Positions 1-64,000 of a DNA stretch of 64,000 nucleotides are shown one piece after another. A program made the translations under genes and the position numbers. The notes under the pieces are model-generated. The model was not told the origin of the DNA and did not search any database. It worked only from the letters and a program-made list of their open reading frames with translations. The DNA lies in contig NZ_JAKVCW010000002.1 of NCBI RefSeq assembly GCF_022448905.1, positions 248,001 to 312,000 of the forward strand, given 5' to 3'. Numbering within the stretch: position 1 is the stretch's first letter; every line of letters begins with the position of its first letter. The DNA is from Shimia sp. GTDB taxonomy: Bacteria > Pseudomonadota > Alphaproteobacteria > Rhodobacterales > Rhodobacteraceae.

Positions 1-12
1 AAAAGCTCCTGA

Positions 13-226
13 TCGGCGCCTCAAGATCCCGGGGGGACCTGGGTAGGGGGCCTCGGCCCCCGACGACATAACCCGCTGCCGTCCCTACTCACTGGCAGCG
101 GCGTTCCACGGAGCGGGTGCGCTCGCTCCGACGACATTCAGGCCGCAGGCAAAAAACATCGAGCGGTAACATAGAGTGAGCCTGAATGGCGAAACTGGGG
201 GGCCCCGACGGCCCCCCATTTTTTTT
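13..226 (+). other. Possible structured RNA or 3' UTR ending in a terminator
   Basis: No plausible protein is encoded here, but the stretch is full of hairpins in one orientation. They are a GGGGGCC/GGCCCCC stem at 46-61, a CGCTGCC/GGCAGCG stem at about 74-100, a GGAGCG/CGCTCC stem at about 110-129, and an ATTCAGGC/GCCTGAAT stem closing at about 187. A strong terminator follows at 197-226. The string CGACGACAT occurs twice, directly after the first and third stems, so the region reads as two similar two-hairpin units. It could be a small RNA, or the 3' UTR of a gene upstream of the window whose last codons may be at 1-12. I could not match it to SRP RNA, tmRNA, 6S RNA, RNase P RNA or a known riboswitch. 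Confidence 0.35.
197..226 (+). terminator. Rho-independent terminator
   Basis: An eight-pair G/C stem (GGGGGGCC, loop CCGAC, GGCCCCCC) is followed by A and a run of eight T. This is a strong intrinsic terminator in the + direction. Confidence 0.85.
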
Positions 227-256
227 GCGCTGGCGTCCAACCGGGCACAAATCTTT

Positions 257-291
257 CAATCAACTCACTTTCTCCTGAACCAAGTTGATTG
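257..291. promoter_or_regulatory. Inverted repeat upstream of the DUF3179 gene
   Basis: Perfect 9-bp arms, CAATCAACT at 257-265 and AGTTGATTG at 283-291, are separated by 17 bp and lie about 60 bp before the chosen start at 352. The spacing, with arm centres about 26 bp apart, would suit a dimeric regulator binding on one DNA face. No regulator gene is adjacent, so the role is inferred. Confidence 0.3.
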
Positions 292-351
292 GCGCGCGCC
301 TTCCGTCCTCGGCCACAAAGAAGCACCAGCCCTTTGAGCCAAGGACCGATC

Positions 352-1713
352 ATGCCCCTCCGCCTCTCTGCCCTGCTCTGCGCCTTTGCGCTGTCCACAG
401 CCCTGCCCGCTCAAGCAGAGGAAACGCCGCCCCTGCCCGACTACGTGATCGCGCAATTTGGCACACCGCCCGCTGTGCCCTCCGGCCCCTTGTCCGATAC
501 CCTCGAGACCGCCGCCGACATGGCCTTTGTCGAAAGCATGCAGCAAGGCACCTGGGGACGTGATCAATCGCTTGCGCTCGACGAGATCGCTGCGTCAGGC
601 GACCCACGCCTTGCCTGGATCATCAGCGATCTGATGCGATTTGTGACCTCACCCCAATTAAACTTCGTCCTCTCCGAGGCCGCCGCCACTTTGCTGGAAA
701 TCGACACACCAACCGAAAATACCTGGGGCATCGTCACCGACCACCTGATCGCCTGGGACATCCCCGAACCACCCGACTACCTGCGCTTCAAACGCGCGAT
801 CTTCACCGCCATCGTGCCTGAATGGGACCCTCTGTTTGTGCCTGGCGACATCGATTGGCGATTGGTCTCCTGGGGCGGCGTGCTGATCGACGACCGCGCG
901 TTTGACACCACGGATGATCCCTGCAACTGCATCCCCGCCGCCGACACCCCCGAGGTCACCGACGCCGCAAGCGCCACTTGGCTCAAGGATGACGACATTG
1001 TCTTTGGCGTTGAGGTCAATGGCGAATACCGCGCCTACCCGCGCCAGATCATGGAAGTCCGCGAGATGGTCAACGACACCCTTGGCGGGCGCGACCTCGG
1101 CATCCCCTACTGCACCCTCTGCGGCGCCGCGCAAGCCTATTTCACCGACCAAATGCCCGCTGGCGTAGACCGCCCTATCCTGCGCACTTCCGGCCTGCTT
1201 AGTCGCTCGAACAAAGTCATGTACGACCTGACCACCTACTCTGTGTTCGACACCTTCTTAGGCCACGCCGTCACCGGCCCCTTGGCCGACAAGGGCATCA
1301 AGCTTGAACAAGCCGCCGTGGTCACAACCGACTGGGGCACTTGGAAAACCGCCCACCCAGAAACCACAGTTCTCGCTGAATACCTTGCCCTTGGCCGCAA
1401 CCCTGATTTCCGCAATGGCCGCGACGCCAACGGGCCGATTTTCCCGGTGGGTGACGTCGACCCCCGCCTGCCCGTACACGAAGACATCATCGGTATCGTC
1501 ACCGCTTCCGGCCAACCCGTCGCTTTCCAACGCAGCAAAACCCTTGTGGCCCTGCGCAAAGGCGAAAACATCGCCTATGAAAACATCCGTCTCAAACTCG
1601 ACGCAGGTGGCATTCGCGCGGTCGACATAAACGGCGCCGACCTCGGCAGCCACCAAGCCTTCTGGTTCGCTTGGTCCCAGTTTCACCCAGACACCGCCCT
1701 CTGGCCCGGCTAA
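352..1713 (+). CDS. Secreted DUF3179 domain-containing protein
   Basis: This 453-residue protein has an N-terminal Sec-type signal peptide (Leu/Ala-rich core, cleavage near AQAEE) and a long soluble region. The IPYCTLCGAAQAY segment with its paired Cys residues is the hallmark I associate with DUF3179. The biochemical function of that family is not established, and export to the periplasm is inferred from the signal. I chose ATG 352 because AAGGA sits a few bases upstream and the signal peptide begins there; the frame is open back to 289. The 3' end overlaps the convergent LysR gene by 4 bp. Confidence 0.8.
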   Translation: MPLRLSALLCAFALSTALPAQAEETPPLPDYVIAQFGTPPAVPSGPLSDTLETAADMAFVESMQQGTWGRDQSLALDEIAASGDPRLAWIISDLMRFVTSPQLNFVLSEAAATLLEIDTPTENTWGIVTDHLIAWDIPEPPDYLRFKRAIFTAIVPEWDPLFVPGDIDWRLVSWGGVLIDDRAFDTTDDPCNCIPAADTPEVTDAASATWLKDDDIVFGVEVNGEYRAYPRQIMEVREMVNDTLGGRDLGIPYCTLCGAAQAYFTDQMPAGVDRPILRTSGLLSRSNKVMYDLTTYSVFDTFLGHAVTGPLADKGIKLEQAAVVTTDWGTWKTAHPETTVLAEYLALGRNPDFRNGRDANGPIFPVGDVDPRLPVHEDIIGIVTASGQPVAFQRSKTLVALRKGENIAYENIRLKLDAGGIRAVDINGADLGSHQAFWFAWSQFHPDTALWPG

Positions 1714-2603
1714 CCCACTAGGCTCTCACGCAGAAAATCAATCATCACCCGCGTCTTGCGCGACAGATACCGGCGGTTTGGGTAAAGCACCCAGGCCGCC
1801 GTTTCAAAATCACTCACTGTGGCCTGAAACTTTGGGCACAGCTCCAGCAACCGCCCTTCGGCCAAGTCTTTCGCGACCAGCCAATCCGCCAATAGCGCCA
1901 CGCCGAGCCCTTCCCGCGCAGCCTCCAAAAGCGCCAGTGCATTGGAAAACTTGTACCGCCCTGCCGCGTTTATCTCAAACGCCTCCGAACCCGCACGAAA
2001 CCGCCAGATATCCCCGATCCCCGGCAGAGCATATCGCAAACAATCATGGTCCCGCAGGCCCTCAGGCGTCGCCAACCCACCCGCACGGTCCAGATACGCC
2101 GGGCTCGCCACGAGATGATACCGCGTGTCCATCAGCTTACTGGACACCAAATCCCCTTTCGGTGCCGGGGCCAAGCGCACCGCCAAATCAATCCCCTGCT
2201 CCACCAAATCCAAATTGGCATCGCTGCTGATAACTTCAACGGACACCTCCGGATATCGCTCTGAAAACGCAGGCAGAACCGGCACAATCTTCTGACAGGC
2301 AAAGGCTACTGACATCGTCATGCGCAACGTACCTGATGGCGCTTGACGCGCACCAGAAGCCGCTTGCGCTGCCGCCCGCATTTCCTCCACCAGCGGCGCC
2401 ACGCGCTGCAAATAGGCCGCACCCTCTTCGGTTGTGGACAGCTTACGCGTTGTACGGTGAAACAACCGCACGCCCAACTCTGCCTCCAAAGCCGAGAGGC
2501 TGCGAGACACCGACGAGGGATCCACATCCAACACCCGCGCCGCGCCGGCAATGCTGCCCTGTGCCTGCACCAACAGCGCCATTTCCAAATCTCGAACATC
2601 CAT
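1710..2603 (-). CDS. LysR-family transcriptional regulator
   Basis: This 297-residue protein has the LysR layout. An N-terminal winged HTH covers roughly residues 1-60 (AARVLDVDPSSVSRSLSALE, then LGVRLFHRTTRKLSTTEEG), followed by a substrate-binding domain starting near residue 90. It is closest in style to the CrgA-like LysR group that often controls a neighbouring oxidoreductase. It is transcribed divergently from the SDR gene at 2695, with 91 bp between the starts. The natural inference is that it regulates that gene and itself, with an unknown effector. It converges on the DUF3179 gene. Confidence 0.9.
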   Translation of the reverse strand: MDVRDLEMALLVQAQGSIAGAARVLDVDPSSVSRSLSALEAELGVRLFHRTTRKLSTTEEGAAYLQRVAPLVEEMRAAAQAASGARQAPSGTLRMTMSVAFACQKIVPVLPAFSERYPEVSVEVISSDANLDLVEQGIDLAVRLAPAPKGDLVSSKLMDTRYHLVASPAYLDRAGGLATPEGLRDHDCLRYALPGIGDIWRFRAGSEAFEINAAGRYKFSNALALLEAAREGLGVALLADWLVAKDLAEGRLLELCPKFQATVSDFETAAWVLYPNRRYLSRKTRVMIDFLRESLVG

Positions 2604-2694
2604 TCGTGCAAATTACACATGAAACTAATGTCGATCCAGTGCTTTCTGACACCTCCCTCACGGCTTACCTCAGAGGCTACAAAAGGAGACCTCA

Positions 2695-3462
2695 ATGACA
2701 AACCTGACTGGAAAAACCGCCATCATCACCGGCGCCAGCCGCGGCATCGGCGCCGCCACAGCCCGTCACCTCGCTGCTCTCGGCGCCAACGTCGTGCTCG
2801 CCGCCCGCTCCCAAAGCGCGCTGTCAGAACTGACACAAAGCATCCTCGACGACGGCGGCGCGGCCCGTCTACAAGTCTGCGACGTTGTCGATCCGACCTC
2901 GGTAGACGCCTTGATCAAAATGGCCACCGACACCTTCGGCAGCCTCGACATCCTTGTGAACAACGCAGGCCTCATCGACCCGATCACGACCTTGGCCGAC
3001 AGCAACCCCGCCGCATGGGCCAAGGTCCTCGATGTGAACGTCAAAGGCGTCTACCACGGCCTGCGCTACGCCCTGCCCGTCATGCGCGCGCAAGGTGCGG
3101 GCACCATCATCAACATCTCGTCTGGTGCGGCCAATTCCTTCCTCGAAGGCTGGTCCCACTACTGCGCTTCCAAAGCCGCCGTCGTGCGCCTCACCGGCAT
3201 CGCCCACAAAGAAAACGCCGACGCAGGCGTAACCGTCGTTGGCCTCAGCCCCGGCACAGTCGCCACCGACATGATGGCCACCATCCGCGCCTCCGGCATC
3301 AACCCCGTCAGCCAGCTGTCCCCAGACGCGCACATCCCAACCGAATGGGTTGCACAGGCCATCGCCTACCTCTGCGGCCCCGATGGCAGAACCTACGCAG
3401 GCCAGGATTTCTCTCTGAAAACCAAAGAAGGCCGCGCGGCTCTCAACCTCCCCCCGGTCTGA
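2695..3462 (+). CDS. Short-chain dehydrogenase/reductase (SDR)
   Basis: A classical SDR of 255 residues. The NAD(P)-binding TGASRGIG motif is near residue 13, the NNAG motif near residue 90, and the catalytic Ser and YCASK (YxxxK) near residues 142-159. It should catalyse NAD(P)-dependent oxidation or reduction of a hydroxyl/keto substrate in the cytoplasm; the substrate cannot be read from the sequence. An AAGGAGA ribosome-binding site lies just before ATG 2695. The divergent LysR gene is the probable regulator. A bidirectional terminator separates it from lon. Confidence 0.9.
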   Translation: MTNLTGKTAIITGASRGIGAATARHLAALGANVVLAARSQSALSELTQSILDDGGAARLQVCDVVDPTSVDALIKMATDTFGSLDILVNNAGLIDPITTLADSNPAAWAKVLDVNVKGVYHGLRYALPVMRAQGAGTIINISSGAANSFLEGWSHYCASKAAVVRLTGIAHKENADAGVTVVGLSPGTVATDMMATIRASGINPVSQLSPDAHIPTEWVAQAIAYLCGPDGRTYAGQDFSLKTKEGRAALNLPPV

Positions 3463-3473
3463 CCCGCAAAAAA

Positions 3474-3501
3474 AAGGCGCGCCGATCTCTCGACGCGCCT
3501 T
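3474..3501. terminator. Bidirectional terminator between the SDR gene and lon
   Basis: AAGGCGCG at 3474-3481 pairs with CGCGCCTT at 3494-3501 around a 12-base loop. An A-run precedes it, giving a U-run for the lon transcript, and TTACATTT follows on the + side. It lies between convergent gene ends, as expected for a shared terminator. Confidence 0.75.
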
Positions 3502-3523
3502 ACATTTCAAAGCTTTGAGGACC

Positions 3524-5926
3524 TTAGTGCGCAGTCGCGCCGGCAGCTTCCTCTTTCTTGAGCTTCGCCGCAGCCGCTTCTTCTGCCGCCTCGTCCCACT
3601 CAATCGCCTCCGGCTCTTCTGTCAGCGCCAGCTTCAGCACCTCAGAAACGTGCTTCACCGCGATGATTTCCAGACCGTCTTTCACGTTGTCCGGAATATC
3701 CGCCAGATCCTTCTCGTTCTCCTGCGGGATCAGCACCGTCTTGATGCCGCCACGCAGCGCCGCAAGCAGCTTCTCTTTCAGACCGCCGATTGGCATCGCG
3801 TTACCACGCAAGCTCACCTCGCCTGTCATCGCAATGTCCTTGCGCACCGGAATGCCGGTCAGCACGGACACAATCGACGTCACCATCGCCAGACCCGCAG
3901 ACGGGCCATCCTTCGGGGTTGCCCCATCTGGCACGTGCACGTGAATGTCGATCTTGTCAAAGACCGTTGGCTTCACGCCAATCTGAGGCGAGATCGAGCG
4001 CACATAGGAAGACGCCGCATCAATCGACTCCTTCATCACGTCGCCCAGCTTACCGGTGGTCTTCATGCGGCCCTTGCCAGGCAGCTTCAGACCTTCGATG
4101 TGCAACAGATCACCACCCACCGAGGTCCAGGCCAGACCGGTGACAACACCCACCTGGTTCTCTTCCTCGGCCAGGCCAAAACGGAACTTCTTCACGCCCA
4201 GGAAATCATCCAGATTGTCCGGGGTCACAGAAACCGTATCCGCATCGCCTTTGACAATCTTAGTGACCGCCTTCCGGGTCAGCTTCGCAAGCTCACGCTC
4301 AAGGTTCCGCACGCCCGCCTCACGGGTATAGGTCCGCACAATCTCCTGAATGGCCTCGTCCGACACTTCGAACTCGCCTTTCTTCAGACCGTGGTTCTTG
4401 ACCTGCTTGTCGATCAGGTGCTGACGCGCAATCTCACGCTTTTCGTCTTCGGTGTATCCGGCCAGCGAGATGATCTCCATCCGGTCCAGCAATGGTCCCG
4501 GCATGTTGTAGGAGTTCGCCGTGGTCAGGAACATCACGTTGCTGAGATCGTATTCCACTTCAAGGTAGTGATCCACAAACGTGCCGTTCTGCTCCGGATC
4601 AAGCACCTCAAGCATTGCGGACGCGGGATCACCACGGAAGTCCTGCCCCATCTTGTCGATTTCATCGAGCAAGATCAGCGGGTTGGTGGTTTTCGCCTTT
4701 TTCAGCGCCTGAATGATCTTACCCGGCATGGAGCCAATATAGGTCCGACGGTGGCCACGGATTTCGCTCTCATCACGCACGCCACCAAGGCTGATGCGGA
4801 TGAACTCACGACCGGTCGCTTTGGCCACGGACTTACCCAGCGAGGTTTTACCCACACCTGGAGGGCCCACAAGACACAGGATCGGGCCTTTCAGCTTGGA
4901 CGAGCGCTGCTGCACCGCAAGGTACTCGACAATGCGCTCTTTGACCTTCTCCAGACCGTAGTGATCTGTATCCAAGACCTCTTGCGCCCGGCCCAGATCT
5001 TTCTTCACGCGGCCACGCTTGCCCCATGGAATGGACAGCATCCAATCCAGATAGTTGCGCACAACCGTCGCTTCCGCAGACATCGGGCTCATGTTTTTGA
5101 GCTTCTTCAGCTCGCCCTCAGCCTTCTCTTTGGCTTCTTTGGACAGCTTGGTTTTGGAGATCTTCTCTTCGAGCTCGGCAATTTCGCCTTCGCCCTCTTC
5201 CCCGTCACCAAGCTCCTTCTGAATGGCCTTCATCTGCTCGTTCAGATAGTATTCGCGCTGGGTTTTCTCCATCTGCGATTTCACGCGCGTCTTGATCTTC
5301 TTCTCGACCTTGAGCACGCTCATCTCGCCCTGCATCAGGCCATAGACCTTCTCCAGACGCTCGCTCACAGACAGGGTTTCCAGAAGCTCCTGCTTCTCGT
5401 TCACTTCAATGCCCAGATGGCCAGCCACAAGATCGGCCAGGCGCGCAGGCTCGCTGGCTTCCTCAACCGCGCTCAGCGCCTCTTCGGGGATGTTCTTTTT
5501 GACCTTGGCATAGCGCTCAAACTCGTCGCCAACAGAGCGCAGCAGCGCTTCGATGGTGGCGGCGTCACCCGGCATCTCGTCCAGATGCTCGGCACGTGCT
5601 TCAAAGAAGTCATCGTTTTCCAGGAAGTCGGTGATGGTCACACGGCTCTGACCTTCGACCAGCACCTTCACGGTGCCATCGGGCAGCTTCAGCAGCTGCA
5701 GCACATTGGCCAGCACGCCAGTACGGTAGATGCCATCGATATCCGGATCGTCCTCTGCGGGGTCCACCTGGCTCGACAGCAGAATTTGCTTGTCATCGGC
5801 CATCACCTCTTCAAGCGCGCGGACCGATTTTTCCCGGCCGACAAACAGCGGCACGATCATATGTGGGAAGACCACAATATCGCGCAGCGGCAGCACAGGA
5901 TAAGATGTATTGAGGGGCTCAGTCAT
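3524..5926 (-). CDS. lon: ATP-dependent protease Lon
   Basis: An 800-residue LonA protease that degrades misfolded and regulatory proteins in the cytoplasm. In order it has a LON N-terminal substrate domain (YPVLPLRDIVVFPHMIVPLF near residue 10), a coiled-coil linker, an AAA+ module with Walker A GPPGVGKTSLGKS and Walker B LLDEIDKM, and a C-terminal protease domain. The catalytic Ser lies in KDGPSAG and the Lys in GGLKEK. Length is normal. ATG 5926 (MTEPLN) is preferred over the in-frame start at 5947 because it fits family N-termini. A sigma-32-like promoter lies about 80 bp upstream, so heat-shock control is likely. Confidence 0.97.
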   Translation of the reverse strand: MTEPLNTSYPVLPLRDIVVFPHMIVPLFVGREKSVRALEEVMADDKQILLSSQVDPAEDDPDIDGIYRTGVLANVLQLLKLPDGTVKVLVEGQSRVTITDFLENDDFFEARAEHLDEMPGDAATIEALLRSVGDEFERYAKVKKNIPEEALSAVEEASEPARLADLVAGHLGIEVNEKQELLETLSVSERLEKVYGLMQGEMSVLKVEKKIKTRVKSQMEKTQREYYLNEQMKAIQKELGDGEEGEGEIAELEEKISKTKLSKEAKEKAEGELKKLKNMSPMSAEATVVRNYLDWMLSIPWGKRGRVKKDLGRAQEVLDTDHYGLEKVKERIVEYLAVQQRSSKLKGPILCLVGPPGVGKTSLGKSVAKATGREFIRISLGGVRDESEIRGHRRTYIGSMPGKIIQALKKAKTTNPLILLDEIDKMGQDFRGDPASAMLEVLDPEQNGTFVDHYLEVEYDLSNVMFLTTANSYNMPGPLLDRMEIISLAGYTEDEKREIARQHLIDKQVKNHGLKKGEFEVSDEAIQEIVRTYTREAGVRNLERELAKLTRKAVTKIVKGDADTVSVTPDNLDDFLGVKKFRFGLAEEENQVGVVTGLAWTSVGGDLLHIEGLKLPGKGRMKTTGKLGDVMKESIDAASSYVRSISPQIGVKPTVFDKIDIHVHVPDGATPKDGPSAGLAMVTSIVSVLTGIPVRKDIAMTGEVSLRGNAMPIGGLKEKLLAALRGGIKTVLIPQENEKDLADIPDNVKDGLEIIAVKHVSEVLKLALTEEPEAIEWDEAAEEAAAAKLKKEEAAGATAH

Positions 5927-6007
5927 GAGTATTCCTTGTTCTAGCAAAGCGACACTGGTCCCACATGTGGCAACCGTCTGGTCCCTTTCCGTTTCCTCGG
6001 CTTATTG

Positions 6008-6036
6008 ATTTGGGGAGCCTCATCCCCGCTTTCAAC
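6008..6036 (-). promoter_or_regulatory. Sigma-32 (RpoH)-like heat-shock promoter of lon
   Basis: Read on the minus strand, GTTGAAA (6036-6030) is followed after 14 bases by CCCCAAAT (6015-6008). The known RpoH consensus is CTTGAAA, a spacer of about 11-16, then CCCCATAT. Transcription would begin near 6002, about 75 bases before the lon ATG. Lon is a known heat-shock gene, which supports the reading. Confidence 0.7.
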
Positions 6037-6223
6037 GGCGTTTTGTTGGTTGGACCACACAATGCCTTTACAGAACGTGAGGAACAAGGCGGGAAACGGT
6101 GATTGCGGCCAAAAAAATCTCACTGGTCGCTGTTGCAAAAAAGATCCCGTTTTGCGCCACGACACATGAAAAGGGACCAGATCGACATGCCGATCTGGCC
6201 TCCTCTAACCAAAACCCGTTGTT

Positions 6224-6793
6224 TTACTTGGAAAACACCAACTGCCGGATCGCCGCCCCCGTGGCCGGACCGCTCAGCCGTCCAACGGTCACCCCCTGCA
6301 TCAGCTCGTCACTGATCACAAACAGGAACAGATCAAAATCCACCGTGCCGCCATTCTCCGGATAACTGCCACTGGCGTGCAATCGCGGCACCGTTTGCAC
6401 GTCACAGCCGATCAGTACTGAAATCTCCTCGATGGTGAGAATGTCACCATCCTCAAGCGGGCTGTCCTTGGCGATCTCATAACGCCAGTTCTCACCCACA
6501 TAGCGCGTCACCGGATACTCCCCGCCAATGTCGGTCGACGTGATGCGCCAGCCAATGCCCTTTGCATCGATCTTGGCATCCGACAAACCGCGCGGCGGGA
6601 TAAACATCGGTTTGCCATTGATCACGGCCTTGCCAGCGGTGCTCTCCACCTTCCAGGTGCCCACAATCGCATCTTCCAGCAAGGCCTCTGTGTCGCCCTC
6701 TGACAGGTCACAAAACTCGGTTGCCCATGCCGGCGCTGCCAAAAGCCCAGCCAAAACTCCGGCCCACAGGCCGTTTCTAATACACATCATCAA
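6224..6793 (-). CDS. Secreted protein of unknown function, paralogue of the next gene
   Basis: This 189-residue protein begins with a signal peptide (GLWAGVLAGLLAAPAWATEF) and is otherwise soluble. After cleavage it starts with FC, has an IVGTWKVES segment and a later GCD, so two Cys could form a disulfide in the periplasm. The gene at 6866 has the same plan (FC at the mature start, LAGSWV, a later QCG, a C-terminal beta-rich region), which suggests duplication. Start 6793 has AGGA eight bases upstream. It is probably the last gene of a tgt-led operon. I do not recognise a named family; a lipocalin-like beta fold is only a guess. Confidence 0.65.
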   Translation of the reverse strand: MMMCIRNGLWAGVLAGLLAAPAWATEFCDLSEGDTEALLEDAIVGTWKVESTAGKAVINGKPMFIPPRGLSDAKIDAKGIGWRITSTDIGGEYPVTRYVGENWRYEIAKDSPLEDGDILTIEEISVLIGCDVQTVPRLHASGSYPENGGTVDFDLFLFVISDELMQGVTVGRLSGPATGAAIRQLVFSK

Positions 6794-6865
6794 TCTCGTC
6801 CTTCAAATGGTAGACACGACCAACACGCGAAAATACACGCGCCGACTCTCGTGCCACCTTACGGA

Positions 6866-7417
6866 TCACTCCGCAGGACGCAACAAAACCGTTTCCGTCA
6901 TGAAAAGCACCGTTTCGTCGCTCTTGAGGGTCAGCTCTGAAATCTCCAGCACCCGATCGTCAAAATACGGCACCAGGGTGATGGTGCCAAACACGGTCAC
7001 ACCGCCCTCAAACTCCGGCAGCGTGATCTGCAACTGAGGCAACTCTTCCGGCCCGCACTGCGTGTCGCTCACCACATCGGCCAAGTCCGCGCGCTCTGTG
7101 GTGTCCAGAACATCATCCACACGGTCCACGTCATAGGGCTTTGGCGCTGCCCAGCGCAGCGCCACTTCTTCGCCCATGATGCTGTCCACAAAGCCGGAGT
7201 AGAATTGCCCCTCAGCATCGATCTCCGTGGCAAACATCCGCGCGGGCCGCACAAAGGACGTGGTGCTGCCTTCCACCGACGTGCTGCCCTCGCGCACCCA
7301 ACTGCCCGCCAGGCGCTCATAGACCGCCGCCGGATCACTGACCCCACAAAACCCATCCGCCATCGCCGCAACAGGCGCACAAGCGACCAAGGCCGCTGCC
7401 ATCAAAAACCGTTTCAT
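6866..7417 (-). CDS. Secreted protein of unknown function
   Basis: A 183-residue protein with a clear signal peptide (MKRFLMAAALVACAPVAAMADG) and a mature start of FCGVSD. Its layout matches the gene at 6224: a Gly-Ser/Thr-Trp motif about 20 residues in, a second Cys in the middle (TQCGPEELPQL), and a beta-rich C-terminus. Its start lies 11 bp from the tgt stop, with AAGGAGAC just upstream, so it is very likely co-transcribed with tgt. A role connected with queuosine is not implied by the sequence. No family assigned. Confidence 0.65.
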   Translation of the reverse strand: MKRFLMAAALVACAPVAAMADGFCGVSDPAAVYERLAGSWVREGSTSVEGSTTSFVRPARMFATEIDAEGQFYSGFVDSIMGEEVALRWAAPKPYDVDRVDDVLDTTERADLADVVSDTQCGPEELPQLQITLPEFEGGVTVFGTITLVPYFDDRVLEISELTLKSDETVLFMTETVLLRPAE

Positions 7418-7428
7418 CGCCTGTCTCC

Positions 7429-8559
7429 TTACAGCGGTTCGATGTCACCCTGCGCCCGCATCGCATGGAATTCCGTTTCCCAAGCCTCAAACGTGCAGGC
7501 CGCAATGGCGTCGCGCATCTCCTGCATGATCTGCTGGAAGTAATGCAGGTTGTGCCAGGTCAGCAGCATGCCGGAAATCATCTCATTGCTGCGGAACACG
7601 TGGTGCAAATACGCCCGCGAATAGTTGGAACACGCCGGGCAGGTGCAGCTCTCATCCAAGGGTCGCGGATCATCCGCATGGCGCGCGTTTTTGATGTTCA
7701 CCACACCGCGCCGTGTGAACACCTGCCCCGTCCGCCCAGACCGGCTTGGCAGCACGCAGTCCATCATGTCGATGCCGCGTTTCACGGCGCCCACAATGTC
7801 GTCCGGCTTACCCACGCCCATCAGATAGCGTGGCTTGTCCACCGGCAGCATGTCCGGCGCATAGTCCAGACAGTCAAACATCTTCTCTTGGCCTTCCCCA
7901 ACGGCCAAGCCGCCCACGGCATAGCCATCAAAGCCAATTTCTTTCAGCGCCTCGGCACTTTCCTCTCGGAAGTCCTGCTCCAACCCGCCCTGCTGAATAC
8001 CAAACAGCGCATGTCCCGGCCGATCGCCAAAGGCATCGCGGGACCGCTGCGCCCAGCGCATCGATAGTCGCATGCTTTCCGCAATCCGGTCCCGATCCGC
8101 CGGCAGCGCCGGACATTCGTCAAAACACATGACAATGTCACTGCCCAAAAGCTTCTGGATCTCCATAGACCGTTCCGGCGTCAGCGAGTGTTTGGACCCG
8201 TCAATGTGGCTCTTAAACGTCACGCCTTTCTCGGTGAGCTTGCGCAGATCCGCGAGGCTCATCACCTGAAACCCGCCGCTGTCTGTAAGAATGGGCCGCT
8301 CCCAGTTCATGAATTTATGCAAACCGCCAAGCCGGTCAATCCGCTCCGCAGTTGGACGCAACATCAAGTGATACGTATTGCCCAACAAAATATCAGCGCC
8401 GGTCGCGCGCACGCTCTCTGGCATCATTGCTTTCACGGTCGCCGCCGTGCCCACCGGCATAAACGCGGGCGTGCGAATATCTCCCCGTGGCGTGTTGATC
8501 ACCCCGGTGCGGGCTTTGCCATCCGTGGCATGCAGCGAAAACGAAAACTTTTCAGACAT
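7429..8559 (-). CDS. tgt: Queuine tRNA-ribosyltransferase
   Basis: TGT exchanges guanine-34 for preQ1 in GUN-anticodon tRNAs, a step of queuosine synthesis in the cytoplasm. The 376-residue length is typical. The general acid/base Asp lies in [12 protein letters not shown] near residue 91, and the nucleophilic Asp lies in [14 protein letters not shown]-terminal zinc site is built from CTCPAC and the following Cys and His. Motifs for base recognition (FGIQQGG, GGLAVGE) are intact. It is the first gene of a minus-strand operon with two secreted proteins and is divergent from the SPFH gene. Confidence 0.97.
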
Positions 8560-8689
8560 CTGAGACCTTCATCGGGGAGTTTGCGCAAAATTTCCCCCTC
8601 CTTACGCCGAACCTAGTAACTTGTAAAACACGCCAATGTGACCATATTCCAACCCATAGATAACAAACACTTTCTGGGGAGAGAGCATA

Positions 8690-9574
8690 ATGAGCGAAGA
8701 CCTGATCTTCTCGTTACTATCTGAAAACATCGTGATCCTGCTGGCCGCAGTGTTCCTGATTGTTGTGGTTCTGAAAGGTGTGCGCATCGTGCCGCAATCG
8801 GAAAAACACGTGGTGGAACGCTTTGGCCGCCTGCACTCGGTGCTTGGGCCTGGCATCAACTTTGTTGTGCCGTTTCTGGACGTGGTGCGCCACCAGATCT
8901 CCATTCTGGAGCGTCAACTGCCCAACGCCACCCAAGACGCGATCACCAAAGACAACGTGCTGGTGCAAATCGACACATCCGTCTTCTACCGCATTCTGGA
9001 GCCGGAGAAGACCGTGTATCGCATCCGTGACGTGGACGGCGCCATCGCCACCACCGTGGCTGGTATCGTACGGGCCGAGATTGGTAAAATGGACCTTGAT
9101 GAGGTGCAATCCAACCGCGCCAGCTTGATCTCTTCCATTCAGGCCATGGTGGAAACCGCCGTGGATGACTGGGGCATCGAAGTTACCCGCGCCGAAATCC
9201 TCGACGTGAACCTCGATCAGGCCACCCGCGACGCCATGCTGCAACAGTTGAACGCCGAACGCGCCCGCCGCGCTCAGGTGACCGAAGCCGAAGGCCAAAA
9301 GCGCGCGGTAGAACTGCAAGCCGACGCCGAGCTTTATGCCGCAGAGCAAACCGCCAAAGCCCGCCGCATCGAGGCCGAAGCCGAAGCCTACGCCACTGGC
9401 GTTGTGGCCGAAGCCATCAAAAATAACGGCATCGAAGCCGCGCAATATCAAGTCGCGCTGAAACAAGTCGAGTCGCTGAACGCCCTTGGCAATGGCGATG
9501 GCAAGCAAACCATTGTCCTGCCCGCCGCTGCTCTGGAAGCCTTCGGCGACGCCTTCAAACTGCTGAAAGGATAA
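8690..9574 (+). CDS. SPFH/Band 7 membrane protein (stomatin/QmcA-like)
   Basis: A 294-residue SPFH protein. An N-terminal membrane anchor (VILLAAVFLIVVVLKGV, about residues 12-28) is followed by the Band 7 domain (VRIVPQSEKHVVERFGR onward). An Ala/Glu-rich coiled coil (about residues 190-245) then leads to a short hydrophobic C-terminus. Such proteins form membrane-bound oligomeric scaffolds and are usually paired with an NfeD-like partner, which follows 3 bp downstream here. A GGGGAGAG ribosome-binding site precedes ATG 8690. Confidence 0.92.
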   Translation: MSEDLIFSLLSENIVILLAAVFLIVVVLKGVRIVPQSEKHVVERFGRLHSVLGPGINFVVPFLDVVRHQISILERQLPNATQDAITKDNVLVQIDTSVFYRILEPEKTVYRIRDVDGAIATTVAGIVRAEIGKMDLDEVQSNRASLISSIQAMVETAVDDWGIEVTRAEILDVNLDQATRDAMLQQLNAERARRAQVTEAEGQKRAVELQADAELYAAEQTAKARRIEAEAEAYATGVVAEAIKNNGIEAAQYQVALKQVESLNALGNGDGKQTIVLPAAALEAFGDAFKLLKG

Positions 9575-9577
9575 CCC

Positions 9578-9853
9578 ATGACAGACCTTCTCACAGCTTG
9601 GTGGGTCTGGCTCGCCGCCGCTCTGGTGCTGGCAATCCTAGAAGTTCTGGCCCCCGGTTTCATCTTCCTCGGCTTTGCCATCGGCGCCGCTGTGGTGGGC
9701 CTGGCCCTCCTGGGCCCGACCCAACTCCTGTCGGTCCCGATGATCCTGCTGGCCTTTGCCGCTCTCAGCCTTGTGGCCTGGCTGGTCCTGCGCAAGCTCT
9801 TTGCCCTCCCAAAGGGGCAAGTCAAAACCTTCAACCACGACATCAACGACTGA
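9578..9853 (+). CDS. NfeD-like membrane protein
   Basis: This 91-residue protein has two to three hydrophobic segments (WWVWLAAALVLAILEVLAPG, FLGFAIGAAVVGLALLG, MILLAFAALSLVAWLVL) and ends in a short basic tail. It matches the short NfeD1b-like form that lacks the C-terminal OB domain. It starts 3 bp after the SPFH gene, the standard SPFH-NfeD pairing for a membrane scaffold complex, and is followed by a strong terminator. Confidence 0.85.
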   Translation: MTDLLTAWWVWLAAALVLAILEVLAPGFIFLGFAIGAAVVGLALLGPTQLLSVPMILLAFAALSLVAWLVLRKLFALPKGQVKTFNHDIND

Positions 9854-9864
9854 TTGATAAAAGC

Positions 9865-9892
9865 GGGGCCCACGGGCCCCCTTTTGCTTTTT
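9865..9892 (+). terminator. Terminator of the SPFH-nfeD operon
   Basis: GGGGCC at 9865-9870 pairs with GGCCCC at 9875-9880 around a CACG loop, followed by C, TTTT, GC and TTTTT. It lies just after the nfeD stop. Confidence 0.85.
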
Positions 9893-9936
9893 GGCGGCGA
9901 AAGTTAGGCCAGTCACCCGCACAATTTCACACCTCC

Positions 9937-9979
9937 GTGAAACAGCCACGATACCGACGCAATACCGATGCGCCAAATT
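9937..9979 (+). repeat. GAAACAG/ATACCGA dispersed element, copy 1
   Basis: The motif reads GTGAAACAG, then CCACGATACCGACGC and AATACCGATGCG. ATACCGA occurs twice with an 11-base period. Related copies lie at 42100-42141 and, inverted, at 52188-52216. This copy lies between nfeD and the sufT-like gene, about 75-115 bp before the latter's start. Confidence 0.6.
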
Positions 9980-10052
9980 CACCCATTCCGCCCACTGGAC
10001 GAGACGTGCCAGTTTTCCTATATGAAACTCTCAGGTTATGGCAGGACACAGT

Positions 10053-10427
10053 ATGACTCAGGCTCCCGATCCAAGTTCCGATCCCGTAGAAGGCACCCCG
10101 CTGATTGCGCCCTCCAGCGTCGATCACCCGTTGCATGAGCAAATCGTCGAAGCCTGCCGCTCCGTCTATGACCCGGAAATTCCGGTGAACATTTACGACC
10201 TTGGCCTGATCTACACCATCGAGATCAGCGAAGAGAACGACGTAAACGTGATTATGACCCTTACTGCGCCGGGTTGCCCTGTCGCCGGTGAAATGCCAGG
10301 CTGGGTGCAAGAAGCCGTGGCCGGTGTTGGCGGTATTCGTACCGTTGAAGTCGCCTTGGTCTGGGAGCCCCCGTGGGGCATGGAAATGATGAGCGACGAA
10401 GCCCGCCTTGAACTGGGCTTTATGTAA
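10053..10427 (+). CDS. sufT: SufT-type iron-sulfur assembly protein (DUF59/MIP18)
   Basis: A 124-residue MIP18/DUF59 protein. The core DPEIPVNIYDLGLIY near residue 44 and TLTAPGCPVAGEMP with its conserved Cys are typical. SufT-type proteins help maturation of Fe-S proteins in the cytoplasm. ATG 10053 is preferred to 10038 because AGGACA lies 5-6 bases upstream. The A-type carrier gene follows 28 bp later. The pair is not next to sufBCDS in this window, so it is either a detached fragment of the suf system or an independent unit. Confidence 0.85.
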   Translation: MTQAPDPSSDPVEGTPLIAPSSVDHPLHEQIVEACRSVYDPEIPVNIYDLGLIYTIEISEENDVNVIMTLTAPGCPVAGEMPGWVQEAVAGVGGIRTVEVALVWEPPWGMEMMSDEARLELGFM

Positions 10428-10455
10428 CTTCTCAAACGGTTAGAAAGGAAAGTCG

Positions 10456-10854
10456 ATGTTTGGCATTCCCGGAAAACAAGCTGTGACCATGACGCCAGCT
10501 GCGATCAAACAGATCGCCAAGCTCATGGACAAAGAAGGCCACGCCGGTCTGCGGATTGGCGTGAAAAAAGGCGGCTGCGCGGGCATGGAATACACCATGG
10601 ACTACGTAACCGACCGCGATCCGCATGACGAAGTGGTCGAAACTGACGGCGCCGTGGTGATGATCGCCCCCATGGCACAGATGTTCCTGTTTGGCACCGA
10701 AATCGACTATGAGGTCTCGCTTCTCGAAAGCGGGTTCAAGTTCAACAACCCCAATGTCTCTGACGCCTGCGGCTGCGGCGAATCCATCAAATTCAAGGAC
10801 ATGGACGAACTCTCCGAGCAAGTTGCGGCAAACGGTGCGCCAAAACTGACCTGA
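10456..10854 (+). CDS. sufA: A-type Fe-S cluster carrier (HesB/IscA/SufA family)
   Basis: A carrier of 132 residues. The three ligand Cys are visible in GGCAGMEY and in the C-terminal DACGCGES. These proteins bind a [2Fe-2S] or [4Fe-4S] cluster and pass it to apoproteins. A GAAAGGAAAG ribosome-binding site precedes ATG 10456. It forms a two-gene unit with the DUF59 gene. A C-terminal stretch of about 20 residues after the CGCGES motif is slightly longer than in minimal family members. The name sufA, rather than iscA or erpA, rests on the SufT neighbour. Confidence 0.88.
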   Translation: MFGIPGKQAVTMTPAAIKQIAKLMDKEGHAGLRIGVKKGGCAGMEYTMDYVTDRDPHDEVVETDGAVVMIAPMAQMFLFGTEIDYEVSLLESGFKFNNPNVSDACGCGESIKFKDMDELSEQVAANGAPKLT

Positions 10855-10923
10855 CGGCCTTGACCTAGGCCGCCCTGCCCCGCATGACTTGCGCAACAGG
10901 TCATTTCAGAAAAGGGGCACGTC

Positions 10924-11667
10924 ATGCGACGCAAGCTGGCAGCAGGCAATTGGAAAATGAACGGCACCGCCGCCGCACTGGCGGAGCTTGAGGCCTTGGC
11001 CTCGCTGGCGACCTCTGATGGCACCGACATCCTGATCTGCCCCCCGGCAACATTGATTTCACGCGCCAAAGACGTGGCAGGTCCGGTAGCCATTGGCGGA
11101 CAGGACTGCCATGCCAACACCAGCGGTGCGCACACAGGGGATGTGGCCGCGGACATGCTGAAAGACGCCGGCGCCTCTCACGTCATCCTCGGTCATTCTG
11201 AGCGCCGCGAAGACCATGGCGAACGCGACGAAGACGTGCGCAGCAAAGCCAAGGCCGCCTGGGACGCAGGCCTTGTGACCGTGATCTGCGTGGGCGAAAG
11301 CCTGTCAGAGCGCGAGGCTGACAACACGCTCGACATCATTGGCGGCCAATTGGCCGGCTCCATCCCAGACGGCGCGACAGGCGAAAATCTCGTGGTGGCT
11401 TATGAGCCGATCTGGGCGATTGGCACCGGCAAAGTCCCCACAATGAGCCAGATTGGCGAAGTACATGACTTCATGCGCATGCGCTTGGAGCGCCGCTTTG
11501 GCGAAGGCGTCGGCCGCACCGTGCCCCTGCTCTACGGCGGGTCGGTGAAACCCAGCAACGCCGAAGACATCTTTGCGGTGTCCAACGTGGATGGCGCACT
11601 AGTGGGCGGCGCCAGCCTGAAGGCCAGCGACTTCGGCGCCATCATCACCGCACTCGACGCAAGCTAA
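10924..11667 (+). CDS. tpiA: Triosephosphate isomerase
   Basis: This 247-residue TIM barrel interconverts dihydroxyacetone phosphate and glyceraldehyde 3-phosphate. Catalytic Lys11 lies in AGNWKMNG, the electrophilic His in ILGHSERR, and the catalytic Glu in [13 protein letters not shown], which also carries the start of loop 6. The phosphate-binding [11 protein letters not shown] and GALVGGASL segments are intact. Length is normal. A methyltransferase gene starts 4 bp after its stop, so the two are probably co-transcribed. Confidence 0.97.
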
Positions 11668-11671
11668 CCGC

Positions 11672-12286
11672 ATGGCCAAGGCGCCGCTCTCGTCCCTCTA
11701 TGCCCAGTTTTCACACCGCTGGCACAGCGACATCACGCGCCTTGGCTACCCTGCCGCCTATGACGAACTCATGGCGGCCCTGCCTTCCACCACGCCCGCG
11801 CCAACCGTGATGGATGCAGGCTGCGGCACCGGCGCACTGGCGCAGGCTTGGCTCAAAACCAACCAGCCCCACAAGACGCTCCACATGTTGGACAGCTCTG
11901 AGGAGATGCTCTCTCAGGCCCGTGTCAACTTTTCGGCCACCCCAAAAACGGTATTTCACCAAGACATCCTTGGCAGCACCGCTATCCCCCAAAGCAGCTG
12001 CGATCTCTTGCTCTCCGCCCATGTGATCGAGCACCTCGACACACCGCAAGCCGGCCTAAGTTGGTTTGCCAGCCGCCTTCGCAAAGGCGGCCACATCGCC
12101 TTGTCAGTAAGCAAACCGCATTGGTGCACCGCTCTGGTGCGCTGGCGCTGGGGCCACAAAGCCTTCACGCCCTCAGACGTGCACAGCATGCTGACCGCCA
12201 CAGGCTTCACCAACATCCAATCCGTGCCCTTTTCCAAAGGTCCCCCCAGCCGCACCAGCTGCGGCTACATCGCTTTACGCGCCTAA
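11672..12286 (+). CDS. Class I SAM-dependent methyltransferase
   Basis: The protein has 204 residues and the AdoMet-binding motif I VMDAGCGTGALAQ near residue 46. An acidic MLDSSEEML follows strand 2, and LLLSAHVIEHLDTP marks motif post-II; this is typical of Methyltransf_11/25 enzymes such as UbiG-like proteins. The substrate is unknown. It starts 4 bp after tpiA and probably relies on that promoter. The gene is followed at once by a large inverted repeat that may terminate transcription. Confidence 0.8.
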   Translation: MAKAPLSSLYAQFSHRWHSDITRLGYPAAYDELMAALPSTTPAPTVMDAGCGTGALAQAWLKTNQPHKTLHMLDSSEEMLSQARVNFSATPKTVFHQDILGSTAIPQSSCDLLLSAHVIEHLDTPQAGLSWFASRLRKGGHIALSVSKPHWCTALVRWRWGHKAFTPSDVHSMLTATGFTNIQSVPFSKGPPSRTSCGYIALRA

Positions 12287-12288
12287 CG

Positions 12289-12360
12289 TTTGAGAGGGCC
12301 GGGTCAAGGCGCGCGCCAGCGCCCGCGCAGCGGCCTGGCCTTGACGCGGGCCGCTCAAAA
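12289..12360. repeat. 72-bp imperfect inverted repeat
   Basis: The left arm at 12289-12310 begins TTTGAGAGGGCC and ends GTCAAGGC. The right arm at 12338-12360 begins GCCTTGAC and ends GCTCAAAA. The arms are complementary except for a few positions, and the centre is extremely G/C-rich and itself self-complementary (GCGC arms). The composition resembles dispersed intergenic palindromes of Roseobacter genomes, from memory, but no second copy is in this window. It may also act as the terminator of the tpiA operon. Confidence 0.6.
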
Positions 12361-12440
12361 CTCAACCTGGATACGGTGCGTTCAGGGCACACCTGCCCCT
12401 GAACCGCTTCTCAGCAAATTTCCCTGCCCACACCCTTTCA

Positions 12441-12470
12441 AAAAGAAACGACGCCCCATGTGGAGCGTCG
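12441..12470 (-). terminator. Terminator of the TRAP transporter operon
   Basis: On the minus strand CGACGCTCCA pairs with TGGGGCGTCG (one mismatch) and is followed by TTTCTTTTTG. It lies about 55 bp beyond the dctM stop. Confidence 0.7.
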
Positions 12471-12524
12471 CCTCTCATCTCATCTGAACAAAGCGCGCGG
12501 TCGCGCTCCGTTTACTCACCTGCG

Positions 12525-13904
12525 CTATTTGGTGATGATCTCCGGTCCCATGAAGGTGTTCGGCAAGAATGTCGAAATCCATGGAATATAGGTCACCATA
12601 ATCAGGAAGACGAAGAGCACTGCGAGGAACGGCAGCGCCGCGCGTACCACAGACATCATCGGCATCCCGGCAACCCCAGAAGTCACAAACAGGTTGAGCC
12701 CCACCGGCGGCGTGATCATCCCGATCTCCATGTTGACCACCATAATGATGCCCAGGTGGATCGGATCAATGCCCAGCTCAATGGCAATCGGGAACACCAG
12801 CGGCGCCACAATCACCAGGAGGCCAGATGGCTCCATGAACTGCCCACCAATCAGCAAGATCACGTTCACCACAATCAAGAACATCACCGGACCAAAGCCC
12901 GCGTCCAGCATCGCACCTGCGATCTGCTGCGGCACTTGCTGCTCGGTCAAAACATGCTTCAGGATCAGTGCGTTGGCGATCACAAACAGCAGTGTGATGG
13001 TCAGCTTGCCCGCTTCAAACAGCGTATGTTTGGTGTCGCCATGCACAAAAGCCGTGAGCAACGCGTAAGGCTTTTTGAACAGGGAGACTTTCTGGCCACC
13101 GTTGTTCTCCGCCGCCAATGGCCCCATGTCTTTGTAGACAAAGCAGGCGATCAGGAAGGCATAGACCGCAGCAACAGCTGCCGCCTCGGTAGGTGTGAAC
13201 ACACCGCCGTAGATGCCACCCAGAATGATCACAATCAGGAACAGGCCAAAGGCAGCATCGCGACCGGAGGCAAAGATCTCGCCCCAGCCCAGCCAGTCTC
13301 CTTTTGGCAGGTTCTTGACCTTCGCCATCACGTAGATGGTGATCATCAGCATCAGACCTGCCATCAGGCCCGGGATCACACCCGCAAGGAACATCCGGCC
13401 CACGGAGACTTCCACAGCCGCCGCATAGACCACCATCACGATGGACGGCGGGATCAGGATGCCCAAAGTACCCGCGTTACAGATCACACCGGCAGCAAAC
13501 TCCTTGGAATACCCCACCTGACGCATGCCCGCGATCACAATGGAGCCGATGGCCACAACGGTTGCGGGCGAGGAGCCAGACAAGGCCGCAAACATCATAC
13601 AGGCAAATACGCCCGCAATCGCCAAACCGCCCGGCAAATGGCCGACACAGGCGATGGAGAAGCGGATGATCCGCCGCGCCACACCACCTGTGGTCATGAA
13701 GGACGACGCCAGAATGAAGAACGGGATCGCCAGCAGGGTGAAGTGGCCTTCAAATGCTTCAAACAGCGTGCCTGCGACCGAGGCCAATGTGGCATCAGAG
13801 AAGAACAGCAAGAACAGGATCGAGCTGAGGCCAAGGGACACCGCGATCGGCACACCGATCAGCAGGAGGCCAATGACCATGGAGAATAGTAGAACAACTT
13901 CCAT
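12525..13904 (-). CDS. dctM: TRAP transporter large permease DctM
   Basis: A 459-residue DctM-type polytopic membrane protein. Many hydrophobic segments and the conserved GSSPATVVAIGSIVIAG and IPPSIVMVVYA motifs of the family are present. It forms the sodium-coupled translocation channel of a TRAP importer with DctQ. It is somewhat longer than the usual 425-430 residues because of a hydrophilic loop near residues 245-275 (YKDMGPLAAENNGGQKVSLFK region). Its ATG overlaps the dctQ stop by one base. The substrate is probably a C4-dicarboxylate or related carboxylate. Confidence 0.93.
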   Translation of the reverse strand: MEVVLLFSMVIGLLLIGVPIAVSLGLSSILFLLFFSDATLASVAGTLFEAFEGHFTLLAIPFFILASSFMTTGGVARRIIRFSIACVGHLPGGLAIAGVFACMMFAALSGSSPATVVAIGSIVIAGMRQVGYSKEFAAGVICNAGTLGILIPPSIVMVVYAAAVEVSVGRMFLAGVIPGLMAGLMLMITIYVMAKVKNLPKGDWLGWGEIFASGRDAAFGLFLIVIILGGIYGGVFTPTEAAAVAAVYAFLIACFVYKDMGPLAAENNGGQKVSLFKKPYALLTAFVHGDTKHTLFEAGKLTITLLFVIANALILKHVLTEQQVPQQIAGAMLDAGFGPVMFLIVVNVILLIGGQFMEPSGLLVIVAPLVFPIAIELGIDPIHLGIIMVVNMEIGMITPPVGLNLFVTSGVAGMPMMSVVRAALPFLAVLFVFLIMVTYIPWISTFLPNTFMGPEIITK

Positions 13905-14569
13905 CAGTCGTGCTCCCCTTGAAGTGCACGCACTTCTTCAATTTCGTCTTCCACCTCGTGGCTCGCCACTAGACGGTCGGTCTGACCGCGGAAAATCTGC
14001 ATGGTCGCTTGGAAGAAGCGATAGGTCAGCAGCAGCATGCCAATTGGCAGCACGATATACGGCACCACTTTGGGCAGCTTTTCGTACTCATCGCCGTAGT
14101 TGATCAGGTCCTCAAGGAACTGGAACATGCCAATCATCGGCACGTCCTGCACCTCATAGAAGGACTGGCTGCGGAACTTCTCGGCAAACCCGGTCGGGAA
14201 CCAGCGGCCGGAGGTTGGCGGCAGGTCTGCAAAAACCGCCCAGTAGTCATAGGCGCCTTTCAGCATCAGCACCGCATAGGCCAGACAGGCCGCCGCCGCG
14301 ATCAGGCCAATGATGCGCGCCACGGCCGGGCTGACCATATTGATGATCACATCCACGCCCAGATGCGCATGTTTCTTGACCGCATAAGAGGCGCCCAGAA
14401 GCACCAGCCAGGCAAACAGGAAGACGGTCGCTTCCAAGGCCCATAGAATGTTGGAGTTAAAACCGAACCGGGCAATCACATTGGCAAAGGTAATCAATGT
14501 CATCATGCCCAGAAAAAACGCGATCAGCGTTTCTTCAATCCGGTCCACAAAGGTATGCTTGGTTTGCAT
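13904..14569 (-). CDS. dctQ: TRAP transporter small permease DctQ
   Basis: A 221-residue DctQ-type protein with four membrane segments. The first (EETLIAFFLGMMTLITFANVI) is followed by the family's NILWALEA and W(L)VLLGASYAVKKHAHLGVD motifs. An unusually long loop of about 55 hydrophilic residues lies between segments 3 and 4 (around FPTGFAEKFRSQSFYEV). I chose ATG 14569. A TTG start at 14602 would place the initiation region inside the hairpin at 14605-14630. It is translationally coupled to dctM. Confidence 0.9.
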   Translation of the reverse strand: MQTKHTFVDRIEETLIAFFLGMMTLITFANVIARFGFNSNILWALEATVFLFAWLVLLGASYAVKKHAHLGVDVIINMVSPAVARIIGLIAAAACLAYAVLMLKGAYDYWAVFADLPPTSGRWFPTGFAEKFRSQSFYEVQDVPMIGMFQFLEDLINYGDEYEKLPKVVPYIVLPIGMLLLTYRFFQATMQIFRGQTDRLVASHEVEDEIEEVRALQGEHD

Positions 14570-14600
14570 TGTCCCGCGTCCCGTGAGTGTTTTTGTTTGC

Positions 14601-14630
14601 AAAACGGGCGGGCCATTTGCGGCCCGCCCG
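14601..14630 (-). terminator. Intercistronic hairpin/attenuator between dctP and dctQ
   Basis: A perfect 10-bp stem, CGGGCGGGCC at 14605-14614 and GGCCCGCCCG at 14621-14630, has an ATTTGC-type loop and is followed on the minus strand by TTTTGC. It lies 28 bases after the dctP stop. Such hairpins usually lower permease expression relative to the abundant binding protein, by partial termination or by protecting the dctP mRNA 3' end. Confidence 0.75.
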
Positions 14631-14658
14631 CTCTGTGATTTTAAGTTAAGTCAAAGAC

Positions 14659-15663
14659 TTACATGGAGGCGTTGATCGCCTGTGCCGCATCAATGTTCTC
14701 TTGACCCACATCGTCGGAGAACTTGTCCCATACCGGCTTCATGGTGTTTACCCACTCTTCGCGCTGTGCCGCGTCCAGAGTGCGGATGGTGCCACCGGCG
14801 TCGATGATGGACTGCTTCGCCGCTTGGTTCACCGCATAGGATTCTGCGTTCCGGGTGGCGGTTACTTCGTTGAAGATGGTCAGGAATTCTTCACGCACAT
14901 CCGCTGGCAGGCTGTCGAGCCAGTCCACGGAAGCCACAACCAAATAGTCCAGAATGCCGTGGTTGGTTTCGGTCACACCGTCCTGCACTTCGAAGAACTT
15001 CTTGCCGTAGATGTTGGACCAGGTGTTTTCCTGACCGTCCACAACGCCCTGCTGCAGCGCGCCATACACTTCGGAGAAGGCCATCTTCTGTGGGGAGCCA
15101 CCCATGGCTTCCATTTGTGCAACCAGCACGTCAGAAGACTGTACGCGGAACTTCAGACCGTTGGCATCCGAAGGCACGTTCAGCGGCACGTTTGCGGACA
15201 TCTGCTTCATGCCGTTGTGCCAGTAGCCCAGACCCTGCAGGCCGCGGCGCTGCATGCTGTCCAGCATCGCTTGACCGTTGTCAGACGCTTGGAACGCGTC
15301 CACAGCGGCCACGTCTTTGAACATGAATGGCAAGTCAAACAGGCGGAACTGCTTGGTGAACTTTTCAAACTTGGACAGCGAAGGTGCGGCCAGTTGAACG
15401 TCGCCCTGCAGCATCGCTTCCAGAACTTTGTTGTCGTTGTAGAGCGTGGAGTTCGGGAAAACCTCCATGCACATCTTGCCGTTCATCTCTTCGTTCACGC
15501 GCTTTTCCAGCAACGACGCGGCAATCCCTTTGGGGTGCTTGTCAGTGTTGGTCACGTGGCTGAACTTCACAACGATCTCGCCGTCGTCACAAGCTGCGGA
15601 CGCAAAGCTCGCCCCGGTCACGGTCAGCGCCAGCGCGGTGGCAGCAGTTGTCAGAAATTTCAT
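14659..15663 (-). CDS. dctP: TRAP substrate-binding protein DctP
   Basis: A 334-residue periplasmic solute receptor. The signal peptide (MKFLTTAATALALTVTGASF, cleavage after ASA) is followed by IVVKFSHVTNTDKHPKG. Family motifs include LKFRVQSSDV with the carboxylate-binding Arg and QENTWSNIY. It binds an organic acid and delivers it to DctQM. ATG 15663 is preceded by AGGAA; the open frame extends to 15702 but adds a non-signal extension. It is the first gene of the dctP-dctQ-dctM operon, followed by an intercistronic hairpin. Confidence 0.94.
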   Translation of the reverse strand: MKFLTTAATALALTVTGASFASAACDDGEIVVKFSHVTNTDKHPKGIAASLLEKRVNEEMNGKMCMEVFPNSTLYNDNKVLEAMLQGDVQLAAPSLSKFEKFTKQFRLFDLPFMFKDVAAVDAFQASDNGQAMLDSMQRRGLQGLGYWHNGMKQMSANVPLNVPSDANGLKFRVQSSDVLVAQMEAMGGSPQKMAFSEVYGALQQGVVDGQENTWSNIYGKKFFEVQDGVTETNHGILDYLVVASVDWLDSLPADVREEFLTIFNEVTATRNAESYAVNQAAKQSIIDAGGTIRTLDAAQREEWVNTMKPVWDKFSDDVGQENIDAAQAINASM

Positions 15664-16048
15664 ATCGGTTTCCTCCCAGAATTTGTCCGATGTCCTCCTC
15701 ACGCCCCTAAAGCGTGCGATGACAAAACTGTGACTGTCGGCGAAAGCCCGCTCAACAGTTTCTTTATCTTTGCGCCTATCTCTGCGTTATTTTGTTTCTT
15801 TGCAGATGGTTATGCCAAAAACGTGGTAGACCACCCGGCGCGTAAAACCATCACCCGTGCGATTTCCCGCACAGCGCTTTTGGGACTTGTGCGGAAAACC
15901 GCACAGCGACTCTGCTGGGCAGATGCGCGCCCCAGGCGCACTTCCAACGCGCCCACCCCGGGATATTTGAAATTAGAAGAAGCCCGGTCATTGACCCCAC
16001 CTTTGGGCCGCGCCAGGGTAAGGCATCGATTTTTTGTGAGCCTTTTTT
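15664..16048. other. Divergent intergenic region between dctP and the desaturase gene
   Basis: This 385-bp stretch has no convincing gene. It must hold the dctP promoter on the minus strand and probably that of the desaturase on the plus strand. I could not pick out clear -35/-10 pairs. The only recognisable element is the short repeat at 15950-15982. Confidence 0.5.
15950..15982 (+). repeat. CCCCGGGATATTT dispersed element, copy 1
   Basis: The string CCCACCCCGGGATATTTGAA followed by ATTAGAAGAAG closely matches CCCACCCCGGAATATTTCAA plus GAATGAGAAAG at 35590-35620. Similar CCCCGG-ATATTT strings are, from memory, very common between genes in Rhodobacteraceae. Confidence 0.55.
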
Positions 16049-16051
16049 GTG

Positions 16052-17149
16052 ATGACCGCCCAAGCCCAGCCCTCGCGCCCGAAAGGCATTTCGCCCCAGT
16101 CCCGCCGCCACAACGAGATGCGCAAAGCTGCGCTGGCGGCGCATCCTGAACTGGCGGCACTGTCCGGCACACAACCGCTCACAACCCTGGCACTACCGGT
16201 GTTGCTGGCGGTGCACTGGAGCATCGCCTGGCTGGTGTCCGGTCAACCGATCTGGGTGATTGGCCTCACCGCCTTTCTGATTGGACAGTTGGTCTACCAC
16301 TCTGCCGCCAGCCTCATTCACGAAACCTGCCACAAGCTGGTGTTCCGCGACCCCACGCCAAAGCTCGCCTTTGATCTTGGGTTGGAGTTCATCCTGACCT
16401 CCTTCGGCAAACAGCTCACCTACCAACACCAGCACGTCACCAGCCACCATCCCTTTGTCGGTGACTATGACAACGACTACGAACACGAGGACCTATGCGC
16501 CCTGCAAGCCCGCTTTGCCATTGGCCGCACCCATCCCGTGCTGCAAAAACTGCTCACCGCCCTGACGCTCGTCCTGCACGCACTGCCACTTGGCTCCATC
16601 TTCATCGCCGACAAAATCCTGCCACCGCTCTACGCCAAAGCCTCCGGCCGCCCCGTGCGCGACCCGCAGCCGCGTTTCACCGGCACCTCCGCCACCTCCA
16701 CCGAAATGCGCCCTTACATCGTGGTCTCCGCGCTCTCCAACATCATAATGCTCGTATTGCTGGGTCCATGGGCCCTGCTCTACCACCTCTGGTCGCTCTC
16801 CTTCTTCCTTGGCAAATTGGGCATCTCCAACCTGGGTCAATCGCTCACCGAACATCCCGGCGATGACGATGCGAACCCCACGCGCTCCACCTATGGCCCC
16901 ATCAATTGGCTGCTGTTCAACACCGGCTACCACAACGAGCACCACTCCTTCCCCAACGTGCCCTGGACCCGCCTGCCAACCCTGCACCGCACTGCCCCGG
17001 AAGTGTTTCACGCCGAGGCGGAGCGGAGTTATCTTGGCGCCTGGTGGGACCACGTGCGACAAGACTTCACCGCCTCCCGCAAACTCAAGCTACACGACAA
17101 AGACCACCTCTCCCGCTGCCAAGGCGAGAAGGCCACCCCAGCCGAGTGA
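16052..17149 (+). CDS. Membrane fatty acid/sphingolipid desaturase family protein
   Basis: A di-iron desaturase of about 365 residues. Three His boxes are present: HETCH near residue 90, HVTSHH near residue 130, and YHNEHHSFPNVPWTRLP near residue 290. The last box with its FPN(V/I)P continuation matches eukaryotic sphingolipid delta-4 desaturases (DES1/DEGS1) better than ordinary acyl-CoA or phospholipid desaturases. Hydrophobic segments lie near residues 40-75, 160-185 and 215-255. It presumably introduces a double bond into a membrane lipid chain. GTG 16049 directly precedes ATG 16052; neither has a good Shine-Dalgarno. Confidence 0.85.
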   Translation: MTAQAQPSRPKGISPQSRRHNEMRKAALAAHPELAALSGTQPLTTLALPVLLAVHWSIAWLVSGQPIWVIGLTAFLIGQLVYHSAASLIHETCHKLVFRDPTPKLAFDLGLEFILTSFGKQLTYQHQHVTSHHPFVGDYDNDYEHEDLCALQARFAIGRTHPVLQKLLTALTLVLHALPLGSIFIADKILPPLYAKASGRPVRDPQPRFTGTSATSTEMRPYIVVSALSNIIMLVLLGPWALLYHLWSLSFFLGKLGISNLGQSLTEHPGDDDANPTRSTYGPINWLLFNTGYHNEHHSFPNVPWTRLPTLHRTAPEVFHAEAERSYLGAWWDHVRQDFTASRKLKLHDKDHLSRCQGEKATPAE

Positions 17150-17209
17150 TTTGCCTCTCCCCAGCGGCAAAGCTATATTGCGCCGCAGAAACTTACGCGA
17201 GCAGACCTC

Positions 17210-17926
17210 ATGAAACTCTTTGTTGGCCTTGGCAATCCGGGCTCCAAATACGCGCAGAACCGCCACAACATCGGCTTTATGGCGATGGATCAGATTGCCT
17301 CCGATCACGGCTTTGCACCCTTCAAAGGCAAATTCCAGGGCGCGCTCACCGAAGGCCGTTTGGGCAGCGAAAAGGTGCTCCTGCTTAAGCCCGAAACTTT
17401 CATGAACCTCTCCGGGCAATCCGTTGGCGAAGCCATGCGGTTTTACAAACTCTCCCCCGCCGATGTTGTAGTGTTTCATGACGAGCTTGATCTGAAACCC
17501 GGTAAGTTAAAGTACAAAATGGGTGGTGGCCACGCCGGTCACAACGGTCTGCGTTCCATCCATCAGCACATCGGCGAGGCCTATGGCCGGGTGCGCATGG
17601 GCATTGGCCACCCGGGGCAAAAGGATTTGGTCAGCCGCTATGTGCTGCATGATTTTCACAAGATGGATCAGGACTGGCTTGATGACATGCTGCGCGGGAT
17701 TTCCGACGGCGCGGCCCATCTTGCCGAGGGCGACACCGCCAAGTTTTCCAACGCAGTCGCCATGCGCCTCAACCCGCCGCGCCCTTCTACCGGCAAAAGC
17801 AATCCAAACACCAAAACCACGCCTGAGACCAAGGCTGACACGTCTAAAGCAAAACCAGCCCCTGCGCCAAAACCCGCTGAGGACAACCGCAGCCCCCTGC
17901 AAAAACTCATGGATAAATTCTCGTGA
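17210..17926 (+). CDS. pth: Peptidyl-tRNA hydrolase
   Basis: Pth recycles tRNA from prematurely released peptidyl-tRNA. The 238-residue protein starts with the family signature MKLFVGLGNPGSKYAQNRHN, whose last His is catalytic. It continues with FMNLSG and VVFHDELDL (catalytic Asp) and GGGHAGHNGLRS. The catalytic core ends near residue 185. The last 50 or so residues are a low-complexity Pro/Lys/Thr/Ala extension ending SPLQKLMDKFS, not found in minimal bacterial Pth. The stop overlaps the next gene's GTG start (GTGA). Confidence 0.96.
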   Translation: MKLFVGLGNPGSKYAQNRHNIGFMAMDQIASDHGFAPFKGKFQGALTEGRLGSEKVLLLKPETFMNLSGQSVGEAMRFYKLSPADVVVFHDELDLKPGKLKYKMGGGHAGHNGLRSIHQHIGEAYGRVRMGIGHPGQKDLVSRYVLHDFHKMDQDWLDDMLRGISDGAAHLAEGDTAKFSNAVAMRLNPPRPSTGKSNPNTKTTPETKADTSKAKPAPAPKPAEDNRSPLQKLMDKFS

Positions 17927-18960
17927 GCGCACTACAGGCTGCATTTTTGTCGCAAGCCGAGAGTTGCGAAGCGCTCGACAGCCCGTTTATGGGCCAGCTG
18001 CTGCGCCTGCTCGCAACGCATTGGCCAGAGGACACGGCCCTCGCCGCCAAATGTGCTACGTTTGAGGGCGACATCAGTCCCAAAGGCCACAGCCTGCCAC
18101 TGCGGATCGCTGGCGGCCTGCATGCGTTGGTCTTGCAAGGCAAAGACGAAGACCTAACCGCTGTCTACCCGCCCAACAAAAGCGAGGGCGCCGACCTACA
18201 AAACGCTGTCCTGACCGCGCTGCGCACCCACGACGCCTTCCTCACCGATTGGATCACCCACGCGCCTCAAACCAACGAGGTGCGCCGCGCCGCCGTTCTC
18301 ATCGCCACCGCGCATCTGCTGGCGGATCGCTTCGGCCTGCCCATCAAGCTTTCCGAACTGGGCGCCTCCGCCGGCCTGAACCTGATGTTTGATCAGTTCC
18401 ACCTCGATGTCGGTGAAGGCTACGGCCCACACAGCACAGTGGCCCTATCCCCCGATTGGACCGGCCCGCTCCCTCCACAAGCAAGCGTCACCATTTCCAA
18501 CCGCCGCGGCGTGGATCTCAATCCGCTCAACAGCGCCAACGCTGAAGACGCCCTGCGCCTGCAAAGTTATCTCTGGGCCGATCAGGAAGAGCGCCTGCAC
18601 CGCACCCAAGCAGCGATCGCACTCAACACAGCAGGTCTCGACCAAGACGACGCCATCTCTTGGCTGGACCATCGCCTGTCCGCACCAAACGTGGGCGAGC
18701 TGCACATGGTCTACTCCACCGTGGCTTGGCAATACTTCCCGGAAAAGCGCCAAAACCACGGCACCGCTTTGATGGAAGCAGCCGGTGAAAAGGCCACCGA
18801 GGCCGCGCCGCTCGCGTGGCTGTCTTACGAGGCAGACGACATACCCCACGGTGCCGCGCTAACCCTGCGCCTCTGGCCGGGCAATCACACGATCCCTCTG
18901 GGCCGCGCCGACTTCCATGGGCGCTGGGTGGAATGGCAAGCACCCACCAAACTCCCCTAA
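17923..18960 (+). CDS. DUF2332 family protein
   Basis: A soluble 345-residue protein that I assign to DUF2332. The supporting features are LSELGASAGLNLMFDQF near residue 145 with a glycine-rich SAM-pocket-like motif, and VYSTVAWQYFPEKRQ in the C-terminal half. The motif suggests a methyltransferase-like Rossmann fold, but no activity is known to me. It starts with GTG in a 4-bp overlap with pth, so translation is coupled. It has no signal peptide or membrane segment. Confidence 0.75.
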   Translation: MSALQAAFLSQAESCEALDSPFMGQLLRLLATHWPEDTALAAKCATFEGDISPKGHSLPLRIAGGLHALVLQGKDEDLTAVYPPNKSEGADLQNAVLTALRTHDAFLTDWITHAPQTNEVRRAAVLIATAHLLADRFGLPIKLSELGASAGLNLMFDQFHLDVGEGYGPHSTVALSPDWTGPLPPQASVTISNRRGVDLNPLNSANAEDALRLQSYLWADQEERLHRTQAAIALNTAGLDQDDAISWLDHRLSAPNVGELHMVYSTVAWQYFPEKRQNHGTALMEAAGEKATEAAPLAWLSYEADDIPHGAALTLRLWPGNHTIPLGRADFHGRWVEWQAPTKLP

Positions 18961-19031
18961 CGTCACCGTTGCCGCCCACCACCGCTTAATGCTCAACTCC
19001 GTCCAACAAAATTAGGGAGGGGACCCCACAC

Positions 19032-20198
19032 ATGCGCACCTTTGGAAAATGGCTTGGCCGCATTCTACTGATGCTGATCCTGGCCGCGCTGACCGTCTAT
19101 GCACTCAAACGCGAGGAAATCACCCGCCTGCTGGCAGTGAACTCGCTGTTCTCCGAGGAGAAGATTGTCTCCAACTTCTCCAGCATGAATACGCTCTTCC
19201 TCTCCGCCGGGATTGCCAAAGGCGACGCAGCGGTCAGCGCCCTGCCCAACGGCACCGACATGACCATGCCCGCCAGCTTTGACAGCTGGACTAAGGAGCG
19301 CGCCGTGACCGGCATGGTGGTGCTTAAGGACGGCCAGAAGGTGCACGAAAGCTACTATCAGGACACCAGCCCCGAAGACCTGCGGATCAGCTGGTCAGTG
19401 GCCAAATCTTACCTGTCGTCCCTGATGGGCATCGTCGTCGCGGAAGGCCATATCGACATCAACGAACAGGTCACCACCTACGCCCCGCTTCTGAAAAGCA
19501 CCGCCTATGATGGCGCCACCGTGCTAAATGTGCTGCAAATGTCCTCAGGCGTGACCTTTGACGAGGACTACCTGGATTTCAACAGCGATATCAACCGCAT
19601 GGGCCGCGTCCTTGCCATGGGCGGCACGATGGACGGCTTTGCTGCGGGTCTCACCGAAACTTTCGTCGAACCTGGCAAACAGTTCCAATATGTCTCCATC
19701 GACACCCATGTTTTGGGCATGGTCATCCGGGGCGCCACCGGCCGCTCTATTCCCGACCTGCTGTCTGAGAAAATCATTTCCAAACTCGGCTATGAACAAG
19801 ACCCCTACTACGTCACCGACGGCGAAGGCGTGGCCTTTGTGCTTGGCGGTCTCAACATCCGCACCCGCGACTACGCCCGCTTTGGTCAGATGATCCTACA
19901 GGAGGGTGTATACAACGGCACCCAAGTGGTCCCAGCCGACTGGCTCGCCGCCGCCACGGTGCCCAGCGCCAACACCAAGGACGGCAATCTGCACTACGGC
20001 TACCAATGGTGGATGCCCAAAGACCCGCGCGACGGCGAGTTCTTCGGCATCGGCGTCTACGGCCAATACATCTACATCAACCGCCCGCACGGCGTGGTGA
20101 TCGCAGTGAACTCCGCCGACCGTAAATTTAAGGAAAGCGGCGTGACCGATGGCAACATCGCCCTCTTCCGCGAAATTGCCGAAACGGCAGGCGGCTAA
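19032..20198 (+). CDS. Membrane-anchored serine hydrolase (beta-lactamase/class C family)
   Basis: A 388-residue protein with an N-terminal signal or anchor (WLGRILLMLILAALTVYAL) and a periplasmic class C beta-lactamase-like domain. The SxxK nucleophile is Ser122 with Lys125 (SWSVAKSYLS). A Tyr-containing second motif and a C-terminal H/KxG-like motif (near INRPHGVVIAVNS) are plausible. Members include esterases and D-aminopeptidase/carboxypeptidase-like enzymes; resistance is not implied. An AGGGAGG ribosome-binding site precedes the ATG. A strong bidirectional terminator follows. Confidence 0.85.
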   Translation: MRTFGKWLGRILLMLILAALTVYALKREEITRLLAVNSLFSEEKIVSNFSSMNTLFLSAGIAKGDAAVSALPNGTDMTMPASFDSWTKERAVTGMVVLKDGQKVHESYYQDTSPEDLRISWSVAKSYLSSLMGIVVAEGHIDINEQVTTYAPLLKSTAYDGATVLNVLQMSSGVTFDEDYLDFNSDINRMGRVLAMGGTMDGFAAGLTETFVEPGKQFQYVSIDTHVLGMVIRGATGRSIPDLLSEKIISKLGYEQDPYYVTDGEGVAFVLGGLNIRTRDYARFGQMILQEGVYNGTQVVPADWLAAATVPSANTKDGNLHYGYQWWMPKDPRDGEFFGIGVYGQYIYINRPHGVVIAVNSADRKFKESGVTDGNIALFREIAETAGG

Positions 20199-20213
20199 CG
20201 ACGCCAAAACAAA

Positions 20214-20242
20214 AAAAGGCCCGCCACTCCGGCGGGCCTTTT
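20214..20242. terminator. Bidirectional terminator
   Basis: AAAAGGCCCGCC at 20214-20225 pairs with GGCGGGCCTTTT at 20231-20242 around an ACTCC loop. It lies between the convergent serine hydrolase and DUF4345 genes and serves both. Confidence 0.9.
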
Positions 20243-20262
20243 CATGTCCGGGGGGCAAGCAA

Positions 20263-20637
20263 TCACACCACCGGCTGACCATGTGCAGGCACCAACACCG
20301 CAATGATCACCAGCTCGACAATCAGCGGCGGGATCACCGCCTTGTCAAACCCATCCGCGATCAGGCCAACCACGCGCCCCACGGCGACAACGCCCATCAA
20401 CAACGCAACGACCAGAAAGCCCTCGGTCTGCCCGCTCGCCAACCCGTAGCCAAGCAACAGCACACTGGTCAGAAACAGGCCGCCCACCACGGAGCGCACC
20501 GTGCTCAACCCGGCCACGCCGATGGGCTCAAGCGCAAAGTTCTTCAACATCCGGCGCGGGGCAAACATCGACATCGTGCCCAGCCCCAACAACATAATAG
20601 TCGCAAGACCAACGAGTATTTGCAGTAGAACGTCCAT
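20263..20637 (-). CDS. DUF4345-like four-helix membrane protein
   Basis: A 124-residue protein with four hydrophobic segments (ILVGLATIMLLGLGTMSMF, VGGLFLTSVLLLGYGLA, FLVVALLMGVVAVGRVVGLI, PPLIVELVIIAVLVPA). The GLSTVRSVVGGLFL and GRVVGLIADGF motifs match small DUF4345 integral membrane proteins of unknown function. GGAGAC precedes ATG 20637. It lies 29 bp after the SDR gene and forms an operon with it, opposite a divergent LysR regulator. Confidence 0.75.
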   Translation of the reverse strand: MDVLLQILVGLATIMLLGLGTMSMFAPRRMLKNFALEPIGVAGLSTVRSVVGGLFLTSVLLLGYGLASGQTEGFLVVALLMGVVAVGRVVGLIADGFDKAVIPPLIVELVIIAVLVPAHGQPVV

Positions 20638-20666
20638 TTTAAGTCTCCTTTGATATCTGAGAGGGA

Positions 20667-21593
20667 TTAAGCCGCAAACCGGCGCACAGCCTGAAAGGCG
20701 TTGTCCTGGAATTGCGTGTTGGCGAGCGAGGCATCGATCTTCGCCTGATCCACCACAGGTCCGGTCGGGGAGCCTTCGCGGCTGGCGTAAAAATGCCCGC
20801 TTTCAAACCGGTCATTGAGCAGTCCCTCGACATAGCGCTTCGCGCCAGTCTCAACGCTGTGCATCATCCCGAACAACGGCATCAGCGTGCCACCGACATA
20901 TTTGAAGAACACCTTCTTCAAAAACGGCAGGTCATCCATGCCATTGGTGCCGGTGGTGCCGCCCGGGCTCATGGTGACAAAGCGAATGTGCGGATGCTGC
21001 CGCGCCATCGCCCCCATCCACATCGCAGCGGTCAACTTGATCGTGCCGTAAATATCCAGCGGATCGGCCTTTGGGCCAAACTTGCTGCCATCCGCAATCG
21101 AAACAAACTCCTCGGTCGAAGATGTGCGCATGTCTGGCTTGGCCACGCCCATCTTGGGAATGCCCCGCGCCACCTCTGAGCCAGCATACAACACAGTCGA
21201 GGTAATCAACTGTCGTTCCAGCAGCTCATCCACCAGCACCACATGGCCTAGCACATTGGCCGCAAAAATATGGGTCACCCCGACTTGTGTCAGCGCGTGC
21301 GGAGTTTTGCCCCCAGTCCCGCCCGCATTCAGGATCAGCGCATCCACAGGCGCGGCCATTTTGCCAACGGCCGCCCGCACCGACATCGGACTGGACACAT
21401 CCATGGGGATCACTTCAAAAATGCGCTTGCCGGTCTCCGCCTCAAGCGCGGCCTTCGCCGCATCGGCTTTTTCCTGATTGCGGCAGGCGAGGTAGATCTT
21501 CTCGATCCCGTTGCGCATCGCCAACTGCCGCGCCGCCTCGCGGCCCAATCCGGCATTCGCGCCGGTGATCATAACGGACTGAATAGGTTTCAT
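20667..21593 (-). CDS. Short-chain dehydrogenase (retinol-dehydrogenase-like SDR)
   Basis: A 308-residue SDR. The cofactor motif TGANAGLGREAARQLA is near residue 12, and NAGGTGGK near residue 84 replaces the usual NNAG. The active-site Tyr-Lys lies in DIYGTIKLTAAMW (YxxxK). Its length resembles protochlorophyllide reductase or WWOX-like SDRs. ATG 21593 is preceded by AAGGAG; the frame is open to 21722 but lacks a reason to start earlier. The divergent LysR gene 122 bp away probably controls this gene and the DUF4345 gene. Confidence 0.85.
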   Translation of the reverse strand: MKPIQSVMITGANAGLGREAARQLAMRNGIEKIYLACRNQEKADAAKAALEAETGKRIFEVIPMDVSSPMSVRAAVGKMAAPVDALILNAGGTGGKTPHALTQVGVTHIFAANVLGHVVLVDELLERQLITSTVLYAGSEVARGIPKMGVAKPDMRTSSTEEFVSIADGSKFGPKADPLDIYGTIKLTAAMWMGAMARQHPHIRFVTMSPGGTTGTNGMDDLPFLKKVFFKYVGGTLMPLFGMMHSVETGAKRYVEGLLNDRFESGHFYASREGSPTGPVVDQAKIDASLANTQFQDNAFQAVRRFAA

Positions 21594-21715
21594 AAGACAG
21601 GCTCCTTGGTTCCGACTGTACGTTTCACTCTGTGACACCAAGGTAGCGACGATCATTTTTGACGTGTATCCGGGAAAAACTGGACACAGAGGTTCAAAAA
21701 TGAAACACTTGACAC

Positions 21716-22633
21716 ATGTCAAAACAAGAAAGCCACGCCCTCAACTGGGACGATCTGAAATACTTTCTAGCCGTTGCCCGCACCGGCACACTGCGCGGCG
21801 GAGCCGACAGCATAACGGTCAATCACACCACACTGACCCGCCGCATCGCTGTGATGGAAGAGCGCGTCGGCAGCCGCTTGTTTGACCGCTCCAAATCCGG
21901 TCTGGTGCTCACGCAAGTTGGCGAAGACCTCCTGCCCCACGCCGAACGGGTCGAGCAGGAAATGACCGCCGCCTCGCGCGTGATTGTCGGGCGGGACACA
22001 CAGCCCACCGGCACGGTCTACGTCACCTTGCCCCACGGCTTGGCGATGACCTCGCTGATGGAAGATTTCACCGCCTTTGCCGAGCGCTATCCGGACATAA
22101 CCCTGAATCTCAACTTCACCAATGACGTCCGCGACCTGACCCGCCGCGAGGCGGATGTCTCCCTGCGCGTGGCGACAGATGTGACCGACGATGTGGTGGG
22201 GCGCAAACTTGTGCAGATGTCCCAAGCGGCCTACTGCTCGCGCCAATACGCCGAACGCGTAAGGGACAATCAGGGCGAAGGCCTGCATTTTATCGGTTGG
22301 CACGAGCCCGAAGAAGCCCTAACCGCCCGCTGGCTCAGCGATAGCCATTATCCCAAAGCCACGCTCAAACACCGCGTGTCCGAATTGGTGCCCCTGATCA
22401 CCCTAGCAGCCTCCGGTCTCGGCATGGCCTATCTCGCCTGCAACCTAGGCGACCGCCACCCTGACCTAATCCGCGCCCCGTTCCAGAAACCGCTGCCTTA
22501 CCGCAGCATCTGGTTGCTCCTGCACCGCGACCTGCGCAACACAGCCCGTGTGCGCCTGTTTGTCGACTTTCTGGCCGAGCGCGTCACCGCCCGCCGCAAC
22601 GAGTTCTGGGTCTCCGGCACAGCCCCTCTGTGA
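21716..22633 (+). CDS. LysR-family transcriptional regulator
   Basis: This 305-residue LysR protein has an HTH in residues about 10-65 (LKYFLAVARTGTLRGGADSI, HTTLTRRIAVMEERVGSRLF) and an effector domain from about residue 95. It is divergent from the SDR-DUF4345 operon, the usual arrangement for a LysR regulator and its target. The start at 21716 gives a normal N-terminus. Confidence 0.9.
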   Translation: MSKQESHALNWDDLKYFLAVARTGTLRGGADSITVNHTTLTRRIAVMEERVGSRLFDRSKSGLVLTQVGEDLLPHAERVEQEMTAASRVIVGRDTQPTGTVYVTLPHGLAMTSLMEDFTAFAERYPDITLNLNFTNDVRDLTRREADVSLRVATDVTDDVVGRKLVQMSQAAYCSRQYAERVRDNQGEGLHFIGWHEPEEALTARWLSDSHYPKATLKHRVSELVPLITLAASGLGMAYLACNLGDRHPDLIRAPFQKPLPYRSIWLLLHRDLRNTARVRLFVDFLAERVTARRNEFWVSGTAPL

Positions 22634-22645
22634 GGCCCGAAGCGG

Positions 22646-24019
22646 TCAATGCACCCGCGCACCCTGTCGGGTTAATTCAGCCTGAATATCCGTAATGTTG
22701 AGGTCATCAAGCGCCCGTCCTTGCTGCACGCTCAAAGCCGCTGCCACGCCAGCGCCCTGCCCGATCACCGCACAGCACGCCATGTTGCGCGTCGCTGCAT
22801 GAGCCACCTTGTGTCCCGCCGTGGCACGGCCGGACACCAGCAGGTTCTTCACCCCTTGCGGCAACAAATTGCGATACGGCACCTCAAAATACCGCCCCGT
22901 GGTCGGCAGGATCAAAATGCCGTAGCCGTCGATAAACTCAGGGAAAATCCCAATACTGTCCTCAAACCGCCCCTGCTCGCGCACGTCCAGCTCGGTCATG
23001 CTGTAGACCGTGTCGACCTTGCGCGTATCGCGAATACCCAGGCTCATGCCAAAGTTTCGCAGCCGCGCGTTCTCGCACCCCGGCATGAACCGTTTGAGCG
23101 CCTCAATCGCTAGCATCGCCTGCTTGCGCCCCTCAATCTCGCCCGCTGTCAGGCTGTCCGGATCAGTGCCGTCAATCCCCGCCAGATGCACGAGGTTCAT
23201 ATAGGTCAGCTCACCGCTGTCATGCATCGCGCCCCAGGTGCCCGCGATCGTGTTCAAATGCGGCGGGATCAGCCCGGCCTTGATCGCCTGCGCAAACGGC
23301 TTATGCAGAAACGGCGAGAACATCTCGTCCTCTTTGCCCGAAGTCTCAATGTTCCACTCCCCGCCGCCGCCCCAATCGGCGTAGGTCTGCGGATCGGCTT
23401 TGATCCCCTCCATAAACGCGGTCTTGTCCACCCCGGCCAGATGGAACATCACCGAAGCCGCCATCAGGTCTTCGCGCGGCGCCATTTGGCACGGGGCCCC
23501 CGCCCGATGCGCAATGTCCGCATCCCCGGTGGCATCAATCACCACCTTCGCCAGGATCGCTTCGCGCCCGGCCTTGGATTCAGTAATGATGCCTTTGATC
23601 TCATCGCCTTCCATGATCGGCGCCACAAAGGCCCGGTGAAGCATCGGGTGAATACCGGCCTTTTCGACCATCTGATCAGCCACCAGCTTGAAACCCTCAC
23701 TGTCAATCTCGTAACTCAGCGATTGGCTCTCCGGCACCGCCGCGCCCGCCTCTTTGGCCGCATCCTCAAACTCCTTGGGAATGCCCATGCTCTCCACGGT
23801 CTGCTCATGGCGATACCAATGCATGCCCTCCACGCCGACCACAGTGATATTGCCGCCAAAACAGCCAAACCGCTCCACCAGCGTGACCTCCACGCCCGCC
23901 CGCGCCGCCGCCAGCGCCGCCGACAACCCACCGGGTCCGGAGCCGACAACCAACACCTCGGTTTCATGGATCACATCAATCTGGCGGGCGGGTTCAAGAA
24001 TCTGTTTCATAAACGTCAT
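22646..24019 (-). CDS. FAD-dependent oxidoreductase (FAD_oxidored family)
   Basis: A 457-residue flavoprotein. The dinucleotide-binding VLVVGSGPGGLSAALAAARAG near residue 23 is followed by an acidic strand end (VTLVERFGCFGGN) whose CFGGN is typical of the family. An internal VIDATGDADIAHRAGAP and a C-terminal VSGRATAGHKVAHAATRNM complete the FAD site. Substrate unknown; relatives are often annotated only as FAD-dependent oxidoreductases. The exact start is uncertain: neither ATG 24019 nor ATG 24010 has a clear ribosome-binding site. It stands alone, convergent with the LysR gene. Confidence 0.85.
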   Translation of the reverse strand: MTFMKQILEPARQIDVIHETEVLVVGSGPGGLSAALAAARAGVEVTLVERFGCFGGNITVVGVEGMHWYRHEQTVESMGIPKEFEDAAKEAGAAVPESQSLSYEIDSEGFKLVADQMVEKAGIHPMLHRAFVAPIMEGDEIKGIITESKAGREAILAKVVIDATGDADIAHRAGAPCQMAPREDLMAASVMFHLAGVDKTAFMEGIKADPQTYADWGGGGEWNIETSGKEDEMFSPFLHKPFAQAIKAGLIPPHLNTIAGTWGAMHDSGELTYMNLVHLAGIDGTDPDSLTAGEIEGRKQAMLAIEALKRFMPGCENARLRNFGMSLGIRDTRKVDTVYSMTELDVREQGRFEDSIGIFPEFIDGYGILILPTTGRYFEVPYRNLLPQGVKNLLVSGRATAGHKVAHAATRNMACCAVIGQGAGVAAALSVQQGRALDDLNITDIQAELTRQGARVH

Positions 24020-24137
24020 GCTTTGCCACGCGCACCACGCCCGTCAATCAAAACTTGAATGATCATTTAAGTTTTTCCGCACCGTCACAGGCGCTTGAGC
24101 GTTGCCTGCCTGTCGCCAACCGTGCCAAGGTACTGAC

Positions 24138-24521
24138 ATGGTAGAAAAAGTTGCTTCCGTAAACGTGCTTGGCGATACGCTTGCCGCCTGCTCCACCGAT
24201 CCGCTGACCGGCTTTTTTCGCGACGGCGCCTGCAACACCTGCGCCGAAGATCAAGGCAGCCACACTGTCTGCGCCGTCATGACGGCAGAGTTTCTCGCCT
24301 ACTCCAAATACGTCGGGAACGACCTCTCCACCCCGCGTCCTGAATTCAACTTTGCAGGCCTCAAACCGGGCGACTCCTGGTGCCTCTGTGCGGCCCGGTT
24401 CCTGCAAGCGCATGACGAGGGCTGCGCCCCAAAAGTCAATTTGGCCGCCACCCACCTGAGCGCGCTCGACATTGTACCACTACGGATTTTGCAGGAACAC
24501 GGCATCAGCCAAACCGGTTGA
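24138..24521 (+). CDS. DUF2237 family protein
   Basis: This 127-residue protein carries the DUF2237 signatures NVLGDTLAACSTDPLTGFFR, SHTVCAVMTAEFL, GNDLSTPRPEF and GDSWCLCAARFLQA. Conserved Cys residues in the first, second and last motifs suggest metal or redox chemistry, but the function is unknown to me. Length is normal for the family. ATG 24138 is chosen over the in-frame ATG at 24102 because the family begins close to the NVLG motif. Confidence 0.88.
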   Translation: MVEKVASVNVLGDTLAACSTDPLTGFFRDGACNTCAEDQGSHTVCAVMTAEFLAYSKYVGNDLSTPRPEFNFAGLKPGDSWCLCAARFLQAHDEGCAPKVNLAATHLSALDIVPLRILQEHGISQTG

Positions 24522-24626
24522 CCTTCCTGGCGTTCAGGCGTCATATGCCTCGGATTTGCCAGCCAACCAGCGCACGGTCAGCCAGCTCTCCCTCACCACC
24601 CAATTCCCCGCGAGAGAGGTAACACC

Positions 24627-24947
24627 ATGAGCTACATCGCCATGAACCGTTTCAAAATTGCCGAAGGCCGCGAAGCTGACTTCGAAGACGTTTGGCGCAG
24701 CCGCGAAAGCCGCCTGAAAGAGCTCAAAGGCTTCCGCGAATTCCGTCTGCTCAAAGGCCCTGAACGCGAAGGCCACACCCTCTATTCCAGCCACGTGCTC
24801 TGGGACAGCAAAGAGGATTTTGAGGCTTGGACCAAATCAGAACAATTCCGCGCGTCCCACCGCAATGCCGGCGACAGCCGCAGCAAAGGCGCCATTCTGG
24901 GTCACCCAGAATTTGAAGGGTTTGAGACCATTCTGCAGGAAAGCTAA
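24627..24947 (+). CDS. ABM-domain protein (IsdG/HmoA-like fold)
   Basis: A 106-residue dimeric alpha/beta-barrel (antibiotic biosynthesis monooxygenase) protein. Visible features are NRFKIAEGREADFEDVWRSR at the start, GFREFRLLKG in the middle, and an H near residue 79 (SHRNAGDSRS). This layout resembles the haem-degrading IsdG/HmoA group, though haem binding cannot be proven here. AGAGAGG lies upstream of the ATG. It is a single gene convergent with the LuxR-type regulator. Confidence 0.78.
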   Translation: MSYIAMNRFKIAEGREADFEDVWRSRESRLKELKGFREFRLLKGPEREGHTLYSSHVLWDSKEDFEAWTKSEQFRASHRNAGDSRSKGAILGHPEFEGFETILQES

Positions 24948-24965
24948 AGCCGACTGCCAAATAAA

Positions 24966-24990
24966 GTGCGGGGCAGCCGCTGCCCCGCAC
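24966..24990 (-). terminator. Terminator of the LuxR-type regulator gene
   Basis: A perfect 11-bp stem (GTGCGGGGCAG, loop CCG or CGG depending on strand, CTGCCCCGCAC) is followed on the minus strand by TTTATTTGG. The + side has no T-run. It lies 8 bases past the stop at 24998. Confidence 0.75.
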
Positions 24991-24997
24991 AAGCCCC

Positions 24998-25489
24998 CTA
25001 GTCCTCGGCATCCTCCGCCAACAGGTCATCCAGAAACAGACTGAGCAACTGCGCCCGTCCACTCACACCGGACTTCCGATAAATCGCATTGCTCTGCGCT
25101 TTCACCGTGCCCTCTGACGTGTTGCGCAACCCCGCGATCTCCTGAATTGACATGCCTTTGATGGTGAACAGCGCCACATCCCGCTCCGCCGGAGTCAGCG
25201 CCCAGGCCTCAAACGTCGCCTCCAGATGCTCGCGAAACGCACTCTGCACGCTGCGCAGGCTTTCTTCTGCCTGTGCCTTTTGGGCCAAGGTCCGTCGCAA
25301 GGCCAGCCAGCCAAGGACCACGCCCAAAATAAGCCCCAGCGAAGCCCCAACCTCCAAAAGCTCCCGCGTCTGCCAACTGATCGGCGCAGACCGGGCCCCA
25401 ATGACGGTCAAAGTAATGTCGGCAACGAAGAAAAACGCACAGGCGCCCTGAAGCGCCACCAGCGCAAAGAGCAGCACCGGCCGGTTCAC
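24998..25489 (-). CDS. Membrane-anchored LuxR-type HTH regulator
   Basis: A 163-residue protein with two N-terminal membrane segments (LLFALVALQGACAFFFVADI and LGLILGVVLGWLALRR) and a short coiled stretch. A LuxR/GerE HTH covers about residues 96-155 (LTPAERDVALFTIKGMSIQEIAG, SEGTVKAQSNAIYRKSG). It has no receiver or autoinducer domain, so it probably senses something at the membrane or is released from it. It starts with GTG, preceded by AAGGAG. It lies 36 bp after the secreted acidic-tail gene at 25526 and likely shares its transcript. Confidence 0.85.
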   Translation of the reverse strand: MNRPVLLFALVALQGACAFFFVADITLTVIGARSAPISWQTRELLEVGASLGLILGVVLGWLALRRTLAQKAQAEESLRSVQSAFREHLEATFEAWALTPAERDVALFTIKGMSIQEIAGLRNTSEGTVKAQSNAIYRKSGVSGRAQLLSLFLDDLLAEDAED

Positions 25490-25525
25490 GCAGTTTGCTC
25501 CTTACCGAATGCCACACTGCTACCT

Positions 25526-26107
25526 TCAATCATCATCATCGTCGTCGTCATCATCGTCGCCGCGATCATCGTCATCGTCGTCGTGATCATCGTCATCGTC
25601 GTCGCGATCATCATCGTCATCGTGATCATCGTCGTCATCGTGATCATCGTCGTCATCGTCTTCATCGTGATCATCGTGATCATCGTCGTCATCATCATGA
25701 TCGTCGTCGTGATCGTCATCATCATCCCGATCGTCATCGTGATCGTCATCATCCCGATCGTCATCGTCGTCCTCTTCGCGGCGGTCCCGGCTGCGCGTGT
25801 CGCGCTCTTCTTCGCGCCGCGCATCCGTGCCCAGCAACCAGCCCCCGTTGCCCTCGGAATCCACGTCCCAATAGTCCCGCAGGATTTCGCCCGTGCGTGG
25901 ATTAAAGATAATCTCGCGCTCGCGCCCTTCACGCAGCGCCTCCACCCGCACACGCCCCAGAAACGTCCGCGAGATTTTGATCTCCCCAAAGCCCTGATTG
26001 GCAAGCTGCCGCGTGATGGCATCCACCCGTCCATCGGCAAGCACAGGCGACGCCAGGCACAGGCTGGCCACAGCAAGAACTGGGATCTTTTTGACCATTT
26101 TTTTCAT
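25526..26107 (-). CDS. Secreted PepSY-like protein with Asp/His-rich tail
   Basis: A 193-residue protein. The signal peptide (KKIPVLAVASLCLASPVLAD) ends near residue 25. A PepSY-like domain covers about residues 27-85 (VDAITRQLANQGFGEIKISR, then REIIFNPRTGEILRDYWD). From about residue 100 the chain is almost only Asp with regularly placed His and some Arg, to the last residue. Such a tail should be disordered and bind divalent cations. The DNA is a degenerate GAT/GAC/CAT repeat. ATG 26107 is used because the signal peptide begins there. The LuxR-type gene follows in the same direction. Confidence 0.8.
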   Translation of the reverse strand: MKKMVKKIPVLAVASLCLASPVLADGRVDAITRQLANQGFGEIKISRTFLGRVRVEALREGREREIIFNPRTGEILRDYWDVDSEGNGGWLLGTDARREEERDTRSRDRREEDDDDDRDDDDHDDDRDDDDDHDDDHDDDDDDHDDHDEDDDDDDHDDDDDHDDDDDRDDDDDDHDDDDDDRGDDDDDDDDDD

Positions 26108-26125
26108 ACGTTTAATCCAACAAAT

Positions 26126-26153
26126 ACCGGCGCCGACCAAAGTCAGCGCCGGT
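26126..26153 (-). terminator. Hairpin between the two acidic-tail genes
   Basis: A 12-bp stem with one mismatch (ACCGGCGC at 26126-26133, GCGCCGGT at 26146-26153, plus inner GAC/GTC pairs) is followed on the minus strand by ATTTGTT. It may terminate or attenuate the transcript of the upstream acidic gene and lies about 20 bases before the next start. Confidence 0.5.
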
Positions 26154-26234
26154 GGGTTGCGGTGAGGGGTCTTCGCAAGCTCTAGCACGAAGCCCCAAGA
26201 CAATCACGCCGCAATCAAAACCAAGGACCCTGCC

Positions 26235-26813
26235 TTAGTCGTCGTCTTCATCTTCGTCGTCATCGTCGTCATCGTCTTCATCATCATCGTCGCCGTCGTC
26301 GTCGTCTTCGTCTTCGCCGTCCTCATCGTCATCATCCTCCCCACGGTCGTCGTCTTCTCCGCCATGGTCGTCATCGCGCTCATCTTCTTCGTCGCGATCG
26401 TCTTCTTCCTCGTCGTCGTCATCATCGTGATCATCATCGTCGTCGTGATCCTCGTCGTCATCGTCATCATCGTCGTCGTCATCATCTTCGTCATCGTCGT
26501 CGTCGTCATCATCTTCGTCATCGTCGTCGTCGTCATCATCTTCGTCATAATCATCATCGTCGTCGTCATCGTCCTCTTCATCGTAGACGCCGTGACGCAG
26601 AAGCTCTTCGCCCGCGATCTTATACAGGCTCTCAATTGACAGGCCGTCCTTGTTAGAACGCACGGTCAACACACCGTCCTCAACGGTCACGATCACATCG
26701 GTGTAGCCCGCGCGCTCAAACGAGCGTTCAACGCGGCTTTTGAAGGAATCCGCAAATGCAGTGGTCGACAGGCCAAGCGCAACGGCGGTGGAGGTCAATA
26801 GCAGACGGGTCAT
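26235..26813 (-). CDS. Secreted protein with a long Asp/Glu tail
   Basis: A protein of about 192 residues with a signal peptide (MTRLLLTSTAVALGLSTTAF, cleavage after ADS) and a small folded segment of about 50 residues (FERAGYTDVIVTVEDGVLTV, then SIESLYKIAGEELLRHGVYD). The C-terminal portion of roughly 115 residues is almost entirely Asp and Glu, with rare His, Arg and Gly. The folded part has the size and pattern of half a PepSY unit. The tail makes the protein one of the most acidic possible. AAGGA lies 6 bases before ATG 26813; ATG 26816 is also possible. It shares architecture with the gene at 25526. Confidence 0.8.
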   Translation of the reverse strand: MTRLLLTSTAVALGLSTTAFADSFKSRVERSFERAGYTDVIVTVEDGVLTVRSNKDGLSIESLYKIAGEELLRHGVYDEEDDDDDDDDYDEDDDDDDDDEDDDDDDDDEDDDDDDDDDDDEDHDDDDDHDDDDDEEEDDRDEEDERDDDHGGEDDDRGEDDDDEDGEDEDDDDGDDDDEDDDDDDDEDEDDD

Positions 26814-26937
26814 CATATGTCCTTTGTCGGTTAGGGCCACAGGATCTCCTGCGGCGAGGCCCATCCTGCATCCCAACCGTGCTGTGCCATCTCCATTGCC
26901 TTGAAGTTTAAATCAGCCCCCGTCCGCCCCGCGTTTA

Positions 26938-26963
26938 GGCCCCTAAACTTAGGTTTAGAGGCC
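26938..26963. promoter_or_regulatory. Palindrome between two minus-strand genes
   Basis: GGCC, C, CTAAAC, TTAG, GTTTAG, A, GGCC forms a near-perfect 26-bp dyad, overlapped by a further GTTTAGG/CCTAAAC dyad at 26933-26948. It starts 3 bases after the stop of the small gene at 26966 and about 125 bp before the acidic-tail gene start. No T-run follows on either strand, so an operator is as likely as a terminator. Confidence 0.35.
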
Positions 26964-26965
26964 TT

Positions 26966-27217
26966 TCAAAGCACAAACCGCCGGGTCCGCATCGCGGTCG
27001 GCGGCTTCCCTGTCTGATCCACTGCAACCTCGCCCAACCCGGTTTTCGCAAACACCTGTTGACCAAGCGCCGCGCCCCCGCGCAGCCGCACCCGATACTC
27101 GGAATAGACCACCTCAACCTCTTCAGGCCCGTGTGACCGCGCAACCAAAATAGGCAGCTGCGCTTTGCCTACGTCCTCGAATGTGGATCGCAATCTAGGG
27201 CGTCGCTTCACCGGCAT
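26966..27217 (-). CDS. Small protein of unknown function
   Basis: An 83-residue basic protein (MPVKRRPRLRSTFEDVGKA start) with no signal peptide or membrane segment. The central part (EEVEVVYSEYRVRLRGGAAL) looks beta-rich. AAGGAGG lies 5 bases before ATG 27217, a strong reason to accept the gene. It follows the 69-residue gene at 27255 with a 37-bp gap, so the two probably form an operon. I do not recognise a family. Confidence 0.6.
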   Translation of the reverse strand: MPVKRRPRLRSTFEDVGKAQLPILVARSHGPEEVEVVYSEYRVRLRGGAALGQQVFAKTGLGEVAVDQTGKPPTAMRTRRFVL

Positions 27218-27254
27218 GATGTCCTCCTTCGACATGCACCAACTTGATACCCCC

Positions 27255-27464
27255 CTAATGCACCGTCGAACTGGGCAGCATGACATAGGCTGTCTGGGGC
27301 GTGCCATCGGTCTTGCTGGCCACAATTTTGAGCTGCCGCTCGGTCAGAATGTATTCAATGTTCAGATAACCCTGTGCCTGCATCGAGGCGACAATACGCT
27401 CTGCCAACTGTTTCGCTCTGGACATCATTGACGGCAGCAACTGTGCATTGTTCAAATTGGGCAT
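27255..27464 (-). CDS. Small protein of unknown function
   Basis: A 69-residue protein with an amphipathic helix-like N-terminal half (LLPSMMSRAKQLAERIVASM) and a beta-like C-terminal half (NIEYILTERQLKIVASK and YVMLPSS). AAGGAAA precedes ATG 27464. It is the first gene of a two-gene unit with the 83-residue protein. It has no signal peptide. I do not recognise a family. Confidence 0.6.
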   Translation of the reverse strand: MPNLNNAQLLPSMMSRAKQLAERIVASMQAQGYLNIEYILTERQLKIVASKTDGTPQTAYVMLPSSTVH

Positions 27465-27603
27465 GGAGTTTCCTTGCTCAAAAGAAGGCGAATTGATCTG
27501 GCGACACGTGCCGCCGCTCTCTCCATGGTGATCAAATCTCAGGCAAAAACCGCCGTGCATCCGGTCACGCCAACGCACTTTCGTATAGGCGCCCTACCCC
27601 ATC

Positions 27604-27632
27604 AAAAAAGAGCGCCCCGAAGGAGCGCTCTT
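27604..27632 (-). terminator. Terminator of trpB
   Basis: On the minus strand AAGAGCGC pairs with GCGCTCTT and is followed by TTTTGAT (six T in total, counting the stem end). It lies about 22 bases past the trpB stop. Confidence 0.85.
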
Positions 27633-27654
27633 AGCAATCCCATTTTCAGCCAGT

Positions 27655-28908
27655 TTAGTCCGCGCTGCGGCCTTCCGTGTCGGACATGTCAAAACCCAAG
27701 TGCCGCGCCACGGTCTGCACGTCTTTGTCCCCACGGCCACACATGTTCATCACCAGAATGTGGTCCTTCGGCAAAGTCGGCGCGATCTTCATCACATGCG
27801 CCAGCGCGTGGCTTGGCTCTAGCGCCGGAATGATACCTTCCATCGAGCAAGAGAACTGGAACGCTTCCAGCGCCTCTTTGTCGGTGATCGACACATACTG
27901 CGCGCGCCCAATGTCATTGAGCCAGCTATGCTCCGGCCCAATGCCCGGATAGTCCAGACCAGCAGAGATGGAATAGCCCTCAAGGATCTGGCCATCGTCA
28001 TCCTGCAAGAGATAGGTGCGGTTGCCATGCAACACGCCTGGACGACCGCCAGACAGCGACGCGCAGTGCTCCATCTTGTCATTCACACCGCGGCCACCGG
28101 CCTCAACCCCAATGATGTTGACCGATTTTTCATCAAGGAAAGGGTAGAACAAACCAATCGCGTTGGACCCACCACCAATCGCCGCAATCACAGTGTCCGG
28201 CAGACGGCCTTCGCCTTCCTGCTCTTCCAGCTGCCAGCGTACCTCTTTACCAATGATCGACTGGAAATCACGCACCATCGCTGGGTACGGGTGCGGGCCC
28301 GCTGCGGTGCCGATGCAGTAGAAAGTGTCATGCACGTTGGTCACCCAATCGCGCAGCGCGTCGTTCATCGCGTCTTTCAACGTGCCACGGCCAGAGGTCA
28401 CCGGCACCACTTCCGCGCCCAAAAGGCGCATACGGAACACATTTGGGGCCTGACGCTGCACATCATGCGCGCCCATATAAACGATACACTTCAGGCCAAA
28501 CTTCGCACAGACGGTGGCTGTGGCCACACCGTGCTGTCCTGCGCCTGTTTCTGCAATGATCCGGGTTTTGCCCATACGCCGCGCCAGAATGATCTGGCCC
28601 AGCACGTTGTTCACCTTATGCGCGCCAGTGTGGTTCAACTCATCACGCTTGAGATAAATCTTCGCACCTCCCAGCTCTTCGGTCATACGCGCGGCATGAT
28701 AAAGCGGGCTGGGACGGCCCACATAGTGCTTCCACAAATCGTCCATCTCCGCCCAGAAGGTCGGATCATCTTTGGCCTTTTCATATTCCGCTTCCAGATC
28801 AAGGATCAGCGGCATCAGCGTTTCACTGACAAACCGCCCACCAAAATCGCCAAACCGGCCATTTTCGTCGGGACCGGTCATGAAGCTGTTGAAAAGATCG
28901 TTGGACAT
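27655..28908 (-). CDS. trpB: Tryptophan synthase beta chain
   Basis: TrpB joins indole and serine to make tryptophan, using PLP. The 417-residue protein has the PLP-Lys in [16 protein letters not shown]. The phosphate-binding GGGSNAIG and the GSGNGDRK-like C-terminal MCGRGDKDV are present. Length is normal for TrpB1. ATG 28908 has GGGAGA upstream; the frame opens at 28923. trpA is not adjacent. trpF lies 1.6 kb upstream on the same strand, separated by a LysR gene and a small gene. Confidence 0.97.
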
Positions 28909-28979
28909 AGGCGTCTCTCCCACGGTGTTTGAATTGTTCTTAGGCCTGCGCAGTGGTTTTTGCCACCCAAATCTGCGCC

Positions 28980-29345
28980 CTAAACTGGGGCTGCACGCAA
29001 GGTTCTGGCCAGTTCAGCAGGCAGCGCTTGGTGCCACGCAGCCAATGCGTTGGAAACAGTAGGCATTTTGGGGCTGGCATAGACATGAAAGCGGGACGTC
29101 TCAGTCAACCGATCTGCCATTTTTAAGGCGAACCTGTGGGCGCCCGATGAGGCAAAAGCCTGCATGTCACTTGGATGCTGCCACACGGTAAGAGAGAAGT
29201 AATGCCCCGCATGAGGAAAAACAGATGCGCGCAAATTTCCCGGTGCCCGCCGCGCCTGTCTTAGCGACAGTGCAGTGATCAATGCAAACCTGGGATTGTC
29301 CCACCAATAGAGCAGCTTTGCAGCCCCAATCGCCACTAGATACAT
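28980..29345 (-). CDS. Conserved hypothetical protein, possibly a ferredoxin-like-fold monooxygenase relative
   Basis: A 121-residue soluble protein. The middle ([20 protein letters not shown], then [18 protein letters not shown]) has the rhythm of small alpha/beta-barrel proteins such as ABM or DUF3291 relatives, where an S/TxxW element is followed by a helix with SGAHR. This is a weak match. ATG 29345 follows GGAGAGG; TTG 29360 is an alternative. It lies 60 bp after the LysR gene in the same direction and is the obvious candidate for its target. Confidence 0.55.
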
Positions 29346-29405
29346 TCCGACCCTCTCCAATCGAAGAGTATACGTTTCGCATCAACCAGCGGACCAAATC
29401 CAACC

Positions 29406-30245
29406 TTATCCTGCAGAAGTCTTTTTTTGGGACAGCAGGCGCGCCACCGCCTCCAACGCCGCACGAATAGGCGGATCATGTCGTGCCTCATGATGGCACA
29501 CGAGCCACTCATCATGGGAGAGCTCTGGAATCACCGGTGCCACTTGCGTCAACCCTGGTATGCCATTTGCCACAAACGTGGGCATCACCACGCGGCCCAC
29601 GCCGGAAACGGCCAAATCCACCAATGTGCCCTCTTCGCAGGCGGTTGTGATGATCTCATCCCCATGGTTTTCCCGCACCCAACGCACTGATGGCGTCAGC
29701 GGCCCATCTGAACTGAGTGCCACAAATCCACTCACATCGTCTGATGCCGCATAAATCGCGAACTCGACTTTTGATGTGCGCCGCCCCGCCAGCCAAGGTT
29801 GATCCGGTCTCCGGCTTCGGATGCCGATGTCCGCATCTCGCCGCGCAATATCCAACATGCGTGTGCTTTCAACGAACTCCAGCCGCCAGGGGTCGTCTTT
29901 GCGCCAGACCTCTCCCAGCCGCCGCGCCAGATACGACGCGGTCCAGGCTCCTGCCGTCACCCGCACACGCACCGCATCCGGTTGCCCCAAACTGCGTGTC
30001 AGCCGCGCCTGAATTTCTTTAAGGTCCTGCAACTGCTCCAAAACTGCGCGCCCCTCAGCGGTCAACGCATAGCCGCGCGGCCCACGTTCAAACAGCTTAC
30101 GCCCCAGCTGCCGCTCTAACGCCGTCATCTTTCGGCTGATTGTCGGAACGGTGCCGCCCGTACGCCGCGCGGCTCCGGCCAAGCCCCCTTCCCGGGCCAC
30201 ATCCACAAACAGGGTCAAATCGTCCAGGGGCGGCAATTGTTCCAT
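29406..30245 (-). CDS. LysR-family transcriptional regulator
   Basis: A 279-residue LysR protein. The HTH is in residues about 8-65 (LTLFVDVAREGGLAGAARRT, VPTISRKMTALERQLGRKLF), and the effector domain starts near residue 88. The first Met consistent with the family is at 30245 (MEQLPPLDDLTLF); the frame extends to 30506 without a plausible start. With the gene at 28980 it forms a unit placed between trpF and trpB. A terminator at 30436-30463 separates it from trpF, so it has its own promoter. Confidence 0.88.
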   Translation of the reverse strand: MEQLPPLDDLTLFVDVAREGGLAGAARRTGGTVPTISRKMTALERQLGRKLFERGPRGYALTAEGRAVLEQLQDLKEIQARLTRSLGQPDAVRVRVTAGAWTASYLARRLGEVWRKDDPWRLEFVESTRMLDIARRDADIGIRSRRPDQPWLAGRRTSKVEFAIYAASDDVSGFVALSSDGPLTPSVRWVRENHGDEIITTACEEGTLVDLAVSGVGRVVMPTFVANGIPGLTQVAPVIPELSHDEWLVCHHEARHDPPIRAALEAVARLLSQKKTSAG

Positions 30246-30337
30246 TTTTGAAATCAAACTCTCATTTAAGCGCTCTAATAATGGAAGCTTAGAATCGGCA
30301 ATGTGGTCAAGCCAAATCCCAATGTGAGGCTTTTCCG

Positions 30338-30583
30338 ATGAACTACTGTCTCCTCCCCAGCCGCCCAAACGAGTCACAGCCCCTGTCCAGCTACGCCAAG
30401 GAACAAGAGATCTTCCGCGCCAAGGCCCACGCATTAAAAAAGCGCCGGCAACTGCGGCGCTTTGCTCTTCTGAAACTCTGGCTGCGCGACCCGCGCCGCG
30501 CCTCACAACGCGTTTTCAACCGCCTTCATAAAGGCACGGATCATACCGATGTCCTTCACCCCCGGCGCGCTTTCGACACCTGA
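30338..30583 (+). CDS. Possible small basic protein overlapping the trpF 3' end
   Basis: An 81-codon frame on the + strand begins [20 protein letters not shown] and continues with a Lys/Arg-rich helix ([18 protein letters not shown]). Codons in the non-overlapping first half look like local coding sequence, with C- or G-ending third positions. TGAGG lies upstream of the ATG. Against it, the frame runs through the trpF terminator and 80 bp of trpF on the other strand. It may be spurious. Confidence 0.3.
30436..30463 (-). terminator. Terminator of the ihfB-lapA-trpF operon
   Basis: AAAGCGCCG at 30439-30447 pairs with CGGCGCTTT at 30455-30463, and on the minus strand the stem runs into TTTTTAATGC. 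It lies about 40 bases after the trpF stop. Confidence 0.8.
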
Positions 30584-31147
30584 GGACAGGTCCAACTGCC
30601 GCGCACCAGTCATCTTGACCGCCTCGGCCACATTGTCGGCGGTCAATCCGCCCGCCAGCATCCAGGGACGCGGCCAGTATTTGCGGTTCACCAGACGCCA
30701 ATCAAACGACAACCCATTGCCGCCCGGCAGATCCGCATTTTTGGGCGGTTTGGCATCCACCAGCAACTGATCCGCGACCGCCCCATAGGTGTCGATCTTG
30801 GCAACATCTTGGGCATCTGCAATGCCAATTGCCTTCATCACCGGCAGCCCAAACCGCGCACGAACTTCGGCCACACGCTCCGGACTTTCACTGCCATGAA
30901 GCTGCAACATATCCAGCGGCACGGTCTCAACCAGCTTGTCCAGAAACGCATCATCCGCATTCACGGTCAGCGCAACCTTAGCCACGCCCACGGGGGCCTC
31001 GACAGCCAAATCCCGCGCCTGCGCGATACCGACGTTACGCGGTGACTTCTCAAAGAAGACAAAGCCAACATAGGCCGCGCCCGCTTCCGCAGCCGCAGCC
31101 ACATGGGCGGGCTCTTTTAGCCCGCAAATTTTGACACGAATATCCAT
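30503..31147 (-). CDS. trpF: Phosphoribosylanthranilate isomerase
   Basis: TrpF catalyses the Amadori rearrangement of phosphoribosylanthranilate in tryptophan synthesis. The 214-residue TIM barrel starts with [20 protein letters not shown], which contains the catalytic Cys. The catalytic Asp lies in [12 protein letters not shown], and the phosphate-binding end is [10 protein letters not shown] and [15 protein letters not shown]. It is preceded by lapA (39 bp gap) and ihfB on the same strand and followed by a terminator. Confidence 0.96.
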
Positions 31148-31186
31148 GGTCCGGACCTACCCGACCTTCCGGTCAAAGCAAAGCGC

Positions 31187-31537
31187 TCAGCTTGCTTCTT
31201 CCAAAAGCGTCAGCACCTCGTCTTTCTTCTCCGCCTCGCGGCCTTTCAGACGACGCACCTCACGCTGCGTTTTGTGCAGCTCCTTTTCCGCCTTGGTTTT
31301 GTCTGCCCGGTGGCGGTGCTCACGCAGCCATTCCCAGACAAAGCCCACAATCAGACCCACCACAATGGCGCCAAAGATCACCGCAAACAGCGGCACTTGT
31401 ACCGCATGGTTGATCCCAAACCACTCTTCTGCCACAGCGGGCAGCAAGGTCAAAGTGACCAAGTCACGGTTTGCCAAAGCAACCGCAATCAACACGACGG
31501 CCAAGCCGCCGAGAAATGCATAGCGAATGTAGCGCAT
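31187..31537 (-). CDS. LapA-domain membrane protein
   Basis: A 116-residue protein with two membrane segments (YAFLGGLAVVLIAVALANRD and VPLFAVIFGAIVVGLIVGFVWEWL). A charged C-terminal coiled coil (KTKAEKELHKTQREVRRLKG) follows. This is the LapA/DUF1049 layout, linked in other bacteria to assembly of lipopolysaccharide. It lies 3 bp after ihfB and 39 bp before trpF. The gene order ihfB-lapA-trpF is common in related alphaproteobacteria. Confidence 0.85.
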   Translation of the reverse strand: MRYIRYAFLGGLAVVLIAVALANRDLVTLTLLPAVAEEWFGINHAVQVPLFAVIFGAIVVGLIVGFVWEWLREHRHRADKTKAEKELHKTQREVRRLKGREAEKKDEVLTLLEEAS

Positions 31538-31540
31538 AGC

Positions 31541-31822
31541 TTACTTTCCGTTCAAACGATCCCGCAAAAGCTTGCCGGTCTTGAAGAACGGCACATGCTT
31601 TTCTTCCACTTCCACCGATTCACCTGTGCGCGGGTTGCGCCCAACGCGGGCGTCACGCTGCTTGACGGAGAACGCGCCAAAGCCCCGCAACTCAACACGG
31701 TCGCCACGACTCATCGCTTCTGTGATCTCTTCAAAGATCGTATTCACGATGCGCTCTACGTCGCGCTGGTAGAGGTGTGGGTTTTCGTCTGCGATTTTCT
31801 GAATCAATTCCGAACGGATCAT
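31541..31822 (-). CDS. ihfB: Integration host factor subunit beta
   Basis: A 93-residue HU/IHF family protein. The N-terminal helices ([20 protein letters not shown]) are followed by the dimer core ([20 protein letters not shown]) and the DNA-bending arm [20 protein letters not shown], which carries the intercalating Pro. [11 protein letters not shown] is characteristic of the beta subunit. With IhfA it binds and sharply bends DNA in replication, recombination and transcription. It is first in the ihfB-lapA-trpF operon. Confidence 0.95.
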
Positions 31823-32074
31823 CGGTGTCTATCTCCCTGAGGGCGTGCAGGTCTTTTCGCGTGCATCTTCTTGACTATAAGAAGAAACCTGAAGAACGGA
31901 AACGAATTGTCCCCCTCGCTTGGTGGAAATCCGCTCAATTCAACGATTTTTCCGGCACAGCCGCCTGTGAAACCTGCATTTTCTGGCCCTGAAGGTCGAT
32001 GCGACCCTGCGTCACCCGTCTCGCCGCGATGCAGAGAAGCCATTGATTCGCAACAAAAAGCCAAATCACCGGAG

Positions 32075-33355
32075 TCAGTGCATCTTGGCCTTGATCCGCC
32101 GCACCATGGCCCAGACTCCGAGTACCACCACCGGCGTCAGCGCCGCCAAAACCACGCCTTTGCTCACGCCCAAAGGTGTCGCCAGCGGATAGACTAGGTA
32201 GCCCGCCAACGAGACCGCGTAGTAGCTGATCGCCACAACGGACAACCCCTCAACAGTCTCCTGCAGGCGCAACGCCAAATCCGCCCGCCGGTCCATGCTC
32301 TCCAACAGCGCCTGGTTCTGGGCGGACCGCGCTACTTCCACTTTGGTTCGCAACAACTGCGCCGCGCGCCCGACCCGCTCCGCCAACGACTGCAACCGGC
32401 TTTCGCTGTGGTTCACCGTGCGCATCGCCGGATCATAGCGCCGCGTCATAAACTCACTAAATGTCTGGCGTCCGTGAAAGCGCTCTTCGCGCAGGATCTT
32501 GATGCGCTGCTGCACAATCTTCTCATAGGCCCCCGTGGCACCAAACCGGAAAGACGTATCCGCAATCAGCCGCTCAACATCGCCGGACAACTCCAACAGT
32601 GCCTGCAACGTCTCTGCCGCGTCTCCTTGATCACTGCGCAGATGCCCCATCAACCGGCCCGCGTCTGTCTCCAAGCCCCCGAGCTCGCGCGAGATCGCCT
32701 TAACTCGGAAATACCCAAGCATTGACATACACTTGTAGGTCTCAATCTCACACAACCGCTGTACGACACGGCCCACACGCCGCGCCCCGGTTTCCGGCGC
32801 AACAAACACTGCCATATTCTGATGCCCGTTGGCGGCAATACGGAAATCCGTGGCCACCACACAGGTGCGGTCCAGCACATAGTTCGCCGCCACGGTCTCT
32901 GGCAGGAACCACTCATAGATCTGGGAGATCATCTGCTCATCGCTCGGCATGTTCTCTACACGGATCATTGCGGAGGTCACCCGCTGCCCCGGTGCCGCCG
33001 CCAGCCAGTCCTCCGGGAATACATCCAGGTCCGCCGGATCAAACGCCCGCGTGCTCACCTGTGGCAAAAACATCGTGTAGGTCACGAACTCCGCATGTTG
33101 CTCCCATTTCAACGTGTCCCGCCCAATCTGGCAGGTGAAATGCGTTGCACCCGGTTGCGGATGTGGCGCGCCGTAGCGGTCCAACAGATCAAAGAGATGA
33201 TCCAGCTCCGCCGCCGTATCCACCCCCACTTGGTCTGGCGGAATACGCCAGGCGATATAGACCGCCCGACACGGCGCGCTCAACGTCGGAAACGGACGCG
33301 CGTGCAGCTCATTGGCCAATTTGTAGCGCAGCGGATGGTCTTGAATGGCGGACAT
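32075..33355 (-). CDS. DUF3422 family membrane protein
   Basis: This 426-residue protein begins HPLRYKLANELHARPFPTL, the N-terminal signature of DUF3422. It has a large soluble part and a predicted coiled region near residues 320-370. Two C-terminal membrane segments (VVAISYYAVSLAGYLVYPLA and VVLAALTPVVVLGVWAMVRR) precede a basic end. The domain order resembles CorA-like or rhizobial egg-shaped proteins only loosely; the function is unknown. It stands alone, with ihfB downstream 250 bp away. Confidence 0.85.
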   Translation of the reverse strand: MSAIQDHPLRYKLANELHARPFPTLSAPCRAVYIAWRIPPDQVGVDTAAELDHLFDLLDRYGAPHPQPGATHFTCQIGRDTLKWEQHAEFVTYTMFLPQVSTRAFDPADLDVFPEDWLAAAPGQRVTSAMIRVENMPSDEQMISQIYEWFLPETVAANYVLDRTCVVATDFRIAANGHQNMAVFVAPETGARRVGRVVQRLCEIETYKCMSMLGYFRVKAISRELGGLETDAGRLMGHLRSDQGDAAETLQALLELSGDVERLIADTSFRFGATGAYEKIVQQRIKILREERFHGRQTFSEFMTRRYDPAMRTVNHSESRLQSLAERVGRAAQLLRTKVEVARSAQNQALLESMDRRADLALRLQETVEGLSVVAISYYAVSLAGYLVYPLATPLGVSKGVVLAALTPVVVLGVWAMVRRIKAKMH

Positions 33356-33468
33356 GCTTTTCTCCTGATCGCGCCAACTTACCCCGCCGCGCCCAAAAGT
33401 AAATGTTTTTGTTATTTTTCAACAACTTGCCGGAATACCGCCGCATACAATAGGCCAAACCTTTTGAC

Positions 33469-33840
33469 CTACTCCTCCGCAAAAACCTCCCGCGCCGCGT
33501 TCAAGCCGTTGATTGCAGCGGGCAAACCGCCATACAGCGCCATTTGCCAAATCACTTCCGCAATCTCCTCCTGCGAGGCCCCGGCTTGCCGTGTGTTGGC
33601 AATGTTGATTTTCAACTGCGGCGTGGTTTGCCCGCCCAGCGCTGTCAATGCAGCCACCGTACACAACTGCCGGGTCTTCAGGTCCACCGTCCCGCGCGTG
33701 TAATGCCGTCCATAAGCCCACTCGACCAGGCTCTCCGCCATATCCGGTACCAAACCGTCATAGCGCTCCGCCAAAACCCCTTCCACGGTGGGGTTCAAAT
33801 CCGCCAAAACCGCGCGTCCGCGTTCCAATGCGTTAGACAT
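33469..33840 (-). CDS. Carboxymuconolactone decarboxylase-family protein
   Basis: A 123-residue CMD-fold protein (YDGLVPDMAESLVEWAYG, TRQLCTVAALTALGGQTTPQ, ASQEEIAEVIWQMALYGGLP). A single Cys in RQLCTVAAL takes the place of the CxxC pair of AhpD-type peroxidatic members, so it resembles the decarboxylase or 4-hydroxybenzoyl-type branch, and the reaction is uncertain. It overlaps the MerR gene by 8 bp and is therefore under the MerR operator upstream. Confidence 0.85.
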   Translation of the reverse strand: MSNALERGRAVLADLNPTVEGVLAERYDGLVPDMAESLVEWAYGRHYTRGTVDLKTRQLCTVAALTALGGQTTPQLKINIANTRQAGASQEEIAEVIWQMALYGGLPAAINGLNAAREVFAEE

Positions 33841-34201
33841 TTTTTGTCCGTCCTTCCAACTCTCTGTAAAAATCCACTTTCTGGTCCAAGAGCAGCAGCG
33901 TCTCCTGCAGCGTCACCATCTGCGCCCGCATCACCTCGCGATGCGCCTCCAGCATCTCTCGCCGCGCGCGCAACGTGCTGTCACCAGCCGCCCTCAAGCG
34001 CGCATATTGCACCCGATCCGCTTGCTTCATGCCCGTCGCGTTGAGCTGCCCTATGAATCGAATCCAAGCCAAAACGGCGTCGTCATACACCCGCCGTCCC
34101 GCGCCATCGCGTGGCGGCGGATCAATCAGGCCGATCTTCTCGTAAAACCGCAACGTGTCCACGCTCAGCCCCGTGGCCGCGGCCACCTCCGAAATCCGCA
34201 T
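33833..34201 (-). CDS. MerR-family transcriptional regulator
   Basis: A 122-residue regulator. The winged HTH occupies residues 1-70 (MRISEVAAATGLSVDTLRFY, EKIGLIDPP, then RVYDDAVLAWIRFIGQLNAT), and a dimerisation helix runs to about residue 115. There is no Cys, which excludes the thiol-metal sensors such as MerR, CueR and ZntR; small aldehyde- or electrophile-type or orphan regulators remain possible. ATG 34201 follows GGAG. It overlaps the CMD gene by 8 bp and faces a textbook MerR promoter. Confidence 0.9.
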   Translation of the reverse strand: MRISEVAAATGLSVDTLRFYEKIGLIDPPPRDGAGRRVYDDAVLAWIRFIGQLNATGMKQADRVQYARLRAAGDSTLRARREMLEAHREVMRAQMVTLQETLLLLDQKVDFYRELEGRTKNV

Positions 34202-34229
34202 CTGTTCTCCTGCTCCTATGAGTCGGCTC

Positions 34230-34260
34230 ACCTTACGAGCTGGAGTGCACTCCAGCTCAA
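34230..34260 (-). promoter_or_regulatory. MerR-type promoter-operator with 19-bp spacer
   Basis: On the minus strand a -35 TTGAGC (34260-34255) and a -10 TAAGGT (34235-34230) are separated by 19 bp. The spacer holds the core of a perfect 22-bp palindrome at 34237-34258 (GAGCTGGAGTG and its complement). Long spacers with a central dyad are the hallmark of MerR-controlled promoters. It drives the merR-CMD operon. Confidence 0.85.
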
Positions 34261-34345
34261 GCCCCAAAATGCACATTCTCAATTTTGTCTTGCTGTGCAC
34301 ACCGCGCCCGCCTATCCCTGCTGCTGCGGCCCATCTCTGGGTCGT

Positions 34346-34546
34346 AACGTTCTCAGGGCGGGGTGGAATTCCCCACCGGCGGTAAGCAGCTCTGCTGTAA
34401 GCCCGCGAGCGGCATCTTTGGGATGCGTCCACGGCTCGAAAAGTGGGTACCGGTTTTCGGACCAAGCTGTGGAGCCAACAAAGATGTGTCAGCAGATCAG
34501 GTGCAACTCCTGAGCCGACGGTCACAGTCCGGATGGAAGAGAGCGG
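34346..34546 (+). promoter_or_regulatory. FMN riboswitch (RFN element)
   Basis: Conserved RFN segments appear in order: TTCTCAGGGCGGGGTG, ATTCCCCACCGGCGGTA, AGCCCGCGAGCG, then GTCAGCAGATCAGGTGCAAC, TCCTGAGCCGACGGTCACAG and TCCGGATGG. It binds FMN and represses the downstream gene. The variable arm between the AGCCCGCGAGCG and TCAGCAGAT segments is long (about 34408-34487): CATCTTTG pairs with CAAAGATG, TCCACGGCT with AGCTGTGGA, and a CGAAAAGTGGG/CCGGTTTTCGG hairpin caps it. The regulated gene is ribN at 34632. Confidence 0.96.
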
Positions 34547-34631
34547 GAAGAAACCAAGCAGCGCCGTCCGCGGCACTGTGTGGCTTGTCCTGTCTGCCTT
34601 GAGTCATGCGCTGAAGAAGAAAGGACACGCC

Positions 34632-35519
34632 ATGACTCGCATTTTTGCAACCACCCGCCCGGCCACCGCCGGTGCATTCCTGATGATCTTTGCCGGGCTG
34701 CTGTTCGCGCTGGTCAACACCATCGTGCAATGGGGCACGATGAAAATGGGCCTGCCCCCCACCCGTGTCGCCTTCTGGCAATATCTGATTGCCACGCTCT
34801 GGCTGGTGCCCTGGATGATTTTGAAAACCCCCGACGCGCTGCGCACCAAAGCCCTGCCCAAACATCTGTTGCGCGTCGGCTGCGCCGTGATTGGCGTGCA
34901 GCTTTGGGTCACCGGTCTGGCCCATGTGCCGATCTGGCAAGCCATTGCGTTGATTATGCTGTCGCCATTCTTTGTCACCGTGATGGCCAGCCTCTGGCTC
35001 GGCGAACAGGTCTCCGCCCACCGCTGGGGTGCGGTTGTGATTGGCTTCATCGGCGGCATGATCATCCTGGCCCCTTGGTCGGATGCCTTCACCCCCCACG
35101 CGCTCTATCCGGTGGGCGCGGCGATCTTCTGGGGCCTCACCAGCCTGATGACCAAACAGATGACCGCAACTGAAAGCCCGGCCACATTGACGCTCTATCT
35201 ACTGATGCTGATCACCCCAATCAACGCGGGTCTCGCGCTGGATGCAGGCCTTGGCTTTGAGCGCAGCACCGCCGGTCTCTTGCTGGTTGGCGCAGGTCTG
35301 CTCACCGCCATCGCCCAATATGCCCTGGCGCGGGCCTACAGCATTGCAGATGCGGCCTACCTGCAGCCGTTTGATCACCTCAAACTGCCTTTTAACGTGG
35401 GCCTTGGCTTGGTGGTCTTTGGCTACGCCCCGCCCGGCAGCCTGTGGCTCGGCGCCGCGCTGATCGTGGGCGCCTCTTTTGCGCTGCTGCGTCAGGAAGC
35501 CCGCCTACAAACCGCTTGA
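34632..35519 (+). CDS. ribN: EamA-family riboflavin transporter RibN
   Basis: A 295-residue DMT/EamA transporter with about ten membrane helices in two repeated EamA halves (FLMIFAGLLFALVNTIVQWG and ALYPVGAAIFWGLTSLMTKQ begin them). The FMN riboswitch directly upstream points to riboflavin or FMN uptake, as known for RibN of alphaproteobacteria. ATG 34632 follows AAGGAC. It is a single-gene unit followed by a hairpin. The substrate rests on the riboswitch rather than on the protein sequence. Confidence 0.9.
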   Translation: MTRIFATTRPATAGAFLMIFAGLLFALVNTIVQWGTMKMGLPPTRVAFWQYLIATLWLVPWMILKTPDALRTKALPKHLLRVGCAVIGVQLWVTGLAHVPIWQAIALIMLSPFFVTVMASLWLGEQVSAHRWGAVVIGFIGGMIILAPWSDAFTPHALYPVGAAIFWGLTSLMTKQMTATESPATLTLYLLMLITPINAGLALDAGLGFERSTAGLLLVGAGLLTAIAQYALARAYSIADAAYLQPFDHLKLPFNVGLGLVVFGYAPPGSLWLGAALIVGASFALLRQEARLQTA

Positions 35520-35532
35520 TCCTGCAAGCATG

Positions 35533-35558
35533 GCTCAAGCCTGCGGGCTTGAGCATTT
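35533..35558 (+). terminator. Probable terminator of ribN
   Basis: GCTCAAGCC at 35533-35541 pairs with GGCTTGAGC at 35546-35554 around a four-base loop and is followed only by ATTTAG, so it is a weak intrinsic terminator. It lies 14 bases past the ribN stop. Confidence 0.5.
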
Positions 35559-35559
35559 A

Positions 35560-35676
35560 GGGGCGCTGCCCCTGCCACAGCAAGCTGTGCCCACCCCGGA
35601 ATATTTCAAGAATGAGAAAGCCGCAGGACACCAATCCCCCAAGACTTCTCATTCACCAAATATCCCCGCCGGAGGC
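35560..35676. repeat. CCCCGG-ATATTT palindromic element, copy 2
   Basis: A small GGGGC/GCCCC hairpin at 35560-35572 precedes a larger inverted element. Its left side, CCCCGGAATATTT and AATGAGAA, is mirrored by TTCTCATT and AAATATCCCCGCCGG on the right. The left half matches copy 1 at 15950-15982. The layout looks like an intergenic repeat family of Rhodobacteraceae and has no coding capacity. Confidence 0.55.
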
Positions 35677-35710
35677 ACCTGTAAGCGCTCCATGACAACC
35701 CCGCATAACA

Positions 35711-35739
35711 AAAGGGCGCTCCGTTTGAGAGCGCCCTTT
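35711..35739 (-). terminator. Terminator of pntAB
   Basis: AAAGGGCGCTC at 35711-35721 pairs with GAGCGCCCTTT at 35729-35739, and the minus-strand transcript continues TTGTTATG. It lies 22 bases past the pntB stop. Confidence 0.85.
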
Positions 35740-35760
35740 CCTAAACCTATAGCAGATCGA

Positions 35761-37203
35761 TCACTCGATCATGGTCAGCAGTTTGTCCAGGCTGGCCTTT
35801 GCGTCCCCATAGAACATGCGTGTGTTCTCTTTGAAGAACAGCGGGTTCTCGATGCCGGAATAACCGGTACCTTGACCACGCTTAGAGACAAACACCTGTT
35901 TGGCTTTCCAGCATTCCAGTACCGGCATGCCTGCGATCGGGCTGTTTGGATCTTCCTGCGCCGCCGGGTTCACGATGTCGTTGGAACCAATCACGATGGC
36001 CACATCCGTTTCCGGGAAGTCATCGTTGATCTCATCCATCTCCAGCACGATGTCATAGGGCACTTTGGCTTCGGCCAAGAGCACGTTCATGTGCCCTGGC
36101 AGACGGCCCGCAACCGGGTGGATCGCAAAGCGCACGTTCTTGCCCTTGGCGCGCAGACGACGGGTCAGCTCCGCCACGTTCTGCTGGGCCTGTGCCACCG
36201 CCATGCCGTAGCCCGGGATGATCACAACGCTGTCCGCATCGTCCAGCGCCGCGGCCACACCATCAGCCTCAATCGCGATCTGCTCCCCTTCGACTTCCAT
36301 CGCAGGACCAGACGCCCCGCCAAAGCCACCAAGGATCACCGACACGAAGGAACGGTTCATCGCCTTACACATGATGTAGGACAGGATCGCACCGGAGGAA
36401 CCTACGAGGGCCCCCACCACGATCAGCAGGTCGTTGCCAAGGCTGAAACCAATCGCCGCTGCCGCCCAGCCGGAGTAGCTGTTCAGCATGGAGACAACCA
36501 CTGGCATGTCCGCGCCACCGATGCCCATGATCAGGTGATAGCCAATGAACAGCGCCGCAATGGTCAGAACAAACAGCGGGAAGAAGCCGCCGGAGTTCAG
36601 GTACCAGATCAGGCAGCCCAGCGACAGCACAGCCGCGCCGGCGTTCAACAGGTGCCCCCCGGGCAGTTTTTCGGCGTTGGAGGTCACTTTGCCGGACAGC
36701 TTGCCATAGGCAATCACGGAGCCGGTGAAGGTCACTGCACCAATCCAGACACCCAGGCTCAGTTCCACCAGCAAAATGCTAATCTCAACCGAGGTCTTTT
36801 TGGCGATCAGCTTGCCAAAAGTGCCAAGCTCTTTCACGGCCTCCGGACCTGCCGCCACAGCTTCCGCCGCGTTGCCGATCTCAAAGTGCGCGTTAAAGCC
36901 CACAAACACCGCCGCCAGACCAACCAGCGCGTGCATGCCGGCCACCAGCTCTGGCATCTGGGTCATCTCGACCTTCGACGCGAGTTGATAGCCAATCACA
37001 CCACCCGCCGCGATCAGCGGAATGGACAGCCACCACAGCCCCGCACCGGGACCGATCAAGGTGGCAAACACCGCCAGCGCCATGCCGGAAATGCCGTACC
37101 ACACCGCGCGCTTGGCGCTTTCCTGATTGCTCAATCCCCCCAAGGAGAGGATGAAGAGCACTGCCGCAACAACGTAAGCGGCGGTCGTAAAACCGTATTC
37201 CAT
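35761..37203 (-). CDS. pntB: NAD(P) transhydrogenase subunit beta
   Basis: PntB carries the NADP-binding domain III and part of the proton channel of the membrane transhydrogenase. The 480-residue protein has eight to nine N-terminal helices. The C-terminal NADP domain begins near residue 310 ([18 protein letters not shown], then [20 protein letters not shown] and [12 protein letters not shown]). The enzyme makes NADPH from NADH using the proton gradient. It lies 13 bp after pntA, with an AGGAGG-like signal in the gap. Confidence 0.96.
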
Positions 37204-37216
37204 TGCTCAGACCTCC

Positions 37217-38788
37217 TTAGGACTTCTGGAACATGGCGAGCATGCGCCGTGTCACGAGGAAACCGCCGAAGATGTTGATCCCGGCCATGAAGACAGAGAG
37301 CGCCGCCAGCAGGATCACAAGGAAGCTGCCAGAGCCAATCTGCATGAGAGCCCCCAAGATGATGATCGAGGAGATCGCGTTGGTCACAGCCATCAGCGGA
37401 GTGTGCAGCGAGTGCGCCACGCCCCAGATCACCTGGAAGCCAACAAAACACGCCAGCGCAAACACGATGAAGTGCTGCATGAAGCTTGCAGGTGCCACCA
37501 GTCCCAACAGCAGGATCAGCGCGCCGCCACCGGCCAGCAGACCAACCTGTTGTTTGGTCTGTTGTTTGAAGGCCGCGATTTCGGCCGCTTTCTTCTCTTC
37601 CGGCGTCAGCTCCGGCACCACCTCTTTCGGCTTGGCGGCAATCGCCTGCACCTTTGGTGGGGGTGGTGGAAAGGTGATGTCACCCTCAAAGGTCACGGTC
37701 GCGCCGCGGATCACGTCATCTTCCATGTCGTGGTTGATCTGACCGTCTTTCTCAGGGGTCAGGTCGGCCATCATGTGACGGATGTTGGTCGCGTAAAGGC
37801 TGGAGGACTGTGCCGCCATACGTGAGGGGAAGTCGGTGTAGCCGATGATGGTCACGCCATTCTCGGTCACAATCTTCTCGTCCATCACGGTCAGCTTACA
37901 GTTGCCGCCTTTTTCCGCTGCGAGGTCCACAATCACCGAACCCGGCTTCATCGCTTCGACCATGTCTTTGGTCCAAAGCTCCGGCGCTTCGCGGTTCGGG
38001 ATCAGCGCCGTGGTGATCACGATGTCCACTTCTGGCGCCAGCTCACGGAACTTCGCCAGCTGCGCTTCGCGGAATTCGTCAGACTGCACAGAGGCATAGC
38101 CACCGGTGGCCGCGCCGTCGGTGCCTTCTTCTTCAAAGTCCAGATAGACAAACTCGGCGCCCATGGACTCCACCTGCTCGGCCACTTCCGGACGCACGTC
38201 AAACGCCAGGGTGATCGCACCCAGAGAGGTGGAGGTCCCGATCGCGGCCAGACCAGCCACGCCAGCACCGACAACCAGCACTTTGGCAGGCGGCACTTTA
38301 CCGGCAGCGGTCACCTGACCGGTGAAGAACCGGCCAAAGTTGTTGCCCGCTTCAATCACCGCACGGTAGCCGGCGATGTTGGCCATCGACGACAGCGCGT
38401 CCATTTTCTGCGCGCGCGAAATACGGGGCACCATTTCCATGGCAATCACGTTGGCACCTTTGGCCTTCGCCGCTTCCATACCCTCTTCGTTGCCCGCAGG
38501 GTTGAAGAAGGAAATCAGCGTCTTGTCCTTGGTCAGGCGCTTGAGCTCAGTCGCATCTGGCTGACGCACCTTCGCAACAATATCAACCTCTTTCCAGAGC
38601 GCTGCTGCGGTCTTGATAACCTCAACACCCGCAGCCTCATAAGAGGCATCTGAGAACCCCGCACCGGCACCGGCCCCACTTTCAATGGCGCACTCGTAGC
38701 CGAGCTTCTGGAGCTGCTTGGCAGAGTCCGGTGTCATCGCGACCCGGTTCTCACCACCAAACACCTCTTTTGGCGTACCTATTTTCAC
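37217..38788 (-). CDS. pntA: NAD(P) transhydrogenase subunit alpha (fused form)
   Basis: A 523-residue PntA. The N-terminal NAD-binding domain I covers about residues 1-375 ([39 protein letters not shown]). A Pro/Lys-rich linker near residue 390 leads to four C-terminal membrane helices from about residue 425. It is the fused one-piece alpha subunit, as in E. coli, not the split PntAA/PntAB pair of Rhodospirillum. It is the first gene of the pntAB operon. Confidence 0.96.
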
Positions 38789-38923
38789 CTTTCTTATCCC
38801 CCTTCAGAGTCAGAGCAATAATGTTTCACGCAGACCGTTCTGCACTTGCATAATATTTTAACGCCACCTGAATTGCTGCACAAGCAAACAAACCTGCGTC
38901 CGTATTTCTGCGACGCAACGGCA

Positions 38924-39385
38924 TCACACCCACCTGCGCACTTTCTCGCAATAGCGCGCAAAATCCACACGAAATGTCTTCCGCAGCCGATTTTCTTCCG
39001 GAATGACAAAGCGCCTTTCCAAAATCCACAGGAACACCGGCACCAAAGGCAGGGCCAGGACCGCGTCCCAATAAAGGATAAAGCCCGCGAGGATCATCAC
39101 ATCCGCGAGATAGATCGGATTGCGACTGCGCGAGTATATCCCGCTCTGCACCAGCCGCGCACTGTCCTGATGTGGATGGATCGTGGTCTGGTGCCGCTGC
39201 ATTTCCACCCAAGCGAGCACGGCGAGCAAGACACCGCCCCCCACGAGCAGTCCCCCCAACAAATCCGCCCACACCGGCCCAAAACTGAGACCCAAAGGCC
39301 AGCGCGTGGGCTGCGCCCAAGCAAGCGCCAAAAACACCAGCAGCCAGACTGGTGGCAGATCGATCACCTTTAGAGGTTTCACCAC
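38924..39385 (-). CDS. Isoprenylcysteine methyltransferase-like (ICMT/PEMT fold) membrane protein
   Basis: A 153-residue membrane protein with N-terminal helices and the C-terminal ICMT/NnrU signature: SRNPIYLADVMILAGFILYW, then RFVIPEENRLRKTFRVDFAR and YCEKVRRWV. Bacterial members methylate small molecules or lipids using SAM; the substrate is unknown. It starts with GTG 39385 (a second GTG follows) and has AGGAG upstream. It is a single gene between pntA and a divergent SDR. Confidence 0.85.
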   Translation of the reverse strand: MVKPLKVIDLPPVWLLVFLALAWAQPTRWPLGLSFGPVWADLLGGLLVGGGVLLAVLAWVEMQRHQTTIHPHQDSARLVQSGIYSRSRNPIYLADVMILAGFILYWDAVLALPLVPVFLWILERRFVIPEENRLRKTFRVDFARYCEKVRRWV

Positions 39386-39731
39386 TCAGCTCCTGTCTGG
39401 CGCACAGCCGCCAGACCGTAATCTCGCCGGTGCAGAATTGGTATTATAAGTGTGCCTCGTTGCATCATGCCCCTTGGTTTAACGATCCATTGAAACACTG
39501 CAACGATCCAGACACGCCGTGCGGCAAAAAGGGCCAGAAAGCCGCATGTGGCGCCCAAAATAGGACAGGAGTTTTGCCCGAAATGCCATTTTGAGCGCAT
39601 TTTCCGCATCGCTGCACGGACATTTTGACCACTTGCCGCCCATTTGTGACCCTGCGGCGCAAACAACCAGAACGCTTGTCCGGTCTTATTCGCGCGCTAA
39701 GGTGATCCCGAAACAGGAGTGGGAGAGAGAC
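39386..39731. other. Intergenic region between the ICMT-like and SDR genes
   Basis: This 346-bp stretch is non-coding as far as I can see. The frames open on either strand lack ribosome-binding sites and normal codon use. It should carry two divergent promoters. No palindrome or repeat stands out. Confidence 0.5.
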
Positions 39732-40484
39732 ATGACACTATCGGGCAAACACGCATTGGTCACCGGCGGCGGCACCGGCATTGGCCTCGCCATTGCCAAG
39801 GCACTGGCTGCCGAAGGCGCGAAAGTTACCATCACCGGCCGCCGTCTCAACGTTCTGGAAGAGGCCGCCACTGAGGGGCTGTTCCCCCTCGCCATGGATG
39901 TTGCTGATGAAGCCTCTGTGGTCGATGGCATCGCCGCAGCTGTGGCCGCCCGTGGTCCCATCCAAATCTGTGTCGCCAACGCGGGCATTGCCGAAGGCCG
40001 CGCACTGCACAAAACCGATATGGAATTCTGGCGCAAGATGATGTCGATCAACATCGACGGCGTCTTCCTCACCATCCGCGAAAGTCTGAAGTCCATGACC
40101 CAAACCGATTGGGGCCGTGTCATGGTGATCTCCTCCATCGCTGGCCTGCGTGGTCTCAAAGGTGCCCCCGCCTATTCCACATCCAAACATGCCGTGAACG
40201 GCATGATCAAATCGCTGGCGGCAGACTTTGCCACCAAACCGATCACCTTCAATTCGATCTGCCCGGCCTATGTGGAAACGCCGATCATCGATCAAAACAT
40301 TGAAAGCATCATGGCCCGAACCGGCTGCTCTGAGGAAGAGGCCCGCCACATGATGGTCGGCGTGAACCCCCACGGCCGCCTTATCAAACCCGAAGAAGTC
40401 GCCCACACAGCGCTCTACCTTTGCTCCGACATGGCAGACTCCATCCGCGGTCAAATGGTGCAAATCTCTGGCGGTGAGGTGTAA
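39732..40484 (+). CDS. Short-chain dehydrogenase/reductase
   Basis: A 250-residue classical SDR with TGGGTGIGLAIA near residue 11, VANAG near residue 85, and the catalytic Ser with YSTSK near residues 138-155. The C-terminal half (FNSICPAYVETPIIDQNIES) recalls 3-hydroxybutyrate dehydrogenases, but that is not decisive. ATG 39732 is preceded by GGGAGAGAG; the frame opens at 39591 without a start signal. It stands alone. Confidence 0.88.
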   Translation: MTLSGKHALVTGGGTGIGLAIAKALAAEGAKVTITGRRLNVLEEAATEGLFPLAMDVADEASVVDGIAAAVAARGPIQICVANAGIAEGRALHKTDMEFWRKMMSINIDGVFLTIRESLKSMTQTDWGRVMVISSIAGLRGLKGAPAYSTSKHAVNGMIKSLAADFATKPITFNSICPAYVETPIIDQNIESIMARTGCSEEEARHMMVGVNPHGRLIKPEEVAHTALYLCSDMADSIRGQMVQISGGEV

Positions 40485-40734
40485 GCCACCTCCCTTCTGA
40501 GGTTAAACCAACAGGCCGCGCTTTGCGTACCCGGATCACAAACACCTTTACGGCGCGGCCTTCGCGCCCATAGGCTGTTTGCACGACGGACAAGACACAG
40601 GGCGCGACCAACCACCAAAACCCATGACCGGCAATTTCACGGCTCATGAGAGGTTCCCTGCGCCCTGCTCCCCTTCCGAGGGGCATTTCAGGAACGCAAC
40701 ACCAGCCCCCTCGGCTGGCATTTGGAGAACGCGC

Positions 40735-41994
40735 ATGAACAAAGTTCTGGTTATTGGCGGCGACGGCTTTTGCGGCTGGCCCACTTCCCTCTATCTCAGC
40801 GAGCAAGGCTACGACGTCACCATCGTGGACAACCTCTCGCGCCGCAAAATCGACAACCGCCTCGGCGTGGTCAGCCTGACACCAATCAAATCCACCCAAG
40901 AACGCATTGAAGCCTGGAAGGAGGTCAGCGGCAAAACCATCAAATTTGTCGAACTGGACGTCGCACAGGAATTTGACGACCTCGCCATCCTGATGGGCGA
41001 GTTGCGCCCCGACGCAGTGGTGCATTTTGGCTAGCAGCGGTCTGCCCCCTACTCCATGCGCGGTGCCTGCCCCAAACGTTACACCGTCGACAACAACATC
41101 AACGCCACCCACAACATTCTCGCCGCTCTGGTGTTGCTCGATCTGGATGCCCATGTTGTGCACCTCGGCACCATGGGCGTGTATGGCTACGACGGCGCGG
41201 GTTTGGAAATCCCCGAAGGCTATCAGCAAATCATGGTGCGCGGTGATGACAACGTCATACACAACCGCGAAATCCTCTACCCGTCCAATCCGGGCAGCAT
41301 CTACCACATGACCAAAACCATGGATCAGCTGATGTTCCAGTTCTACGCCAAGAACGACGGCATCCGCGTGACCGATCTGCACCAAGGCATTGTCTGGGGC
41401 ACCCAAACCGACGAGACACGCCGCGACGAAAGGCTGATCAACCGCTTTGCCTACGACGGCGACTACGGCACGGTGCTCAACCGCTTTCTGATGCAGGCCG
41501 CCATTGGCTACCCGCTGACCGTACACGGCACCGGCGGACAGACCCGCGCCTTTATCCACATCCGCGACACCGTGCGCTGCATCGAACTGGCAATTTCCAA
41601 CCCACCGGAAAAAGGCGACCGCCCCGTCATCCGCAATCAAATGACCGAAACCCATCGCGTGCGTGAGCTTGCGGATTTGGTCGCCCGCTTGACCGGCGCC
41701 GAAGTTGCCATGGTCGACAACCCGCGCAAAGAAGCTGCCGAAAACGACCTCCGAGTGTCAAACGCCAGCTTCCTCAAGCTTGGTCTCAATCCAACCACTT
41801 TGGCCGAAGGCCTGCTGTCTGACACTTACCAGGTGGCACAGAAATACGCGGATCGGATCAATCGCGATCGCGTAGCCGCCGCCACGGTCTGGACCAAGAA
41901 CCAGAAGCCCGGTGTTGTCACCGTGAAAGCGCTCGAAGAGGGCAAGGCCCGCGGCGATACGGGTGACGTAGTTCAAATGCAAGACAGCGCCTGA
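40735..41994 (+). pseudogene. sqdB: UDP-sulfoquinovose synthase interrupted by an in-frame amber codon
   Basis: SqdB makes UDP-sulfoquinovose, the head-group donor of the sulfolipid SQDG. The frame starts MNKVLVIGGDGFCGWPTSLY (Rossmann motif) and runs 99 codons to HFG, then TAG at 41032-41034. It continues in the same frame as QRSAPYSMRGACPKRYTVDN to 41994. In intact SQD1/SqdB the segment reads HF(A/G)EQRSAPYSM, so TAG replaces a Glu codon by one base (GAG to TAG). Downstream features are intact: GTMGVYG, the catalytic YHMTK and HQGIVWG. Total length of 419 codons is normal. It may be a recent pseudogene, a sequencing error or a readthrough gene. Confidence 0.85.
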
Positions 41995-42007
41995 TACGAA
42001 CATCGGC

Positions 42008-42036
42008 AAAGGGCTTGGCGCTTTCCCAAGCCCTTT
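42008..42036 (+). terminator. Terminator of sqdB
   Basis: AAAGGGCTTGG at 42008-42018 pairs with CCAAGCCCTTT at 42026-42036. It lies 14 bases after the sqdB stop; the stem ends in TTT. Confidence 0.7.
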
Positions 42037-42099
42037 CGCCATCTCATCGCGCGGACGCTGCGGCGTTAAGGAATACATATTCCATTTTTATGGACAGTC

Positions 42100-42141
42100 G
42101 CGAAACAGTCGCGATACCGACAATATACCGACGTGCAAATC
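42100..42141 (+). repeat. GAAACAG/ATACCGA dispersed element, copy 2
   Basis: It reads GCGAAACAG, then TCGCGATACCGACAAT and ATACCGACGTG, again with two ATACCGA units, here 12 bases apart. It lies between the convergent ends of sqdB and the amidotransferase gene, where no promoter is needed. Confidence 0.6.
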
Positions 42142-42164
42142 AGCTTCGTTTTGGCTGTTAACCT

Positions 42165-42944
42165 TTAGGCCAACTTGAGCACAGGCCGCGCTTCCTGCCC
42201 GCTTGCCCAGGCCCGCACCGCTTCGCCAAAGGCTTCAAACAGCGGACGGCTCACCGGGTCATTGGCCGCATCCCATTCCGGATGCCACTGCACCGACATG
42301 GTGAACCCTGGCGCGCCCTCGATGTAAATTGCTTCCGGCGTTTCATCTGGTGCGTAACCATCTATAATCACACGACTTCCCGCACGCTTGATACCTTGGC
42401 CGTGCAACGTGTTAGTCATCACTTTCTGACTACCAAACAGGTGATGGAACGGGCCGTTCTCGCTGAACTCCACCGTGTGGCGCAGCGCAAACTTCTCTTC
42501 CAACGTGCCATCCGGCGGCATCCGGTGATTGTCCCGCCCCGGTAGATCGCGGATTTCCGGATAGAGGCTGCCCCCCATGGCAACGTTAACCTCCTGAAAT
42601 CCCCGGCAAATCCCCATAAACGGCTGCCCAGATTCCACGCAGGCCCGCACCAGCGGCAGCACTATCGCATCCCGCGCCCGGTCAAATTCTCCATGCGCCG
42701 CCGTCGCTGCCTCGCCGTATTCCTCAGGGTGCACATTGGGCCGCCCGCCGGTCAGCAGAAACCCGTCACATTTCTCCAGCAACTCAGCCACAGAAACAAA
42801 CCGCGGATCAGCTGGAATCAACAGCGGCATACAGCCGGAAACCCCTGACACCGCTTCGGAATTCATAGTCCCCCCGGCATGCGCCGGATATTGGTCATTG
42901 ATCAGATACTGGTTGCCGATGATCCCGACGACAGGACGCGTCAT
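42165..42944 (-). CDS. Class I glutamine amidotransferase, gamma-glutamyl-GABA hydrolase-like (PuuD family)
   Basis: A 259-residue peptidase C26 protein. The nucleophile lies in FMGICRGFQEVNVAMGGSLY near residue 115, and the catalytic His with its following Glu lies in SVQWHPEWDA near the C-terminus. The family removes glutamate from gamma-glutamyl amines. ATG 42944 follows AGAGG; the frame opens at 42989. The substrate is not certain, because no putrescine pathway gene is adjacent. It is a single gene. Confidence 0.88.
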   Translation of the reverse strand: MTRPVVGIIGNQYLINDQYPAHAGGTMNSEAVSGVSGCMPLLIPADPRFVSVAELLEKCDGFLLTGGRPNVHPEEYGEAATAAHGEFDRARDAIVLPLVRACVESGQPFMGICRGFQEVNVAMGGSLYPEIRDLPGRDNHRMPPDGTLEEKFALRHTVEFSENGPFHHLFGSQKVMTNTLHGQGIKRAGSRVIIDGYAPDETPEAIYIEGAPGFTMSVQWHPEWDAANDPVSRPLFEAFGEAVRAWASGQEARPVLKLA

Positions 42945-43034
42945 GCTGGCCTCTTTGACTTGTTGCGCAGCTAACCATAGGACGCGCATCCCAAATGAGA
43001 AAGCCCCGAAGCGTTCACATCATTCAAGACAAAG

Positions 43035-43060
43035 AAAAAAGGCCGGGGCGTCCCCCGACC
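43035..43060 (-). terminator. Terminator of glcB
   Basis: On the minus strand GGTCGGGGG pairs with CCCCGGCC around ACG (one bulge) and is followed by TTTTTTC. It lies 11 bases past the glcB stop. Confidence 0.8.
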
Positions 43061-43070
43061 TGATCGATTG

Positions 43071-45203
43071 TTAGGCTTGTGCCTTCAGCTCCAGCCGCCG
43101 CGCATGCAGCACCGGCTCGGTATAGCCCGATGGCTGGATGCGCCCCTTGAACACCAGATCACAGGCCGCCTGGAAAGCAATCCCGTCAAAGCCCGGCGCC
43201 ATCGGCGCATAAAGCGGATCATTGGCATTCTGCCGGTCCACCACAGCCGCCATCTTCTGCATCGCGGCCATGACCTGCGCTTCGCTCACCACACCTTGGT
43301 GCAGCCAGTTGGCCAGACCCTGGCTGGAAATCCGGCAGGTTGCGCGGTCTTCCATCAGGCCCACATCATTGATGTCCGGCACTTTGGAACAGCCCACGCC
43401 CTGATCCACCCAACGCACCACATAGCCCAAGATGCCCTGCGCGTTGTTTTCGACCTCAGCGGCAATCTCTTCCTCTGAGAGGTTCTGCCCGTCCATCACT
43501 GGCACAGTCAGCAGATCGTCCAACGTCCCGCGTGCGCCACCGGCTTTGATCTCTTCCTGTCGCGCCAGCACGTCGACCTCGTGATAGTGCGTCGCGTGCA
43601 GCGTTGCTGCGGTTGGCGATGGCACCCAGGCACAGTTCGCGCCAGATTTCGGATGGCCAATCTTCTGCTCCAGCATCGCGCCCATCAGGTCCGGCATGGC
43701 CCACATGCCTTTGCCAATCTGCGCCTTGCCTTGAAGCCCACAGGCCAGACCGATATCCACGTTGCGATCTTCATAAGACAGGATCCACGGTGTGGTCTTC
43801 ATCTCACCCTTGCGCAGGAAAGCGCCCGCTTCCATGGAGGTGTGGATCTCGTCCCCAGTGCGGTCCAGGAACCCGGTGTTGATAAACGCCACGCGACCTT
43901 TTGCGGCCCGGATACATTCCTTGAGGTTGGCGCTTGTGCGGCGCTCCTCGTCCATGATGCCCATCTTCACCGTGTTGCGCGGCAGGCCCAGAATGTCCTC
44001 AACCTTGGCAAAGATCGCATCCGAGAACGCCACCTCTTCCGGCCCGTGCATCTTCGGCTTCACCACATAGACGGAGCCATGCACCGAGTTGCCGCTTTCC
44101 TGCTTCAGATCATGCATCGCGATCATCACGGTCACAAGCGCATCCATCAGCCCTTCGCCAATCTCATTGCCGTCCCGATCCAGCACCGCTGGGTTGGTCA
44201 TCAGATGGCCAACGTTGCGCACCAACATCAACGAGCGACCTTTCAGCGAGGTTTCCGTACCGTTCGCTGCGGTAAAAGAAACGTCATCTTTCAAAACACG
44301 CGTGAAGGTCTTGCCGCCTTTGGCAACCTCTTCGGACAGGTTGCCCTGCATCAGACCCAACCAATTTCCGTAGGCCACAACCTTGTCTTCGGCGTCCACA
44401 CAGGCCACGGAATCCTCACAGTCCATGATCGTCGACAGCGCGCTTTCCAGCGTGATGTCGTTGATACCCGCCTTGTCGGATGCGCCGATACTACCCGCGC
44501 GATCAACTTCAACAATCACGTGCAGACCGTTGTTTTTCATCAAAATACGCGACGGCGCAGCGGCGCCACCCACGTGACCGACAAAGGCCTCCGCCGCCTG
44601 TAGCGCAGGCACAAGCTGCCCACCTTCAACCGACAATCCGTCAATGTCTGCCCAGCTACCAGCAGCCAGCGGCAGAGTCTTGTCCAGGAAGTCCCGTCCC
44701 CAGGCAATCACACGTGCCCCACGCGCCGAATCGTAACCCTTGCCAGACGGCAGATCACCCATCGCGTCGGTGCCATAAAGCGCGTCATAAAGGCTGCCCC
44801 ACCGGGCATTGGCCGCATTCAAGGCAAAGCGCGCATTGGTGATCGGGACCACCAATTGCGGACCGGGAATCGCTGCGATCTCCGGATCAACATTAGCCGT
44901 CTCAACCGCAAAGTCTTCGCCCTCGGCCACCAGATAGCCGATCTCCTGCAGAAACGCTTTATACGCCTCCGCATCATGCGCCTGACCTTTGCGGGCCAGA
45001 TGCCAGCCATCGATCTTCTGCTGAATCTCTTCCCGCTTGGCGAGCAACGCACGGTTGGTTGGCCCAAACTCATGTGCCAGAACACTCAAGCCCTGCCAGA
45101 ACACATCCGCATCCACACCAGTCCCGGGAAGCGCCTTACTCACAATGAAATCATAGAGTTCGTCGGCAATCTGCAGCCCGTGCTGCTCAATTCTCTTGGT
45201 CAT
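43071..45203 (-). CDS. glcB: Malate synthase G
   Basis: Malate synthase G condenses acetyl-CoA and glyoxylate to malate, closing the glyoxylate shunt and handling glycolate-derived glyoxylate. The 710-residue length is typical of form G rather than AceB. Recognisable segments are [34 protein letters not shown] (family active-site region), [20 protein letters not shown] and [20 protein letters not shown]. It is monocistronic, with its own terminator and a 210-bp divergent promoter region shared with pepN. Confidence 0.96.
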
Positions 45204-45413
45204 TGTGAAACTTCCTCATCTCTGGCGTCGCGTTTCAATTAGTGCACATGTTTTCTATAGGCAATAAAACCGCTTACCTTCCTTTCCCAAAGGGATTTTC
45301 AACTTTTTCCATAGATTTGCGAAACTGCACATCCATTTTGTGAAAAATCGCCTACCCCCTTGCGGGTGCCGCCCGAAAAGCTACACCAAGATGAGCAACA
45401 TATGGAGACCGTG

Positions 45414-47999
45414 ATGAAAGACGCCGCGCCGCAAACGATCTATCTAAAAGATTACAAGCCCTTTGGTTGGATCATTGACGATGTGCATCTCACGTTTCGC
45501 CTCCATCCTACTGCGACCCGAGTCATTTCTCGAATCCGCTTTCGCCCAGACTACGAAGTGCATGACCGTCCCTTTATGCTGCATGGGGAAGGCCTCAAGC
45601 ATATTTCCGCCAAAGTTGACGGACACGAGGTCACACTAAACCACGTTGAGGGCGGCATCGAAGTCGATGTTCCCCACGCCCCGTTCAATTGGGAAGCCGA
45701 AGTTGAAATCAACCCACAAGCCAACACGGCGCTTGAGGGACTCTATATGTCAAACGGCATGTATTGCACACAATGCGAAGCCGAAGGTTTCCGCAAAATC
45801 ACGTGGTACCCAGACCGCCCTGATGTCATGGCCCAGTTCACCGTCCGCATAGAGAGCGATGCAGAGCACACGCCTGTCATGCTGTCTAATGGCAACGGCC
45901 TCTACTACGAACAGGACAACGCGCAGTCTCCCGCACCAAATATTTCTATTTATCAAGACCCTTGGCCCAAGCCTGCCTACCTCTTTGCCCTTGTGGCCGG
46001 TGATCTGGTTGCTCACGAAGACACGTTCAAAACCATGTCCGGCAAAGACGTGCGCCTCTCTATCTACGTCCGTCCCGGGGACGAACACAAATGTGCTTTC
46101 GGCATGGAAGCCCTTAAAAAGTCTATGAAATGGGACGAAGAGGTCTACGGCCGCGAATACGATCTCGACGAGTTCAACATCGTCGCCGTGGACGATTTCA
46201 ACATGGGCGCGATGGAAAACAAAGGGCTGAACATTTTCAACAGCTCCTGCGTGCTTGCCTCCCCCGAAACCGCAACAGACGGCAACTTTGAGCGCATCGA
46301 AGCCATCATTGCGCATGAGTATTTCCACAACTGGACCGGCAACCGCATCACCTGCCGCGACTGGTTCCAGCTTTGCCTAAAAGAAGGCCTGACCGTCTTC
46401 CGCGACGCGCAGTTCACCGCCGATATGCGCTCCGAGCCGGTCAAACGCATTGACGACGTGCTCGCCCTGCGCGCGCGCCAGTTCCCCGAAGACCAAGGTC
46501 CCCTGTCCCACCCGGTGCGCCCTGAAAGCTTTCAGGAAATCAACAACTTCTACACAGCCACGGTCTATGAAAAAGGCGCCGAAGTCATTGGTATGCTGAA
46601 AACTTTGGTGGGTGATGACGCCTATGCCAAGGCGCTCGACCTCTATTTTGAGCGCCACGACGGTCAGGCCTGCACCATCGAGGACTGGATCAAGGTCTTT
46701 GAAGACAGCACCGGCCGCGACCTCACACAGTTCAAACTGTGGTACTCGCAATCCGGCACGCCCGAAGTCACCGTGCGCGAAGAGTACGAGGGCGACACTT
46801 TTACATTGCACCTGACCCAATCCAGCGCCCCAACTCCAGGGCAAGATGTGAAAGCCCCACAGGTCATCCCGGTGGCCGTGGGCCTGCTCAATGACAATGG
46901 CGACGAAGTGCTGCCCACTAAGATCCTGGAACTCACCGAAGCGGAACAGAGTTTCAGCTTCAAAGGCCATGCCACCCGCCCTATCCCCTCGGCTTTGCGC
47001 GGTTTTTCTGCGCCTGTGACGCTGACTCAGGACATCGACAACGCCCGCCGTGCTTTCCTGCTGGCACATGACACCGATCCATTCAACCGCTGGGAAGCGG
47101 GCCGCGATCTCGCGCGCGACAGCCTGATTGGCACAATCGTGAAGGGGACCGCTCCCAACCCAGACTATCTCTCAGGCCTAAAGACACTTTTGCGCGACGA
47201 CAGACTTGATCCGGCCTACCGTGCTCTGATGCTTGGGCAACCTTCGCAATCCGAACTGGCAGGCATTCTGCACAAACAAGGCCACACAGCGGACCCGGCT
47301 GCAATCCACGCTGCCACAGAAACCCTACGCGACGCCAAGGCCAAGGCCTTCGCAGATCTGCTACCAGACATCTACGCAGCCAATCAGGTCGCGGGTCCCT
47401 TCTCGCCGGATGCGGAGCCTGCCGGCAAGCGCAGCCTTTCAAATGCCGCGCTCTCCCTTCTGACCCGTCTGGACGGTGGTGAAACCGCTGAAAAACAATA
47501 CAAATCCGCGGGCAACATGACTCTGCAACTCGCAGCCTTCGGCGCGCTATTGGATGCGGGCAAAGGGGAAAATGCCGTCGCAGCCTTCTATGACCAATGG
47601 AAAGACGACCGTCTGGTGATCGACAAATGGTTCTCCATGCAGGTGATGTTTGCCAACCCCGAAGACCTTGCGACAACTGTCACCACCCTCACCCAACACG
47701 CTGACTTTGATTGGAAAAACCCCAATCGCTTCCGCGCCGTGATGGGGGTCATGGCCGCACATCACGCCGGCTTCAACCATGAATCGGGCGCGGCCTACAA
47801 AGTGCTGGCGGACTGGCTGATCAAGCTGGACCCTGTGAACCCTCAAACCACCGCGCGCATGTGCAGCGCCTTCCAAACCTGGAAACGCTACGATGCCAAC
47901 CGGCAAGCGCTCTTGAAAGCACAGCTTGAGCGCATCGCCGGTCAGGATGGCTTGAGCCGCGACACCACCGAAATGGTGACCCGCATTCTGGAGGCATAA
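45414..47999 (+). CDS. pepN: Aminopeptidase N
   Basis: An M1-family zinc aminopeptidase of about 861 residues. The substrate-binding GAMEN motif lies in FNMGAMENKGLN. The zinc site HEXXH starts at His301 (AHEYFHNW), and the third ligand Glu lies about 18 residues later (LKEGLTVFRD). It removes N-terminal residues from peptides in the cytoplasm. ATG 45414 has GGAG six bases upstream; ATG 45402 and the open frame from 45360 are less likely. The next gene overlaps its stop by one base. Confidence 0.95.
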   Translation: MKDAAPQTIYLKDYKPFGWIIDDVHLTFRLHPTATRVISRIRFRPDYEVHDRPFMLHGEGLKHISAKVDGHEVTLNHVEGGIEVDVPHAPFNWEAEVEINPQANTALEGLYMSNGMYCTQCEAEGFRKITWYPDRPDVMAQFTVRIESDAEHTPVMLSNGNGLYYEQDNAQSPAPNISIYQDPWPKPAYLFALVAGDLVAHEDTFKTMSGKDVRLSIYVRPGDEHKCAFGMEALKKSMKWDEEVYGREYDLDEFNIVAVDDFNMGAMENKGLNIFNSSCVLASPETATDGNFERIEAIIAHEYFHNWTGNRITCRDWFQLCLKEGLTVFRDAQFTADMRSEPVKRIDDVLALRARQFPEDQGPLSHPVRPESFQEINNFYTATVYEKGAEVIGMLKTLVGDDAYAKALDLYFERHDGQACTIEDWIKVFEDSTGRDLTQFKLWYSQSGTPEVTVREEYEGDTFTLHLTQSSAPTPGQDVKAPQVIPVAVGLLNDNGDEVLPTKILELTEAEQSFSFKGHATRPIPSALRGFSAPVTLTQDIDNARRAFLLAHDTDPFNRWEAGRDLARDSLIGTIVKGTAPNPDYLSGLKTLLRDDRLDPAYRALMLGQPSQSELAGILHKQGHTADPAAIHAATETLRDAKAKAFADLLPDIYAANQVAGPFSPDAEPAGKRSLSNAALSLLTRLDGGETAEKQYKSAGNMTLQLAAFGALLDAGKGENAVAAFYDQWKDDRLVIDKWFSMQVMFANPEDLATTVTTLTQHADFDWKNPNRFRAVMGVMAAHHAGFNHESGAAYKVLADWLIKLDPVNPQTTARMCSAFQTWKRYDANRQALLKAQLERIAGQDGLSRDTTEMVTRILEA

Positions 48000-48736
48000 T
48001 GTCCAAAGTTCTACTGATCACCGGCGCCAGCGCAGGCATTGGCGCGGCCACTGCCAAATTGGCTGCCGAAGCGGGTTATGACCTCGCGCTGAACTACCGC
48101 AGCGACACCCAAGGCGCTGAAACTGTTGCGGAATCCGCACGGGCATTGGGCATTCGTGCAGAACTTTTTCAAGCAGACGTGGCGGATCCCGACCAAGTTG
48201 AAGCCATGTTCAAAGCCATCGACGCGAGCTTCGGCCGCGTGGATGCGCTGGCCAACAACGCCGGCATTGTCGACCAAGGCGCACCTGTCACCGAATTTAC
48301 CCACGCGCGCCTGAAGCGCATGTTTGATGTCAACGTGATCGGTGCCATGCTGGTCGCCAAGGAGGCGGTGATCCGTATGCAAGCGCAGGGCGGCGGCGCC
48401 ATTGTCAATGTCAGCTCCGTGGCCTCCCGTACTGGCTCGGCCAATGAATATGTCGACTACGCCGCGTCCAAAGCGGCCATCGACACCTTCACCAAAGGTC
48501 TGGCCGATGAGGTCGCCGCACAGGGTATTCGCGTCAACAGCCTGCGCCCCGGCATCACTGACACAGAGATCCACGCTAAAGGCGGCGCGCCAGACCGTGC
48601 CAAACTTCTGGCGCATAAGATTCCAATGCAACGCCCTGGCACCTCAGAGGAAATTGCCCGCGCCATCCTGTTCCTGCTGTCAGAAGACGCCAGCTACATA
48701 ACCGGCAGCACGCTTGATGTGTCTGGAGGCCGGTAA
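47999..48736 (+). CDS. Short-chain dehydrogenase/reductase
   Basis: A 245-residue SDR with TGASAGIGAATAKLAA near residue 8, NNAGIV near residue 87, and Ser with YAASK near residues 138-158. GLADEVAAQGIRVNSLRPG and TGSTLDVSGGR are classic SDR ends. NYRSDT after strand 2 suggests NADP preference. The ATG overlaps the pepN stop (TAATG), so translation is coupled, although no pathway link with PepN is evident. Confidence 0.9.
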   Translation: MSKVLLITGASAGIGAATAKLAAEAGYDLALNYRSDTQGAETVAESARALGIRAELFQADVADPDQVEAMFKAIDASFGRVDALANNAGIVDQGAPVTEFTHARLKRMFDVNVIGAMLVAKEAVIRMQAQGGGAIVNVSSVASRTGSANEYVDYAASKAAIDTFTKGLADEVAAQGIRVNSLRPGITDTEIHAKGGAPDRAKLLAHKIPMQRPGTSEEIARAILFLLSEDASYITGSTLDVSGGR

Positions 48737-48738
48737 AC

Positions 48739-49164
48739 ATGGATACATTGAAACACGCCCACTACGGCCGCAATCCGCGCAGCATTCTCGTGCTCTGCCT
48801 TGTTAGCATTGGCCTAGTTGGTTTGCTAAGCTACGGCATTCATTGGGGCATTGTCGCGGTGCTGTCCTTCTTTGTGATCCCCACCCTTGTCGACGTGGCC
48901 TTTAACCCGGTTGCGACTTTTGAACTGGATGACAACGGCATCCGCTGGAAAAACGCCACCCAGGAGGCAGAGCTCGGCTTCCATCAAATCAAATCGGTGC
49001 ATGTTGCAACCCGTTTGGGCGTGGCCTTCCGCATCACTCTGATCATGTATGATGAGGCTAAGGTGCGGGTTCCCCAAGATGTTTTGCCACCGCGCGCCGA
49101 TTTGGAAGCCGCGTTGGAGCGCCATGACATACCGGTCAAACGGGATCGCTTGCGCCTGATGTGA
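48739..49164 (+). CDS. Small membrane protein of unknown function
   Basis: A 141-residue protein with two adjacent hydrophobic segments (ILVLCLVSIGLVGLLSYGIH and GIVAVLSFFVIPTLVDVAFN). A beta-rich cytoplasmic tail follows (TFELDDNGIRWKN, FHQIKSVHVATRL, FRITLIMY), with a PH-like pattern. It starts 2 bp after the SDR gene and is probably the last gene of the pepN operon. I cannot name a family. Confidence 0.65.
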   Translation: MDTLKHAHYGRNPRSILVLCLVSIGLVGLLSYGIHWGIVAVLSFFVIPTLVDVAFNPVATFELDDNGIRWKNATQEAELGFHQIKSVHVATRLGVAFRITLIMYDEAKVRVPQDVLPPRADLEAALERHDIPVKRDRLRLM

Positions 49165-49274
49165 GTAACGAATTTGACCACAATTGGGCAGCGCGTGACC
49201 GCATGATTTCAACATGGTGCCCTTTTTTGGCCTGAATACACGCCCATAGTCCGTTCGGTGGCAGGAACGGAGCT

Positions 49275-50600
49275 ATGATGAAACTGTTTTCCAGAGATCG
49301 AGCCAAATCCCAGGGTGTGTCGGCCGCGTCAGCATTTGCGGCGCCGGCTTTGCGCCGTTTGGGACAAGCGATGACGATGCCGCGCAAACCCGCCGTGTCC
49401 GACCTGGCCAAAGACGGAAAAAACACGTTCCGCGACCTCTTAAGTCGCCTGGAAATTCCAATCAACGCCTCCACACCGGATCAAATCGAAAGTGAACACA
49501 TCCGCGACCACGGGCAGTTCCTGGCCCGTCAGGAACGCTGGGATGAGCTTGAGGAATTAATCCGTACGCACGACCAAAACCGCGCAACGACCGCCACCGG
49601 AACACCGCTGGCGGAGCTCATGCTGTTTGGCGCTCGCTCCGATGTCGTTCGTGCGGCCGAACATGCTTTGTTACATGGCCGCCCAGCGGAAGGTGCTGAT
49701 TTCTTTTCCGGAATCGAAGCGCTCGAAAGCCTCCTCGAAGACTACCCCAAGAGCTACCCCATGGCTTTGGTGGTGGCACATATGCACATAGACATCGGCT
49801 GGGCCTGGCGTGGCGCGGCTGCCAAAGATGATGTTCGCGACGTGAATCGCGACGCCTTCCAGGCCCACTTTGATCGGGCCGCCGACATTCTGAAACAATA
49901 CTGCCCGAAACAGTATTTCTCCCCAGCCCTGTCCGCCGCCCGCTGCGCCCTCCTGCCCGGATCGGCTCAGCCGCTCAACACTCTGTGCGCCGAGTTTGAA
50001 TCGCTGATTCAGCTGGACCCGCTAAACCCCCGCCACATGCGCGCTTTGGGCAACTACCTCCTGCCGCGCTGGTACGGGGATTTTTCACAACTCGACCTGC
50101 AAGCTCGTAGAATCGCAGCACAAACTTACGACATTTGGGGCGCAGGCGCCTACGCTTGGGTGTGGTTTGACGCCTTGTTGGTGGACCCGAACGGGCTCGA
50201 GATGATGGAGATAGAGTACTTCATCGATGGCGTTACAGATGCGCTTGACCGCCGTGGCGATCAACATTCGGCCAACCTCATGGCCGCCCATCTTTACCGC
50301 AGTTGGCAGCATGCCCGATCTCAATATGGTACGGATGGACTGCGTGAAGACTTGCCTCCGGCCTTGCGGGCCGGCTTTGACATGGTTGTGCGTGAACACC
50401 TGCGCGAGATTCACCCGCTGATTTGGGGACACGCTGAGATTGGATTTGAAAACACCTCCCGTGTGATTTCCAAAGAGCGCCTGTCCGCAAAAGGCCGCGA
50501 TGTGGCTTTGCAAGCAGTAGCCATGCCGTTCATGGCGGGCCTACAGGCTGGGCAAACCGTACATTTCTCGCCAGACGGCATTACCCAAATCAACCCATAA
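49275..50600 (+). CDS. Protein of unknown function, mostly helical
   Basis: A 441-residue soluble protein. The N-terminal 45 residues are basic and Ala-rich, without a clear signal peptide. The rest looks alpha-helical, with repeated Trp/Leu/Ala helix patterns (FLARQERWDELEELIRTHDQ, AEFESLIQLDPLNPRHMRAL) that suggest TPR-like pairs near residues 75-100 and 235-260. ATG 49275 lies downstream of GGAACGGAG. It is a single gene between the pepN operon and gatB. I do not recognise the family. Confidence 0.65.
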   Translation: MMKLFSRDRAKSQGVSAASAFAAPALRRLGQAMTMPRKPAVSDLAKDGKNTFRDLLSRLEIPINASTPDQIESEHIRDHGQFLARQERWDELEELIRTHDQNRATTATGTPLAELMLFGARSDVVRAAEHALLHGRPAEGADFFSGIEALESLLEDYPKSYPMALVVAHMHIDIGWAWRGAAAKDDVRDVNRDAFQAHFDRAADILKQYCPKQYFSPALSAARCALLPGSAQPLNTLCAEFESLIQLDPLNPRHMRALGNYLLPRWYGDFSQLDLQARRIAAQTYDIWGAGAYAWVWFDALLVDPNGLEMMEIEYFIDGVTDALDRRGDQHSANLMAAHLYRSWQHARSQYGTDGLREDLPPALRAGFDMVVREHLREIHPLIWGHAEIGFENTSRVISKERLSAKGRDVALQAVAMPFMAGLQAGQTVHFSPDGITQINP

Positions 50601-50675
50601 AGCACCCGCCCTCTTGCTCCTTGTATCTGGCTGGCCTAGAACGCAGATCAGCCAGATATCCAAGGAGCGTGAGCG

Positions 50676-52184
50676 ATGCTCGACCTGACATATGAGACCC
50701 CGAAGCCCAAAGTCATTGCGGGCGCCAAACATGACTGGGAATTGGTCATTGGTATGGAGGTGCATGCTCAGGTGTCGTCCAACGCCAAGCTGTTCTCCGG
50801 TGCTTCCACCCAGTTTGGCGCCGAGCCAAACTCCAACGTGGCCTTCGTGGACAGCGCGATGCCGGGCATGCTGCCAGTGATCAACGAGTATTGCGTGGAG
50901 CAAGCGGTGCGCACGGGCCTTGGTCTCAAAGCCGAAATCCACCTGAAGTCCGCATTTGACCGCAAGAACTACTTCTACCCTGATCTGCCGCAGGGCTACC
51001 AGATCTCCCAGCTCTACGAACCCATTGTGGGCGAAGGGGAAATTCTGGTCGACATGGGCCCGGGTGTGGCGCGCAAAGTGCGCATCGAACGTATCCACCT
51101 AGAGCAGGACGCCGGCAAATCCGTGCACGACATGGACCCGAACATGTCGTTTGTCGACCTGAACCGGACCGGTGTGGCGCTGATGGAAATCGTTAGCCGC
51201 CCGGACATCCGTGGTCCGGAAGAAGCTGCTGCTTACGTCACCAAGATGCGTCAGATCCTGCGCTATCTGGGCACCTGTGACGGCAACATGCAGAACGGCA
51301 ACTTGCGGGCTGACGTGAACGTGTCGATCTGCAAGCCTGGTGCTTATGAGAAGTATATGGAAACACAGGATTTCTCGCATCTCGGCACCCGCTGTGAGAT
51401 CAAAAACATGAACTCCATGCGCTTCATCCAAGCGGCGATCGAATACGAAGCCCGTCGTCAAATTGCGATTGTTGAGGCCGGTGGCGAAGTTGATCAGGAG
51501 ACTCGTCTCTACGATCCGGACAAGAACGAAACCCGTTCCATGCGCTCCAAAGAAGAAGCGCATGATTATCGCTATTTCCCCTGCCCTGACCTGCTCCCGC
51601 TGGAGATCGAACAAGGCTGGGTCGACGACATTGCCAAGGGTTTGCCGGAACTGCCGGATGAGAAAAAAGCGCGTTTTATCAATGACTACGGCGTGACCGA
51701 ATATGACGCATCCGTGTTGACCGCCGAGGTGGATCTGGCCAACTACTTTGAAGCCTCTGTGGGCAAAGGAGACGGCAAGAAGACCGCCAACTGGGTGATT
51801 AACGAAGTGCTGGGCCGCGCCAACAAGGCCGAAACCGCGCCACAGGATCTGGTCGCGCCAGAAGCCAACGCGGCCATTTTGGCAATGGTGGCGTCTGACG
51901 AGATCAGCACCAAAATTGCCAAGGAAGTGCTTGAGATTCATATCGAAACCAAGGACGATCCAGCAAAAATTGTGGAAGAAAAAGGCCTCAAACAGGTGAC
52001 CGACACTGGCGCGATTGAAGCCGCGCTGGACGAGATCATTGCGGCCAACCCGGCGCAAGTTGAGAAAGCCAAACAGAACCCGAAACTGGCTGGCTGGTTT
52101 GTGGGTCAGGTGATGAAAGCCACGGGCGGCAAGGCCAATCCTAAAGCCGTTAACCAATTGGTGGCGCAGAAGTTGAACGGCTAA
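50676..52184 (+). CDS. gatB: Asp-tRNA(Asn)/Glu-tRNA(Gln) amidotransferase subunit B
   Basis: GatB recognises misacylated tRNA and activates its side chain for amidation by GatCAB. The 502-residue protein has [20 protein letters not shown] at the start, [19 protein letters not shown], the kinase-like [20 protein letters not shown] region, [26 protein letters not shown], and the C-terminal YqeY-like helical domain. AAGGAG precedes ATG 50676. gatC and gatA are not adjacent, which is common. Confidence 0.97.
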
Positions 52185-52187
52185 AAG

Positions 52188-52216
52188 CCACGTCGGTATT
52201 GCGTCTGTTTCGCAGC
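52188..52216 (-). repeat. GAAACAG/ATACCGA dispersed element, copy 3 (inverted)
   Basis: On the minus strand it reads GCTGCGAAACAG then ACGCAATACCGACGTGG, lacking one ATACCGA unit relative to copies 1 and 2. It lies directly after the gatB stop, between convergent genes, and abuts the gatB terminator. Confidence 0.55.
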
Positions 52217-52257
52217 TGTAACGCGTCGGTGTCAAAACCGGCGCGTTACACGTTTTT
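52217..52257 (+). terminator. Terminator of gatB
   Basis: TGTAACGCG at 52217-52225 pairs with CGCGTTACA at 52242-52250, with an inner CGGT/ACCG extension, followed by CGTTTTT. This is one long nearly perfect hairpin. Confidence 0.85.
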
Positions 52258-52274
52258 GACGTTAACGATTTGGC

Positions 52275-54422
52275 TTAGAACCGTGTCCGCAGACCAAACA
52301 TCACAGCCGTTTCACGGGCGCCAGGGATATGGCCGCGGTTGACAGCATGTGCCAGAGACAGCCCCAGATTGGTGCGCCGTGTGAGCGGACGCTCGTAGCT
52401 TAGCGTCAGACGCATTTCCCGATCCGAAGGCGTAAGGTCAATCGGAACATTCTGGTGCGCCACTGTGCCGGCAGCGTTCACCACTGGCAGAGCCACCGAG
52501 GTTGTGCCAGAGGCCACGGCTGCGGGCATGGAGAACGAAAGGCTGAGTTGGTCGTTTTGGGCAAAGGCGTGCTGGTGCGCATAGGTCACGGCGCCGCCGT
52601 TCAACCAGACATCTGCAGACTGCCCCAATCCGGACGCCTCTTGGCCAAAGGCATAGCCCAAAGCAAACTTCAGCTGTGCATTGTCGGATACGTCGGTGGA
52701 CAAAGCCATGTCCAGCGACATCAAAGACGTATCGGTGCCGCCATTCCAATCCGACAACAAATCCATCGTATCTTCACCAAGACCACCGCCAATTTGCAGA
52801 CTTGCGCCACCAAGATCAAAGCTGCGACGAAGGCCAAATCCAAAGCGATCCGACCCCCCACTGCGGGAGCGATAGATCGACAAATCATACTCGCTGTCTA
52901 AAAGCTGCATGGGCAAACCTGCTCGCGCGCCAAAGAAAGACGCAGAACCAAACTCCGGCGCACGATACTGATCAAAGTTTATTGCATCATGGGCGCCAAA
53001 CATCGGCGCTGCTTGGCGATGGGCCACCATCTGAGACGCGTCGATCATAAAGGACGCTGACAGCGTGTCCTTGCCCACCACGTTCACATTACGCAAAGAG
53101 CGGGCCACCGCATCGCCGCTGGCGGCACCGGCTACTGCAAGCGGCTCGTTGGTGTTGACCACGGTGCCGTTGCTGGTGGTCACAGTGGTGCGGCCGATCG
53201 GCAAAAGCGCCGCCGCCACATCCAGGAACCCATGGCCCCACTCTTCGCTATAGGCGTGCTCAAAGCCTGGCACCAGCTCTACGGTGCCATCCTCACGAAA
53301 GCCGCTAAACTCGTTGTCCGCCGAGGCCAGCAAACGGATGCGCAGGTCTTGATGTGACATGTCCGGGAAAGCTTCCGCCAAAAGCGCCAAAGCACCGGAT
53401 ACGGTTGGCGCCGCGTAGGACGTGCCGGTTCCGAAAGCGTAGCTGCTGTTTGAGCTGGCGGTGGCACCGGTCCAACTGCCGTTTGCGGAAATGCACCAGG
53501 CCGCCGCTTCACCGCATCCCGCAGACACCCGTTCCGCAGACACCACGTCATCACCGTTTAAAGTGGGCACGCCGTTCACAACCGCCAGCCAGCTGTTTTC
53601 CAGAGACGGTTCCAAAACCGGCAACCCGGCCATCAGCCCAACATTTGAGGCGTCATAGTCGTTGGACACGGAGAACACGACAATGCCATCATCGGCGTAG
53701 GTGCGCAGCGCATCAAGGTAATCACGGCCGGATGAAGACCCAAAAATGAAATTGTAGTCGGACCGCGTGGCGGTCATGCCCGAGTAGCCCCAAGAGTTGT
53801 TTAGCGCCACGGCCCCTGCCCGCGCCGCTGCATTGGCGGTTTCCGCCAGCTGGGCGTAGGTGTCAAAACTGCCAAAAATGGCATCCGCATTTGGGGCCAC
53901 GCCAATCATGTCATCAGACATGCCTGTTGCGATGGAGGCCACAAAGGTGCCGTGGTCATCGCGCGCCATGCCGGACCCGGTGGTGACGTTTTTGCCGGAG
54001 AAAGCCTCATGTCCCGGGCGAAACCCGCTATCGGAGAAGGCAATAATCTGCCCTTCGCCCGTCAAACCAGCAGCATGTGCGTAGTGAATGCCGGAATGTT
54101 CAATCGGGTTACCTTCCAGACGCGTGTCTGTACTGCTGTCAAAACGGCGGTTGTTGTTGCGGTCCACAAACTGGCTACCAGACGCATTTTGCACTTGATA
54201 CCGCACATTCCCGCTCAAGAGACGATTGGCCTGTGCCCGGACCTCGTCGAGACTGTCCAGAAAGGACGCCAACAGCACCTGACTATCGGTTTGCGGCAGT
54301 GAACTATCTGCTGAGCTTCCGCCGGTATCTTTCACCGCAGGTGTGTCTTCCCCACCGCAGCCGGCCACCACGCCGGAAATCAAAATCATTGCCGTCGAAA
54401 GACGTTTTTTGCGCCAGTCCAT
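52275..54422 (-). CDS. Lipidated subtilisin-like autotransporter protease
   Basis: A 715-residue S8 protease. The N-terminus has a lipoprotein signal (STAMILISGVVAGC, lipobox Cys22) and a Ser/Thr/Asp-rich linker. The catalytic triad is Asp131 (IIAFSDSGFRPGHEAF), His157 (DDHGTFVASIATG) and Ser335 (GTGTSYAAPTVSGAL). From about residue 440 the chain has alternating beta-strand patterns and ends LRTRF, as expected for an outer-membrane barrel with a terminal Phe. Lipidated S8 autotransporters are known (NalP, SphB1) and process other surface proteins. Start 54422 gives the signal; an upstream ATG at 54446 is less likely. Confidence 0.88.
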   Translation of the reverse strand: MDWRKKRLSTAMILISGVVAGCGGEDTPAVKDTGGSSADSSLPQTDSQVLLASFLDSLDEVRAQANRLLSGNVRYQVQNASGSQFVDRNNNRRFDSSTDTRLEGNPIEHSGIHYAHAAGLTGEGQIIAFSDSGFRPGHEAFSGKNVTTGSGMARDDHGTFVASIATGMSDDMIGVAPNADAIFGSFDTYAQLAETANAAARAGAVALNNSWGYSGMTATRSDYNFIFGSSSGRDYLDALRTYADDGIVVFSVSNDYDASNVGLMAGLPVLEPSLENSWLAVVNGVPTLNGDDVVSAERVSAGCGEAAAWCISANGSWTGATASSNSSYAFGTGTSYAAPTVSGALALLAEAFPDMSHQDLRIRLLASADNEFSGFREDGTVELVPGFEHAYSEEWGHGFLDVAAALLPIGRTTVTTSNGTVVNTNEPLAVAGAASGDAVARSLRNVNVVGKDTLSASFMIDASQMVAHRQAAPMFGAHDAINFDQYRAPEFGSASFFGARAGLPMQLLDSEYDLSIYRSRSGGSDRFGFGLRRSFDLGGASLQIGGGLGEDTMDLLSDWNGGTDTSLMSLDMALSTDVSDNAQLKFALGYAFGQEASGLGQSADVWLNGGAVTYAHQHAFAQNDQLSLSFSMPAAVASGTTSVALPVVNAAGTVAHQNVPIDLTPSDREMRLTLSYERPLTRRTNLGLSLAHAVNRGHIPGARETAVMFGLRTRF

Positions 54423-54680
54423 TGTTCCACTCACCGTTGCCCACACTCATGGAAACGGTAGGTTGTGAACCTTAATCATTGCCTGAATCGCCCCCAAGAA
54501 AGCGCGTCGACTTTTGTGAAATAGCCTGCTGATTTTGCTTAAAAATTAGGTATATTTGCCTGCGCCCTTTGTGCGGCACAGCGCTTAGGTAACGAGTGCC
54601 CCAACGTCAGCAGAACCCTCAAAGGTTGATCCTTTTTACGGCCGCCGCCATACAGAAAACGCAGCAGCAGGAGGATTGCC

Positions 54681-55154
54681 ATGACCGCCCCATTTGTATC
54701 CAAACCAATGGCCGTGGAAGAGCAGTGGTTGGATTTCAACGGCCATCTAAACATGGCCTACTACAACGTGCTGTTTGATCGTGGAGTCGACCAAGTGGGC
54801 GCGGTCTTGGGCTTTGGGCCTGAGTATCGCGCACGGACAGGCAACACGACCTTTTCGGCCGAGTTCCACCTCTGCTATCTGCGCGAGCTGCATTTGGGAG
54901 ACGAAGTCACTGCCAGCTTCCAACTGCTGGATTACGACGCCAAGAGCTTTCACTTTTATCAGGAGCTGATCCACGCGGATGGATGGGTTTCGGCAACCGG
55001 TGAAGGCGTGGGGCTACACATTGACCAAAGCGGTCCGCGCGTCGCCCCCATGCCGGAAGAAATCCTTGGTCAGTTTTCCAAGATGTCAAAGTTACACAGC
55101 ACCCTGCCCCGGCCGGACCGGGTTGGCCGCGTGATGGGCATCCGACACAAGTGA
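54681..55154 (+). CDS. Acyl-CoA thioesterase, hot-dog fold
   Basis: A protein of 157 residues in the 4HBT-like group. MAVEEQWLDFNGHLNMAYYN holds the catalytic-region D-NGH-N pattern typical of FcbC/YbgC-like thioesterases, and the remaining HLCYLRELHLGDEVTASFQL supports the hot-dog fold. It should hydrolyse an acyl-CoA; relatives act on betainyl-CoA and other short chains. CAGGAGGA precedes ATG 54681. It lies between the protease (divergent) and a methyltransferase gene. Confidence 0.85.
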   Translation: MTAPFVSKPMAVEEQWLDFNGHLNMAYYNVLFDRGVDQVGAVLGFGPEYRARTGNTTFSAEFHLCYLRELHLGDEVTASFQLLDYDAKSFHFYQELIHADGWVSATGEGVGLHIDQSGPRVAPMPEEILGQFSKMSKLHSTLPRPDRVGRVMGIRHK

Positions 55155-55250
55155 CTCCCGATGCAGCGGTGTCACGATTGGCGGCCTAGCGCGTCTTTGG
55201 TCCTCAAACCGCTGGACCTCACCGCCGCCACGTGAAACGGTACCCGCCAC

Positions 55251-55844
55251 ATGGTAGACGTGATCGACATAATGCAAGAGCGCAAGGAACTGCCGCAGTT
55301 TCTGGAGCGCGACAACCTGGTGGGCATCGAGCTTGGTGTGGCTGGTGGCTGGTATTCCAAAAGACTGATGGAAGGCGGGCTGTTTAAGGAGCTCTATGGC
55401 GTCGATATCTACGGCGACCACCACGACACCAAAGAATACATCAAAGCCCTCAAAAACATCGGCATGGGGCAGAATTACTGGCTGTTGCGCATGACCTTTG
55501 AGAATGCGCTGGACGCCTTTCCGGATGAGTATTTCGATTTTGTCTATATCGACGGCTACGCCCACACCGGCGAAGAGCGTGGCAAGACGATGTTTGACTG
55601 GCTCAAGAAGGTGAAGGTTGGCGGCATGATTGCCGGGCATGACTATCACGAGAAATGGCCGCTTGTGCAGATTTGCGTGGACGCGTTGGGCGAGGAGCTT
55701 GGCCAGCCGGTGATGCGTACACAAATGTCCAAAAAACGTGATCCACAGGACAAGTTTCCCAGCTGGGCCATGTTCAAAGAAAGCGCAGAGGTCCCGGAGT
55801 ACCCCGACCGCCTGCGCAAACTGCCACGAAAGTTGCGCGGCTGA
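55251..55844 (+). CDS. Class I SAM-dependent methyltransferase (Methyltransf_24-like)
   Basis: This 197-residue protein has GIELGVAGGWYSKRLM as motif I, with a non-canonical GVAGGWYS in place of GxGxG. LYGVDIYGDHHDTKEYIK follows strand 2, and FDFVYIDGYAHTGEERGKTM resembles the Methyltransf_24 strand 4 motif, followed by GGMIAGHDYHEKWPLV. Such enzymes often methylate sugars or small metabolites. A start at ATG 55251 is assumed; no strong ribosome-binding site is visible. The substrate is unknown. Confidence 0.78.
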   Translation: MVDVIDIMQERKELPQFLERDNLVGIELGVAGGWYSKRLMEGGLFKELYGVDIYGDHHDTKEYIKALKNIGMGQNYWLLRMTFENALDAFPDEYFDFVYIDGYAHTGEERGKTMFDWLKKVKVGGMIAGHDYHEKWPLVQICVDALGEELGQPVMRTQMSKKRDPQDKFPSWAMFKESAEVPEYPDRLRKLPRKLRG

Positions 55845-55880
55845 GCGCCGCCAGAGATTACATACCGGAATTTTTTTGAA

Positions 55881-56402
55881 ATGACCTATGAGTACAAAGT
55901 TATCCCGGCCCCGACGCGTGGGCAAAAAGCCAAGGGCATCAAGGCACCAGAAGGTCGCTTTGCCAATGCGCTGGAGATAGAGATGAACCGCTTGGGCGCA
56001 GAAGGCTGGGAGTATTTGCGTGCAGACACGCTGCCGCATGAAGAGCGCAGCGGGCTGACTGGCTCCAGCACCAGCTACCGCTCGGTTCTGGTTTTTCGTC
56101 GTGCAAAGGTTGATGATGTGGCTGCATTTCAGCCGGAAACGCTTGCGGCGCCGAAGGTAGCGGAGCTGCCCGCGCCGAAAGAGGAAGAAGAGGCCGTGGC
56201 CCCTGGCACAGCCGAGCAGGCAGATATTTCGCGCGTTACATCTTCTGAACCTGTTGCCGAGTCAAAGCCTGACAGCCTGGTGCTTAAGGAAGAAGACAAG
56301 ACCGGAACCTCAGCAGAGAAAGACCCCGACGAGGGTGAGTCTGTAGACGACGTGAACGTGGCGCTGAAAAAACGCGTGGAGACGCTGGAACAATCCAAGT
56401 AA
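55881..56402 (+). CDS. DUF4177 domain protein with acidic tail
   Basis: A 173-residue protein. Residues 1-75 form a DUF4177 domain (MTYEYKVIPAPTRGQKAKGI, LEIEMNRLGAEGWEYLRADT, SYRSVLVFRRA). The remaining 100 residues are a disordered Glu/Asp/Pro/Ala-rich tail ending in a short heptad-like helix (VALKKRVETLEQSK). DUF4177 has no established function. It lies 36 bp after the methyltransferase gene and converges on bolA. Confidence 0.75.
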   Translation: MTYEYKVIPAPTRGQKAKGIKAPEGRFANALEIEMNRLGAEGWEYLRADTLPHEERSGLTGSSTSYRSVLVFRRAKVDDVAAFQPETLAAPKVAELPAPKEEEEAVAPGTAEQADISRVTSSEPVAESKPDSLVLKEEDKTGTSAEKDPDEGESVDDVNVALKKRVETLEQSK

Positions 56403-56408
56403 AGCGCT

Positions 56409-56669
56409 TTAGGCGGCGTCAATGTCCAGCGCCAGCGCGTGAATGCGCCCCACCAAATCCTGGCCCAGCGCCGCATGCACCGCGCGGTGCCGCGCCAAAC
56501 GGTTCTGGCCCGCAAAGGCCGCCGCACGGATGCGCACGTTGAAATGGCTTTCCCCGCCAGCGGGCGCACCGGCATGACCCGCATGGCTGGCGCTGTCGTC
56601 CACAACCTGCAGGTCAACGGGTGAAAAGGCAGCGGACAATTTGTCGTGAATTTCCTGCGCGACGCTCAT
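56409..56669 (-). CDS. bolA: BolA family protein
   Basis: An 86-residue BolA-type protein. Core elements are IHDKLSAAFSPVDLQVVDDS, the GGESHFNVRI strand with its conserved His, and RHRAVHAALGQDLVGRIHAL with the C-terminal His. BolA proteins pair with monothiol glutaredoxins around [2Fe-2S] clusters and take part in iron handling. ATG 56669 fixes the normal length; a longer open frame in the same phase extends upstream but is the shadow of the divergent J-domain gene. It is divergent from that gene. Confidence 0.9.
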   Translation of the reverse strand: MSVAQEIHDKLSAAFSPVDLQVVDDSASHAGHAGAPAGGESHFNVRIRAAAFAGQNRLARHRAVHAALGQDLVGRIHALALDIDAA

Positions 56670-56744
56670 AATTTTTATCTCCAGCCTCTTCAATCTGACG
56701 CCGGTTAGGGTAAACTCTCCGCTCCGAGTCGAATAGGTGCGCGT

Positions 56745-57368
56745 ATGACAAAATCTGATCCCTTCGGTTTCGATATGTCGATTAAATCGGCCAAGAAGAA
56801 AAACCCGCGAGGACGCCGCGGCATGTCCGGAGCGTCGGAGACCTCCACTCGCGTGTGTGAACACGAGGGCTGCAACGAGCCAGGTGCCTACCGCGCCCCA
56901 CGTGCGCCGGATGTGCTGGATGAATTCAAGTGGTTCTGCAAAGAGCACATCCGCGAATATAACCTGAAATGGAACTTCTTTGACGGCAAGACCGAAGCCG
57001 AGCTGAACGCGCAGAATTCCAAGGACAAGGTCTGGGAGCGGGAAACGCGCAAGTTCACCGATCCGGAGGCCCGCGCATGGGCCCGTCTGGGCATTGAGGA
57101 TCCTCATCAGGTGCTTGGCGGCAACGCCACCCAGAACCCTGGCAAAAACGGAGGTGCAGCCAAGCGTCTGCCGCCCACGGAACGCCGCGCGATCGAGATT
57201 TTGGAAGCCAAAGACAGCTGGACCAAAGCTGAGGTGCGCAAGGCGTACAAAAAGCTCATCAAGGTTCTGCACCCGGATATGAACGGCGGCGACCGCAGCC
57301 AGGAAGACCAGCTGCAAGAGGTCATGTGGGCTTGGGATCAAATCAAAGAGAGCCGCAACTTCAAGTAA
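56745..57368 (+). CDS. J-domain protein
   Basis: A 207-residue protein with a C-terminal J domain. EILEAKDSWTKAEVRKAYKK and LIKVLHPDMNGGDR carry the HPD motif near residue 185. The N-terminal 120 residues are specific to an alphaproteobacterial family (CEHEGCNEPGAYRAPRAPDV, WFCKEHIREYNLKWNFF), with a Cys/His cluster that could bind zinc. J domains stimulate DnaK. In relatives this gene is usually found next to bolA and cobS; here cobS is 5.2 kb away. Confidence 0.9.
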   Translation: MTKSDPFGFDMSIKSAKKKNPRGRRGMSGASETSTRVCEHEGCNEPGAYRAPRAPDVLDEFKWFCKEHIREYNLKWNFFDGKTEAELNAQNSKDKVWERETRKFTDPEARAWARLGIEDPHQVLGGNATQNPGKNGGAAKRLPPTERRAIEILEAKDSWTKAEVRKAYKKLIKVLHPDMNGGDRSQEDQLQEVMWAWDQIKESRNFK

Positions 57369-57389
57369 GTTGAATTGGCTTGAGATGTG

Positions 57390-57420
57390 AGGCGTGACCG
57401 AAGGGTCGCGCCTTTTTCTT
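57390..57420 (+). terminator. Terminator of the J-domain gene
   Basis: AGGCGTGACC at 57390-57399 pairs with GGTCGCGCCT at 57404-57413 around a GAAG-type loop, followed by TTTTCTTT. It marks the end of this transcription unit before the cyclase gene. Confidence 0.85.
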
Positions 57421-57511
57421 TGCGACGGAAAAATCCGCAAAAGCCGTTTGAGCTAGCACACCCCTTGGGTATCACTGAAATGTGAAGGCAGGCGCAATAC
57501 GGGAGAAGATC

Positions 57512-59053
57512 ATGCGGCAATTGATTGAGTATCTGACAGCCCACCCCAAACGGCTCTACACTGTGGTGGCGGGCGCATTGTTGCTGCTGCCGGTGGCGCT
57601 TTGGCTTGACCTCAACAGTCTCTCTCACCACAACCTGCATCGACAAGCCACCAGCCTGAACAAGCTGATGGATGATGTGCGCTCCTACTATGCGGAAAAT
57701 GTTGTGGCGCGCGTGCAAGCTGCCGAGGGTGCGCCCGAAGCGCGGCATGACTATCACGACATCCCCGGGGCTTTCCCGATCCCAGCCACCGCAGCAATCG
57801 AACTGTCCGGGCGGTTTTCCGAGATCCTACCGGGCGTGAACTATCACTTTGTCTCGCAATACCCGTTTCAGGGGCGCGCGCCGCATGAGATGTCACCTTT
57901 TGAGATCAATGCGATGGCGCGGTTTTCCGATCCGGAGGAAACACGGGATCACATCATTGCCGAGTCTGGCGGTTTGCTGGATCACCGCATGACCTTGGCC
58001 GCGCCAGTATACATGCAGGAAACCTGTGTAGCGTGTCACAACACCCATCCCGACAGCGTCAAAACCGACTGGAAAGTTGGCGACGTGCGTGGGCTGCAAA
58101 TTGTCGAGGTCCGCCAGCCGCTCACGCTGGATCTCGCGTCCTTCAAGTTCCTGCTAAGCTATCTCTTGATCGCCGGCACCTTTGGCATCGCCTTTGCCAA
58201 ACACCAGTTGCGATTGGCAGAGAAGTTTGCAGCGGCCAATGATGAACTGACAGAGAACAACTCCTTCCTTGCCGATGTATCGCTAAAGATCTCCAAATAT
58301 CTGGAGCCGCAGGTATACCGCTCAATTTTTGAAGGAGAGCGGGATGTGTCCATCAGCACCGAACGCAAGAAGCTCACCGTGTTCTTCAGCGACATCAAAG
58401 ACTTCACCGCCACAACGGAACGGATGCAACCGGAGGAACTCACCAAGCTGCTGAACGAGTACTTCACGGAGATGGGCGCCATCGCCCAAAAACACGGGGC
58501 CACCATCGACAAGTTCATTGGCGATGCGATTGTGGCCTTTATCGGCGATCCAACCACACACGGCGTAACCGAAGATGCCCGTGCCTGTGTGCGCATGGCG
58601 TTAGAGATGCAGACCCGATTGGACGAGTTGGAAGTGCAATGGCGTGCGCGCGGTATCGAGCATCCGTTCCGCGCGCGCATGGGCATCAACACCGGCTATT
58701 GCAACGTTGGCAACTTTGGCAGCGACACCCGCATGGACTACACCATCATCGGGGCGGAAGCGAACCTCGCCGCCCGGCTGGAGGGCATCGCGGAGCCCGG
58801 TGGCATTGTCATGAGCTATGAGACCTACGCCCATGCGAAAGATCTGGTGAACGCCGAAGCCCTGGCGCCGCAACATTTCAAAGGCATTTCCCGCGAAATC
58901 ATCCCCTACCGTGTATTGCGCCACGGGGCCAACCGGCGGCCCGCCACCGCCCGCGAGGAAGGTGAAAGCCTTGTGGTCGACATGCAAGGCATGGACGCAG
59001 ATACCCGCGCCAAGATCGCGGCCGCTGTGCGGGACGCACTGGACAAGGCTTAA
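57512..59053 (+). CDS. Haem-c sensor (DUF3365) fused to a class III adenylate/guanylate cyclase
   Basis: A 513-residue membrane cyclase. After a first membrane helix (RLYTVVAGALLLLPVALWLD) comes a periplasmic DUF3365/Tll0287-like domain with one c-type haem site, Cys172-V-A-Cys175-His176 (ETCVACHNTHPD). A second membrane helix lies near residue 215 (FLLSYLLIAGTFGIAFA). The class III cyclase domain starts near residue 290 (KLTVFFSDIKDFTATTERMQ, with metal Asp) and includes GATIDKFIGDAIVAFIGDP and RMDYTIIGAEANLAARLEG. Haem attachment implies redox, NO or oxygen sensing. ATG 57512 is chosen over GTG 57482. Confidence 0.9.
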   Translation: MRQLIEYLTAHPKRLYTVVAGALLLLPVALWLDLNSLSHHNLHRQATSLNKLMDDVRSYYAENVVARVQAAEGAPEARHDYHDIPGAFPIPATAAIELSGRFSEILPGVNYHFVSQYPFQGRAPHEMSPFEINAMARFSDPEETRDHIIAESGGLLDHRMTLAAPVYMQETCVACHNTHPDSVKTDWKVGDVRGLQIVEVRQPLTLDLASFKFLLSYLLIAGTFGIAFAKHQLRLAEKFAAANDELTENNSFLADVSLKISKYLEPQVYRSIFEGERDVSISTERKKLTVFFSDIKDFTATTERMQPEELTKLLNEYFTEMGAIAQKHGATIDKFIGDAIVAFIGDPTTHGVTEDARACVRMALEMQTRLDELEVQWRARGIEHPFRARMGINTGYCNVGNFGSDTRMDYTIIGAEANLAARLEGIAEPGGIVMSYETYAHAKDLVNAEALAPQHFKGISREIIPYRVLRHGANRRPATAREEGESLVVDMQGMDADTRAKIAAAVRDALDKA

Positions 59054-59445
59054 GCCGCGCGGCCCACGCGATCCGGCAACAGAGCCACCTTGCGTGCCAA
59101 GTCCGAGGACAGGCAAGCCGCGCTATAACACTCTTTCAGGAACGTCCCTTCCAGGAGGTCTGCGTTCTGCGCCAGAAACGCCTCAGCGTCCTCTGCAGTT
59201 GTGGCATACATAGCTTCCGCTATGGCCGACATATAGGCTTGCGTGATGGTGGCATGAAACTTCTCCGGCACGCCTGCCGCGACGGTCAACCGCTTGAGCC
59301 CATCGGCAATGCGCTTTGAAGCCGTGAAAAAGTCGTCCGCGCGCAACGCTTCAAAGGCCACGGCAATATGGGCGCGGTGATCAAAATCCTGCGGCGCCAA
59401 TGTGCCCGCATCCAACGCCCCTAAGACGGCTCGGTAATCTGTCAT
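59050..59445 (-). CDS. Conserved protein of unknown function
   Basis: A 131-residue soluble, mostly helical protein with FDHRAHIAVAFEAL near residue 22 and EKFHATITQAYMSAIAEAMY near residue 62. The conserved-looking His residues in both could bind a metal. It overlaps the upstream RHH-like gene by 4 bp (ATGA) and the convergent cyclase gene by 4 bp. The pairing with a DNA-binding-like protein recalls a toxin-antitoxin layout, but nothing in it resembles a known toxin. Unrecognised. Confidence 0.65.
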   Translation of the reverse strand: MTDYRAVLGALDAGTLAPQDFDHRAHIAVAFEALRADDFFTASKRIADGLKRLTVAAGVPEKFHATITQAYMSAIAEAMYATTAEDAEAFLAQNADLLEGTFLKECYSAACLSSDLARKVALLPDRVGRAA

Positions 59446-59696
59446 GTGTCTGCCCCTTCTTCTGTCAGCTTGTGAGCGTCCTCTGCTGTCAAGGTCAGGT
59501 CATAAACCTCCTTGAGCATCGCGGCCTTCGCCAGTGTCGCCTCTGAAAACGGTGTCTTGCCCTCCAAGGCGTGCAACATCACACCCTCAACCAACTCAGC
59601 CGCTGACATGTCCAGTTGTTCTGCCAAGGCTTTCATCACCTTGAGCAACTGCTTCTCCAGCCGCAGACCGGTTTGGACGCGTTCCACTTTCTTCAT
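59442..59696 (-). CDS. Small ribbon-helix-helix-like protein
   Basis: An 84-residue protein beginning MKKVERVQTGLRLEKQLLKV, which has the strand-turn-helix pattern of ribbon-helix-helix proteins, followed by ALAEQLDMSAAELVEGVMLH as the second helix pair. A short helical C-terminus follows. It may repress its own promoter. Translation of the downstream gene is coupled to it (ATGA). It is divergent from the AraC-type regulator gene. RHH assignment is tentative. Confidence 0.6.
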   Translation of the reverse strand: MKKVERVQTGLRLEKQLLKVMKALAEQLDMSAAELVEGVMLHALEGKTPFSEATLAKAAMLKEVYDLTLTAEDAHKLTEEGADT

Positions 59697-59808
59697 CGCG
59701 AACCCCTCACCTTGGTACCAAGGTAGCTTTTCTAGCGAAAACTAACCTCCGTCGTCAAGCCGCAGCCACAGCCTTGATTTTGAGCGACAAATACGGTGAT
59801 GTGAGCAC

Positions 59809-60825
59809 ATGATGCAGAGCACCCCAAAGCATGCGACCGCGATGGGTCGTCATTTTTCCGAATATCTTATGAGCCTTGGGTTTTCCGAGGCTGAGATTTT
59901 TCGAGGCACCGGCCTGACCCGCGCGGACCTCAAAGAAGGCGATCATCTGATTTCCCTGGAAGGGCAGATGAAGATTCTCGATAATGGGGAAAAGCTGACT
60001 GGCGATGACCTAGTCGCCGTCCGATGGGGGCAAACCCGGCGCTTTGCCAACCTTGGGCTGATTGGCTATCTCGGGCGCACATCCAAAGACATACGCTGTG
60101 TTGTCACCAACCTCGCCCGCTATGGCCAGGTCTTCTCCAACGCAATGGAAGTTGATGTGTCAACGCTTGATCAAGACGGCACGTTTCGCTGGCGCTTTGA
60201 CATCCCAGCGAAAATTGAAGTGGGGCACTTTGTGGAGGCGCAGGTCAGCCAGTTTTTAAACGGCACCAACAAGCTGTTGCCGCGCACCGTGTTGCCCAAA
60301 CAAATCACTTTCACACACCGTCGCAAACACAATGCCGCAGAGCTGGAAAAGCTGCTGGGATGTCCAGTCACCTTTGGCGCGCAGTGGAACAGCATGCAAT
60401 ATCGTTTGGCCGATCTGGACGTGCCATTGAGCACCTCTGATGAAGGTCTGCACAAAATCCTGCAAGCCCACGCCGATCTGGTGCTGGCGCAGCGGCCCAA
60501 AAACCGGGCCGACATTGAGTTGGTGGTGGAGAAAGCCATCGCGGACCGTATGGCCACGGGTCAGACCTCCGTCTCGCATGTGGCCCGAGATCTGGGCATG
60601 AGCGCGCGCACCCTGGCGCGGCGCTTGGGGGACGCCAACACCACCTATCAGACTGTGCTGTCCAACTTCCGCCGCGCCATGGCGGATCGCTATCTCAAAA
60701 ACAGTGAGATGAGCCAGAGCGAGATTGCCTTTCTGCTGGGCTATTCCGACGTGAGTTCCTTTGCCTCGGCCTTCAAACGCTGGACCGGGCAGTCCCCAGG
60801 CGAGCGGCGACAATCGCTGGCCTGA
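59809..60825 (+). CDS. AraC-family transcriptional regulator
   Basis: A 338-residue protein. The N-terminal domain (residues about 20-200) resembles the arabinose-binding-like domain of the OruR/ArgR-type AraC group. The C-terminal HTH pair spans about residues 240-335 (VSHVARDLGMSARTLARRLG, then MSQSEIAFLLGYSDVSSFAS and AFKRWTGQSPGERR). It probably binds a small organic ligand. It is divergent from the RHH-like pair, with 112 bp between starts. Confidence 0.9.
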   Translation: MMQSTPKHATAMGRHFSEYLMSLGFSEAEIFRGTGLTRADLKEGDHLISLEGQMKILDNGEKLTGDDLVAVRWGQTRRFANLGLIGYLGRTSKDIRCVVTNLARYGQVFSNAMEVDVSTLDQDGTFRWRFDIPAKIEVGHFVEAQVSQFLNGTNKLLPRTVLPKQITFTHRRKHNAAELEKLLGCPVTFGAQWNSMQYRLADLDVPLSTSDEGLHKILQAHADLVLAQRPKNRADIELVVEKAIADRMATGQTSVSHVARDLGMSARTLARRLGDANTTYQTVLSNFRRAMADRYLKNSEMSQSEIAFLLGYSDVSSFASAFKRWTGQSPGERRQSLA

Positions 60826-60981
60826 GCGGAATTTGGCAAGACGGCCACGATTGGCACGGTTTGACAAAACAGTGGCAACTTTGCCCAAAGCAACCTCCTG
60901 ATCCTCCCCCATCTGTGTGATGAACGAAGAGACAAGACACTCTCTTCAGATTTTCACATCAGATCTCAGAAGGGAGGCGCC

Positions 60982-61131
60982 ATGTTTTTCAGTGCTTTAA
61001 TGCTTAGTGCCCTGTTCCCGTTGCTTTGGTTACACCAGCGCGGGCGCCCGGAACCTGTGGCGATCAAACAGGATGTTTTCACCCGCAATCGCACGCAGAT
61101 CGGAGGGCGGCCATGTCCAGAGTCCTTCTGA
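60982..61131 (+). CDS. Small membrane protein overlapping the response regulator
   Basis: A 49-codon frame has AGGGAGG ideally placed before ATG 60982. It encodes MFFSALMLSALFPLLWLHQR, a single membrane segment, followed by a basic soluble tail that ends CPESF. It overlaps the response regulator gene (ATG 61113) by 19 bases in another frame, so translation may be coupled. It has no recognisable family. It could be a membrane partner of the orphan regulator, or a leader peptide. Confidence 0.5.
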   Translation: MFFSALMLSALFPLLWLHQRGRPEPVAIKQDVFTRNRTQIGGRPCPESF

Positions 61132-61820
61132 TTGATCCGGACCGTCATCTGCTGGCGGCCATGCAGGATGTCTTGTTGCATGACGGGCACGAAAGCCTCT
61201 GTCATGTGTCACCGGACACCGCCATGGCAGAGCTGTCGCGTCAGTCCGTTGATTTGGTGGTGACGGAATTGCGCCAGCGGTCGATGGATGCGCTCACCAT
61301 CATCGAGCGGATCACCAACACCTACAGCGTGCCTGTGGTTGTGCTCAGCACCACTGCCAGTGCCACCGAAGAGTCGATGATGCTGCGCCTTGGGGCGGAT
61401 GACTATCTCGCCAAACCGTTTTCCATGCGGGTGTTTGGCGCGCGGATCGCGGCGGCCTTACGCAGCGCGGCGCCCAGCCATCGCGATGCCGATGATGTGA
61501 CGGTGATCCAGCGCGGGGCGTTGCGTTTGGACCGGCTGCGCCATGAGGCCCGTTGGGATGGCAAAGAGGTCGCCCTCACCGCCACCGAATTCAACGTGCT
61601 CTGGATTATCGCGCAACGCCCCGGTCAGGTGCTCAGCCGGGCCAATATTCTGGACCTTGCCTATGGCGGCGACGTCTTTGTCACCGACCGCAGCATCGAC
61701 AGCCAGATCAAACGCATCCGGCGCAAGCTGCGCGATGTGGCGCCCAACTTCACCGCGATCGAAACCCTGTACGGGCTTGGCTATCGCTTCACCGATTCCC
61801 CGGAGGACATGGCTGCGTGA
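61113..61820 (+). CDS. OmpR-type response regulator with a Glu in place of the phospho-Asp
   Basis: A 235-residue protein with a receiver domain (about 1-120) and an OmpR/PhoB winged HTH (about 140-230, LTATEFNVLWIIAQRPGQVL and IDSQIKRIRRKLRDV with YGLGYRF). The acidic pocket reads LIDPDRHL. The beta-3 position, normally Asp, is Glu52 (DLVVTELRQRS). The conserved Thr (VVLSTTAS) and Lys (DDYLAKPF) are retained. Glu at this position often mimics phosphorylation, so it may be constitutively active. No histidine kinase is adjacent. GGAGGG precedes ATG 61113. Confidence 0.9.
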   Translation: MSRVLLIDPDRHLLAAMQDVLLHDGHESLCHVSPDTAMAELSRQSVDLVVTELRQRSMDALTIIERITNTYSVPVVVLSTTASATEESMMLRLGADDYLAKPFSMRVFGARIAAALRSAAPSHRDADDVTVIQRGALRLDRLRHEARWDGKEVALTATEFNVLWIIAQRPGQVLSRANILDLAYGGDVFVTDRSIDSQIKRIRRKLRDVAPNFTAIETLYGLGYRFTDSPEDMAA

Positions 61821-61919
61821 GTGGCCTGTTCCAACCCATGATCGTCCTTCGGGGATGAGAGACCGGGCAGCTTTGCCACCGTAACCTTATGCCCCACCTC
61901 GGCGGTGAGGCACCCGGTC

Positions 61920-62390
61920 TCATTTGGGCTTAAACACCAGCGAGACGCCATTCAGGCAATGGCGTTTCCCCGTGGGTCGCGGACCATCGTCAAAGATATG
62001 TCCAAGATGCGACCCACACCGGCGACAGTGGCATTCGGTGCGGACCCGGAGGAGCTTGCGGTCCGGTTTGGTTCCAATCGCTTTGGGGAGCGACTTGTAG
62101 AAACTCGGCCATCCGGTGCCACTGTCGTACTTATGCCGCGAACTGTAGAGTTTCAGATCGCAACCGCGACAGTGATATGTCCCCTTCTCGTAGTTCTTAT
62201 CCAATGGCGACGAGCCCGCCCGCTCTGTGCCCTCCTGCCGCATCACTTTGTACTGCGCGGGTGTGAGCATGGCGCGCCATTCGGCGTCCGTACGGCTGAC
62301 CTCGAACTCTTTTGCCAGAGTGGCACGCGGCAAGGCCATGGCAGCCAGCGCTGCCGCGCCTGCGGCCGAAATGAAATGACGTCGTTGCAT
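61920..62390 (-). CDS. msrB: Secreted methionine-(R)-sulfoxide reductase MsrB
   Basis: A 156-residue MsrB that repairs methionine-R-sulfoxide. It begins with a twin-arginine signal (MQRRHFISAAGAAALAAMAL), so the enzyme is likely periplasmic. Zinc-binding CRGC and CRRC pairs, DSGTGWPSFY and the catalytic Cys in KRHCLNGVSLVF are all present. A resolving Cys is not obvious. An inverted repeat (GAGACCGGG at 61858, CCCGGTCTC at 61913) overlaps its stop. It converges on the response regulator. Confidence 0.93.
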   Translation of the reverse strand: MQRRHFISAAGAAALAAMALPRATLAKEFEVSRTDAEWRAMLTPAQYKVMRQEGTERAGSSPLDKNYEKGTYHCRGCDLKLYSSRHKYDSGTGWPSFYKSLPKAIGTKPDRKLLRVRTECHCRRCGSHLGHIFDDGPRPTGKRHCLNGVSLVFKPK

Positions 62391-62586
62391 TCACCATCCT
62401 CCTTTGGTCGTAAAATTGCGCACCAATCGGCGATTAAGCAATCAACAGCTCAGCACAGGACTGTGAGTTTCGTGACAACGCCACGTATTTTGCAGAGTTT
62501 CGCTTGTGATCCCGTGGGATTTGATGCACCAAAGGCCGGTAGATTTGGGCCGCCGTATTTGGGTGGCCGGGAGAAGGACATACGAC

Positions 62587-63573
62587 ATGGCCGACGGCAT
62601 GATGGAAAGCAACGCGAAGCCCACCGAAGACATTGATCTGCGCGATGTGTTTGGCATCGACAGCGACATGAAAATCAAGGGTTTTGAAGAGCGCACAGAC
62701 CGCGTGCCAGAGATCGACCCAACGTACAAGTTTGACCCGGAAACCACGCTGGCGATCTTGGCGGGTTTTGGCCACAACCGTCGTGTGATGATTCAAGGCT
62801 ACCACGGCACCGGTAAATCGACCCACATCGAGCAGGTTGCCGCCCGCCTGAACTGGCCCTGTGTGCGCGTCAACCTCGACAGCCACATCAGCCGGATCGA
62901 CCTGATTGGTAAAGACGCCATCAAACTGCGCGACGGCAAGCAGGTTACAGAGTTCCACGAAGGCATCCTGCCCTGGGCGCTGCGCAACCCAACCGCGATT
63001 GTGTTTGATGAATATGATGCCGGTCGTGCGGATGTGATGTTTGTGATCCAGCGTGTTCTGGAGCATGACGGCAAGCTGACCCTGCTGGACCAGAACGAAG
63101 TCATCACGCCAAACCCCTATTTCCGCCTGTTTGCCACAGCAAACACCGTGGGTCTGGGCGACACCACTGGCCTCTACCACGGCACGCAACAGATCAACCA
63201 AGCTCAGATGGACCGTTGGTCTCTGGTGTCCACGCTGAACTACCTCAGCCACGATGCCGAAGCCGCCATCATCCTGTCCAAGGCGCCGCACTACAACACC
63301 GCCGAAGGCCGCAAGATTGTGAGCCAGATGGTGACCGTTGCGGACCTGACTCGGACCGCGTTTATGAACGGCGACCTGTCCACCGTGATGAGCCCACGGA
63401 CCGTGATCAACTGGGCTGCAAACTCGGAAATCTTCCGCAATGTCGGCTATGCCTTCCGCCTGAGCTTCCTGAACAAATGTGACGAACTGGAACGCCAGAC
63501 CGTTGCCGAGTTCTATCAGCGCTGCTTTGACGAAGAGCTGCCAGAAAGCGCGGCCAGCGTGAGCCTGGGCTAA
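62587..63573 (+). CDS. cobS: Aerobic cobaltochelatase subunit CobS
   Basis: CobS is the AAA+ motor of the CobNST cobaltochelatase that inserts cobalt into hydrogenobyrinate diamide in aerobic cobalamin synthesis. The 328-residue protein has Walker [16 protein letters not shown] near residue 80 and Walker [15 protein letters not shown]. It continues with [19 protein letters not shown] and a C-terminal helical lid. Length is normal. ATG 62587 follows AAGGACAT. It is followed by cobT 159 bp later, with a strong palindrome between. Confidence 0.96.
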
Positions 63574-63584
63574 AGAACAGCCTT

Positions 63585-63660
63585 GTCCGGCGGCAACGCC
63601 GGACAGTGCCCGACCGCCCCCATGGGCGGGCACTTCGTTTTCCGCCCGCGGTCGGGCACT
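63585..63660. repeat. Nested palindromes between cobS and cobT
   Basis: A perfect GTCCGGCG/CGCCGGAC hairpin with a GCAA loop lies at 63585-63604. Adjoining it is a 13-bp perfect inverted repeat, AGTGCCCGACCGC at 63605-63617 and GCGGTCGGGCACT at 63648-63660. Between these arms, a GGGCGG/CCGCCC stem at 63624-63629 and 63642-63647 nests inside. No T-run follows, so it looks more like an mRNA-processing or repeat element than a terminator. Confidence 0.6.
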
Positions 63661-63732
63661 GCCCTCTCAATAAGGAAGGCTGGACAAAGACCACACTGAG
63701 CGGGAAACTCATTCTATGGACTGGGTGCGATC

Positions 63733-64000
63733 ATGAAAAAACCAAGCGACAACCCCGCTGATCCGTTCAAAAAGGCCCTGGCTGAGGCCACCAAAGTCAT
63801 GGCCGACGATCCGGAATTGTCGGTGTCCTACACGGTTGATCCATCCGGCATGTCCGGCGACAGCATCCGCCTGCCCCAGGTCAGCCGTCGCATGACCCGC
63901 GACGAGGTGCTTCTGGCGCGCGGCACCGCCGATGCGCTGGCGCTGCAACGCAAGTATCACGATGACGCCACCCATATGCGCTATGCGCCCGGCCAAGGCA
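63733..64000 (+). CDS. cobT: Cobaltochelatase subunit CobT (partial, runs off the window)
   Basis: The first 89 residues of a protein beginning MKKPSDNPADPFKKALAEAT and continuing MADDPELSVSYTVDPSG. This is the conserved N-terminus of aerobic cobaltochelatase CobT. The assignment is supported by the cobS gene just upstream on the same strand, the normal order in alphaproteobacteria. The catalytic and von Willebrand-type portions lie beyond position 64000. Confidence 0.9.
   Translation, partial: MKKPSDNPADPFKKALAEATKVMADDPELSVSYTVDPSGMSGDSIRLPQVSRRMTRDEVLLARGTADALALQRKYHDDATHMRYAPGQG

Follow-up and report, generated by a model that had tools for sequence, protein, structure and literature searches.

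A secreted PepSY protein, a two-helix membrane LuxR-type regulator and a predicted operator form a conserved cassette in Rhodobacteraceae

Results

Comparison of Rhodobacteraceae genomes showed that the gene for a secreted protein with a PepSY-type core (B), a second secreted-protein gene (A) where it is present, the gene for a two-helix membrane LuxR-type regulator and a predicted operator belong together as one conserved cassette. We consider it likely that this cassette is a self-contained, autoregulated, kinase-free one-component envelope-sensing operon, which resembles DbfQRS in its logic.

Organization of the cassette

The window, a stretch of 64,000 nucleotides of Shimia sp. DNA, carries gene A, gene B and the gene for the two-helix membrane LuxR in this order on the minus strand.

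26235..26813, minus strand: gene A, 192 aa, secreted protein with a half-PepSY-like core and an Asp/Glu tail
26238..26582, minus strand: tail of A, residues 78-192, 90% acidic
25526..26107, minus strand: gene B, 193 aa, secreted protein with a divergent PepSY core and an Asp-rich tail
25529..25777, minus strand: tail of B, residues 111-193, 84% acidic
24998..25489, minus strand: gene for the membrane LuxR-type regulator, 163 aa, GTG start

Gene A begins with ATGATG, and either ATG may be its start. The intergenic gaps are 127 nt between A and B and 36 nt between B and the LuxR gene. Sec-like signal peptides were read by eye at the N-termini of both A and B. The original prediction of a minus-strand gene pair, each encoding a signal peptide and an acidic tail, with a two-helix membrane LuxR gene 36 bp past the second gene, was borne out by the coordinates, the tail compositions, the gap, and the GerE helix-turn-helix (HTH) and two-TM model of the regulator. 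The predicted tail length of about 95-115 residues was correct for A (115 residues) but too long for B (83 residues). The gene upstream of the cassette is presumably trpB-like, and an ABM-domain gene and a DUF2237 gene lie downstream on the opposite strand. The cassette LuxR is present in the genome as a single copy; two further matches were weak and covered the HTH only.

Linkage of the PepSY and LuxR genes across genomes

The linkage was analyzed in a sample of 149 genomes of the family, each from a different genus. Profile searches detected B in 66 genomes at E <= 1e-3, and LuxR in 86 genomes at E <= 1e-22. All 72 B-profile matches at E <= 1e-15 were located on the same strand as, and upstream of, a LuxR match, and all 62 genomes with such a strong match also carry LuxR. 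The distance to LuxR was within 200 nt for 62 of the 72 strong matches and more than 300 nt for about 8, and some of those lying farther away are the A protein. At the threshold of E <= 1e-3, 102 of 107 matches were upstream of LuxR on the same strand. Four of the five exceptions (L203-L206) are PepSY genes without LuxR nearby, and the fifth (L196) is directed away from its LuxR.

Viewed from the regulator, B was found upstream of 72 of the 130 LuxR matches; this number, taken from all 107 B matches, and the 72 strong B matches are separate counts that are equal by coincidence. The other 58 matches, counted after merging the repeats L049 = L151 and L062 = L154, have a small PepSY_2 protein with cytochrome b561 upstream (32), PepSY_2 alone (6), another PepSY match (2) or none (18). 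Two of the last group have little to search, as L150 has no upstream DNA and L157 just 368 nt. In total, some PepSY protein lies upstream of 112 of the 130 LuxR matches, which corresponds to 111 of 129 genes since two of the matches in G035 are parts of one LuxR. The PepSY_2 proteins upstream of the paralogous membrane LuxRs have no tail, and the shared element is therefore the PepSY domain, not the tail.

In the named genomes, B is upstream in 78 of 80 LuxR loci. Of the remaining two, L083 has only 10 nt of upstream DNA, and L124 has no B at the locus. The set of 77 named loci used below also omits L131, which has B but for which a nearer spurious match was taken instead. PepSY homologues thus keep the LuxR neighbour on which the predicted module depends (72/72 strong matches and 78/80 named loci). 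In a class-wide sample of 289 genomes, the B core was matched at E <= 1e-5 in four, two within the family and two outside it. The latter two belong to one genus of another family, and have LuxR on the same strand and again an Asp/His-rich tail. Natural B-LuxR fusions were also considered; two candidate reading frames were checked by hand, and the two parts were not in one frame.

Cores and tails of proteins A and B

The core of B was delimited by an alignment of 76 rows, consisting of the window protein and 75 of the 77 cores from the named loci (L071 and L142 excluded).

25865..26044, minus strand: PepSY core of B, residues 22-81, structure model with pLDDT 93

R52, R64, R77 and D78 are invariant in this alignment, and E65 is almost so. 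The match of B to Pfam PepSY_2 (PF13670; E 0.013) scored 15.9 bits, below the cut-off of 24.3. At E <= 0.01, six of the 76 cores matched PepSY_2 and three matched PepSY (PF03413), while the window core matched neither. The model of the core has a helix and four strands, and the PepSY fold is a helix with an antiparallel sheet. In addition, the B profile cross-matched clear PepSY_2 proteins of relatives (the small protein of L058, E 1.1e-14). Judged by profile and model, the core of B is probably a divergent PepSY domain. A Foldseek search of the core against the PDB gave nothing significant (best hit 4exr, E 1.1, prob 0.85), and no significant fold match to solved or viral structures was obtained. 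No Pfam match above the cut-off was obtained for A, and neither A nor B of the window had a Pfam match to EF-hand or RTX.

The tail of A contains 83 D, 20 E and 3 H among 115 residues, and that of B contains 67 D, 8 H, 4 R, 3 E and 1 G among 83. The richest 60-residue stretch holds 57 D/E in A and 50 in B; since the other open reading frames of the window (at least 60 aa) reach 19 at most, this acidity is not due to chance. Asp is encoded by GAC 49 times and GAT 34 times in A, and by GAC 26 times and GAT 41 times in B, and these mixed codons indicate that the tails are not fresh single-codon repeats.

In the 77 named loci, the B tails extend 22-145 residues past the core (median 71), with a median net charge of -20 and a range from -70 to +9. 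Nine of them have a net charge of -5 or higher, so that the polyanion chemistry is not essential for B. Non-acidic tails are rich in Gly/Asn (L120, L140) or Pro/Arg (L125), and others are short (L107, L145, L147); the acidic tail was therefore rejected as the defining feature of B. The module had also been said to fail if the tails varied to zero length without effect: their chemistry does vary, yet at least 22 residues follow the core in all 77 B proteins. The tails contain 74 His among 5582 residues. The proposal that a Glu-rich and a His-rich tail have distinct cation preferences was rejected as a conserved property, as His is not conserved in the B tails and their charge varies so widely. 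Core charge and tail charge were not correlated among the 77 B proteins (Spearman -0.17, p 0.14).

The A slot behaves differently. Of 50 scored matches, 45 have an acidic tail, and the median charge over all 50 is -39; seven more loci have an open reading frame with an acidic run in this slot without a PepSY match. Four of the five non-acidic "A" matches are other genes, namely a small upstream open reading frame (L073, L146) or an extra B-like copy (L103, L112), and L120 is a true exception. Thus, the tail is kept and the core drifts in slot A, whereas the core is kept and the tail chemistry drifts in slot B. This opposite conservation argues for B as the partner in signalling and for A as the principal polyanion.

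Two other explanations of the tails were weighed against these data. The wide range of B tails in composition and length would suit neutral slippage by-products of GAY-rich DNA, tolerated as functionless low-complexity appendages. However, synonymous codons are mixed, D is about fivefold above E across the 77 loci, and acidity in the A slot is kept even where the core is unrecognised, and we regard this origin as very improbable. Alternatively, the genes may form a storage or matrix operon, in which A and B would serve as polyanions of the periplasm or the cell surface (a Ca2+/Mg2+ buffer, mineral or matrix proteins), and LuxR would be a local switch of transcription that responds to a signal of its own and never touches B. 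The constant acidity of the A slot, including the seven loci without a PepSY match, and the Asp:Glu ratios (1880:249 for the A slot, 1682:323 for the B tails) agree with such a role. It seems unlikely nonetheless, as the tail-less PepSY_2 proteins beside the paralogous LuxRs leave the PepSY domain as the shared part, and the loop motif of LuxR tracks the PepSY-B partner, as described below.

The membrane LuxR-type regulator

The sequence and the structure model (pLDDT 89) of the regulator gave the following features.

25403..25483, minus strand: TM1, residues 3-29, from the structure model
25361..25384, minus strand: periplasmic loop motif PxxWxxxE, residues 36-43
25040..25198, minus strand: GerE helix-turn-helix, residues 98-150, from the Pfam scan

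The GerE HTH (PF00196) was recognized with 28.3 bits, above the cut-off of 23.5. In the model, TM1 (3-29) is followed by the loop (30-38), one unbroken helix (39-95) that comprises TM2 and a stalk, and then the HTH. P36, W39 and E43 are invariant in an alignment of 78 rows (the window and the 77 loci; L124 is not included), and E46 in the loop is almost invariant. A quorum-sensing LuxR was rejected, because the Pfam and NCBIfam scans detected no autoinducer-binding domain and the N-terminal half is modelled as two TM helices. A single NCBIfam family was matched at E <= 1e-8, by all 78 rows, namely the LIC13292 family regulator (NF047608). The window LuxR scored 67.4 bits against it, below the cut-off of 200, and the likeness covers the stalk and HTH half, while the TM half is unmatched.

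A loop motif specific to the PepSY partner

PxxWxxxE is present in all 78 B-paired LuxR rows. It was found in 0 of 38 rows paired with cytochrome b and PepSY_2 (one locus, L056 = L155, is counted twice), in 0 of 8 rows with PepSY_2 only, and in 1 of 17 rows without a PepSY match, that one (L150) being truncated by a contig edge. The motif is also absent from all five close LuxR relatives without B at the locus (L124, L151, L152, L157 and L160), of which L160 retains the loop W and both E. The two distant B-paired LuxRs of another family (L212, L213) keep W and E, but not P. In a LuxR tree calculated without the loop columns, in which L124 is absent, L151, L152, L157 and L160 branch at three positions within the B-paired LuxRs. 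The tree has few well-supported branches and yields two well-supported independent pairs of motif and partner, or five over all branches; with such numbers, a sign test is unable to reach 0.05. Inter-protein covariation of B and LuxR, at an effective depth of 65, was not enriched at the loop.

These comparisons show that the periplasmic loop of LuxR differs in sequence according to the type of PepSY partner. The pattern supports, short of proof, a docking of B on this loop. B could also act on the loop as a protease inhibitor, shielding it from a periplasmic protease, so that LuxR would be released by proteolysis or lost when B is missing; PepSY domains are thought to inhibit peptidases, as stated in PMC7768729. 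The loop is very short, however, and in the neighbourhoods read by eye the cassette contained no protease gene, which leaves this mode of action quite improbable. Docking as a signalling contact is the reading that we follow below.

A predicted operator upstream of the cassette

The inverted repeat TAAAC-N4-GTTTA was first recognised as common to the upstream regions of ten loci. In the window it is accompanied by further half-sites.

26944..26957, no strand assigned: operator core, inverted repeat TAAAC-N4-GTTTA
26933..26937, minus strand: extra half-site TAAAC at an offset of +20, found at +20 in 6/64 loci
26906..26910, minus strand: phased half-site TAAAC, +47 from the start of the inverted repeat, found at exactly +47 in 33/64 loci

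An exact operator lies upstream of LuxR in 64 of the 77 named loci. The density was 65 sites in 161 kb upstream of LuxR versus 3 sites in the remaining 437 kb of these loci, and these three are 3.1-3.3 kb upstream in L099, L103 and L112, each with an extra upstream PepSY-B match. Among the 13 loci with no exact operator, two have a version with one mismatch and five have less than 1.3 kb of upstream DNA. A phased GTTTA is located at exactly +30 in 23 of the 64 loci. In the 66 nt past the repeat, GTTTA and TAAAC occur 0.39 and 0.89 times per locus, compared with 0.02 for either in pieces of 66 nt drawn at random.

The operator is unique in the window genome: the 4.29 Mb contain one exact copy, at the cassette, while the reversed control occurs 11 times. 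Accordingly, there is no sign of a large regulon in this genome, mismatched sites having been sought in the window only. Across the 149 genomes, an operator was present anywhere in the genome in 54 of 62 with B versus 34 of 87 without it (p 1.8e-9). Among the sites listed, from 27 B genomes, a site is near the module in 18 genomes and none is near it in 9, and 23 of the 43 sites are away from the module. LuxR loci without B (48 loci) had one exact site in 153 kb. In L160 and L124, another secreted protein takes the place of B and the operator is kept; no operator was found in the locus stretches of L151, L152 and L157 that were examined. An extended pattern with a variable third half-site was discarded as too strict, being found in 9 of the 149 genomes with 5 of its 10 sites off the module.

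Given the conservation of the operator upstream of the cassette, the simplest reading, which rests on linkage, is that the membrane LuxR binds there and controls its own operon. The earlier idea of a dedicated membrane sensor is well supported by the tight linkage, the partner-specific loop motif and the single operator in the genome.

Proposed mechanism

In the envelope-sensing operon that we favour, B would be exported, and its PepSY core, which is mostly basic (52 of the 77 cores carry a net positive charge), would dock on the acidic periplasmic loop of LuxR, which is probably a dimer. Docking would set the activity of LuxR. The signal may reach the HTH by way of the unbroken helix of TM2 and stalk, a twist or shift in the protein being passed directly to DNA, where the HTH would bind TAAAC-N4-GTTTA and control the operon encoding A and B. 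The ligand-facing part would be the disordered tails, which are polyanionic nearly always in A and usually in B. Their ligands may be divalent cations, Ca2+ being the likeliest, or cationic molecules that damage the envelope, although the ligand is a guess. The amount of free B would report the load, and the operon might make more tail protein on demand, the sign of regulation being likewise a guess.

Candidate ligands of the tails

A calcium link of the cassette is hinted at by two observations. In L160 (G110), the operator and LuxR flank a gene for an EF-hand-like protein that has an Asp-rich tail and whose match to Pfam EF-hand_6 (E 0.004) is below the cut-off. In 41 genomes, its EF-hand relatives comprised, besides the query, one in the same genome and one elsewhere, and no membrane LuxR was seen by eye beside them. 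Secondly, of 25 extra operator copies that lie away from the module in B genomes, 4 have the start of an RTX/EF-hand gene within 450 nt (L220, L229, L230 and the doubtful L262), as against 0 of 32 in genomes without B; the rates at random positions are 0.9% and 2.1%. The association has a Fisher p of 0.03, or 0.08 without L262, in a post hoc test of an association that had been noticed beforehand; 57 of 60 retrieved operator stretches, a subset of all sites, were used, with L277-L279, which are beside modules, excluded.

We tentatively put forward a specific form of the model, in which the cassette is a bacterial counterpart of calsequestrin, whose tail is Asp-rich, combined with a sensor. A periplasmic poly-Asp buffer for Ca2+ or other cations would be made by the operon, PepSY would report its load to LuxR, LuxR would tune buffer synthesis through one composite operator, and some species might also have secreted RTX/EF-hand targets. 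This version is possible, though we would not expect it to hold in full.

The same model with another ligand would make the cassette a sensor of cationic peptides and envelope damage: the tails would sponge up antimicrobial peptides, polyamines or lysozyme, and occupied tails would release LuxR. The DbfQRS reporter, which follows the same PepSY-sensor logic, is induced by polymyxin B, thymol and LPS-core mutation according to PMC12714742. On the other hand, neither resistance nor LPS genes were seen in the neighbourhoods read by eye, the window genome has a single operator, and the extra operator sites elsewhere lean to Ca2+-binding genes; we consider this choice of ligand unlikely. The envelope-sensing operon itself, as set out in the preceding section, is compared with described systems below.

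Comparison with known systems

Within the literature searched, PepSY occurred together with LuxR in unrelated work, and a search for acidic or Asp-rich tails with PepSY gave no such system among the best-ranked matches listed. Known systems include PepSY-sensor modules with kinases and membrane LuxRs with 10-12 helices, and the literature searched gave no description of the Rhodobacteraceae unit of PepSY and a two-helix LuxR.

In DbfQRS of Vibrio cholerae and PA2658/PA2659-BqsS of Pseudomonas aeruginosa, a small periplasmic PepSY gene is located just upstream of the sensor gene (PMC12714742), and the cassette likewise has a secreted PepSY gene adjacent to a membrane sensor gene. The P. aeruginosa module also has two tandem PepSY proteins, as the cassette does. 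As described in the same paper, DbfQ is a periplasmic PepSY protein that binds the sensor domain of DbfS and biases DbfS towards phosphatase activity, and the predicted pairs R84-D62 and K102-E69 between them were tested by mutation; its pathway is induced by the agents named above. The contact of PepSY and sensor is electrostatic in DbfQRS, while in the cassette a contact is suggested by the loop-motif correlation. DbfQRS and BqsS act through a histidine kinase and a response regulator, whereas the cassette has one two-helix membrane LuxR and no kinase, and its PepSY proteins bear long acidic tails, unlike those of DbfQRS and BqsS as presented in PMC12714742, the main text of which does not contain the word LuxR.

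DadR, CadR and HcdR of Eggerthella lenta resemble the cassette regulator in being membrane-tethered LuxR-type HTH proteins that act on a neighbouring gene. As reported in PMC9734109, they have 10-12 TM helices and small-molecule inducers; the cassette LuxR spans the membrane with two helices joined by a short loop, and its putative partner is a secreted protein. Metal-binding PepSY proteins are represented by the periplasmic LanPepSY (LanP; PMC12482762) and by UipA (cited in PMC12714742); the relevant passages of these sources mention neither an acidic low-complexity tail nor a LuxR partner. Calsequestrin buffers a Ca2+ store and interacts with a membrane Ca2+ sensor (PMC4471903, PMC8080761), and this eukaryotic, unrelated protein serves as an analogy only.

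With a docking motif and an operator predicted, and with relatives that have lost the partner in nature, the whole path from the periplasm to DNA becomes testable with few genes. The cassette also supplies a genetic context and a candidate role for extreme bacterial poly-Asp proteins. PepSY proteins beside kinases are just now being explained (DbfQ, 2025), and in the cassette a domain of this kind seems to govern a membrane transcription factor that works without a kinase.

Sequence features of the A and B proteins

In the A proteins of several of the related loci compared (for example L080, L100, L137 and L138), a short motif resembling [TP]G.E[VI]......DF, recognized by eye, joins the PepSY-like core to the acidic tail. 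The A protein of the window is without such a motif. At another related locus, L117, the A and B proteins have in common a non-acidic YLTGGQ stretch, which is located close to the end of a Gly-rich tail.

Small ORFs and additional gene copies near the module, and a further operator

Two small ORFs are located upstream of gene A, and neither of them gave a Pfam match:

27255-27464, minus strand, 69-residue ORF between the trpB-like gene and gene A
26966-27217, minus strand, 83-residue ORF with the C-terminus RRFVL

The 69-residue ORF is without a signal peptide and, as judged by eye, resembles half a PepSY domain; in L036, L042/L146 and L073, similar ORFs precede the module. Similar C-termini to that of the 83-residue ORF are also present in L035, L040 and L042, where the RRFVL-type ORF seems to be fused to the half-PepSY-like kind.

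Additional copies of the PepSY protein B adjoin the module in L099, L103, L112 and L210/L214. The last two belong to G422, in which two LuxRs of the same family are arranged tail to tail, and the second has its own PepSY. At L225 (genome G175), a composite operator, one end of which reads CAATGG, lies upstream of a 387-residue ORF whose N-terminal part is acidic.

Conserved TM1 residues and a second LuxR cassette

Two residues form a conserved pair within TM1 of the LuxR protein, as counted in a set covering both LuxR classes:

25448-25450, minus strand, LuxR Q14, invariant in 20 of 20 rows
25439-25441, minus strand, LuxR C17, kept in at least 90% of the set

A second widespread cassette consists of a PepSY_2 protein, cytochrome b561 and a membrane LuxR, and was found at L058, L059, L060 and L063, together with 32 loci having LuxR matches without B. 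In L060 and L063, genes for a response regulator and for a kinase-like protein, both named by eye, lie upstream of this cassette.
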